The translations under genes were made by a program, and so were the position numbers. A DNA stretch of 37,446 nucleotides, from positions 1 to 37,446 of the forward strand of contig CANRVH010000013.1 of the NCBI GenBank assembly GCA_947643225.1, in the 5' to 3' direction. The notes beneath the pieces are model-generated. The model worked only from the letters and a program-made list of their open reading frames with translations. It was not told where the DNA came from and made no database searches. Below, piece by piece: positions 1 to 37,446 of the stretch (position 1 is the first letter of the stretch; every line of letters begins with the position of its first letter). This DNA comes from an uncultured Clostridia bacterium (GTDB lineage: Bacteria; Bacillota_I; Bacilli_A; RF39; UBA660).

Positions 1-142
1 ATATTCTTTCATTACTAGGTTTTCTTCTATCTATTTTTATATCTGTTATTTCATCCACATCTTCTAATTTTACATCATCAAGATTTACATTTCTGCATCT
101 TTCTAATTTTTCTGCTAATTCTTTAATATTATATTTATTCAT
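1..142 (-). CDS. DUF6870-like small protein, 3' end outside window
   Basis: The start codon is at 142-140, with AGAAGG six bases upstream on the minus strand, and the frame is open to the window edge (47 codons seen). The visible protein is charged and contains DEITDIKIDRRKPSNERI, which resembles the core of small DUF6870-type proteins carried by Bacillota conjugative elements and prophages. The role of that family is unknown. The gene starts four bases after the end of the KilA-N reading frame, so the two are probably one transcript. The C-terminus is missing, so the family assignment rests on one motif. Confidence 0.55.
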   Translation of the reverse strand, partial: MNKYNIKELAEKLERCRNVNLDDVKLEDVDEITDIKIDRRKPSNERI

Positions 143-145
143 ATT

Positions 146-908
146 TTACCTTCTTTCTGTAATAATTTTATCTTTCCCTTCTTTAATTAATTCTGCATTA
201 TGCGATTCTAAATTAGATAATACTGTCAATTCATTTATTGATGCATAATCTCTAACATTTGAATTTTTTTGCCAAGTTCGGATTAAGTTCTCTCCATCTC
301 TTAGCAGTTGTATTAAATAAAGCAACATTTAAAATATCTGCTTCTTCTACATACTTTAACCATTCTCTATCTTTATAATAATCGTTATCAGGTAGTATAT
401 AATTTTTAATTGCATCTGTATGAATAAGATAATTATTTTTGGTTAAAATTCTTTTTATATCCCATTCCCTATTTTGATTTTCTAACTCTTTTAGTCTTTC
501 AAATTCTTTTATCAAATATAGTTTAAAAACTGGACTAATAGAAGATGCAAATTCAAAAGCAATATCTTTATGAGCATAAGTTCCACCATATTTTCCACGT
601 TTTGAATATATTCCAATAGCATTTGTTTTACTACACCATTCTGTAACGCTTAGTGTAAAAGTATGAAGTCCCGCCTCACTTTTAAACCCGTCGAATTCGA
701 CGGAATTAAAATTTGGATTGTAAATTGACTCCCAAGTACCTAAAAATTCTAAAGTAATTCTATTTCTTAACCAATTTCTGATAACATCATCTGATGTGGA
801 TTTTCCCTCTTTAAATTTGGTAAAATCAGAAATACAAATATAATCGCTATCATTTATATTTGTTATATTCACTTTAATATTTTGAACTTCAATTATTTTG
901 TTTGTCAT
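146..908 (-). pseudogene. KilA-N domain protein, frame broken at an A7 tract
   Basis: The first 218 codons (908 to 252) read as a KilA-N DNA-binding domain protein of the phage/ICE type. Typical features are the GLHTFTLSVTEWCSKTNAIGI segment and YGGTYAHKDIAFEFASSISP, followed by a helical region around residues 130-200. In this family the C-terminus normally runs on through a conserved tail. Here that tail (NSNVRDYASINELTVLSNLE) is present but in another frame, ending at 146. The switch maps to seven A residues (T7 at 264-270 on the plus strand); removing one A restores a protein of about 250 residues. This could be a real mutation, a slippage-controlled frame or a homopolymer sequencing error. 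It starts with ATG behind GAGGTG. Such proteins usually act as phage or element regulators, but no specific target can be deduced. Confidence 0.8.
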
Positions 909-1064
909 ATATTCACCTCTTTCTTATGTTCTTAAATGTCGTAATCACCTTTCTAATTCCTATTATAAATAACGTCAAAGTTACTATCTTTTTATGAATT
1001 TTTAATAAATTTAGGAACTTCTTAATGAAAATATGCAAGATCTAAACTGGATAATTTCCTTTAT
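909..1064. other. Intergenic region upstream of the KilA-N gene
   Basis: No gene is seen here. On the minus strand a TATAAT lies about 55 bases before the KilA-N start, and a TTGACG sits too close to it to be its partner, so a promoter is likely but its -35 is unclear. Confidence 0.35.
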
Positions 1065-1154
1065 TTATAAGGATTTAATGGTGTTCTTAATTAAATCGTA
1101 ATCAACCAGTTGATTACACTTTTTTGTCCCCCCCTGTGGTTCATTATTGTTCAT
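1065..1154 (-). pseudogene. Truncated element-encoded regulator remnant
   Basis: A good ribosome binding site (AAAGGAG, nine bases upstream) precedes an ATG at 1154, but the frame stops after 29 codons. The peptide, with EPQGG near the start and LVDYDLIKNTIKS at the end, resembles the N-terminus of the small sigma-like helix-turn-helix proteins encoded by Tn916- and Tn4451-like elements. Those normally run well over 100 residues, so this appears to be a truncated start. The match is short; an independent small peptide cannot be excluded. Confidence 0.45.
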
Positions 1155-1237
1155 AAAAATCCACTCCTTTCGCACCGTTTTTTACAACAAAATCCAAGTG
1201 TTTTTCCTTATATATTATACCACATCATTTTGACTTT

Positions 1238-1551
1238 TCAGATACCTTTCTCGAATTTGTACTGATCTTTATATCTGAATATTATATCAACACCCTTTTC
1301 ATCATTAACAATTATGTTTTCAATAAAACTATCTACAATATTTCTATCAATTACTTCTTGTTTAAATTGAATAGGATAACTCACAGTTCTTTCTTGTAAT
1401 AAAATATTATAACCATGTTTATCTATTAGTCGTATCATGTATTTTATATGATCTGTTCCTATTTGATATTTTTTTGCTATATAACTTAATGACTTTCCAT
1501 CTTTTTCTCTAAATATATTTTTACTTTATCTTTATATGTTAATTTTTTCAT
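1238..1551 (-). pseudogene. IS3-family OrfA remnant joined to a recombinase-like tail
   Basis: From the ATG at 1551 the frame begins MKKLTYKDKVKIYLEKK, the usual start of IS3-family (IS150 group) OrfA proteins. It then stops, but continues in another frame as GKSLSYIAKKYQIGTDHIKY and MIRLIDKHGYNILL, the OrfA helix-turn-helix. A single-base indel near GAGAAAAAGATGG explains the break. After roughly FKQEVIDRNIV the protein no longer resembles OrfA; the last 30 residues (with VDIIFRYKDQYKF) look like the extreme C-terminus of large serine recombinases. The object is therefore probably a deletion fusion of two mobile-element genes. The OrfA assignment is fairly secure; the recombinase tail is a weaker call. 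Confidence 0.65.
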
Positions 1552-1571
1552 TTAAAAACCTCATTGCTCTT

Positions 1572-1596
1572 TGTCCAAGAAATGGGGTTCATAACA
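1572..1596 (-). repeat. IS3-type terminal inverted repeat remnant
   Basis: On the minus strand, 21 bases before the OrfA start, the sequence TGTTATGAACCCCATTTCTT continues into GGACA. A TG-rich end with CCCC, then TTGGACA, is typical of the left end of IS150-group insertion sequences. No matching right end is visible in the window. Confidence 0.5.
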
Positions 1597-1693
1597 ACTT
1601 AGTAGTGGGTTACCTAGTCGCCAAGAACTAGGTCTTCGTCTTTTTTAATTGAGGAGCATAATATAAATTGTTTTTTTTCAAAATAAATTTATA

Positions 1694-4069
1694 TTACCAA
1701 GATCCTCCTCCTCCGCCACCAGATCCTCCTCCTCCGCCACCAGAAGAACTTCCACTGCTCGAATCACTAGATGGACTAGATGACATTACGCTTTGTGCTG
1801 ATGTCATTGTATTATTCATAAATGTTCCAAAAGTTACAACATTAAATCCTGTTGAACTGTCATACCAAGATGGTGCTTGTAATGATATAGTTTCAAATTT
1901 CTTAATCCATTTATCAGATACACCTAAAACATAAGTATAAGGTAGAATATTATAGAAGTAAGTAGGATCTTGCATAACCATAGCTTCTAATCTATCTTTT
2001 TCTGCTGTTTCAAGGAAGTTCCTAAATCCTCTTAATTTTCCTAATATTTCATTTCCATAAGATGTTCTTTTCGGCAAATATTTTATACATAAAACCATAC
2101 CTAGAACGCATCCCAAACCAATGATATATCCAACTAAATAAGTGAAATCTTGTAATAATGCAGGTAATACCATAAATGCCCAAGGCATACCACCAAACAT
2201 TCCTCCCCAAACAAGACCAAATAATTTTGTACCTATTGATGAATGAGTCGCTCTACCATTTACATAAATAGTTTGAGTTCCCCCAAATAACATTGAAAAC
2301 ATTAAAGAAAATCCAATACCTGGGAACAATAATGCAAAGATTAAAGTAGCAGGTTCTCCATATGTAAAAATTGGCGGTATAGTGATTAAACAATAAGTTG
2401 CTATAATCATTAACACAATAAATACAGTTTTTCCGGATGCAGATTTTTCAAAAATTTTATTTTTATTTTCTTTATTATTTATATTAGATAATATCTTTCC
2501 CATAGTAATATAGAATTTATCATATAAATCCATTGATGTTACCTCATTAATATTGTCAGTAGGTGTTTCAGGAGTTTTACTAAATAATGAAGTAAATGAT
2601 GCCCGTTTAGTAAATAATCCATTTAAAAATATTTGTTCATTAACATTGTTTCCATCATATTCTTTTAATTTAGTTATTTTAAATCCTTTGGATTTCGAAA
2701 ATAAAGTTTTTTCTTCTGTTTCTGTTATTTTAATATATCCTTTATTTGCAAGATATATAAGTAATGAAGTTGCATCTTGATTTTCAGCTTTTCCTTTGTA
2801 TAAGAAACCTACCTCTAAACTATTAAATCCAGCAGGTGGATAAAATTCTACAGTTTCTATAACTTGATCATCACGACCAAATTTATACCATAAGAATATT
2901 GCTACTCCCAAAAATAATATTGGTATTAAAAACATTACATAATCCATAAAATTTATTGTAAGTCCCGCACCGATAAAATATCCCTCAGGCAATTCACTCC
3001 TTATAGTCAATGCTTCGCCAACTCCAAGAATACCATTATAACTTCCTGTTATTTTATTACCATTAACATTATATTTAACATTACTATTATTTGTTGAGCC
3101 TAAACTTCCAGAGGAAAAGCCAAGTTTACTAGAATCGAATTCTTTTGGCATTGTAATATTAAATGTTACATTTCCAATTACAGTGTCCCAATCTGTTCCG
3201 ATTATATTGTAATATAACTCATCATAATCTTTTATTGGGTCTTTTCCAATATTATAAGTATATTTAATAATATAGGTTTGCTCTCCTGTTAAAGTACGAC
3301 TGGCTGATCCTATTTTTATTTTATAATTTCCATTTTCTCTAGAAGTTGTGTATTCGTTATCAACACTTAAATTAGATATCTGTACTCTATTCTTTGATGT
3401 TGTTCCATCTAATCGTGTAATGTTATTTTTTAAAGGAATAGTTCTATATATACCATGTTTAGAAACATTAAAATAAGCAGTAATAGTCTCAGTAATGTCA
3501 AAAGTATTATTTTCATTTACAATAATATTAATATCATATTTATCAATTACGTATTCATAAGAACTATAATTACTATTTTTACTTGGAATAGTAGTATTAC
3601 TATTATTTGTCATTGTTGAATTATTATTTATTATTCCTTTTTTATTAATTTCAACATTTAATTTATAATAAACAATATCATTTGCTGTATATCCACTTTT
3701 TATCTCGCTTAAATTAGACATATGACTATATGAATTATATTCTCCTGCTGGTACAAATTGATTATCATAAGTTGTTGCAATTACATTATAATTTGAATCA
3801 TAATATGTTGCAGTAGCAAGAAATGAAACATCATAATTATTGCCATTATAAACTACTCCTGAAAGTCCAAAAGTTGGATATTGAGAATTAGACCAATTTT
3901 TGAAATTTATTTTTGTAAATTGAAAACTACTATTATCATCATTTAACGATATAATTTCTTCATTAATGCTTTTGTACTGCGTAGATAAAGCACTCACATT
4001 ATTTGGAAGAAAAACTATAGAAATAATTAATAAAATCATAAAAAAGGCTTTTTTTAATTTTTTTTGCAT
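1694..4069 (-). CDS. DUF2207 family membrane protein
   Basis: This 791-residue envelope protein has a signal peptide (residues 1-27, ending NNVSA). Residues of about 50-145 form a beta-rich domain resembling FxLYD-type modules. The DUF2207 extracellular domain follows at about 165-365 (YRTIPLKNN and GTDWDTVIGNVTFNI are characteristic). A transmembrane helix lies near 375-397, then a cytoplasmic-type region, then several more hydrophobic helices between about 550 and 680. The C-terminus ends in Ser-rich and Gly-rich sequence, with two GGGGGGS units and a final W, as in many DUF2207 proteins. It lies 14 bases downstream of lemA in the same orientation, and DUF2207 and LemA proteins are often neighbours. 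The molecular function is not established; a role in the cell envelope is inferred. Confidence 0.88.
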   Translation of the reverse strand: MQKKLKKAFFMILLIISIVFLPNNVSALSTQYKSINEEIISLNDDNSSFQFTKINFKNWSNSQYPTFGLSGVVYNGNNYDVSFLATATYYDSNYNVIATTYDNQFVPAGEYNSYSHMSNLSEIKSGYTANDIVYYKLNVEINKKGIINNNSTMTNNSNTTIPSKNSNYSSYEYVIDKYDINIIVNENNTFDITETITAYFNVSKHGIYRTIPLKNNITRLDGTTSKNRVQISNLSVDNEYTTSRENGNYKIKIGSASRTLTGEQTYIIKYTYNIGKDPIKDYDELYYNIIGTDWDTVIGNVTFNITMPKEFDSSKLGFSSGSLGSTNNSNVKYNVNGNKITGSYNGILGVGEALTIRSELPEGYFIGAGLTINFMDYVMFLIPILFLGVAIFLWYKFGRDDQVIETVEFYPPAGFNSLEVGFLYKGKAENQDATSLLIYLANKGYIKITETEEKTLFSKSKGFKITKLKEYDGNNVNEQIFLNGLFTKRASFTSLFSKTPETPTDNINEVTSMDLYDKFYITMGKILSNINNKENKNKIFEKSASGKTVFIVLMIIATYCLITIPPIFTYGEPATLIFALLFPGIGFSLMFSMLFGGTQTIYVNGRATHSSIGTKLFGLVWGGMFGGMPWAFMVLPALLQDFTYLVGYIIGLGCVLGMVLCIKYLPKRTSYGNEILGKLRGFRNFLETAEKDRLEAMVMQDPTYFYNILPYTYVLGVSDKWIKKFETISLQAPSWYDSSTGFNVVTFGTFMNNTMTSAQSVMSSSPSSDSSSGSSSGGGGGGSGGGGGGSW
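1700..1741 (-). repeat. Two perfect 21-bp tandem units at the DUF2207 C-terminus
   Basis: Positions 1700-1720 and 1721-1741 are identical copies of a GC-rich 21-mer that encodes the Gly6-Ser repeat. Perfect identity at the DNA level suggests recent slippage or duplication. Confidence 0.9.
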
Positions 4070-4083
4070 TTCTTATTCCTCCA

Positions 4084-4632
4084 TTATAATTCTACTTTAA
4101 CATTTTCTCTTTCATTTGCACTTGCTTCAAACATTGCCTTTGATTTATAGCCGAAAATACTAGCAAAAATATTACTTGGAAACATTTCAACTTTATTATT
4201 AAACATTCTAACAACTCCATTATAATATTTTCTAGAATTAGCAATATCATCTTCAACTTTTGTTAGTTGATTACTTAAATCTTTAAAATTCTCATTAGCT
4301 TTTAAATCAGGATAAGCCTCTGCTAAAGCCATAATTTTATTGATGCGTGTAGATAATTTTTCATTAGTTTTCATCTTATCATCATCTGACATACTATCAT
4401 AAGCACTATTTCGTAAGTTTACAACTTCTTTTAAAGTATCTTTTTCATGTTTAGCATATCCTTTTACTGTTTCTACTATATTAGGAATTAAATCCCATCT
4501 TTTCTTTAAATGCACATCCATAGTAGAGAATGCCTCTTTTACTTTATTATTTAACTTTACAAAACTATTATATAAAGCAAAAGCATAAATAACAATTATA
4601 ACTATAATTGCAATTAAAATATAAATCCACAT
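4084..4632 (-). CDS. lemA: LemA family protein
   Basis: At 182 residues this has the usual LemA length. An N-terminal transmembrane helix (about residues 3-22) is followed by the family hallmark FVKLNNKVKEAFSTMDVHLK and RWDLIPNIVETVKGY, then long helices. LemA proteins are membrane-anchored helical proteins with the bulk outside the membrane, and their biochemical activity is unknown. The gene sits between a DUF3592 gene (12 bases upstream) and the DUF2207 gene (14 bases downstream), so the three probably form one transcript. A clear AGGAGG-type site precedes the ATG. Confidence 0.93.
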   Translation of the reverse strand: MWIYILIAIIVIIVIYAFALYNSFVKLNNKVKEAFSTMDVHLKKRWDLIPNIVETVKGYAKHEKDTLKEVVNLRNSAYDSMSDDDKMKTNEKLSTRINKIMALAEAYPDLKANENFKDLSNQLTKVEDDIANSRKYYNGVVRMFNNKVEMFPSNIFASIFGYKSKAMFEASANERENVKVEL

Positions 4633-4644
4633 AATTTTTTCCTC

Positions 4645-5358
4645 CTATAAATTTGAATTTGTATTATTTTGATTATTCGTTTGATCTTGTCTATTTGCAA
4701 AGTTAGTATTTTGTGTAAAAGTATCTTGGACTTGATTGCCAATAGGTTGTTGTGATTGGATTACTTGTTGTTGATTTTGAAAAAAATGTTCATTCTGATT
4801 ATATTGTGGTTGCACTGTTTGTTGAAATTGAGAAGTTTGTTGTACTAAATTTTTGTTGTTTTGAAATGTATTAACAACATCGGCACTATTATATAATCCA
4901 TTAGATTGTTCTACAGCAGGAGTATCTTTTATACTTTTCATTTTCTTAAAACTACTCGCAACAATAATTATGCCTACTAATGCAAATAATCCACCAACAA
5001 GTGGGAACACAATATTTGTACTATCGTTAACCCATATTGCATCACTTGGATTATTAGGATTGTATTTTACTTTAACTTTTGTACCTTTTGATTTAGGCAT
5101 ATTAGAATATGAATTAGATTGTTTTCTATAAGCTTTTCCATCAACTGTATATTCAACAATAATGGCTTCTAATCCCTCATCATCATAAGCATAATCAACT
5201 ACTACTGAAGTAGTTTCAGTGAATGTTTTACTTTTCTCACTATAAGTTTTAATAGTTGATACTGAAAATAACAATAAACCAATTCCAACAACTGCAAATA
5301 TTAATCCAAATAGTATTTCTTGCCAAGGTTTCATTGGCTTTGCCACCGAATATCGCAT
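4645..5358 (-). CDS. DUF3592 membrane protein with Gln/Asn-rich tail
   Basis: Two transmembrane helices (about 13-33 and 117-137) flank a small extracytoplasmic beta domain. That domain has the DUF3592 signature: VVDYAYDDEGLEAIIVEYTV, then VKVKYNPNNPSDAIWV. After residue 150 the protein becomes a low-complexity tail dominated by Q and N, predicted to be cytoplasmic and disordered. It is the first gene of the DUF3592-lemA-DUF2207 run. A TATAAT at 5424-5429 (minus strand), about 65 bases before the start, is the likely -10 for the cluster, but its -35 is poor. An imperfect inverted repeat (AGGATA / TATCCT) lies in the leader between them. Function unknown. Confidence 0.82.
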   Translation of the reverse strand: MRYSVAKPMKPWQEILFGLIFAVVGIGLLLFSVSTIKTYSEKSKTFTETTSVVVDYAYDDEGLEAIIVEYTVDGKAYRKQSNSYSNMPKSKGTKVKVKYNPNNPSDAIWVNDSTNIVFPLVGGLFALVGIIIVASSFKKMKSIKDTPAVEQSNGLYNSADVVNTFQNNKNLVQQTSQFQQTVQPQYNQNEHFFQNQQQVIQSQQPIGNQVQDTFTQNTNFANRQDQTNNQNNTNSNL

Positions 5359-5534
5359 TTCATACCTCCTTTTTCCTTTTAGGATACTACTGTTTAAAGT
5401 TTTTCTATATCCTACTGTAATCTATTATATCATTAAAAATTAAAATATAAAACACCTAAACAGGACTTTTGTGTTACCGGACATTAAAAGTATTTTATTA
5501 GACAATATAATTAAGAAATTTTGAGGTGATTATA

Positions 5535-5786
5535 TTGACTACATTCAAAAGAAATTTTTCCTTTAATGATAATTTTATGCTAACAATCTCCAATAATATT
5601 AGAAAATATCGTTTAAAAGCTGGGATTACTCAAGAGCAATTGGCTGTAGATATTGGGCGGTCTTATGATTTTGTAAGAAGATTGGAGTTCAAAAAAGGTG
5701 AAATAGGTTGTTCTTTAGAAACACTTTATAAAATTTCGGTTGTATTAAATCAGCCAATGTATAAATTCTTAAAAGATGATGAATAA
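5535..5786 (+). CDS. XRE-family helix-turn-helix regulator
   Basis: This small DNA-binding protein is about 83 residues long. Its Cro/C1-type HTH spans the middle: ISNNIRKYRLKAGITQEQLA, then IGRSYDFVRRLEFKKGE, then a last helix ending YKFLKDDE. The start is taken as TTG at 5535 because GAGGTG (5522-5527) is correctly spaced from it; an internal ATG at 5577 would still leave the whole HTH intact. The gene is on the plus strand and ends four bases before the stop of the oppositely oriented MobV remnant. It may therefore be the regulator of the same lost plasmid or element; that link is inferred from position only. Confidence 0.82.
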   Translation: MTTFKRNFSFNDNFMLTISNNIRKYRLKAGITQEQLAVDIGRSYDFVRRLEFKKGEIGCSLETLYKISVVLNQPMYKFLKDDE

Positions 5787-5789
5787 TTT

Positions 5790-6223
5790 CTACAAGCTTA
5801 TTTCAAAATCATCTTTGTCTTTTTCTTTGTAATTTTTTTTACTTGTCTTTAAATAATTAGGAACACCTGCATAATCAAATAACTCATTTTTTAATAGTGC
5901 TTTTTGAAATATCATAAACATCATTTGTATCAAAATCATTAGTATCATAATATTCTCTTATTTCAGTCGTAGTTTTGTAGGTTCGTTGCCAATAATTCCC
6001 TAAAAAAGTGTTTTATTGCCTTTAAAATGGCTTTTATATAGTCTTTAAAACCCTTAACATATTTCTCTGCTAAGGGTACTAATTCAATATTATTTTTGGT
6101 TAATTCCAATTTTATATCTGGGTTGCTTTTATAAGCCTTTTTCTCACGTTTGTTATGTGATCCTATTTGTGCTAAATCATTTATAGTCATTATTGATTGA
6201 CTTCTAAATATTCCATAATTCAT
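5790..6223 (-). pseudogene. MobV/Pre plasmid relaxase, internally deleted
   Basis: The start is the conserved N-terminus of Pre/MobV plasmid mobilization relaxases: MNYGIFRSQSIMTINDLAQI, then GSHNKREKKAYKSNPDIKLE and LTKNNIELVPLAEKYVKGF. Just past residue 57 it jumps to sequence like the far C-terminus (YIKAILKAIKHFFRELL), hits a stop at 5963, and continues in other frames as EYYDTNDFDTNDVYDISK and FDYAGVPNYLKTSKKNYK to 5790. The N-terminal start region survives, but the central part with most catalytic residues is missing, and at least two further frame breaks follow. This is a non-functional plasmid-integration scar. The N-terminal identification is strong; the C-terminal pieces are assigned by position and character. 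Confidence 0.85.
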
Positions 6224-6590
6224 ATATCATTCCTCTCTTTCTTTTTATTTGAACATCAAAAAAATATGCTTTTCACATACCTTTGCAACTAATCTTTTAA
6301 TATAATTTAATAAATACAATTTTCCTTTATTTTTACCTATATTTTTTAAGAATACAACTAATTATTTAATTTAATACAGATTCTACAACTAATATATCTT
6401 TAGAATCTGTATTTTTATTATTTCTACTAAAATATTTTTTTAACAGTCTTTTTATCATTTAGTTTTGTTTCTATTGTCGTTGGCCTGTTTTTTTATCTGT
6501 TGAATTTCTTTAATAGAAAATATTCTCAAATTTTTAATTTATATTTGTTACAAACATTTCATATTTTTTATACTATTAGTCTTTTCTCAC
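6224..6590. other. AT-rich gap between the MobV remnant and the HExxH gene
   Basis: No intact gene was found in this 367-base stretch. It holds a strong inverted repeat (6373-6413). A MobV origin of transfer would be expected just upstream of the relaxase start (from 6224), but I cannot recognise a conserved oriT there. A short minus-strand open stretch near 6460-6540 (IKEIQQIKKQANDNRNKTK) has no start codon. Confidence 0.5.
6373..6413 (+). terminator. 13-bp perfect inverted repeat, terminator-like on plus strand
   Basis: The arm AATACAGATTCTA (6373-6385) pairs perfectly with 6401-6413 around a 15-base loop, and the right arm runs into TTTTTATTA on the plus strand. No plus-strand gene lies close upstream, so it may instead be a plasmid-derived structure such as a single-strand origin or transfer-site hairpin. 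Confidence 0.5.
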
Positions 6591-7415
6591 TTATACTTCA
6601 CTTCTACTAAGAATTTTCATTTTATTCATTGTTTCCTCATAATTTACGATTCCTCCACTACTTAATATTTCGTCATATAAAAAATGAAAATCAATATTAG
6701 CTATGTTAAAACCGTGTGTAAATAATGTTTCAAAGGGCAATGAATCTGTCTCTATCTTTTCTTTAACTTTTAAATATTTAAACGTTCTTTCAACGGGTGA
6801 TATAATTTTTCCTTTTTTTAAATAATAACCATTTCCTAATAATTGATTCATATATGAAGCTTTTGAATATGCATCTAATTCTGTGTCTTCAAAAGTTTCT
6901 ACTAAAAAATTAGCAGAGGTAATATTTGCATTTCTTTCTAAGCAATATGTATCATGAAAAATACCATATTTCAATAAGTCAAGTTTTCCAAAATGACTAA
7001 AGGAATCATAAATAATTTTATATAATTTATTTACTTCTAGATATTCAGAAATAGAATCTCTAGCACATAATTTTTGATATAGATGTGTTAGTTCATGTAG
7101 TAATACAAATGAAATCCAATAACTATAAAATAAAGTGACACTGGGTACAAATTGTTTATCTATTTTGCTATATGATTTTGAAAAATGTTGCTTCATTAAT
7201 TCAATATTATAGGCAATATCTAAATTTTTCATGTCTGTATTTGTCTTCATCATATCTTTTCTATCATTTTTATTTAGTTTGACTCTTTCAGAAAAGATCA
7301 GATCATCATTTATAATTTTTATAAATGAATGTATATATTCATCGTCTACTTCCTTATTCATACTCAAATGAATTAATTTTTTTATTCTTTTTTTTGTTTC
7401 TTCATTATAATTCAC
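6591..7415 (-). CDS. Unrecognised HExxH putative zinc metalloprotein
   Basis: This 274-residue protein starts at GTG 7415 behind AAGGAG (nine bases). It has no signal peptide. A hydrophobic helix (about 95-106) runs straight into LLHELTHLYQ with His107, Glu108 and His111, the metal-binding helix of zincin peptidases. CLERNAN at 159-165 supplies a plausible third ligand (Glu160), as in gluzincins. Helical regions surround this core. I do not recognise the family, and activity is inferred only from the motif. The upstream region carries two Spo0A-type boxes one helical turn apart, so expression early in sporulation is plausible. It lies between a plasmid scar and housekeeping genes, so it may be either native or acquired. 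Confidence 0.7.
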   Translation of the reverse strand: MNYNEETKKRIKKLIHLSMNKEVDDEYIHSFIKIINDDLIFSERVKLNKNDRKDMMKTNTDMKNLDIAYNIELMKQHFSKSYSKIDKQFVPSVTLFYSYWISFVLLHELTHLYQKLCARDSISEYLEVNKLYKIIYDSFSHFGKLDLLKYGIFHDTYCLERNANITSANFLVETFEDTELDAYSKASYMNQLLGNGYYLKKGKIISPVERTFKYLKVKEKIETDSLPFETLFTHGFNIANIDFHFLYDEILSSGGIVNYEETMNKMKILSRSEV

Positions 7416-7451
7416 AATTCAGGGCTCCTTTTTACGAAACCCTCTTCAGGA

Positions 7452-7485
7452 ATTATAATTTATTAAAATGTCGTATTTTGTCGAA
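7452..7485 (-). promoter_or_regulatory. Tandem Spo0A-type boxes over a TATAAT promoter
   Basis: On the minus strand TATAAT lies at 7457-7452, 37 bases before the GTG start. The position 17 bases upstream has no -35 consensus (CAAAAT). On the plus strand the same region carries TTTTGTCGAAAA, a full match to the 0A-box consensus (core TGTCGAA, 7479-7485), and a second copy TGTCGTA at 7469-7475. The two are offset by exactly 10 bases. Boxes overlapping a poor -35 are the arrangement of promoters activated by Spo0A with sigma-A. A weak third copy (TGTCTGT, 7489) keeps the same phase. Spo0A itself is not encoded in the window. Confidence 0.6.
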
Positions 7486-7593
7486 AAATGTCTGTTATCA
7501 TGTTTTCTATTTTCTAGTTGTGGTTATTTTTTTGGACTCCACTTTAGAAAAATCATTTATATTGATTAAATTTTCTTCATTTATTCTATATTA

Positions 7594-8121
7594 TTATTTT
7601 TTGACTCCAAATCGAGAAATTGGGAGTATAGTATATTTTGCTTTTCCAATTATATTTTCCTTTTTAATAAAGCCTAGCAATCTACTATCTACTGAATTTA
7701 TTCTATTATCCCCTAAAACAAAATAATGATTCTCAGGTACTGTTATGCTACCAAGATCTTTGATATTAAAATCAGCAGTTTCGGCATGAGGAAAGTTTTC
7801 TTTTGTTTTTTTTCCATTAATATACAGACAGTTATTACGATATTCAATTTTATCTCCAGGTAAGCCTATTACTCTTTTAATAATGTGTTCTTTACGAGGA
7901 ATAAATTTTGATTTTTCAACTTTCACTACTACTATATCAAATCTTTTAATAGAATGATTATAATATGCTGTTTTATTTAAGATCATAATATCCTTATCGT
8001 GAAGTGTTCTATACATTGAACTTCCGTTTACTCTAATTGGTGAGACAATGTATGTTTTAATTAAAATCACGACTAAAATAATTATAATATATGGTATTAT
8101 TTCCTTCATTATACTTTTCAT
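7594..8121 (-). CDS. lepB: Signal peptidase I
   Basis: This 175-residue protein has the length of Bacillus-type (SipS-like) signal peptidases, which remove signal peptides from secreted preproteins at the outer face of the membrane. An N-terminal membrane anchor (about 8-24) is followed by box B with catalytic Ser35 (VNGSSMYRTL), then IIKRVIGLPGDKIEY with general-base Lys82, and the box E motif VLGDNRINSVDSRLLGFI. It lies 35 bases after rplS, the two being separated by a terminator hairpin that touches the rplS stop, so it may be expressed by read-through. The Shine-Dalgarno sequence is weak (GGA). Confidence 0.94.
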   Translation of the reverse strand: MKSIMKEIIPYIIIILVVILIKTYIVSPIRVNGSSMYRTLHDKDIMILNKTAYYNHSIKRFDIVVVKVEKSKFIPRKEHIIKRVIGLPGDKIEYRNNCLYINGKKTKENFPHAETADFNIKDLGSITVPENHYFVLGDNRINSVDSRLLGFIKKENIIGKAKYTILPISRFGVKK

Positions 8122-8129
8122 TAACTATT

Positions 8130-8162
8130 CCAAAACAAAAAATAAGGAGTTGGTCCTTATTT
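8130..8162 (-). terminator. Intrinsic terminator after rplS
   Basis: On the minus strand AAATAAGGA pairs with TCCTTATTT around a five-base loop and runs into TTTGTTTT. The first arm contains the rplS stop codon. Confidence 0.8.
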
Positions 8163-8501
8163 TTGTCCTCTTTCTTTAATTCTGTAGCGACCTACTTTAT
8201 CTTTTAAGAATGTAAGTTTAGCACGTCTAACTTTTCCCTTACGTATCACCGTAATATTAGCAATTTTTGGCGAGTGAATTGGAAATATTCTTTCTACTCC
8301 GACACCTGATGAAATTTTTCTAACAGTGAATGTTTCTGAAACACTTCCATTACGACGCGCAACAACAATACCTTCATAGGCCTGAATACGTTCTTTTCCA
8401 CCCTCGATAATTTTGTAGTCAACTCTTACTGTATCACCAACACGAAATTCTGGTATGTTAGGGTTGAGTTGTTTTTTGTTAATTTTGTCAATTAAATTCA
8501 T
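8157..8501 (-). CDS. rplS: 50S ribosomal protein L19
   Basis: L19 sits at the 30S-50S interface. The family core is unmistakable: [54 protein letters not shown] and [15 protein letters not shown] start it at ATG 8501 rather than 8510, because the AAAGG site is correctly spaced for the inner ATG and this gives 114 residues, normal for L19. It has its own promoter (8578-8606), with a transcript leader of about 70 bases. trmD and rimM, which often adjoin rplS, are found about 3 kb upstream in the same orientation, separated by a lipoprotein gene and a hypothetical gene. Confidence 0.97.
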
Positions 8502-8577
8502 GAGATTCATCCTTTCTATTATTAATTAGAGATCATAATCTTATTTTATTAGCGGATCACTTCTTTTGACAGGTTTA

Positions 8578-8606
8578 ATTGTATCATAATTGTTTTTAAA
8601 AATCAA
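8578..8606 (-). promoter_or_regulatory. Sigma-A promoter of rplS
   Basis: On the minus strand TTGATT (8606-8601) and TACAAT (8583-8578) are separated by 17 bases. The leader to the start codon is about 70 bases; I could not identify a defined L19 leader fold in it. Confidence 0.75.
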
Positions 8607-8678
8607 GGCAACCTCTTAGATTTATTTTCAAAATATTCGATTATTTCTTCGTTTTATCTTTACTTATATAACAATATT

Positions 8679-10526
8679 TCATTGTTTTATTTCTAGTGTG
8701 TATTCTTTATTTTTATGAATTCTTTTTTCTGCAAAATGCATATAGTATTCCATAAATCTGATTGGTTGATATTCTTCTTTTTCTTGCGGGTTTATTTTTA
8801 CTATGAAACCATTTACTTCCTTTTGGCTTATTTCATCAAAAAAGTTTTCTTTCAATCCTTCAATCTCACTTATTGTTAGCCTATTTTCTATATTGTTAAA
8901 TGCTGTAATCGCTCTTCCTTCTTCAAAATATTTAGGTATTTCGTAATATATTATATTTATGCCATTATATCTTCCACTTTTGGGTTCAATTGATTGACTG
9001 ATTACACAATTTGAATCATCTTTTACTACAATTATTCCATATCTATATTCAAATTTACAATCTGGATTGTAGACCATTTCGTATCCTAAATCATTTTCTT
9101 TTAATATGTTTTCGGTCATGGTTAAATACTCTTTACAATTTCTCATTCTTGAAAGCAAACGATTATTAGATGTTGTTGTGGTAACTATTTTTTCAGCCTC
9201 TTCCTTAGGTAAATTTTCTATTTCTTTTTCTGGATAATGCCCATCATCAGAATCCCAATGATAAAAAATAAATTTATGATCATTGATTAAATTCGCTAAT
9301 GATGTATAACGAGTAAAATCATCTATCGTTATTCCATCTTCTTTAATACGAAGATTAAATATGTTAAAATAAATATCCCATATCTTTCTTTTTGGTGAAT
9401 CGCAAGAAACAATTAAAAAGAACTCATCAAATTCTTCTATATTTTTAAAATATTCTTTTAAATTTTCATACATTAATTTTCTCTTGGTACTGGGTGAATG
9501 CTGGCCAAGAAATATATCAGGATCAATTAAATGAATCATAATCGTCATTGTATCGCGATAATATGTGTTATCTTCTATATCGGCTTTATCAATTATTTCG
9601 GTTACTTTTAAATTCTTTACTTTAGAAAGTGAAATATTAGAATATAAATACTCAGATGAAAGAGAAAAATTATAACTTTCATGGTACTTTTCACTTGATA
9701 AATAGAATTCAGTCTCGTCGCCTAAAAGTTCTTGAATAGCCTTACTAGTATAGGAGTCTTCTGTATAGTTACTATTTTTAAGAATTTTTCCATATAAGGT
9801 ATTAGCAAATTTCTGATCTGTTGTAAGTTTTGATTTTACTAAAGTACTCATTATATTTTTTATTTGTTTACAATAATCTTCCTTGAATTCTATAAAAATA
9901 GTTTCTTCTTTTGATTCTATATCATAATATAAATCCATATTAACAATTAACGCTTGAATTAAATCTTTATTTTCTAAGCCAGTATTATTTTGAATACATT
10001 CAATAAATTTGTCTATATCTTTAGAAAATAGTGATGAGAAAAAAGCATCATCGTTATTAATAATCGATCTTAAGGTATTTATTTCCTTGTATATATCGGT
10101 GTTAAATTTGTATGAAAGATAAACGTTTTCATAGACTATGCGGGCATTAAAAGCATGGTATACTCCTCTTCCATATTGATTATTTTGACACCCCATTATC
10201 TTATCTAAATAATCAATAGTTTTATTATAATCGTAATCATTTATTTCAGCTTCATCCATTTCTCTAATGATATTTAAAAATGTATTATATTGTTCTTTAT
10301 TTAAATAATCGAAAAATTGATTTAAGTAAGTATGATAAAATGGGGAATATATCTGTTTATATGTTTGGCTAAGATGATATTCTTGGTAAAAGGGATTATT
10401 ATCTATAATTTCTTCTACTATATTATAACTATTATTTTTATAAGTGTCATCTTGTTTACAACCCGCTGTTGATAATATTAAAGATAACATAATTAATATT
10501 GCTGACTTTTTTTTCTTTCTATCCAT
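8679..10526 (-). CDS. Large predicted lipoprotein of unknown function
   Basis: A basic start and hydrophobic helix lead to a lipobox (LSTAGC), with Cys23 as the predicted lipidated residue, so the protein should be anchored on the outer face of the membrane. The remaining 590 residues are acidic and mostly helical in the first half, rich in Tyr and Asn. A more beta-like C-terminal part contains YRYGIIVVKDDSN and NGINIIYYEIP. I recognise no domain, metal site or binding motif. It has its own promoter (10560-10588) and AGGAGG at 8 bases, and stands alone between rplS and the trmD group. A role in cell-surface biology is all that location suggests. Confidence 0.75.
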   Translation of the reverse strand: MDRKKKKSAILIMLSLILSTAGCKQDDTYKNNSYNIVEEIIDNNPFYQEYHLSQTYKQIYSPFYHTYLNQFFDYLNKEQYNTFLNIIREMDEAEINDYDYNKTIDYLDKIMGCQNNQYGRGVYHAFNARIVYENVYLSYKFNTDIYKEINTLRSIINNDDAFFSSLFSKDIDKFIECIQNNTGLENKDLIQALIVNMDLYYDIESKEETIFIEFKEDYCKQIKNIMSTLVKSKLTTDQKFANTLYGKILKNSNYTEDSYTSKAIQELLGDETEFYLSSEKYHESYNFSLSSEYLYSNISLSKVKNLKVTEIIDKADIEDNTYYRDTMTIMIHLIDPDIFLGQHSPSTKRKLMYENLKEYFKNIEEFDEFFLIVSCDSPKRKIWDIYFNIFNLRIKEDGITIDDFTRYTSLANLINDHKFIFYHWDSDDGHYPEKEIENLPKEEAEKIVTTTTSNNRLLSRMRNCKEYLTMTENILKENDLGYEMVYNPDCKFEYRYGIIVVKDDSNCVISQSIEPKSGRYNGINIIYYEIPKYFEEGRAITAFNNIENRLTISEIEGLKENFFDEISQKEVNGFIVKINPQEKEEYQPIRFMEYYMHFAEKRIHKNKEYTLEIKQ

Positions 10527-10559
10527 CTCTTCCTCCTACTAGTTGTTTTATGTTTTCAT

Positions 10560-10588
10560 ATAATATCATAGTTTTCCATTATTAGCAA
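10560..10588 (-). promoter_or_regulatory. Sigma-A promoter of the lipoprotein gene
   Basis: On the minus strand TTGCTA (10588-10583) and TATTAT (10565-10560) are 17 bases apart, about 34 bases before the start codon, which is preceded by AGGAGG. Confidence 0.7.
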
Positions 10589-10678
10589 ATGTTTATTGTG
10601 TTATTTGTAAATAGTAGGCAGGTATATATAAATTGAACTGTATATACTTCTATTTTATTATTAAGTTGAATTAAACTA

Positions 10679-11122
10679 CTATCTTGTACGATTACCAGTT
10701 CTTTCTCTTGTTATAAAATAAAGCTCAGTTTGTTTTCTTTTGGCTTCTTGTCTTAAGATCTTTAATTCATTAGACATCTTTTCTAATTCTTGCCTTTTAA
10801 GATATCGACGATATTTTCTTTTGATCTCATCTTTGAATTTTTCTATTTTATTTAATATTTCATTCATGGTTGTACCAGGGTCTTCTTCACTAACAAAAAG
10901 TTCTGTTAGTATTTTGATTAATTTTTGATATTTTTTCATCACAATTTTAGTTACAAAAGGAGAAGCTAATTTTTTATTTATAATCATAATATTTGTGATT
11001 TTGTGACCATCTACAGTAAATTGATTTGTTCTTGATGGCAAATGAAACCCTTCTATTATAATTTTAGTTGATACAATACTATTCTTTTTTTCTTTCTTTA
11101 TCACATATTTCATGTTGATCAT
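10679..11122 (-). CDS. Conserved-looking hypothetical protein after trmD
   Basis: This basic, soluble 147-residue protein has a beta-rich N-terminal half and a long charged helix from about residue 75 (SEEDPGTTMNEILNKIEKF, then a KRKYRRYLKRQELEKM stretch), possibly a coiled coil. Its ATG overlaps the trmD stop as ATGA, so it is probably translated by coupling to trmD; a second ATG at 11113 is possible. The high Lys/Arg content and the RNA-modification and ribosome-maturation neighbours make an RNA-related role thinkable, but no domain is recognised. Confidence 0.72.
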   Translation of the reverse strand: MINMKYVIKKEKKNSIVSTKIIIEGFHLPSRTNQFTVDGHKITNIMIINKKLASPFVTKIVMKKYQKLIKILTELFVSEEDPGTTMNEILNKIEKFKDEIKRKYRRYLKRQELEKMSNELKILRQEAKRKQTELYFITRERTGNRTR

Positions 11123-11805
11123 CTACTTTCTTTTATTCCTGCTTTTTTTAGTAAATCTGGTCTTCTTTCTTTTGTTCTTTTGATACTCTGCTGCAAGCGG
11201 TATTCTGCTATTTTTTTATGATCACCACTAACTAAAACTTCAGGAACTTCCATATTATTATAGATTCTTGGTTTTGTATAATTTGGATAGTCTAAAAGGT
11301 GATTATTAAATGAATCATTTAAATGGGATTCTTCATCAATTACTCCTTTTACTAATCTAGTAATGGAATCTACGACAACCATAGCTGCATATTCTCCCCC
11401 TGTCAAAACATAATCTCCTATTGATAATTCCAAATCAGCAAGGGATCTAATCCTCTCATCAAACCCTTCATAATGTCCACATATGATAATTAGATGCTTT
11501 TTTGTTGATAGATTATAAGCTAAGTCTTGCTGATAGGTTTTTCCGTCAGGTGTTAATAAGATAATAAAACTATCTTTAGTTTTTAGTGTATTTACACAAT
11601 CAAATATAGGTTGTGGGCAAAGAACCATTCCTGGTCCACCACCATATGGTGTATCATCTACCTTATGATGTTTATCTTTGGAAAATATTCTAAAGTCGTG
11701 CATATTAATTTCTACTAGATTCTTTTCTTTTGCTCTTTTTATTATAGAAGATGAAAATACTTGTTCAAACATTTCTGGAAAAAGAGTTAAAATATCGATT
11801 TTCAT
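11119..11805 (-). CDS. trmD: tRNA (guanine37-N1)-methyltransferase
   Basis: TrmD uses S-adenosylmethionine to methylate G37 next to the anticodon in tRNAs that read CNN codons, preventing +1 frameshifts. The 228 residues cover the SPOUT trefoil-knot domain, with the knot motifs LIIICGHYEGFDERI and SIGDYVLTGGEYAAMVVVDS and the start MKIDILTLFPEMF. The C-terminal domain (HLNDSFNNHLLDYPNYTKP) is also typical. Its start overlaps the rimM stop by four bases and its stop overlaps the next start by four, so all three are one operon. Confidence 0.97.
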   Translation of the reverse strand: MKIDILTLFPEMFEQVFSSSIIKRAKEKNLVEINMHDFRIFSKDKHHKVDDTPYGGGPGMVLCPQPIFDCVNTLKTKDSFIILLTPDGKTYQQDLAYNLSTKKHLIIICGHYEGFDERIRSLADLELSIGDYVLTGGEYAAMVVVDSITRLVKGVIDEESHLNDSFNNHLLDYPNYTKPRIYNNMEVPEVLVSGDHKKIAEYRLQQSIKRTKERRPDLLKKAGIKESR

Positions 11806-12290
11806 AAAATCATCCCATCTATTATTTCTACTATTATTTTTTGCGTTTTTTTATCTATCTTTTTAAAATATGGACTATTCATTGGAATTAGAACTTCCTG
11901 ATTATGAATTTTGATTCTTAGAATTTTGTTTTTTTCGCTTGCATAAAAAATTTCTGTAAGTTCTCCTTTTCCTAAATTGGATTCTACTTTATATGTGATT
12001 AATTCTTCATCTAAGATTTCATCTTCGTTTAAATTTAAATTGTTCTGATCTAGATAAACTCTTTTTTTTAACAAAAATTCTACCTCATTTATATTTTTAT
12101 AATTGTTTAATGTAACCATTTCATATATTTTGTGATGTCTGTATGTCTTTATTTTATATTCTTTTTCTTCAATAATTAAAGTATTTCCTGGAATAAAAAC
12201 TTTTTCTTTAAAAGGAAAATCTGAGATTATTTTTAGCTCTCCTTTAATGCCATGAGTGGATACAATTTTTCCTATATAAATCTTTTTCAT
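11802..12290 (-). CDS. rimM: 16S rRNA processing protein RimM
   Basis: RimM binds S19 and helps mature the 3' domain of the 30S subunit. The 162-residue protein has the N-terminal RimM barrel (IGKIVSTHGIKGELKI) and the C-terminal PRC barrel (VLIPMNSPYFKKIDKKTQKI). It starts one base after the stop of the upstream rRNA methyltransferase and overlaps trmD by four bases, the common rimM-trmD arrangement. Confidence 0.95.
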   Translation of the reverse strand: MKKIYIGKIVSTHGIKGELKIISDFPFKEKVFIPGNTLIIEEKEYKIKTYRHHKIYEMVTLNNYKNINEVEFLLKKRVYLDQNNLNLNEDEILDEELITYKVESNLGKGELTEIFYASEKNKILRIKIHNQEVLIPMNSPYFKKIDKKTQKIIVEIIDGMIL

Positions 12291-12291
12291 A

Positions 12292-13029
12292 CTATCTTCC
12301 TAACTCATATAAAAGTATTGATGTCGCAATTGCTACATTTAAACTTTCTACATTAGCATTCAAATTAATATAAAGATTTTTATCGCATAAATCGGTGATA
12401 GATTTTCTTACTCCATTGCCTTCATTTCCTACTACTAAAGCATATCTTAGTTTATCTTTTTCTGTTAATTGTCTAACATCTTCTCCATGTCCTACTAAGG
12501 TGCCATAAATCGGAATCTCTTCTTGATGTAGTTTGGTAATTATTTCTTCTATATTTCTTTTTATAATATTAATATGAAAAAACATTCCTTGTGTTGCCCG
12601 AATTGTTTTGGGATTATATAAATCTACTGTATTTTCTGATAAGACGATGGTATCGATATTAAAGGCTACAGCACTTCGGATGATTGTTCCTAAATTACCT
12701 GGGTCTTGAATATTATCAATTAACAGAATTTTATCTTTTAATTTTTCTTCTTCGTTTTTTTTATGACATAATGCCATGATAGTTTGTGGTGTTTCAACGG
12801 TTGAGATTCTTGTAATAATATCCATAGGTAAATAGATAATGGTTTTAACATCTAAAGGAAAAACTTCTTCTTTTTCTAAAATCAATTCATCAATTAAACC
12901 ATTTTTATAAGCCTCTAATACTAGATGAGCCCCTTCTACAAGAAATTGTCCTGTTTTATCACGATATTTTTTATCTTTTAATTTTATATATTTTCTTACT
13001 CTATCATTTTCTATACTTGTTATTAACAT
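12292..13029 (-). CDS. TrmH/SpoU-family RNA 2'-O-methyltransferase
   Basis: This 245-residue SPOUT enzyme probably transfers a methyl group to a ribose 2'-OH in rRNA or tRNA. An N-terminal substrate-binding domain (about 1-95, with DKTGQFLVEGAHLVLEA) precedes the knot domain with the three SpoU motifs: NIQDPGNLGTIIRSAVAF, VVGNEGNGVRKS and LNVAIATSILLYELG. It most resembles the YsgA/RlmB-like branch; the exact target base cannot be told. It heads the run methyltransferase-rimM-trmD-hypothetical. Divergent from it at 13100 is a small plus-strand gene. Confidence 0.92.
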   Translation of the reverse strand: MLITSIENDRVRKYIKLKDKKYRDKTGQFLVEGAHLVLEAYKNGLIDELILEKEEVFPLDVKTIIYLPMDIITRISTVETPQTIMALCHKKNEEEKLKDKILLIDNIQDPGNLGTIIRSAVAFNIDTIVLSENTVDLYNPKTIRATQGMFFHINIIKRNIEEIITKLHQEEIPIYGTLVGHGEDVRQLTEKDKLRYALVVGNEGNGVRKSITDLCDKNLYINLNANVESLNVAIATSILLYELGR

Positions 13030-13099
13030 AAATTATCCCTCTCAAATCAAAGTATATCATATTTTTTTTATTTGTGGTATACTTAGTATGAGGTGAATA

Positions 13100-13264
13100 A
13101 TGGAAAAAAGGAAGTTTAAAGCTAACGATTATCAAGATTTGAAGAAATCTTCTGAACAACATGATTCTTATACTTTTGTCATTCCTAATAGTAGTATAGA
13201 GGATATTCATATTTCTATTAAGAGTAAAGAAAAGCAAAAAAAAGAGAAGAAAAAACAGTCTTAA
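13100..13264 (+). CDS. Small 54-residue charged protein
   Basis: An ATG at 13100 preceded by GAGGTG (five-base gap) opens a 54-codon frame, with a TGNGGTATACT-type -10 (TATACT) about 20 bases upstream. The protein is hydrophilic. Its middle, SYTFVIPNSSIEDIHISI, looks like a short strand-forming segment, and the tail is almost entirely Lys/Glu. Its stop codon overlaps that of the convergent metallopeptidase gene by two bases. The promoter-like element and Shine-Dalgarno support a real gene; no family is recognised. Confidence 0.6.
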   Translation: MEKRKFKANDYQDLKKSSEQHDSYTFVIPNSSIEDIHISIKSKEKQKKEKKKQS

Positions 13265-13899
13265 AAATTTTTCATCTCTTTTTTTATTTGTTTGTAATTT
13301 GGACAATTTTCTCCTACAAGTTTCCAAAAATTAGGGGAATGATCGGCATGAATTAGATGAGAAAGCTCATGGATAATAACGTAATCTAAATATTTTTCAT
13401 TTCTTTTCATTAACTCTAAATTCAAAGTTATTGTTTTAATTTTTGTATTACAGACACCCCATCTTGTTGTCATTTTACGAATTTTTAAGTCAGGGTAAGG
13501 TATTTGTTTGGTAAAGATAGAATAAATTTTATCCAGATGTTCCTTAAAGACTATTTTAGCTTGCTTTTTATACCATTTATCAAGGTCAAAATCTTTATTT
13601 AAAAACACTTTATCTACTCCAAAAGAAAGATCACAATATTCTGTATAAATGATATTGTAGCGTTTTCCTAAATAGTGGAAATCACTGTTGTTTTCTAGTT
13701 TAATTTTTTCTTTTTCAATCATTTTCACAATGGATGAATAATTTTTTTCAAGTAAACCTTTTAGGTAGGTATTTGTTGCAAATATGCTTGTTGTAATATA
13801 AATTTTTAAATCGTTTTTAACTCTAATATAGGTATTTTTATTTGCTCTTTTTTTTTCGATTATAATATCATATTGTTCGTTTTCTATCTTTAATTTCAT
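13261..13899 (-). CDS. YgjP/DUF45-type metallopeptidase
   Basis: This 212-residue protein belongs to the M48-like YgjP (DUF45/SprT-like) group. The zinc site is VIIHELSHLIHADHSPNFW near residues 176-194, where HELSH supplies two His ligands and the catalytic Glu, and the following HSPNFW supplies the third His. The preceding MTTRWGVCNTK motif is also diagnostic. The substrates of this family are unknown. A TATAAT lies just upstream of the start, so it is probably transcribed by itself. Confidence 0.92.
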   Translation of the reverse strand: MKLKIENEQYDIIIEKKRANKNTYIRVKNDLKIYITTSIFATNTYLKGLLEKNYSSIVKMIEKEKIKLENNSDFHYLGKRYNIIYTEYCDLSFGVDKVFLNKDFDLDKWYKKQAKIVFKEHLDKIYSIFTKQIPYPDLKIRKMTTRWGVCNTKIKTITLNLELMKRNEKYLDYVIIHELSHLIHADHSPNFWKLVGENCPNYKQIKKEMKNF

Positions 13900-13930
13900 T
13901 TTACCACCATCAATATTATATAAAATTTAA

Positions 13931-13959
13931 AGGAAAAAGAAAACCCATAAAAATATGGG
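13931..13959 (-). terminator. Intrinsic terminator after the membrane-anchored protein gene
   Basis: On the minus strand GCCCATA and TATGGG form the stem around TTTT, followed by TTTTCTTTTT. On the plus strand the right arm also runs into TTGTTTTTTG, so it may work both ways. Confidence 0.75.
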
Positions 13960-13986
13960 CTTGTTTTTTGAGATTTATTTCCTTTT

Positions 13987-15018
13987 TTATAAATAAAAGA
14001 TATAAAATTCATTATTTTGATCTTTTAATGTAACTAAAAGAGAATATCCATCGCTTGCCAAAATAAATTGATTAGCGACTGGTGTTTTTTTCTTTTTTGG
14101 CATTAAGATTTTTTCTTCTTTTGTTACATAATCCATTAGCTTTAAATTCCCATCTTGATCATTACAAATCAATTTAGTGTCGTCAAAAAGATAATTTGTT
14201 AACAATTTTGGTGATTTATACGTTAAGTCCATATTTTGAGTATTATAAATTTTATATGCTTTTTTTTCTTCTTTTTCGCTAGTTTCTAATAAATATGGGA
14301 CATCATCTAGTAATAAAAATGATTTTATTCTATTTTCTTGATCATAATCAAAAGTATTTAGGACTTTGCCTGCTCTATCTAGTGCCACTATACTTTTTTT
14401 ATTTTCTTCCTCTTTATTTAATAAAAGATATTTTCCATCATTTTTAATATGATAGGGGCTGTAGATTTTGCCTTCTTCATTTTTGATCAGTTCTTTTTCT
14501 TCTTTTGTTTCTAAATCTTTAATCACTACTCCATTTTCTGTTTTTTTTAATGTTTCTTTTAAATTTGGAAATAGTAATTCGTTTTCTTCTAATGTAGGAT
14601 AATCCTTTATTTTTTTGAATTTCGAGTCATAAATGGAATTACCTATTTTATAATATGCACCAATCTTTTGCATACCACCATGTGAATCGGCTGAATCTTC
14701 TTTAATTACTACTACTTTATTTTCTTCAATATTATACTTTAATAAAGTTGCCTTTTCTTTATTATCATAATAAAGATAGACACTTGTATTATCGTAATCA
14801 ATATTTTGTAATGTTTTGTCTTCTAATTTTGAACTTTTGATTATATATTTATTATTATTTCTTCTAATATGATATGCTTCTTTGCTTGCAATTTTATCTT
14901 TTTCAAAAGCAAGTTGATCTTCTTTTTTCTTTTTCGCTTTTTGAAAAATATCTATTGAACTAATTATTAATATTAGCAATATTACGATTATAATTGAATA
15001 TTTAATTCTCTTTTTCAT
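13987..15018 (-). CDS. Membrane-anchored protein with propeller-like repeats
   Basis: A single N-terminal helix (about 6-22) anchors a 320-residue extracytoplasmic domain of short beta segments. Recurring patterns such as YLYYDNKEKATLLKYNIEE, YLLLNKEEENKKSIVALDR and LKLMDYVTKEEKILMP recall WD/YncE-like beta-propeller blades, but no family can be named. It is transcribed divergently from the spore protein gene sspI, with only about 90 bases between the starts, and has its own terminator. A sporulation link is possible by position only. Confidence 0.7.
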   Translation of the reverse strand: MKKRIKYSIIIVILLILIISSIDIFQKAKKKKEDQLAFEKDKIASKEAYHIRRNNNKYIIKSSKLEDKTLQNIDYDNTSVYLYYDNKEKATLLKYNIEENKVVVIKEDSADSHGGMQKIGAYYKIGNSIYDSKFKKIKDYPTLEENELLFPNLKETLKKTENGVVIKDLETKEEKELIKNEEGKIYSPYHIKNDGKYLLLNKEEENKKSIVALDRAGKVLNTFDYDQENRIKSFLLLDDVPYLLETSEKEEKKAYKIYNTQNMDLTYKSPKLLTNYLFDDTKLICNDQDGNLKLMDYVTKEEKILMPKKKKTPVANQFILASDGYSLLVTLKDQNNEFYIFYL

Positions 15019-15060
15019 ATTTTTACCTCATCATTATTATAAAACATATTCCATAATTTG

Positions 15061-15090
15061 TGTATATATTTTTTTTGTTGGAACAAAATA
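15061..15090 (+). promoter_or_regulatory. Sigma-G-type promoter of sspI
   Basis: TGTATA (15061-15066), 17 bases, then CAAAATA (15084-15090) fits the forespore sigma-G pattern (TGNATA, then CATNNTA with one mismatch). It lies 18 bases before the start codon of a spore protein gene, where such a promoter is expected. Confidence 0.55.
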
Positions 15091-15108
15091 TATTTAGGAG
15101 ATGATGAA

Positions 15109-15315
15109 ATGATTAGACAACATATAATTGAGAATTTCAAAAATGATGATGTTAATAGTATAATGGAAGCAATTACTTCTTCTGTTAATGATCAAGATGA
15201 GGTGGTTCTGCCAGGATTAGGTGTATTTTTTAAATTATTTTGGAATGAAGCAGATGATGATGTAAAAAAGAAAATCGCTGAACTTGTTAGAAAAGGTCTT
15301 GACCAAGCAAGCTAG
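15109..15315 (+). CDS. sspI: Small acid-soluble spore protein SspI
   Basis: SspI is a minor spore-core protein made only in the forespore. This 68-residue protein matches the family in length and layout: N-terminal RQHIIENFKNDD, the central DEVVLPGLGVFFKLFW (the LPGLGV motif is diagnostic), and a final helix with KKKIAELVRKGL. The start is ATG 15109, eight bases after AGGAG; an upstream in-frame ATG would add an implausible tail. Its stop overlaps the stop of the convergent YqxA-position gene. Confidence 0.9.
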   Translation: MIRQHIIENFKNDDVNSIMEAITSSVNDQDEVVLPGLGVFFKLFWNEADDDVKKKIAELVRKGLDQAS

Positions 15316-15629
15316 GTTGTAACTTTAGATAATTCGTTAAAAAAGGCATTCATTAATGTATTAAATGTTTTTTCAATGGTGTTAGAGATAGTTAGGGATG
15401 TTCTAGATAGAAGATTGTTATAATTTTTTTCTTCTTCTATATAATCTTTAGCATCTATTTTTTTGCCTTCTTTGATATCTTGTTCAAATTTTTCTATTCC
15501 TTTAGTCGTTAATGTTGTTTTTTTATAATTTGTAAATTCATAATAGCCTAAAGCTTGTGTAATGTAAAGACATAAAAATAGAGAAAATAAACAAGCAATA
15601 ATTAATCTAGCCGTATTTTTACCCTTCAT
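15312..15629 (-). CDS. Small membrane protein in the YqxA position after spoIIP
   Basis: This 105-residue protein has an N-terminal membrane helix (about 7-27), then a helical, charged region with KFEQDIKEGKKIDAKDYIEE, and ends in an amphipathic helix (IEKTFNTLMNAFFNELSK). It overlaps the end of spoIIP by 11 bases. In Bacillus the gene after spoIIP is yqxA, which encodes a protein of similar size and layout (DUF3679). I do not see enough sequence likeness to assign it, so this is a positional equivalent. Co-expression with spoIIP suggests a sporulation role. Confidence 0.72.
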   Translation of the reverse strand: MKGKNTARLIIACLFSLFLCLYITQALGYYEFTNYKKTTLTTKGIEKFEQDIKEGKKIDAKDYIEEEKNYNNLLSRTSLTISNTIEKTFNTLMNAFFNELSKVTT

Positions 15630-16542
15630 TGATTTTTATCACCTCACTTATTATATGGCTGATCGCAAGGGAAGTATTCATGACTTCTTCTACTGTATTT
15701 TCTGCTCCTCCTATTTCAATTAAAATTGTATTTGGTGAAAAGTCTTGATTATAAATTCCATTTACTCCTGGGCCACCCTTTTTATAAATTCCTTTACTTA
15801 GTCCAGGATATAATTCGTTTATTTTATTATTAATTTGTTCTGTGAGAGTTAAATTAGCTTGATAGTTATTATGTTCTAAACCTATAAGAAATAATAATTT
15901 GGCATATTTTTTTTCATTAATCGTAATACTTGTTCTATCTTTTTTTAACGAATCCCGATGAATATCAACAAAATACTTTAAGGAAGGATAAGTATTTTTT
16001 ACATCCTCTAAATAAATTCTACTTGCTTTATAACTGCTAGCATAGTTCCAACTATTAATATTTAAGATATCTTTTATACTTCTTTCTTCAATAATTGTTT
16101 TATAGTTATTTTTTTCAAAGACTTCTCTCATAATATAATTGTTAATGGTAACAGTTGGATTAATGCTATAAGGCATATCACTATTAGAATATTCTTCTGT
16201 TTGGTGACTGTTATATAAATAAATTAGGGGTTCTTCTTTTTTTACCTCTAGCTTTTGTTTTGAACTTTTTTTGGTTTTTATTTCCTTGAAGGCATAATAA
16301 TTTAAATTGAGGAGATTGATTACAGAAAATCTTTTCTTTTCAGATTTTGTCTTCTTGATATAGGGATTAGAATCTTGTAATAGGTATTTTACCAATATCT
16401 TACTATTAATGTTGATATTTTTTGATAATAAATAGTTAAATGTTAAAGATAGAAATAAAATAAAGATAAAAATGAAAAAGAAAAACTTATAACTTATTTT
16501 TCTTTTTTTAGTATGGTTTTTTAACGATATTCTTTTTTTCAT
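15619..16542 (-). CDS. spoIIP: Stage II sporulation protein P
   Basis: SpoIIP is the membrane-anchored amidase/endopeptidase that, with SpoIID and SpoIIM, degrades septal peptidoglycan during engulfment. The 307-residue protein has an N-terminal membrane helix (about 20-40) and the catalytic domain with PLIYLYNSHQTEEYS, SLKYFVDIHRDSLKK and NTILIEIGGAENTVEEV, giving the zinc-binding His, Glu and His set. It lies 77 bases after gpr, the same order as in Bacillus, and overlaps the next gene. AGGGG precedes the ATG. Confidence 0.95.
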   Translation of the reverse strand: MKKRISLKNHTKKRKISYKFFFFIFIFILFLSLTFNYLLSKNININSKILVKYLLQDSNPYIKKTKSEKKRFSVINLLNLNYYAFKEIKTKKSSKQKLEVKKEEPLIYLYNSHQTEEYSNSDMPYSINPTVTINNYIMREVFEKNNYKTIIEERSIKDILNINSWNYASSYKASRIYLEDVKNTYPSLKYFVDIHRDSLKKDRTSITINEKKYAKLLFLIGLEHNNYQANLTLTEQINNKINELYPGLSKGIYKKGGPGVNGIYNQDFSPNTILIEIGGAENTVEEVMNTSLAISHIISEVIKINEG

Positions 16543-16585
16543 ATTACCCCTACTCTTTCTTATATTCTAAGAGTAAGATAACATT

Positions 16586-16635
16586 ATTTTATGTTTAGTT
16601 TTGTCGTTTTATTTTATGTTTAGTTTTGTCGTTTT
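16586..16635. repeat. 25-bp tandem duplication across the gpr stop codon
   Basis: Positions 16586-16610 and 16611-16635 are identical; a third partial copy follows. The repeat carries the last codons and stop of gpr (KIKRQN*), so a second, untranslated copy of the gene end lies in the gpr-spoIIP spacer. A slippage duplication is the simplest explanation. Confidence 0.9.
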
Positions 16636-17651
16636 ATTTTATGAAGTGAATTGTTTAGACTGTTACTTAGTAGTTTTGCTAGTTTATCAATTAAAAAATC
16701 AATTTCTTTTGGAGTTACCATAAGGTTATAGTCCAGTGGATTTAAAACTTCATCAATTAGTTTTTTTAGACTTTCATTATCTAAAGTGCCAATTATACCT
16801 AGTATTTTTTCTTTCTCCTGTTTTGTTAACTCTTTTTGATAATTTTCATATTCTTTGGTAATGGCTATTTTATTTTTGTAATTTCCAATATTATCCTTAT
16901 CATAACTTAGTTTTTTTAATAAATAATTTAACGTATCAATTACAATAGTAGAAGAGTCAATAATAGTTGGTATTCCTATTGACAAAACGGGAATATTTAA
17001 GGTTTCTTCATTAAGAGCTACTCTTGTATTATTTACTCCACTTCCAGGAGCTATTCCTGTATTGGTTATTTGAATTGTTTTATTTATTCTAGAAGTACTG
17101 GATGTTTTTAAAGCATCAATTGTAATTAAAAAATCCGGTTTTACCTTTTCAACTACTCCTAAAATAATATCTTTGGTTTCGATTCCTGTTGTACCAGTAA
17201 CTCCAGGTATTAAAATTGATATATCTCTATATCCCTCTTCTAATGGACCGATATTCAAAATATGATGTGTTACAATTATTCCTTCTACTGTTTTGGGACC
17301 TAAGGCATCAGGAGTTGATTTTACATTTCCTAATCCTATTAGTAAACAAGATGAATCTTGTTTTATTTTTATTTCTTCTAAAAATTTTATTAGTGTATCT
17401 GTTACGATTTTTTCTACTTCTTTAAAATTATGATGATCTGTTATATCTTTAAAAGAAATACTTTTGTATAAGCCTGGTAATTTATTACATAAGGTTGCAG
17501 TTTCTTTATTTAATTTAATTTCTTCTAAAATGATGTCTTTTGTTATTTCTGATTTTCTATAATCAATTTTTTGTAGATTTTCTTCGGATATAAAGTTATC
17601 AATAATCAAATCTGTTCTTAAATCAAATTTACTTAAATCAATTTCTCTCAT
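16620..17651 (-). CDS. gpr: Germination protease GPR
   Basis: GPR cleaves small acid-soluble spore proteins at germination and is made in the forespore as an inactive zymogen. The start is set at 17651 (MREIDLSKFDLRTDLII, behind AGGTGAT), which matches the family propeptide and the RTDL motif next to the processing site; a longer frame begins at 17699. Conserved segments include LLIGLGNVKSTPDALGPKT with an acidic active-site residue, PGVTGTTGIETKDII, ITIDALKTSSTSRINKTIQI and GIAPGSGVNNTR. The length of 343 residues is normal. It lies head-to-head with rpsT, the Bacillus arrangement of rpsT, gpr and spoIIP. Confidence 0.95.
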   Translation of the reverse strand: MREIDLSKFDLRTDLIIDNFISEENLQKIDYRKSEITKDIILEEIKLNKETATLCNKLPGLYKSISFKDITDHHNFKEVEKIVTDTLIKFLEEIKIKQDSSCLLIGLGNVKSTPDALGPKTVEGIIVTHHILNIGPLEEGYRDISILIPGVTGTTGIETKDIILGVVEKVKPDFLITIDALKTSSTSRINKTIQITNTGIAPGSGVNNTRVALNEETLNIPVLSIGIPTIIDSSTIVIDTLNYLLKKLSYDKDNIGNYKNKIAITKEYENYQKELTKQEKEKILGIIGTLDNESLKKLIDEVLNPLDYNLMVTPKEIDFLIDKLAKLLSNSLNNSLHKIKRQN

Positions 17652-17666
17652 CTTATCACCTGTTAT

Positions 17667-17696
17667 TATGATGAACAAATTTACACTTTTTATTTG
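17667..17696 (-). promoter_or_regulatory. Sigma-G-type promoter of gpr
   Basis: On the minus strand CATCATA (17673-17667) fits the forespore -10 pattern CATNNTA. It is 17 bases from CAAATA (17696-17691), a partial -35 match. The -35 shares bases with the divergent rpsT -35. Confidence 0.45.
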
Positions 17697-17722
17697 CATT
17701 TTAAGGAATTATTTGATAAAAT
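17694..17722 (+). promoter_or_regulatory. Sigma-A promoter of rpsT
   Basis: TTGCAT (17694-17699) and TAAAAT (17717-17722) are separated by 17 bases, about 30 bases before the start codon. Confidence 0.65.
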
Positions 17723-17751
17723 TAATATGTTTATAAAAGTGAGGTGAAAAA

Positions 17752-18015
17752 ATGCCAAATATTGATAGTGCTAAAAAACGTGTTCGTAGTAATGCTAGAA
17801 AAGAGGTTATCAATACTTATGTTACATCTAGTATGAAAACAGCAATTAAAAATTTTGAGAAATGTGTGAAGGCTGGTAATACTGAAGAAGTAGGAAATAA
17901 GCTTAATATTGCTATTCAAAGAATAGATAAGGCAATGAGTTCTGGATTAGTACACAAAAATAAAGCAGCTCGTTTAAAGAGCAGATTAACCAAAATGAAA
18001 AATAGAATGGAATAA
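17752..18015 (+). CDS. rpsT: 30S ribosomal protein S20
   Basis: S20 binds 16S rRNA early in 30S assembly. The 87-residue basic helical protein begins MPNIDSAKKRVRSNARK and continues with MKTAIKNFEKCVKAG, then ends with GLVHKNKAARLKSRLTKM, all typical of the family. It is behind GAGGTG and reads away from gpr. Confidence 0.97.
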   Translation: MPNIDSAKKRVRSNARKEVINTYVTSSMKTAIKNFEKCVKAGNTEEVGNKLNIAIQRIDKAMSSGLVHKNKAARLKSRLTKMKNRME

Positions 18016-18038
18016 TTTTTTATGGTTATTCTTTTTTT
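18010..18038 (+). terminator. Weak terminator after rpsT
   Basis: GAATAA (18010-18015) pairs with TTATTC (18026-18031) and is followed by seven T. The stem is only six AT-rich pairs, so its strength is doubtful. Confidence 0.45.
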
Positions 18039-18310
18039 ATTATTTTTTATTCTTTTTGATCTTTTTATATTTTCCTTTGATGTTATCAATTCTCTTGTTC
18101 TAGGATATGATGCTAAGTCCTTACTCCGATGAATAATATTATCTTTTTCGATTATAATCAATCCAAATTTTACCCTCATAGTGAACCTCTTATAATAAGT
18201 ATAGGGTTCTTCTTCAGAAATAGTAATATTTACACTTTTATTTATATTTTTTATACTTTTCGTAGTTAAAATATTTGATTTATAGTATACTAAATTATAG
18301 GTGATTGGAT

Positions 18311-19225
18311 ATGAAAAAGTTTTTAGTGACAGGACTATTATGTATTATTCTTGGTATTGCTTATATGTATAAAGATGATGTAGTTAGGGTTTACCAGAAA
18401 CATTTTGTTAAAACAGATACTATAGTTAAATTAACTAGTAAAAATGATTATTATCGTGATTATAGTTTTAACTTTGTTCAAAATACTGATGATTTTAGTC
18501 CAAATAATAAGCAGGATTTATATAATATCTATTATACCGCTATTAATGCTGGTAAAGAAAAATTTACTTTTTATTGTCCTGAAAGCTATAAGGAATGTAT
18601 CCAAGATATTAAATATTTAGCTAATGATCAGGTTACCTTATCTAATATTAATAATTTTGTTCATCCATTTAATAGCTTTAAGCATATTGAAACTACTTAT
18701 GATACCACTGGTAAGGTTACTATTAGGGCCTATCATACCTATAGTAAGGATGATATCAATATATTAAAAAGTAAAACTCAGGATATTAAAAATAATATTG
18801 GTTATCAAGATACAGATATTAGAAGTTTGATAAAAAAATATCATGATTATATTATAGATCATGCAGTATATGATTCTGATAGAAGTGATAATAATATTAT
18901 TAAGTATAAATCTGATACTGCTTATGGTACTTTACTTCAGGGTTATTCTTTATGCGGTGGTTATGCAGATAGTATGGCGATATTTTTAAATGATCTAGGC
19001 ATTGAGAATTATAAAGTTTCTTCTGAACATCATGTTTGGAATGCTGTTAAACTTGATCAAAAGTGGTATCATTTAGATTTGACTTGGGATGATCCTGTTA
19101 CCCAGGATGGTACTAATTTAATTGAAGAAGATTTTTTCTTGATTGATACTTCTAAGTTAAAAGAAATTGAGACTAGAGAACATACTTTTGATGAGGTTGT
19201 TTATAGTGAATTAAAACAAAATTAG
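18311..19225 (+). CDS. Membrane-anchored transglutaminase-fold protein
   Basis: A basic start and one hydrophobic helix (about 4-20) anchor an extracytoplasmic protein of 304 residues. The C-terminal half is a transglutaminase-like (papain-fold) domain: GYSLCGGYADSMAIFLNDLG with nucleophile Cys215, EHHVWNAVKL with His241, and WYHLDLTWDD with Asp256. Bacterial members of this fold act as peptidases or crosslinking enzymes on surface proteins; which applies here is unknown. The start is ATG 18311, six bases after AGGTGA; a TTG at 18305 is too close to that site. It is a single plus-strand gene ended by a strong hairpin, opposite miaA. Confidence 0.85.
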   Translation: MKKFLVTGLLCIILGIAYMYKDDVVRVYQKHFVKTDTIVKLTSKNDYYRDYSFNFVQNTDDFSPNNKQDLYNIYYTAINAGKEKFTFYCPESYKECIQDIKYLANDQVTLSNINNFVHPFNSFKHIETTYDTTGKVTIRAYHTYSKDDINILKSKTQDIKNNIGYQDTDIRSLIKKYHDYIIDHAVYDSDRSDNNIIKYKSDTAYGTLLQGYSLCGGYADSMAIFLNDLGIENYKVSSEHHVWNAVKLDQKWYHLDLTWDDPVTQDGTNLIEEDFFLIDTSKLKEIETREHTFDEVVYSELKQN

Positions 19226-19247
19226 AGACTTAAAATCTCTAATTTTT
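19221..19247. terminator. Bidirectional terminator between the transglutaminase gene and miaA
   Basis: ATTAGAGA (19221-19228) pairs perfectly with 19236-19243 around seven bases and runs into TTTTTATAA on the plus strand. On the minus strand it runs into TTTTGTTTTAATT. It overlaps the stop of the plus-strand gene and closes the convergent mutL-miaA transcript. Confidence 0.8.
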
Positions 19248-19260
19248 ATAATGAAATGAG

Positions 19261-20136
19261 TTATTGCTCCTTTAAATAAGCATATATTTCTTCTACTGTA
19301 TTATTAAAGTTATTATAGTCCGTTTGAAACCATTTTATGTTAAGTTGATGCTTAAAGAAAGTATACTGTCTTTTGGCATAGTGACGGCAATTTGTTTTAA
19401 TTTTTTCTTTAACCGTTTCTAAACTATCCTGATTTTTGAAAAAGGAAATGAATTCTTTATACCCTATTGCAGTTTGAAAGGCACGAGACGTTTGAGCATA
19501 GCCCTTTAAACTTTTGGCTTCTTCTAATAATCCATCATTAAACATTATATCTACTCTATCATTTATTTTTTTATATAATTTTTCTCTTTCGGTAGTTAAG
19601 CCAATAAAAGATACATCATATAATAACTTATGTTTGTTGTTCGTTATTTTTTCGTTATTTTCATATTTATTCAAAAGTCTTACTAATCTTTTTCTATTAT
19701 TTTGATGAATGTCAATTTCTTTAGAATAATTTTTTAGTTTATTTAATATTTCTTCATTTGTTAAATCTTCATATTTATTCATTGTTGTTCCTTCTGAAAA
19801 TTGATAATCATATAGAGCTGCTTTAATATATAATCCTGATCCTCCTACTATAATGACTTTTTTTTCTTTTTTTGTGATTTCTTCTATTTTCTTTCGGCAA
19901 TCTTTTTGATAATCATATATACTATATGAATCATTTAAATCTATAATATCAAATAAATGATGAGGAATTCCTTCTTTTTCTTCTTCCGTTATTTTTGCTG
20001 TTCCAATATTTAATTTTTTATATACTTGCATGGCATCGGCATTAATAATTTCAGCATTTATTTTTTGTGCTAGAGATACACTTAACTTTGTCTTTCCAAC
20101 CGCTGTAGGGCCAGTTATTACAATAATTTTTTTCAT
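19261..20136 (-). CDS. miaA: tRNA dimethylallyltransferase
   Basis: MiaA adds a dimethylallyl group to N6 of A37 in tRNAs that read UNN codons. The 291-residue protein has the P-loop IVITGPTAVGKTKLSVSLA, then NADAMQVYKKLNIGTAK, IPHHLFDIIDLNDSYS and VGGSGLYIKAALYDY, and near the end AIGYKEFISFF and TNCRHYAKRQYTFFK. The ATG overlaps the mutL stop (TAATG), so mutL and miaA are coupled. This mutL-miaA pairing is common in bacteria. Confidence 0.96.
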   Translation of the reverse strand: MKKIIVITGPTAVGKTKLSVSLAQKINAEIINADAMQVYKKLNIGTAKITEEEKEGIPHHLFDIIDLNDSYSIYDYQKDCRKKIEEITKKEKKVIIVGGSGLYIKAALYDYQFSEGTTMNKYEDLTNEEILNKLKNYSKEIDIHQNNRKRLVRLLNKYENNEKITNNKHKLLYDVSFIGLTTEREKLYKKINDRVDIMFNDGLLEEAKSLKGYAQTSRAFQTAIGYKEFISFFKNQDSLETVKEKIKTNCRHYAKRQYTFFKHQLNIKWFQTDYNNFNNTVEEIYAYLKEQ

Positions 20137-21923
20137 TAATCCATCACCCTTTTAAACATTTTTTCTAATTCATACTTTGTATAGGTAATAATTGTAGGTC
20201 TCCCATGAGGACAGTTGAAGGGATTATCACATTTGCTAAGTGTATCTAAAAGAAATTCAGCTTCTTCTAAATTAATATAATCGTTTCCTTTAATTGACAT
20301 ACGACATGCCATAGTTGCTGCTGTATGATCAATGAATTTTGCTCTATCAAATGTCTCGTTAGATGCTACAAGCTGAAATATTTTTAAAATATCATCTTTT
20401 TCTCTTCCTTCTTTAATAAATGTTGGATGTGTTCTAATAATAAATGTGTTCATTCCAAACTCTTCTATTTCAAATCCTATACTTTCTAGTAGACTTATAT
20501 TATGTTTTATAATTAGAAATTCATTTGTTGGAAATTCTAGTGAAATGGGAATGAAGAGATTCATCCTTTCAACTTTAGGATTTAATAAACTGTGAAGACA
20601 TTTCTCATAATTAATCCTTTCAGCTGCAGCATGTTGATCAATAATATACATTCCCTCTTCGTTTTCTGCTATGATATATGTTTCGTAAACTATTCCTTTT
20701 GGAATCATCTTTTTAATTTTGTAAGGAGTGTTTTCTATTGTTTCTTCTATAGAAGTTTGTTCTATTATTTTGCCTTCATTGTAAGTTACTTGTTCTTCTT
20801 TAATATCAAAGGTATTGTCTTCCTCTAATATAATTGTGTTAACTTCTTTTTGATTATCCTCTTTGACTAATTCTTTTTCTTGATTTTTTTCTACTTCATT
20901 AATAGAAAAAGATGACCTCACTGTGGCAGATGGAATTAGGATTAATTTTTTTAAATTTTGTTGGATGGTTTCTTTTATTAAATCCTTTAACATGTCTATT
21001 TTGGAAAATTTTACATCCATTTTTGTTGGATGAATATTAACATCTACTAAAATTGGATCTACATTAATATTTAATATTAAAATAGGAAATTTATCTTTTG
21101 GAATATAAGTGTGGTATGCATCTGTAATCATCTTAATTAGTTCATTATTTTTGATGAGACGTCCATTTATTAATGTTGTAATTGAATTTCTATTTGATCT
21201 GGATACTTCTGGATACGACATATAGCCACTTATCGAGTAATCCTCATTTTCTCCTCTAATCTCTATCATTTTTTTAGATACATCTTTCCCATATATTTCA
21301 TAGATGACCTTTAAAAGATTAGAGGATCCATCTGTTTTTAATAGAGTTTTTCCATTATTTATTAATGTAAATTTTATATGTGGATAGGAAAGGGCCATTT
21401 TATTGACATAGTCTACTATATTAGCAAGTTCTGTATATAAATTTTTAATGTATTTTAAACGAACAGGGGTATTATAGAATATATCTGTCACCGTTATATC
21501 CGTTCCTTTTTGTAAATCTGATGGTGTATTTTCAATTATTTTCCCACCTTCTATTTTTATGATTGTACCTTCTTTTTGATTGGAAGTCTTTAATAATACT
21601 TTAGAAATAGAAGCGATTGAAGGTAGAGCTTCTCCACGAAATCCTAATGATGAAATGTTAAATAGGTCATGTAGACTAGATAGTTTGCTTGTTGCATGTC
21701 TAGAAAATGCAAGTGATGAATCATTTCTATCCATTCCTACACCATTATCACTCACTTTAATCATTTTTGTTCCAGAATCAAGTAGTTCTATTTTTATTTC
21801 ATTACTTTCAGCATCAATCGAATTTTCTACTAATTCTTTGACTATATTCATCATTTTTTCTACTACTTCCCCTGCTGCTATTTTATTAGCAAGGATTTCG
21901 TCCATTACTTTTATTTTACTCAT
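20136..21923 (-). CDS. mutL: DNA mismatch repair protein MutL
   Basis: MutL links mismatch recognition by MutS to strand removal. The 595-residue protein has the GHKL ATPase domain with IAAGEVVEKMMNIVKELVEN, SIDAE, DNGVGM and LGFRGEALPSIAS, then the transducer domain (NGRLIKNNELIKMI). The C-terminal dimerization domain contains DQHAAAERINYE, the metal-binding endonuclease motif of MutL proteins that nick DNA themselves, with CRMSIKG and CPHGRPT as supporting motifs. mutS is not in the window. A TATAAT lies 30 bases before the start and AGGAG at nine bases. Confidence 0.96.
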   Translation of the reverse strand: MSKIKVMDEILANKIAAGEVVEKMMNIVKELVENSIDAESNEIKIELLDSGTKMIKVSDNGVGMDRNDSSLAFSRHATSKLSSLHDLFNISSLGFRGEALPSIASISKVLLKTSNQKEGTIIKIEGGKIIENTPSDLQKGTDITVTDIFYNTPVRLKYIKNLYTELANIVDYVNKMALSYPHIKFTLINNGKTLLKTDGSSNLLKVIYEIYGKDVSKKMIEIRGENEDYSISGYMSYPEVSRSNRNSITTLINGRLIKNNELIKMITDAYHTYIPKDKFPILILNINVDPILVDVNIHPTKMDVKFSKIDMLKDLIKETIQQNLKKLILIPSATVRSSFSINEVEKNQEKELVKEDNQKEVNTIILEEDNTFDIKEEQVTYNEGKIIEQTSIEETIENTPYKIKKMIPKGIVYETYIIAENEEGMYIIDQHAAAERINYEKCLHSLLNPKVERMNLFIPISLEFPTNEFLIIKHNISLLESIGFEIEEFGMNTFIIRTHPTFIKEGREKDDILKIFQLVASNETFDRAKFIDHTAATMACRMSIKGNDYINLEEAEFLLDTLSKCDNPFNCPHGRPTIITYTKYELEKMFKRVMD

Positions 21924-22026
21924 GATTACAACTCCTGTTTTTATTATAACATAGTTCAGAAAAATATAATGGTAAAAATAAAAGGACTGTCTCCTATGAA
22001 TTATAGGCTACAATCCACTAATTAAT

Positions 22027-22064
22027 AAACTGTCTAACTTTTGGGATTCAGGTCACTTTCAGTC
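22027..22064 (-). repeat. Possible insertion-sequence end remnant
   Basis: On the minus strand this reads GACTGAAAGTGACCTGAATC then CCAAAAGTTAGACAGTTT. The CCCAAAAGTTAGACA core resembles left ends of IS3-family (IS150 group) elements. No transposase lies next to it, so it would be a solo end or a short non-autonomous remnant in the mutL-pilin spacer. A short hairpin (CCTAT / ATAGG, 21992-22006) lies nearby. Confidence 0.35.
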
Positions 22065-22077
22065 TTTTTAATAATTT

Positions 22078-23298
22078 TTAATCTATGTAATTGTTTTGTT
22101 TTTTAATTTTCTTTTTAATTAAGAAGAAAATTAATACTAATATTATGATTACTATAATCTCAAATAGTAAAGCAAAATTCACTTTTTTCTTTTTCTTTTC
22201 CTCTTTTGAGTCATTCTTATCCTCTTTTATTATAGAATCTTTTTCTGTTGAATGATTTGGATCTTTTTTATCAGTATTATTTGAATTGTTTTCAGAATCG
22301 AAAGGGTGATTAGGATTTGATTCTTCCTCATTTAAATCTTTGTCTGACTTTGGTGGATTATTAGGATCAACGTTTGAGTCTGGAGATGGATCAGGTGTAG
22401 GCTCAGGTTTTTCAACAGAAGTTTTTTCAATCCAATCTACCTTAGCGAGTGTTTTTCCAATATTCCCAGCCTGGTCTTGATAAATAAATTCAAAAGTACC
22501 ATTTTCTTGGAAAATATAATTATTTTTTCCATCGTTATTAATGATAGTAATAGGTTCTGTTTCTTTTGTTAATATTGCAATAACAGGTTCGCTTGTCTTT
22601 TCATTATGGCTATATTCAATAATAGCGGTTGGAATAATTTTGTCAATCCAATTTACCGTTGCTGTAATACTACCCTCGCAGTTGTTTTCCTCATCTATAT
22701 ATTTAAATTTAAAACCTCCATTTTCTTTAAATGTGTAACTATCGCTTCCTCCATTATTCTTTATCTTTATTTTTTCATTAGGCGTATTTAATTTGGCAAC
22801 TACATTTTGATTTGTAAGTGATGGATGGTCGTATGTTATATTTACATTTATCACTGGACAAGAAGGTTTTATCTCTTCACTAGGAGGAGTGACAGGACAT
22901 TTAGAAGAACTATAATTAGGACATTTCAAACATACATCATAAGAATAAGTGATATTGTAATCTGTAGCATTTTCTCTTTTTCCTGATATAATAACATAAC
23001 TATCTTCGTTACAGCTTTCCTTTTTGTTAGTTGGATCGGTTAAATTTTCTAAAAAACCTTCATCAATTAAAGTTTGGGCATCCAATTTTAAATTTTCTTC
23101 TTCTGCTAATTCGTTATGTCTAATTAAATAATTATTTGAAGCTTTTTTTAAATTATCTTCAAAATTTTTGTATGTCTTTTTTTTAGAATTTGTTGTTAAT
23201 TTTGTGACTGCTGAAATTGTTATTCCACTTAGTATACTAAGTATAGCAATCACTGCGATTACTTCTACTAATGTAAACCCTTTATTATTTTTTTTCAT
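22078..23298 (-). CDS. Pilin-like surface protein with Ig-type repeats and C-terminal anchor
   Basis: The N-terminus is a class III prepilin signal: KKNNKGFTLVEVIAVIAILS, with cleavage expected after Gly7 and Glu at mature position 5. A pilin-like helical segment with four to six cysteines follows to about residue 150. Next come two repeats of about 75 residues, each ending in a strand such as SITATVNWIDK or LAKVDWIEK, which look like bacterial Ig-like modules. A Pro/Asp/Asn-rich spacer (about 300-370) leads to a C-terminal transmembrane helix (about 377-396) with a Lys-rich tail. Having both a prepilin signal and a stop-transfer helix is unusual. No pilus assembly genes adjoin it; it follows uvrC by 48 bases and has a TATAAT of its own. 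Confidence 0.8.
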   Translation of the reverse strand: MKKNNKGFTLVEVIAVIAILSILSGITISAVTKLTTNSKKKTYKNFEDNLKKASNNYLIRHNELAEEENLKLDAQTLIDEGFLENLTDPTNKKESCNEDSYVIISGKRENATDYNITYSYDVCLKCPNYSSSKCPVTPPSEEIKPSCPVINVNITYDHPSLTNQNVVAKLNTPNEKIKIKNNGGSDSYTFKENGGFKFKYIDEENNCEGSITATVNWIDKIIPTAIIEYSHNEKTSEPVIAILTKETEPITIINNDGKNNYIFQENGTFEFIYQDQAGNIGKTLAKVDWIEKTSVEKPEPTPDPSPDSNVDPNNPPKSDKDLNEEESNPNHPFDSENNSNNTDKKDPNHSTEKDSIIKEDKNDSKEEKKKKKVNFALLFEIIVIIILVLIFFLIKKKIKKQNNYID

Positions 23299-23346
23299 CA
23301 GATCACCTATTCTTATCTTTATTATATCTATTTATCTCTCAAATTA

Positions 23347-25110
23347 CTAGTTATTTCTCAAATAATCAAATAATTTTTTTGCTGTTTCTTTGTTTAAAAT
23401 CTCCTCTAATTCTTCTAAAGAAGCTTCTTTTATCTTTTTAAAAGAACCAAATTTTTTTAGTAACTCTTTTCTTCTTACTTCCCCAATACCTGGTATCATG
23501 TCCAGTGTACTGACTAATAAGCCTTTAGATTTAATATTTCTATGATAAGTAATTGCAAAACGATGGACTTCTTCCTGGATTTTTGATAGATAGAGAAAAA
23601 GATTACTCGTAGATTCTATTTTTATTTCTTCCAAATTTTCGTTTAATAGATGATTGGTTCTATGTTTATTGTCTTTAACTAAACCAATTACGGGAATAGC
23701 AAGATTTAGGGATTTTAATATTTCCTTGCATACTTGAATTTGATTTTGACCACCATCTAAAACAATTAAATCCGGTTTATAAGACTCTTCCATAATAACT
23801 TTAAAATATCTTCTATAAAGTACTTCTTTCATTGCTGCAAGATCATCTTTAACCTTGGTTGAAATCTTATACTTACGATATAGATCTTTATTAGGTAAAA
23901 AATCATCAAAAACAACCATTCCTCCAACATAATAAGTACCAAATAAATGGGAATTATCAAATGACTCGATTCTTGATATTTTTTCTAATTTAAGGATACT
24001 AGCTAATTCTTTTAAAGCCTTTTTTCTCGCTTTTTCATCCTTTTCTAATGACTCTTCTATATTTTCCAAATTTTCTTTGGCATTTATGCTAGCTAAATCT
24101 AAAAGACTCTTAATTTTTCCTCGATATGGAACAGAGACTTTAATATTAAGATACTCTCCTAATAGTTTATAGTCGATATCTTTGGGTACATATAATTCTT
24201 TTGGCAATAGTCCTTGTTTTTCATAATATTTAATAATATATTCTATTAGTTCTTCATCAATATTTCCTAATGTTTGAAGAATATCTTTATGTCTACCATA
24301 TAATAAACCTTCTCTAACGAAGAATAGTTCAATAGATAGATAGTTCTTATCTTGATGATAATTTATTAAATCAAAATTAGCATTTTTATTCAAATCAATT
24401 TTTTGTTTTTTCAAAGTGATTTCAATATCTTCTAACATATTTTTTAATTCTAAGGCTTTTTCATAGTTTAGTGCTTCACTTGATTTTTTCATTTCTTCTT
24501 TTATTTTTTCTTCGATATGAGTACTATCTCCTTTTAAAAATGTAATAATCTCTTTTGAAATATTATCTATTCTTTCTTTTTCTATTTTTTTAGAACAATA
24601 TCCTAAACATTCACTAATATGATAGTATAGACATGGTGTTTTGGGAAGGTGTTCACACTTTCTTAGTGGATATATTCTATTAATCATATTAACCGTTTTT
24701 CTAGCAGCTGAGACATTAGGATATGGCCCATAAATATGATTCTTATTTTTTTTCCTTTTGATATTTCTTACTATTCTCAATCTTGGATAAGTTTCATTAG
24801 TTAGTTCAATATAGGGATAAGATTTATCATCTTTTAATAAAATATTGTATTTAGGATTGTATTTTTTGATTAGGGTTATTTCTAAAATTAAGGATTCTAA
24901 TTCTGATGATGTAACAATATATTCGAAATCATCTATACTTTCTACTAAAGATTTAGTTTTTCCTGTTAAAGTTCTAGTAAAATAACTTCTTAGTCTTCTT
25001 TGTAAATTTTTGGCTTTTCCAACATATATTATTATCCCTTCTTTATCTTTCATTTGATAACTACCTGGCTTTGTTGGAACGAGAGCTAGTTTTTCTTTAA
25101 AGTCCTTCAT
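23347..25110 (-). CDS. uvrC: Excinuclease ABC subunit C
   Basis: UvrC makes the dual incisions in nucleotide excision repair after UvrA and UvrB find damage. The 587-residue protein has the GIY-YIG nuclease domain at the start (PGSYQMKDKEGIIIYVGKAK then LQRRLRSYF), the zinc-type cysteines in CEHLPKTPCLYYHISECLGY, and the UVR motif near residue 200. The RNase-H-like nuclease domain follows (RIESFDNSHLFGTYYVGGMV, then LIVLDGGQNQIQ), and C-terminal helix-hairpin-helix motifs include MIPGIGEVRRKELLKKFGS. uvrA and uvrB are not in the window. I saw no LexA-type site upstream. Confidence 0.97.
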   Translation of the reverse strand: MKDFKEKLALVPTKPGSYQMKDKEGIIIYVGKAKNLQRRLRSYFTRTLTGKTKSLVESIDDFEYIVTSSELESLILEITLIKKYNPKYNILLKDDKSYPYIELTNETYPRLRIVRNIKRKKNKNHIYGPYPNVSAARKTVNMINRIYPLRKCEHLPKTPCLYYHISECLGYCSKKIEKERIDNISKEIITFLKGDSTHIEEKIKEEMKKSSEALNYEKALELKNMLEDIEITLKKQKIDLNKNANFDLINYHQDKNYLSIELFFVREGLLYGRHKDILQTLGNIDEELIEYIIKYYEKQGLLPKELYVPKDIDYKLLGEYLNIKVSVPYRGKIKSLLDLASINAKENLENIEESLEKDEKARKKALKELASILKLEKISRIESFDNSHLFGTYYVGGMVVFDDFLPNKDLYRKYKISTKVKDDLAAMKEVLYRRYFKVIMEESYKPDLIVLDGGQNQIQVCKEILKSLNLAIPVIGLVKDNKHRTNHLLNENLEEIKIESTSNLFLYLSKIQEEVHRFAITYHRNIKSKGLLVSTLDMIPGIGEVRRKELLKKFGSFKKIKEASLEELEEILNKETAKKLFDYLRNN

Positions 25111-25127
25111 TACTATTCACCTACTTT

Positions 25128-25156
25128 ATTATATCAAACTATCTACTTTTAGTAAA
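25128..25156 (-). promoter_or_regulatory. Probable promoter of uvrC
   Basis: On the minus strand TTTACT (25156-25151) and TATAAT (25133-25128) are 17 bases apart, 17 bases before the uvrC start codon. The closeness to the start implies a very short leader. Confidence 0.5.
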
Positions 25157-25300
25157 AGTGATTTTATATAGTTTTCGGACATTTTAATTTTTATATTATC
25201 AATTTTTTCACTATTCTAGCATAATGTATTGTTGTATTTTTTAATATTATAATAGTATAAATTTAGTTTTATTGTTTTATTATTATGGGAGATTTAATAT

Positions 25301-25799
25301 ATGGATTATCAATACTTTCAGAGTTACAAGAAATCATTTTATGCATGATTCTTGATACTCCTAGATGGAATTAGTTAGATTTTTAAATATGCTTATATCC
25401 AGTTTAAATAATAAAATTAAGAAATTGAGGGAACATAGTTTAATTTAATTTACAGAAAGAGGTACAAAAATTATTATCGTATTAATAATAAAGTCCTAAA
25501 GGATTACCTTAATTTTTTAGTAGATATAGAAAATAAAATAAATTTAGGACAAGAAAAAACTTTTTTCTAAAAAAGTAGTACTATTATTAATAAAGAATAT
25601 CTTAAGCTTGTTAACGTCTAATAATGCATAAATACTATCAGATAATTTTGATTTTATTCACATTTGCTTTTCTAGAACTAAGTTTATTCAGATTCTTTAC
25701 CTGTTAAATATTTGTGAACTTGATAATAAAATTGGATTATTAAAATGTTTTAAAGAGGTCTGTCTTTATTTAAATAAAGAATATAATAATCAAAATTAA
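25301..25799 (+). pseudogene. Decayed plus-strand gene of unknown identity
   Basis: This 500-base stretch between uvrC and yqeY has no intact gene but clear coding traces on the plus strand. An ATG at 25301 behind GGGAG gives MDYQYFQSYKKSFYA then a stop. Further pieces in shifting frames read MELVRFLNMLISSLNNKIKK (from 25365), NYYRINNKVLKDYLNFLVDI, STIINKEYLKLVNV and DNFDFIHICFSRTKFIQILY, ending at 25799. Together they suggest a former helical protein of about 160 residues. At least four stops or frameshifts have accumulated. I do not recognise a family. Confidence 0.55.
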
Positions 25800-25814
25800 G
25801 ACGATCCCTTTATG

Positions 25815-25840
25815 ATAAAATAAAAAGATCATAGGATCTT
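25815..25840 (-). terminator. Intrinsic terminator after yqeY
   Basis: On the minus strand AAGATC and GATCTT pair around CTAT and are followed by TTTATTTTAT. The stem begins at the yqeY stop codon. Confidence 0.7.
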
Positions 25841-26276
25841 AACTTAATTTACTTTTAATTTTTGCACTAATCTTGCTCATATCATATCGTCCTTTTACTT
25901 TTGGTGTTACTTCGTTCATTACCATGCCCATATCACGCATGGATTCAGGTTTTAATTTTTGGAAGGCCTCTTCTAATATTTGATCCACATCATCTTCTGT
26001 TATAGGTTCTGGAAGATACTCTCTTATTATTTCTAGTTCTTTTCGTGCTTTTTCGATTAGATCTTCTCTATTCCCTTTTTCAAATTCTTTAATTGAGTCA
26101 TTTAATAATTTCACTTGCTTTGATGCTACTTCTATAATTAAATCATCATTTATTTCTCTCTTTTTATCAATATGTTCTTTATCTGCCGATGCTTTTATTT
26201 GTCTAATTGTTGTTAATCTTTCTTTATCTTTTTCTTTCATTGCTACAATCATATCTTTTTTTAGTTTCTCTAACAT
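25839..26276 (-). CDS. yqeY: GatB/YqeY domain protein
   Basis: This 145-residue helical protein has the YqeY layout: LEKLKKDMIVAMKEKDKERL then TTIRQIKASADKEHID, and the C-terminal helical domain ending MGMVMNEVTPKVKGRYDMSK. The C-terminal part resembles the tRNA-binding tail of GatB, so a tRNA-related role is supposed, but the function is not established. In Bacillus yqeY directly follows rpsU; here a histidine kinase gene lies between, only ten bases upstream of yqeY. Confidence 0.94.
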   Translation of the reverse strand: MLEKLKKDMIVAMKEKDKERLTTIRQIKASADKEHIDKKREINDDLIIEVASKQVKLLNDSIKEFEKGNREDLIEKARKELEIIREYLPEPITEDDVDQILEEAFQKLKPESMRDMGMVMNEVTPKVKGRYDMSKISAKIKSKLS

Positions 26277-26286
26277 TTTCTTCTCC

Positions 26287-28116
26287 TTATCTAAATATTT
26301 TTTTCATTACACGATCTAGTTCTTTTTTCTCTATTGGTTTAGCAATATATTCATCAAAGCCATCTTGAAGCAAATATTTTTCTTTCATTCCATCTATTGC
26401 ATTGGCTGTTAGCATTACAGTCGGGGTCTGAAAATTAGAATTTTGTTTTAATCTTTTATAAGTTTCTACTCCACTCATATTTGGCATCATATCATCCATT
26501 AAAATTAAGTCATAAGCTTCTCCTGATGCTATTTTTTCTATACAATCTGTTCCACTTAGAACAGACTCTACTTCTACATTGTATCTTTTTAATAAACGTT
26601 CTGCTACTTTGATATTTAATTTATTATCATCTACAATTAGGACTCGCTTGTCACCCATTTCTTTGATTTCTTCTTCTCTTTTATTTTCTAGGCTAGTATT
26701 TTTAGTCATATATACGATTTCCTGATCTATCGCAACGGTATATTTGCGCCCTCTTCCATATACATTTTGAGCAACTATTGTACCTCCCATTAGATCCACT
26801 AATTTTTTTGTTGTTATAAGAGATGATGTTATTCCTTCTAGTAAATCTTCTTCTATATTATTGTTTTCTTTATCTAAAAATATTTTTTCTAATTTCTCTT
26901 TTTTGATTGTTCCTCCTGTATCTTCTAAAGAAATAATCAATCTACAAATATTATTTTTATTCACTGAAGTAACATTGAATTCTATATATCCTATTTTTGT
27001 TCTTTCTATTGAATTGGCAAGTAAATTTAATAATATTTGTCGTAAAATGACATAGTCTCCATATAATGCTTCTGGTAATGTTGTATCAAAACAGGTTCTT
27101 AATTCTACCTTATTTTTGATTATAATTTCTTTAGAAAAATCTACTAATTCTGCTAACATTGTTACTAGATCATATCTTTTCTTTACAATATTAATTCTTT
27201 TGGACTCTAGTTTTGAAATATCTAAAATTCCATTTACTACTTGCAATAAATTTGTTACAGAAGAAGAAATATTTGCTAAGTCACTTTTTGCTTCTTTATC
27301 TAGCTTTCTATCTGAAAGTGAATCTGTGAAACCAATAATTGTTGTAAGGGGAGTTCTTATTTCGTGAGAAATTTCGTGTAAAAACTCAGTTTTGGCTCTA
27401 TTTGCTTCCTCCGCTCTTTGTTTAGCATCACTTAATTCGTCAATTATTTTTAAATCTGGATTTTCGATTGTAAAATATAATAGAAATGTAATAAATGTTT
27501 CTACTGGTGTTGTTAATAATAATTCTGGATATTTATATTGGATATATATTATAATAGGAAAAATGATTGTATATCCTATTAGGGGAATAAATTTATTCTT
27601 TTGGATATTTTTATAACCTATTAACATAAATAGCAAGCTAGCTATAATACAAATCGAACTCATTATTGCACATAATAAACTACTTGGTCCATAAGAATAT
27701 ACTGAGTTTAGATTTGCATTATTATAATATAATGGTAATACTAATAATGCAAATGCTACTACTAAATATATTTTTAGAAAAATTCCTCTAATTTTTTTAT
27801 ATAATTCCTTATTATTAAATCTTAAATTAATTCTTTTTTTAAAAGAAATTAAAAAAGTATAATAAGCAAACAAGCTCAGCCAGGTTAATAAAAGTACTAA
27901 ATAAGTTTTATTGATGATGGGGGTAAGAATGGGAAATTTTTCATGATTTAGTGTAACTAAATAACAAAAAAGTTCTAAAATTAAACTAATAAAATTAATT
28001 ATTGCTAGTGTAGAATATACTTTATTTTCTAAAGTGTTTAATCTTCTTTTTGAAAAGAAGACGATTATAAGCAACGCACTATAAAACATACTACATATAA
28101 TAAAAGACGAACTCAT
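26287..28116 (-). CDS. Hybrid histidine kinase with 7-helix membrane sensor
   Basis: Seven or so transmembrane helices fill residues 5-220 and form a 7TM-type sensor. A short linker with ELSDAKQRAEEANRAKTEFL leads to the dimerization domain with phospho-acceptor His251 (HEISHEIRTPLTTI), then an ATP-binding domain (LLNLLANSIERTKIG as N box; EDTGG and LVDLMGGTI as G boxes). A C-terminal receiver domain (RVLIVDDNKLNIKVAERLL, then DLILMDDMMPNMSGVE with the phospho-acceptor Asp, and the final Lys in YIAKPIEKKEL) follows. No DNA-binding output is attached, so phosphate is probably passed to another protein. The start is ATG 28116, six bases after GGAGG. It sits between rpsU and yqeY and probably shares a transcript with yqeY. 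Confidence 0.92.
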   Translation of the reverse strand: MSSSFIICSMFYSALLIIVFFSKRRLNTLENKVYSTLAIINFISLILELFCYLVTLNHEKFPILTPIINKTYLVLLLTWLSLFAYYTFLISFKKRINLRFNNKELYKKIRGIFLKIYLVVAFALLVLPLYYNNANLNSVYSYGPSSLLCAIMSSICIIASLLFMLIGYKNIQKNKFIPLIGYTIIFPIIIYIQYKYPELLLTTPVETFITFLLYFTIENPDLKIIDELSDAKQRAEEANRAKTEFLHEISHEIRTPLTTIIGFTDSLSDRKLDKEAKSDLANISSSVTNLLQVVNGILDISKLESKRINIVKKRYDLVTMLAELVDFSKEIIIKNKVELRTCFDTTLPEALYGDYVILRQILLNLLANSIERTKIGYIEFNVTSVNKNNICRLIISLEDTGGTIKKEKLEKIFLDKENNNIEEDLLEGITSSLITTKKLVDLMGGTIVAQNVYGRGRKYTVAIDQEIVYMTKNTSLENKREEEIKEMGDKRVLIVDDNKLNIKVAERLLKRYNVEVESVLSGTDCIEKIASGEAYDLILMDDMMPNMSGVETYKRLKQNSNFQTPTVMLTANAIDGMKEKYLLQDGFDEYIAKPIEKKELDRVMKKIFR

Positions 28117-28163
28117 AAACAACCTCCATATATCTTTTTATTCTTTATCTTTCTTCTATTATA

Positions 28164-28192
28164 TATTAAACTTACTCTATTTTACAAGTCAA
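28164..28192 (-). promoter_or_regulatory. Possible promoter of the kinase-yqeY pair
   Basis: On the minus strand TTGACT (28192-28187) and TTAATA (28169-28164) are 17 bases apart, directly downstream of the rpsU terminator. Confidence 0.4.
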
Positions 28193-28193
28193 A

Positions 28194-28224
28194 AATAAAA
28201 GTTGTCAATTTGACAACTTTTATT
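28194..28224 (-). terminator. Strong terminator after rpsU
   Basis: A perfect 14-bp stem (28194-28207 with 28211-28224, core GTTGTCA/TGACAAC) with a three-base loop is followed by T-rich sequence on the minus strand. It includes the last base or two of the rpsU stop and should separate rpsU from the kinase gene. Confidence 0.85.
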
Positions 28225-28423
28225 AATCTTTATCTCGATTTGATTTATTTCTTTTTCTTGAGTTTTTGATTCCTTCTTTTTTTGCTTTTCTTCTTCTTAC
28301 TCCTGGTTTATCGTAGCATTCTCTTTTTTTGCATTCTGAAGGGACTCCGTCTCTTGCGACCTTTTGCTTAAATTTTCTTAAAGCCATATCTAAGTTACCA
28401 TTCTTCACAGTTACTTGTGTCAT
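28223..28423 (-). CDS. rpsU: 30S ribosomal protein S21
   Basis: S21 is a small, very basic protein of the 30S platform that helps mRNA binding. The 66-residue sequence has the family pattern: QVTVKNGNLDMALRKFKQKV, GVPSECKKRECYDKPG, then a Lys/Arg-rich tail. It has its own promoter, a GGGAGG site and its own terminator. Confidence 0.96.
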   Translation of the reverse strand: MTQVTVKNGNLDMALRKFKQKVARDGVPSECKKRECYDKPGVRRRKAKKEGIKNSRKRNKSNRDKD

Positions 28424-28456
28424 ATTTTCTCCCTCCCTTCATCAATAACTACTAGA

Positions 28457-28485
28457 ATTATAACAAATTTAGAAATATTATTCAA
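28457..28485 (-). promoter_or_regulatory. Sigma-A promoter of rpsU
   Basis: On the minus strand TTGAAT (28485-28480) and TATAAT (28462-28457) are exactly 17 bases apart, about 33 bases before the start codon. Confidence 0.8.
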
Positions 28486-28581
28486 CAAAAATATACAAAA
28501 ATTTACATCTTTTCATTAAATTGATGCTTCTATTCTCTACTTTAGAATATTATCTGTCCTTTTTAACCAAGATTATTAGGT

Positions 28582-28749
28582 TTATTTTAAAGGACACATA
28601 TTCTGATCCACAATTCTTCTAATTGATGAACCTACTCCTGTTCCTGCATCATGCAACACTTTTATTATATTAGTGAATGCATTGATTAATGTTCCAGATA
28701 TAGTCGTTCCTCCTCTTATATCATTCAAATTTTTTTGTGATAATCTTAT
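28582..28749 (-). pseudogene. Second double-glycine peptide, start codon ATA
   Basis: Directly behind the first peptide gene, in another frame, 55 codons encode a second bacteriocin-type precursor. The leader IRLSQKNLNDIRGG has the usual Leu/hydrophobic pattern and ends in Gly-Gly. The 41-residue core starts TTISGTLINAFTNIIKVLHD, contains GTGVGSS, and ends with a Cys three residues before the C-terminal Lys. The first codon is ATA, overlapping the TAA stop of peptide 1 as ATAA. In tight operons one expects ATGA there; a single G-to-A change would keep the stop and destroy the start. No other ATG, GTG or TTG gives a full leader, and no Shine-Dalgarno is seen. The gene is therefore silent, or weakly translated by coupling from a rare start. 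Confidence 0.6.
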
Positions 28750-28895
28750 GGTGTATTGTTACAAGATTTTGGATGAGTATATCCTTCTATTATTCCTGAT
28801 ATGAATATAGCTATTGCTGAGGTAATCACATATGCCCAAACCGAAACCTCTCCTCCTATTATATTTTCTAATTCTTTTTCTTCTATTTTTTGCAT
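28746..28895 (-). CDS. Double-glycine-leader bacteriocin-like peptide
   Basis: This 49-residue precursor starts at ATG 28895, one base overlapping the stop of the upstream gene (TAATG), behind AAGGAGG. The leader MQKIEEKELENIIGG (15 residues) is a textbook double-glycine leader with acidic residues and hydrophobics at the positions read by C39 peptidases. The predicted mature peptide of 34 residues begins EVSVWAYVITSAIAIFISGI. It has one long hydrophobic helix with an SxxxxxxSGxxxG-like small-residue face, then a polar tail EGYTHPKSCNNTP with a single Cys. This fits a class II pore-forming bacteriocin, perhaps half of a two-peptide system. It could instead be a signalling peptide; no regulator is encoded beside it. 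No immunity gene is obvious. Confidence 0.85.
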   Translation of the reverse strand: MQKIEEKELENIIGGEVSVWAYVITSAIAIFISGIIEGYTHPKSCNNTP

Positions 28896-29290
28896 TATTC
28901 CTCCTTCCAACAATCAAAGAATAAGTTTATCATTCTCTCCTTTTTATTAAAAATGCTAATATTTAGTAAATTCTTATTTGTGATACCATTTATTTTTAAT
29001 AAAATTTGATGATAGTAAACTTTTTTCCTTTGGTAAATGTTTTTTGTTGTGGATATGATTTCTATTTTTGTTTTTTTAGAATTTAAGTAGATATAATTAT
29101 TTTTTTCAATTTGTTTCAATTCTTTTGTAGTTATTACTATTTCTACTATATTATCTAATATGTAAGAAGCGTTTATTTTAGTATATTCATTGTAATCTTT
29201 TATAAAAAGCATTGTCAAAAGTAGAATAAAAATTGTTATTGTAAATACATTTATTGTAAATAACAATTGATATTTTTTATATCTTTTCAT
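28895..29290 (-). CDS. Small membrane accessory protein of bacteriocin export
   Basis: A single transmembrane helix (about 9-30) is followed by 100 residues predicted outside the cell and rich in beta strands (DNIVEIVITTKELKQIEKNN, then VYYHQILLKINGITNKN). This looks like a shortened HlyD-type accessory (membrane-fusion) protein as found beside C39-peptidase exporters, in which long coiled-coil arms are missing. The gene overlaps the exporter by 14 bases and the peptide gene by one, so all are co-translated. An immunity function is the main alternative. Assignment rests on context and layout, not on a clear motif. Confidence 0.65.
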   Translation of the reverse strand: MKRYKKYQLLFTINVFTITIFILLLTMLFIKDYNEYTKINASYILDNIVEIVITTKELKQIEKNNYIYLNSKKTKIEIISTTKNIYQRKKVYYHQILLKINGITNKNLLNISIFNKKERMINLFFDCWKEE

Positions 29291-31346
29291 GTATTTTTCC
29301 GCCTTTTAATGTAAGTATTCTATCAAATAGATTAGTACATGTTAATCTATGACTAATTACGATTACTGTTTTATCTTTTAAATAGACTAAAATATTTTTT
29401 AAAATTTCTTGTTCCTTCTCCATATCGATTTGATTTAATGCTTCATCGAAAATATAAATATCACTATCTTTCATAATCGATCTAGCGAGAATAATTCTTT
29501 GTTTTTCTCCTCCGCTAAAATTCTCACCTTGTTCTTCAATCATTTTTGAATATCCCAAATTTTTATCTAATAACTCGTCTACTTTTACTAGTTTGCATAT
29601 CTTATCTAGTTTTTCTTCATTTTCATCATTAAAGATAATATTGTCTTTAATCGAACCAGTGAATAAGTTTTCTTGTTGGGAAGTATAGGTTATTTTTCTC
29701 CTTATTGTATCTAGATGATAATGTGTTATGTCAATGTTGTTAATTGAAATAAAACCATAATTTATATCAATAAAACCGCTTAATATTTTCATCAATGTAC
29801 TTTTTCCGATTCCACTTTCTCCTGTAAAAAATATCTTATCTTTCTTTTTAATTGTTAAATTCAGCCTGTTAAATATCTTGTTGTATCCATAACTATATGT
29901 TAAGTTCCTTATTTTTATTGTCCCGTTTAGCTTATATTTTTGAAAATATTCTAGGCAATTGAAATTTTCTTGTTTTATCATAAATAAATCTTCTATTCTA
30001 TATTTTGATACTTTATACTTATGATACTCCTTATATAACGATAAAATATTTTGATAAGATGAAAGATAATATGATAAAATACTTTGAAAGACAATTAAAC
30101 TACTTATACTTAATCTATTTTTTATAATTAAATTCGCCCCTGTTGTTAATAGTAATATTGTAAAAATATCATTGGTTAATAAATTTAAAAAGTTATTAAT
30201 TAAAATTAAGTTGTTCAATTTATATGTTTTATCTAAAAATATTTGATATTCTTTAAGAAAATAATTTAACTTCTTTTTTTCAATATGTAAACTTTTAATT
30301 GTATTCATTGAATTTATATTTTCAAATAAAATAGAGTTAATTTTATCACAATTTTGTAAATATTTACTTGTTATCTTTATTGTGGGTTTATTTAGTATAA
30401 CTTCTAATATAAAGAGAACAAAACTTAATAATATTGTAATTATTCCTAATTTATGATTAATAGAAAATAGGATATAAATAAAAGTAATCATTAATATGGA
30501 GTCAATAATAAAGTAAGAGAAAAATTTTGTTAAAAATGATTTAATAACTTCTAAATCTTTAATCCTTGATATTACCTCCCCTGTTGTTCTATTTTTATAG
30601 TATAAGTATGGTAATAGCATCAATTTCTTTAAGACCTGTTTTGTTAATTTTTCCTCTAATATTTCACTCCATTTTAGAAGAGTTAGATTTTTTAAATACA
30701 GTGTTATTTCTTTTATTACTAAAATAATCAACATTACTTTACTAATTAAAAAAACGTTTTGAATTATATTATAATTTATTGCTTTATTTAATAATAATTT
30801 AAAATAAAAAGCAGAACTGATATTTAAAAAAAAGTAAATAATGGTTAATAGTAAGATGTAAGGAATATATTTTTTATTATTTTTGATAAAATCTATTATC
30901 CAATTACTTACTAATTTCTTTTTCTCTAAATTAATTATCTTCTTTGTTGGTTTTAAATAAATAAAGTTATTACTTGTCATTAAATTAAATTCAGAAAATG
31001 ATATTTTTTTCTTTCCTATTGCTGGATCCATAATTAAAAGTTCTTTTCTTAGATTATTAATTTCATAAATTACAATAAAATGTTGATAACTTTTATTCAT
31101 AATAACATGACTAATTATTGGTAATATTTCTTGATTTATATCTGATATGCTCATTTTCATCCCATAAGAATTAAATCCTACTTTAATCGCCGCTTCAACA
31201 AGACTATAGGCACTTACTCCGTTTTTTGTTGTGTTGGTTAATTCCCTTAACAATTCTAGAGAAATATTTCCTTGATAATGTCTTATAATTGATAAAAGAC
31301 AACAAACTCCACAATCTTTTAATCCTTCTTGTCTAACGACTTTCAT
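29277..31346 (-). CDS. Peptidase-containing ABC exporter (C39 family)
   Basis: This 689-residue protein cleaves double-glycine leaders and exports the mature peptide. The C39 peptidase domain (1-125) has Cys12 (GLKDCGVCC), His89 (YQHFIVIYE) and Asp107 (LLIMDPAIGK). The membrane domain spans about 160-430 with six helices. The ATPase has Walker A GESGIGKS (509-516), Q-loop near 557, signature SGGEKQ (611-616), Walker B YIFDEA (631-636) and the H-loop His666. All catalytic residues are present. The start is ATG 31346 behind GGGAGGTG; a longer frame to 31430 has no good start signal. It opens the operon exporter, accessory, peptide(s). A weak promoter (TTAACA, 18, TATGAA) may overlap the preceding terminator. 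Confidence 0.94.
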   Translation of the reverse strand: MKVVRQEGLKDCGVCCLLSIIRHYQGNISLELLRELTNTTKNGVSAYSLVEAAIKVGFNSYGMKMSISDINQEILPIISHVIMNKSYQHFIVIYEINNLRKELLIMDPAIGKKKISFSEFNLMTSNNFIYLKPTKKIINLEKKKLVSNWIIDFIKNNKKYIPYILLLTIIYFFLNISSAFYFKLLLNKAINYNIIQNVFLISKVMLIILVIKEITLYLKNLTLLKWSEILEEKLTKQVLKKLMLLPYLYYKNRTTGEVISRIKDLEVIKSFLTKFFSYFIIDSILMITFIYILFSINHKLGIITILLSFVLFILEVILNKPTIKITSKYLQNCDKINSILFENINSMNTIKSLHIEKKKLNYFLKEYQIFLDKTYKLNNLILINNFLNLLTNDIFTILLLTTGANLIIKNRLSISSLIVFQSILSYYLSSYQNILSLYKEYHKYKVSKYRIEDLFMIKQENFNCLEYFQKYKLNGTIKIRNLTYSYGYNKIFNRLNLTIKKKDKIFFTGESGIGKSTLMKILSGFIDINYGFISINNIDITHYHLDTIRRKITYTSQQENLFTGSIKDNIIFNDENEEKLDKICKLVKVDELLDKNLGYSKMIEEQGENFSGGEKQRIILARSIMKDSDIYIFDEALNQIDMEKEQEILKNILVYLKDKTVIVISHRLTCTNLFDRILTLKGGKIHEKI

Positions 31347-31414
31347 TTTTTCACCTCCCACTATTATTATTCGAGGTATATTTTTTATTTCATAGATAGA
31401 AATCGATAAAATTG

Positions 31415-31446
31415 TTAAAAAAACAATCAAATAATCTTGATTGTTT
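31415..31446 (-). terminator. Terminator after the S66 peptidase gene
   Basis: On the minus strand AAACAATCAA pairs with TTGATTGTTT (10 bp) around six bases and runs into TTTTAAC. It separates the S66 gene from the bacteriocin operon. Confidence 0.8.
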
Positions 31447-31459
31447 TGGTAAATAAATT

Positions 31460-32491
31460 TTATCTAGTCGGAGATTCTAACAGTCTTAGTTTTTTATTTG
31501 TAAAATCAACTTCTATTTTAGAACCTAAAGGTAAGACTCCTATGATATAAGAGTGTCCTATATTTATATTATATAAAATGGGGAGATCTTCACAGTGAAA
31601 TTCTTTTAGAACTTTTTTATATACTTCTTTATACTCTTCATAGTATTTTTCTTCCTGAGGTTTTCCCACTACAATTCCTTTAATCACTTCAAATATTTTC
31701 TGTGCTCCTAAATTTCTTAAATACCTAGTTAAATATTCTGGAGATATTTTTTCTTCGCTTGTTTCAATTAGTAAAATTTTGTCTTTCCAGCCTTTTTCAT
31801 TTGGCCAAATTTCTGTACCAATAATCATTGGAAAAACATCTATACAACCTCCTAATAATTCACCTGTTACTACTCCGTTTCCTTGAAGGGTTTCATATCC
31901 ATGGCTTTCTTTTAATAACCTTTTATTAACCTCCATGTTTTTTATATTCCAAGGTACAAAGTCATCAGTCCAATACTTACTTGATTTTATTTCATATCCT
32001 TTACAATTTGTAAATAAAATTTTTTGAACAGCTTCTTTTGTATAGTCAAACATTTTTACATATTCACCAAATTCGCACATAATGGATGGTCCATAAAAAG
32101 AAATTATTCCTGCTTTATTCATCATAAAATGGTTTACTGTGGAATCGGAGTATCCCAAAAAGATCTTTGGATTATTTTTTATCACTTCATAATCAATATA
32201 TGGTAAGATTCTAATTGTATCATTTCCCCCAATGGCACAAAAAATTCCTTTGATACTTTCATCTTTAAAAGCATCCATTAAATCTTTCGCTCTATCTTCT
32301 GGATGATTATAGATATAATCTATTCCCTTTAAAGCATGTGGCATTGTAATTACTTCTAAACCAAAGTGTGTTTCTAATCTTTCTTTAGCAATATTATATT
32401 TATGGATTAAGTTCTCTTCTCCTAGTAATCCTGATGATAAGCTTACTATAGCAATTTTATCCCCTTTTTTTAACATACTAGGTTTTATCAT
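31460..32491 (-). CDS. S66-family peptidase (LD-carboxypeptidase/MccF-like)
   Basis: The 343-residue cytoplasmic protein has the S66 serine carboxypeptidase layout: LKKGDKIAIVSLSSG at the start, CAIGGNDTIRILPYID, nucleophile Ser115 in FLGYSDSTVNHF, the Glu in LLIETSEEKISPE and the His in NINIGHSYIIGVLPLG. Family members either recycle murein tetrapeptides (LdcA) or detoxify microcin C-type peptide nucleotides (MccF). The longer insert around 165-215 (KYWTDDFVPWNIKN) is more MccF-like. It ends 114 bases before the bacteriocin exporter start but is separated from it by a terminator, so a link to that locus is unproven. Confidence 0.87.
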   Translation of the reverse strand: MIKPSMLKKGDKIAIVSLSSGLLGEENLIHKYNIAKERLETHFGLEVITMPHALKGIDYIYNHPEDRAKDLMDAFKDESIKGIFCAIGGNDTIRILPYIDYEVIKNNPKIFLGYSDSTVNHFMMNKAGIISFYGPSIMCEFGEYVKMFDYTKEAVQKILFTNCKGYEIKSSKYWTDDFVPWNIKNMEVNKRLLKESHGYETLQGNGVVTGELLGGCIDVFPMIIGTEIWPNEKGWKDKILLIETSEEKISPEYLTRYLRNLGAQKIFEVIKGIVVGKPQEEKYYEEYKEVYKKVLKEFHCEDLPILYNINIGHSYIIGVLPLGSKIEVDFTNKKLRLLESPTR

Positions 32492-32635
32492 TATATCAAC
32501 TCCTTAATTATTATTATACACTATAATTTTACTATTTTAATATTTAAGATTTAGAAATTATTAAGTTATATGATCTGATAATGTATTATTCAATTTTTCT
32601 TTTAACTATTATCTTTCTTTTAATCTCATTTAAAT

Positions 32636-32929
32636 TTAAATATCTATATATAGTACTTCCATAACATAAGTTGTCCTTTTATTTGAAGTATGAATATAAT
32701 GAATTATTTCTTGATAATACTTTTTCAAATATTTTTTATTATTTTGATTAAGAAATTTCCTTTGTAGTATTTTATTAATTTTTATTGTTTCTTTGTTTTT
32801 ATTTTCTTTGTCTTATCTGCGATGTAAATAGTCTAGCGAAATTACAATATAATCGTTGCCATTTCTACATTTATTTGACAACGTTAAGTTTTCTTTTGAG
32901 AACTGATCATTTCTGTAATATTGATTATA
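32636..32929 (-). pseudogene. Decayed minus-strand gene
   Basis: No intact gene exists here, but one frame reads YNQYYRNDQFSKENLTLSNK, then NGNDYIVISLDYLHRR, a TAA, and immediately in the same frame DKENKNKETIKINKILQRKF through KRTTYVMEVLYIDI. A protein of roughly 100 residues or more interrupted by a nonsense codon explains this. The start is lost. It is helical, very Asn/Lys-rich and not recognised. It lies in the decayed accessory region with the frameshifted gene at 33011. Confidence 0.5.
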
Positions 32930-32975
32930 TTATCATTTATACATAATATCTCTAAGTTTTTTATCTATAAACACT

Positions 32976-32988
32976 AACTGATGACATT
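32976..32988 (+). repeat. 13-bp word shared with 37353-37365
   Basis: AACTGATGACATT occurs here and at 37353-37365, and the similarity extends weakly beyond it (GGAAAAGTGAAACAACTATTTC against GAGAGAAGTACAACAACTTTC). The second copy lies just outside the IS4-type transposase remnant, so both may be parts of insertion-sequence ends bounding the accessory block. Confidence 0.4.
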
Positions 32989-33010
32989 AGGAAAAGTGAA
33001 ACAACTATTT

Positions 33011-33438
33011 CTAAGCACTCATTCCTCCCAACATTATTCTAAATTTGTCTTGACTATTCCATATATTTAATAGTTTATCAAAATTTTTATCAGGATCTAA
33101 CATTAGTTTTGCTAGCTCATCTAATTCTATATATTCTTTTTCCGATAATTTATTTTTTTATCAATTATGTACTTAGGTAAATGTAAAAATATAATTTCAT
33201 TGTTCGTTAAAGAATGAAAATCATAAAATAAACCACGTGTCGACACCTTTATTCTTATAGTTAACGGATTTGAAGTATAATATATTTCTTTATTTTTAAA
33301 TTCACCTGTTCTTAATTTTAAGTATGCTTCAGCACCAAAAATGAACTTATTATATGAAATATTCAACAAACTGAAATTAATATGATATTCATTTAAACAT
33401 CTTCCTAAAAATACATATCTGCATCTACTAATATCCAT
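33011..33438 (-). pseudogene. Hypothetical gene frameshifted at an A7 tract
   Basis: An ATG at 33438 behind GAGG opens 103 codons (MDISRCRYVFLGRCLNEYHI, later EIIFLHLPKYIIDKK). At an A7 run (T7 at 33153-33159) the frame leaves coding sequence, but a -1 shift continues smoothly as KLSEKEYIELDELAKLMLDP then NFDKLLNIWNSQDKFRIMLG, stopping at 33011. The intact protein would have about 145 residues. The family is not recognised. The second part has the look of a conserved domain end, so loss of frame is probably recent, or a sequencing error. Confidence 0.55.
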
Positions 33439-33766
33439 ATAAAAGCCTCAAGGATTAATGAAGTTAAAATACCCTACCCCCAATAGAGCTTATACCCAAC
33501 ATCTATTTGTAATAATTTTAAATCACTACTATCATAATGAAAAATTTTAATAATTATCTATTTCATATTTTTATAAATGTTTTTATAAAAAAATTTAGTT
33601 ATTGCGTTATAAGCCTTTATTTATAAGCTTACATATAAAAAATTAAACATATTTTACTACTAATTTACTACTTTATAAATATGGATTTGAAAAATATAAA
33701 TGCACATTACTTCAAATGAGCACCAAAATATATTACAATTATATTGAATGAAGTCAAGAAAGCGAG
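33439..33766. other. AT-rich gap holding one direct repeat
   Basis: No gene is seen. The left copy of a 22-bp direct repeat lies at 33653-33674, and TTATAAGC is repeated at about 33607 and 33621. No convincing promoter for the following VOC gene was found. Confidence 0.45.
33653..33674 (+). repeat. Left copy of a 22-bp direct repeat with TTTACTAC motifs
   Basis: This sequence contains two close copies of TTTACTAC and matches 35019-35040 at 20 of 22 positions. The two copies enclose the VOC and AlkD-like genes. Such TTTACTAC pairs recall core ends of tyrosine-integrase elements, but no integrase is present. Confidence 0.55.
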
Positions 33767-34207
33767 ATGTTAATTATGGAATTATGTTGTACTTATATAG
33801 AAACTGATAAATTTAATGAAGTTGTAGATTTTTATGAAAAAGTGTTTCAAATTAAAAGTAATGTTTATACAAAAAATAGATGGGTAGAATTTGATTTTGG
33901 AAATAAACTATCTGTTTATAATCGACAATATGATGTCGAAACAATCAAAGAAAATATGAATAAAAATTATAACCAATCTTTTATAGAAAATTTTAAACAA
34001 AATAAAGAAAAAACGGTAAATAATATTATTACACTTAATTTTTATTCCAATAACTTGAAAAATGATTATGAAAGAATTAAAGCATTAAAAATATGCGAAA
34101 TATCAAATATTATGTATGTTAATATCACTGAACCATATTACTATTTCGATATATATGATCCTGAAGGAAATGTAATAGAAATATGTGGAGATAAGTTTGA
34201 TGAATGA
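33767..34207 (+). CDS. VOC-superfamily (glyoxalase-fold) protein
   Basis: This 146-residue protein has the two-module vicinal-oxygen-chelate fold: an opening strand and helix (TYIETDKFNEVVDFYEKVFQ), VEFDFGNKLSVYNRQ, and a closing YYYFDIYDPEGNVIEICG, whose DPEGN-Glu end is the family hallmark. Members bind a metal and act as antibiotic-resistance proteins, dioxygenases or isomerases; the substrate here is unknown. Start codons at 33767 and 33776 are both possible, with a weak GCGAG site. It overlaps the AlkD-like gene by eight bases, so the two form a cassette. No promoter is clear. Confidence 0.8.
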   Translation: MLIMELCCTYIETDKFNEVVDFYEKVFQIKSNVYTKNRWVEFDFGNKLSVYNRQYDVETIKENMNKNYNQSFIENFKQNKEKTVNNIITLNFYSNNLKNDYERIKALKICEISNIMYVNITEPYYYFDIYDPEGNVIEICGDKFDE

Positions 34208-34835
34208 AATAGAAAAAATTGTTACTAATTTAAATGGATACAAAGAGGTTACTTCTAATGTCAATAGAATTAACAAATTATTGTTAGAAAATAGTATTGA
34301 TATTATAAAATTTTTCGATAATTTGTTAAGTATAGAAAAAGAAGAAACTTTTATTTTAATGACATTAATAATTAAAAAACGAAAGTTGTATGACATAGAA
34401 TATTTCAATTTTTATGAAAATTGGTTATATAGATATGTTGACACTTGGGGAAAATGTGATGCGTATTGTTATCGTGTTATTAATCCAATGATTCAGAAAT
34501 ATCCTGAATTATATACTAATATTATTAATTGGGCTAAATCTGAACTAGTATATGTTCGTCGTACATCACTTGTTTGTTTTATTATTTCAAAAAATGAATT
34601 TGAGGTTAACTATGATATTGATAAAATATTCGTATTATGCAATATGTTAAAAGAAGATAAACATATTCACATTCAAAAAGCATTAGGGTGGGTTTTAAAG
34701 TATTCTTACTTAAGTTATCCAAAAGAAACAATAGAATACTTAAATGATAATGTTACAATTTTGAGTAGAACAACTTTTAGGTATGCATTAGAAAAAATGT
34801 CGAAAGATTTAAAAGATAAAATGATGAAATTATAA
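34200..34835 (+). CDS. AlkD-like HEAT-repeat DNA alkylation repair protein
   Basis: About 211 all-helical residues match the AlkD family of HEAT-repeat DNA glycosylases, which excise bulky or positively charged alkylated bases. Typical is YRYVDTWGKCDAYCYRVINP, followed by LYTNIINWAKSELVYVRRTS and a C-terminal repeat (HIQKALGWVLKYSYLSYP). The Trp/Asp and RR positions expected in the DNA-binding groove are present. The start is ATG 34200, inside the end of the VOC gene, ten bases after GGAG. Pairing with a VOC protein could mean a self-protection cassette against a DNA-alkylating compound; this is inference. Confidence 0.8.
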   Translation: MNEIEKIVTNLNGYKEVTSNVNRINKLLLENSIDIIKFFDNLLSIEKEETFILMTLIIKKRKLYDIEYFNFYENWLYRYVDTWGKCDAYCYRVINPMIQKYPELYTNIINWAKSELVYVRRTSLVCFIISKNEFEVNYDIDKIFVLCNMLKEDKHIHIQKALGWVLKYSYLSYPKETIEYLNDNVTILSRTTFRYALEKMSKDLKDKMMKL

Positions 34836-34868
34836 TTATTAAAAAAATTTGCTACATGCTACGCACTA

Positions 34869-34927
34869 CATAATAAAGGTAATACTATACCTTATTATGG
34901 CGAATACTTTAGTGGCTAACGCCACTA
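34869..34927 (+). repeat. Two adjacent hairpins after the AlkD-like gene
   Basis: The arms 34869-34881 (CATAATAAAGGTA) and 34888-34899 pair with one bulge. Immediately after, TAGTGGC (34910-34916) and GCCACTA (34921-34927) form a perfect stem around TAAC. They precede a third, terminator-like hairpin. The cluster looks like a mobile or regulatory structured element, not a gene. Confidence 0.55.
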
Positions 34928-34951
34928 CTCTCGCTCATAAAACTATACTTT

Positions 34952-34979
34952 AATACTGTGCATTGCATAGTATTTTTTT
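34952..34979 (+). terminator. Terminator of the VOC-AlkD cassette
   Basis: AATACT (34952-34957) pairs with AGTATT (34969-34974), extended by TGCA/TGCA inside with single mismatches, and is followed by a run of seven T. Confidence 0.65.
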
Positions 34980-35018
34980 AATATTTAATATTAATAATAC
35001 AAAACAAGTGCTTAAAAA

Positions 35019-35040
35019 TTTACTACCATTTTACTACTTT
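35019..35040 (+). repeat. Right copy of the 22-bp direct repeat
   Basis: It differs from the copy at 33653-33674 at two of 22 positions. It lies beyond the terminator hairpin, so the interval between the copies is a complete two-gene unit. Confidence 0.55.
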
Positions 35041-35132
35041 TGAAAACAGAAATATAAGAAATTATAAAAATATATATGATTATCTTATAAAAGTAAAAAT
35101 AACACAAACACTTATAAGTAAAGGTTATAACG

Positions 35133-35166
35133 ACATTTAAGAACTTATAGAAAGTTACTTAAATGT
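35133..35166. repeat. 9-bp perfect inverted repeat beside the MATE gene end
   Basis: ACATTTAAG (35133-35141) pairs with 35158-35166 around 16 bases. On the plus strand it is followed by ACTATACTTTTTTTATT. It lies 16 bases past the MATE stop codon, but on the minus strand no T-run follows, so it is a doubtful terminator for that gene. Confidence 0.4.
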
Positions 35167-35181
35167 ACTATACTTTTTTTA

Positions 35182-36444
35182 TTAAAAAATATGTGATTTA
35201 TTAATTTTTTTCTTTAAAATTGAAATTATAATTACATATGTAATTATAAAAGTTAACCAGACCCCATTTATACCCATAAGTTTCGATAATAGATATGCCC
35301 AAACAACCTTAAAAACATTCGCTATTAATGATAATTGAGCATTAAATTTAAACTCCTTCATTCCCTCTATAATACTAGAATACTTATATCTTATTGGCAT
35401 TAATATTGAATACATAATAACTAATGGTAAAAGTTTATATGCAATTTTCCTTGTTTCATTCTCTTTTAACAATACAGGTAATAAAATAATTGAAATAATT
35501 AATATAGTGAATGGAACTAAAACTATTAAAATTTTGATTATTTTGTCGATTATTTGTTTTAAACCCAACATATTTTTTTTATTTTCTTTACCAAGTTCAA
35601 CTCCTACATTTGTAGTTATTCCTATACTAAATCCATAGCAAAAATCATTTGCAAAAGATTCAATTTGATTTAATATAACATGTGCTGCATATTCAAATGT
35701 TCCTAATCTTGATAAAATTATATCTAAAAATAATTTACCACCACGATCAAAAATTCTATCCATTATTCCATGTTTTGCTAAATTAATGATTTCTATAATT
35801 GCGCTTTTACTGTATTTATAATTTATAGAATTTTTTGCAGAAATCATAACTAGTATCATATTTATAATTTCAATAATGACAGTTGCCCAAGCAACTCCAG
35901 CAATTCCATAACCTAATTGAATTGCTAAATAATCTAGTATTATATTTAATAATAAGGATAATATTCTTATATGTAACATTTGTTTAGATTTCCCATTGGT
36001 ACGTTCATGACCAGTTATAATAAAAGTTATTGCAAATGGAATACTTCCTACTAATCTTATATACAAATAAGTTAAGCAAATTGAGTCTACTTTAAATAAA
36101 TTTGGTAAATAAGACCCCAAAAGAATTATTGCCAAAATGCAAATCGTTTGACAAATTATAGTTAAAAATACAGCATTTCCAGTAGAAATACTCATTTTAG
36201 ATAAATTATTTCTACCTATTTCTCTAGCAATAATTACATTATTTGATATTTGAATAGATTTTATAACAAGATTATAAAAAAATATAACTGATGTCATAGC
36301 ACCAACAGCTGCAACAACTTTACTACCCAAACATGATATAGCAAATACATCTACCATAGATATTAACGTAATAATAATATAATCAAATGCTGATGGAATA
36401 GATAATTTTAATTGTTGCTTCATTAACTCTTTTCGTTTCCTCAT
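35182..36444 (-). CDS. MATE-family efflux transporter
   Basis: The 420-residue protein is a multidrug/antimicrobial extrusion (MATE) exporter that uses a Na+ or H+ gradient. About twelve hydrophobic helices are visible. The N-terminal lobe begins LKLSIPSAFDYIIITLISMV and has AAVGAMTSVIFFYNLV; the second lobe has GTFEYAAHVILNQIESFAND and GFSIGITTNVGVELGKENKK, the repeat of the family motif. It starts at ATG 36444, seven bases after GGAG. It stands alone in accessory DNA between the VOC-AlkD cassette and a dead transposase, so it was probably acquired. Confidence 0.9.
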   Translation of the reverse strand: MRKRKELMKQQLKLSIPSAFDYIIITLISMVDVFAISCLGSKVVAAVGAMTSVIFFYNLVIKSIQISNNVIIAREIGRNNLSKMSISTGNAVFLTIICQTICILAIILLGSYLPNLFKVDSICLTYLYIRLVGSIPFAITFIITGHERTNGKSKQMLHIRILSLLLNIILDYLAIQLGYGIAGVAWATVIIEIINMILVMISAKNSINYKYSKSAIIEIINLAKHGIMDRIFDRGGKLFLDIILSRLGTFEYAAHVILNQIESFANDFCYGFSIGITTNVGVELGKENKKNMLGLKQIIDKIIKILIVLVPFTILIISIILLPVLLKENETRKIAYKLLPLVIMYSILMPIRYKYSSIIEGMKEFKFNAQLSLIANVFKVVWAYLLSKLMGINGVWLTFIITYVIIISILKKKINKSHIF

Positions 36445-36539
36445 AAACTAACTCCAATCTTAGTAGAATTAATCAATAAAACCATATTTTATTTAATTAT
36501 ATCATGTTTCAATATTATTATTAATAACTTAAATAAACT

Positions 36540-37271
36540 TCACACATCTTTTGTTTTGATTTTATCTCTTTCTTTTTGATATGCTTTACTATCTAATCGA
36601 ATTAAAAACTTAGTATTATTTTTTATAATCAAAGCATAAACTCTATAGATATATAACCTCTATCCATTATATAGAGTGATTTATAATTTGAAGTTATTTC
36701 TTGATCATGTTCTAAGTGTTTCAATGCACTTTTATTTTCACTTGTTCGATATGGTGATATAAATCCTTCAATTATATATTTATTTAAGACATCATAACTA
36801 GTTGATATGGTTGCTCTTGTAATTGTGTTATCTTTATCTGGAACTTTTGTTCCTACTGTTCCATATACTTTTTTAGATTATTTTGTATTTGGTATTTCAA
36901 AATCACTTCCATCTATTGCTTTTAATAAATATCCCTTATATAATTTTACTTCTTTTCTGTATTCTTGATAAAATAATCTCAAATAATCTGTATTTAAAGT
37001 TTTAAAGACCTCTGGATTTAATTTTAACCTTTGGTCTAATAATGACTGATTGGGTATATTTTCTTCTTCATTAATATCGTTATAAAAATTATTAATTTCC
37101 ATACTTGTAGTTAGTCCTTTCTTATTTAGTATATATTTCATTAGTTTTTTTAACCCCCATTTTTCTTTCTCTTGTAAAACTGGTTTCTTTTAATCTACCT
37201 ATAGTTTTTAATCCTTCCGAATCTATTTTATCCCTTATTAATTCAATTCCTTCTTTATTAAATTTTACCAC
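36540..37271 (-). pseudogene. IS4-type transposase, broken and truncated
   Basis: From a GTG at 37271 behind GGAG the frame reads VVKFNKEGIELIRDKIDSEG to RERKMGVKK. After an A-run shift it continues as MKYILNKKGLTTSMEINNFY to GYLLKAIDGSDFEIPNT, which carries the first Asp of the IS4-family DDE triad. A TAA follows at 36880-36878, the frame goes on with YGTVGTKVPDKDNTITRATI and YIMDRGYISIEF (second Asp), and after another shift reads KNNTKFLIRLDSKAYQKERD to 36540. The C-terminal third with the catalytic Glu is absent. At least two frameshifts and one nonsense codon make it non-functional. Confidence 0.82.
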
Positions 37272-37316
37272 TCATTTTACTCCTTTTATTCTTATCTTTA
37301 TTATCTCATTTTTCCA

Positions 37317-37348
37317 TAATAAAAACTACACATTTTCTTATGTAGTTT
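37317..37348 (-). terminator. Terminator-like hairpin near the window end
   Basis: AAACTACA (37323-37330) pairs with TGTAGTTT (37341-37348). On the minus strand the stem runs into TTTTTATT, suggesting the end of a minus-strand transcript that begins beyond the window. Confidence 0.55.
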
Positions 37349-37352
37349 CTTA

Positions 37353-37365
37353 AACTGATGACATT
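37353..37365 (+). repeat. Second copy of the AACTGATGACATT word
   Basis: It matches 32976-32988 and lies about 80 bases upstream of the transposase remnant start, a position suited to an insertion-sequence end. Confidence 0.4.
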
Positions 37366-37446
37366 GAGAGAGAAGTACAACAACTTTCATCATTCTATTT
37401 TCTATTACAAAAGATCATAATATTGAAGAAATTCATATAAAAAAGG

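Follow-up and report, generated by a model that had tools for sequence, protein, structure and literature searches.

What does a 49-codon peptide gene do beside a peptidase-containing ABC exporter in an uncultured Clostridia bacterium, and does it act by itself? We analysed a window of 37,446 nucleotides (the whole of positions 1 to 37,446 of contig CANRVH010000013.1, assembly GCA_947643225.1), for which a first-pass annotation had described a compact bacteriocin-type locus with a C39 exporter and one peptide. The arrangement of its three overlapping genes was confirmed by their coordinates, the exporter and a 131-residue membrane protein sharing 14 bases and the latter sharing 1 base with the peptide gene, here called P1 (Table 1). 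The interval then given starts at 28582, where a second peptide gene, P2, has its stop, yet P2 itself went undescribed.

Table 1 Features of the locus and its downstream flank, with the basis for each assignment
Feature	Position	Strand	Basis
C39 peptidase-ABC exporter (PCAT type), 689 aa from ATG	29277..31346	-	Pfam Peptidase_C39 (5e-30), ABC_membrane, ABC_tran
Accessory membrane protein, 131 aa	28895..29290	-	AlphaFold2 model; position between exporter and P1
P1 ribosome-binding site AGGAGG	28900..28905	-	Visible in sequence
P1 precursor, 49 aa	28746..28895	-	Reading frame, family homologues, dN/dS
P2 precursor, 55 aa if read from ATA	28582..28749	-	P2 profile, motif columns, dN/dS
Possible 15-codon I-gene remnant (GTG start, MSFKINLIILVKKDR), speculative	28550..28597	-	Position of I start in relatives
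rpsU (ribosomal protein S21)	28223..28423	-	Pfam S21; conserved flank marking a fixed chromosomal site
Membrane hybrid histidine kinase (HisKA-HATPase-REC), possible regulator	26287..28122	-	Between rpsU and yqeY

P1 opens with the 15-residue double-glycine leader previously proposed for it, MQKIEEKELENIIGG, followed by the core EVSVWAYVITSAIAIFISGIIEGYTHPKSCNNTP, in which G34 and G38 form a GxxxG motif and Cys45 lies in the tail. Directly after P1 comes P2, also a double-glycine precursor, whose frame overlaps the P1 stop (ATAA); its leader is IRLSQKNLNDIRGG and its core, TTISGTLINAFTNIIKVLHDAGTGVGSSIRRIVDQNMCPLK, carries GxxxG, an RR pair and a tail cysteine. Over about 80 loci, the GxxxG in the helix of each peptide was close to invariant (its two glycines at 99% and 100% in P1, and both at 100% in P2). 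The other marked columns of P1 were F (97%), P (97%) and C (100%), and those of P2 were RR (about 95%) and C (100% of rows with a residue there). Comparison of the window with its closest relative, L044, gave dN/dS values of about 0.09 for P1 and 0.13 for P2, and on these sequence comparisons both peptides are under purifying selection. For P1, this selection and the homologues found across the family establish that the 49-codon gene is real.

Profile searches placed P1 near known two-peptide bacteriocins. The NCBIfam model TIGR03949 gave the window's P1 17.8 bits, below its cut-off of 21.5 and hence short of membership, and matched 17 of 19 relatives of P1 at E values up to 0.1 (best 3.6e-7); among relatives of P2, 4 of 20 matched, weakly. 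Weak ComC leader matches also appeared among the peptide profile results, and a search of solved structures with P2 returned nothing significant. In some genera (loci L181, L182, L140, L180, L187, L189 and L211), a third type of double-glycine peptide, lacking a tail cysteine, lies beside P1 or between P1 and P2.

The locus had seemed an odd, local one; instead it is nearly universal and mostly vertically inherited within one family. The P2 profile found P2 in 268 of 291 sampled genomes of the window's family, covering 144 of 150 genera. An order sample, made up of genomes of the window's family only, had P2 in 270 of its 288 genomes. In a class sample, P2 was present in 35 of 38 family genomes, with a leader-type match in one genome outside the family, and a phylum-level sample gave the same picture, with leader-only matches outside the family. 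Matches in f4 and f15, two small-genome families of the class, were rejected as P2, as they extend over little more than the leader and the residues next to it; separately, these leader-type matches (G740:C6:4531-4650 and those in other f4 and f15 genomes) suggest that double-glycine peptides for C39 exporters occur there. A plasmid search found no P2. Genomes of the family are small (0.4–1.9 Mb), and the named members found are metagenome-assembled genomes of uncultured Bacilli, Tenericutes and Clostridiales, several of them named as isolates from gut or rumen.

To compare surroundings, we took a single locus per genus, from about 80 genera. P1 adjoined P2 in 79 of 81 loci, the exporter lay upstream in 77 and rpsU lay downstream of P2 in 57, often followed by yqeY; the exceptions include L053, where the peptides have no nearby exporter, and L096, where P2 has neither P1 nor exporter. 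The adjacency of P1 and exporter and the shared rpsU flank argue for a mostly fixed site, mostly vertical inheritance and a core locus. Downstream of yqeY, several loci of this small-genome lineage (L047, L051 and others) encode putative YqfC and YqfD proteins, which in Bacillus are linked to sporulation. Elsewhere in the window, the 406-residue protein encoded at 22081-23298 has a type IV pilin-like methylation motif at its N terminus.

The exporter has all of its catalytic residues, as annotated, with the C39 tetrad and the ABC motifs complete: Q6, C12, H89 and D107 of the peptidase and K515, D634, E635 and H666 of the ATPase are invariant in all 73 full family exporters. A search of the window's own genome found one C39 exporter, this one; the other ABC matches there start at residue 127 or later of the query and so leave out the greater part of the peptidase domain. 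With no second C39 exporter found in the genome, it is unlikely that this one serves an unlinked substrate, an objection raised at the outset. A second objection, that close relatives might lack the peptides and still have the exporter, also falls away with one exception: where relatives retain the exporter, the peptides are retained with it. Of the 18 family genomes in which P2 was not matched, 14 show no C39 exporter and three have one at the edge of a contig; the last, G422, has an exporter and belongs to a genus with divergent peptides. The exporter is thus mostly missing where the peptides are. Immediately upstream of the exporter, both in the window and in L044, lies an S66 LD-carboxypeptidase (31460-32491), of a family that includes the microcin immunity protein MccF.

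Between exporter and P1, a single short accessory protein had been considered an unusual layout. It is the normal one in this family: one-TM proteins of 127–166 residues occupy this position in about 54 of 81 loci, and the window's protein has a dN/dS of 0.16 against its closest relative. It has no Pfam match. Its AlphaFold2 model (pLDDT 90) consists of one TM helix and a small beta-barrel of six strands and one helix, which recalls the barrel domain of membrane fusion proteins, and a PDB fold search returned nothing significant, with Streptococcus pneumoniae Spr0693 (5xu0) at E 0.57. Neither profile nor fold places it among HlyD-type (MFP) proteins. It resembles them, Spr0693 for example, in its N-terminal TM helix, in its barrel and in its place next to the exporter, but lacks the hairpin and lipoyl domain and has a quarter to a third of the usual HlyD-type length. 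We propose that it may be a minimal stand-in for an HlyD-type partner.

The tail cysteines of the two peptides are kept or lost together. Among 163 complete P1–P2 pairs, 150 have a tail cysteine in both peptides, 13 in neither and none in one only, in a table curated by inspection to sort out third double-glycine peptides, cysteines within GxxxG and I proteins (described below) taken as P2. Pairs without tail cysteines arose in at least four places (the g66 duplicates, g117, g8 and g64), and loss usually takes most of each tail along. On the exporter tree, cysteine changes in P1 and P2 coincide in six of six supported independent contrasts (P = 0.031, sign test), a modest test in which several contrasts are duplicated pairs of one genus. 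The g66 genomes (L129, L137, L144 and L147) have two tandem P1–P2 pairs, one with tail cysteines and one without; in the latter, a cysteine sits inside the GxxxG of P1.

This co-variation suggests that the tail cysteines act as a pair. The simplest chemistry would be an intermolecular disulphide between the C-terminal tails, possibly giving a covalent P1–P2 heterodimer; a shared metal site or a contact with the target could be the role of the linked residues instead. Our enzyme searches covered VKOR, with no match in 40 genomes or in the window's genus, and DsbA-like PF13462, which was matched in 1 of 25 family genomes but not in the window's genus, so a disulphide would have to form without an obvious enzyme. 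A search of a paper library found no report of an intermolecular disulphide in a two-peptide bacteriocin.

Immunity was said to have no obvious gene, which holds for the window and fails for about half of the related loci. In 51 loci, a hydrophobic open reading frame of 35–75 codons, here called I, starts at the end of P2 and encodes a leaderless protein with one helix; in the one-per-genus set, such a candidate directly follows P2 in 38 of 80 loci, and the rest have no recognisable immunity gene. When open reading frames were extracted without requiring the motif, GxxxG occurred in 50 of 51 I frames against 18 of 1,385 background frames, and the longer GxxxG[TSIN]xxR in 39 of 51 against 3 of 1,385; the invariant GxxxG of an earlier profile (A5) was so by construction. 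The I profile aligns in register with P2 (hhalign probability 93%, P = 2.8e-7) and has no match to P1, and one pair of relatives gave a dN/dS of 0.19 for I. I, which repeats the GxxxG[ST]xxR motif of P2, is a candidate immunity protein and might protect by mimicry of P2. The start of I commonly overlaps the cysteine codon of P2; we considered this overlap as the reason for the P2 cysteine and rejected it, the cysteine being kept in most loci without I.

The window itself departs from its relatives in two respects. No ATG, GTG or TTG gives P2 its full leader, an ATA standing where the relative L045 has ATG, and this is the only such locus among 168. A TTG that would leave a 7-residue leader was ruled out as the start, L044 having TTA at that codon. 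A genome search found no intact I, and the window holds at most the remnant in Table 1. The locus may accordingly be decaying in this genome, with the P2 start lost, I reduced and P1 alone made, which would be compatible with our reading of the family as a whole. We think such decay unlikely: the bodies of P1 and P2 remain under purifying selection against the closest relative, although a loss might be too recent to show there, and the overlap of the ATA with the P1 stop would permit coupled translation. Because of the missing intact I and the unusual P2 start, the window's system may be weakened or differently protected.

Taken together, the locus is probably a two-peptide, class IIb-like bacteriocin system that is core to an order-level lineage, and the bacteriocin-type assignment of the first-pass annotation is supported to that extent. 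The exporter would cut the leaders of P1 and P2 after Gly-Gly, and the cores would leave the cell through the short accessory protein. In a target membrane, the P1 and P2 helices would pair through their GxxxG faces and permeabilise it, with the tail cysteines joined, most simply by the intermolecular disulphide. In relatives that have it, I would occupy the place of P2 on P1 or on the target and protect the producer. We infer the killing, the disulphide and the immunity from sequence. In the most specific version, an order-level lineage of uncultured gut bacteria would have a core two-peptide membrane toxin, its halves linked by a cysteine from each, and the producer would be protected by a membrane protein that lacks a leader and copies the dimerisation helix of one half; we consider this version less likely than not.

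Bacteriocin loci are not usually core, confined to one site and mostly single-copy, as this one is, and such a pattern would fit signalling too. P1 and P2 could be a peptide signal, or pheromone, with a membrane histidine kinase as its sensor, a reading that would account for near-universal inheritance at a mostly fixed site; pheromones with double-glycine leaders use the same exporter type, the weak ComC leader matches point the same way, and a membrane hybrid histidine kinase lies nearby in five genomes of the window's genus, the window's own among them. No regulator had been noted in the first-pass annotation, and this kinase, beyond rpsU, may be one. That kinase, however, is of the HisKA type and was matched at this position, between rpsU and yqeY, in the window's genus only. 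Two peptides with strict GxxxG motifs and a linked cysteine pair exceed what a pheromone needs, the cores are alike across genera whereas pheromone cores usually diverge between species, and a P2-like I protein has no evident signalling role. We regard a pheromone as rather unlikely.

More doubtful still is a secreted helix pair with a household role, acting on the producer's own envelope, a host cell or a partner bacterium and not in competition. Its core presence in small genomes and the half of loci without a recognisable immunity gene would agree with such a role, but P1 scores best with class IIb models, and the loci that do have a candidate immunity gene point to peptides harmful to their own producer. 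A one-peptide bacteriocin, as first described, is very improbable: P1 by itself offers a double-glycine leader, a hydrophobic helix and an exporter, but P2 lies next to it, is inherited with it and has matching motifs, a GxxxG of its own and the linked cysteine.

If the two-peptide bacteriocin reading is right, the locus is of interest in several ways. Bacteriocins are usually patchy accessory traits; here the system occurs in nearly all genera of one large, small-genome, uncultured gut family and at a mostly fixed site. This distribution suggests that the lineage's way of life includes antagonism, or else a peptide function close to it. The linked cysteines predict covalent pairing, which can be tested, and some 160 natural P1–P2 pairs are available for structure–function work. 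The P2-like I protein likewise offers a testable mechanism for class IIb immunity, the mode of action of which was called unknown in a 2021 review (PMC8538875).

Compared with known systems, the locus stands closest to class IIb bacteriocins such as lactococcin G/enterocin 1071, plantaricins EF and JK and the lactobin A/cerein 7B group of TIGR03949. It encodes two different peptides in adjacent genes, both with double-glycine leaders and served by a C39-ABC exporter with an accessory protein; each helix has GxxxG, the mark of class IIb peptides (PMC8538875); no modification enzymes are seen in the locus; and some relatives have a small membrane protein as immunity candidate. At the sequence level, it thus shows each testable feature of class IIb, immunity in the window's genome apart. 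ComC and BlpC pheromones with ComAB and BlpAB share the double-glycine leader and C39 exporter, and systems of this type are sometimes core and chromosomal. They normally comprise one peptide with a dedicated adjacent kinase, in contrast to two GxxxG peptides and no kinase conserved beside them across genera. Immunity proteins of class IIb systems contain one TM helix or more, and CbnZ, that of carnobacteriocin XY, has 42 residues and a single one (PMC8538875). I resembles CbnZ in being very small, in its one TM helix and in being encoded with a two-peptide bacteriocin, and differs in copying the helix motif of P2, a distinction drawn from the description of CbnZ in that review and not from its sequence. 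From known class IIb systems, which are scattered, the family's locus differs in being core and mostly vertical, in the one strictly linked tail cysteine of each peptide and in an immunity candidate that resembles one of the peptides, and on these sequence features it would be a new variant of class IIb, core to its lineage and for the most part vertically inherited.
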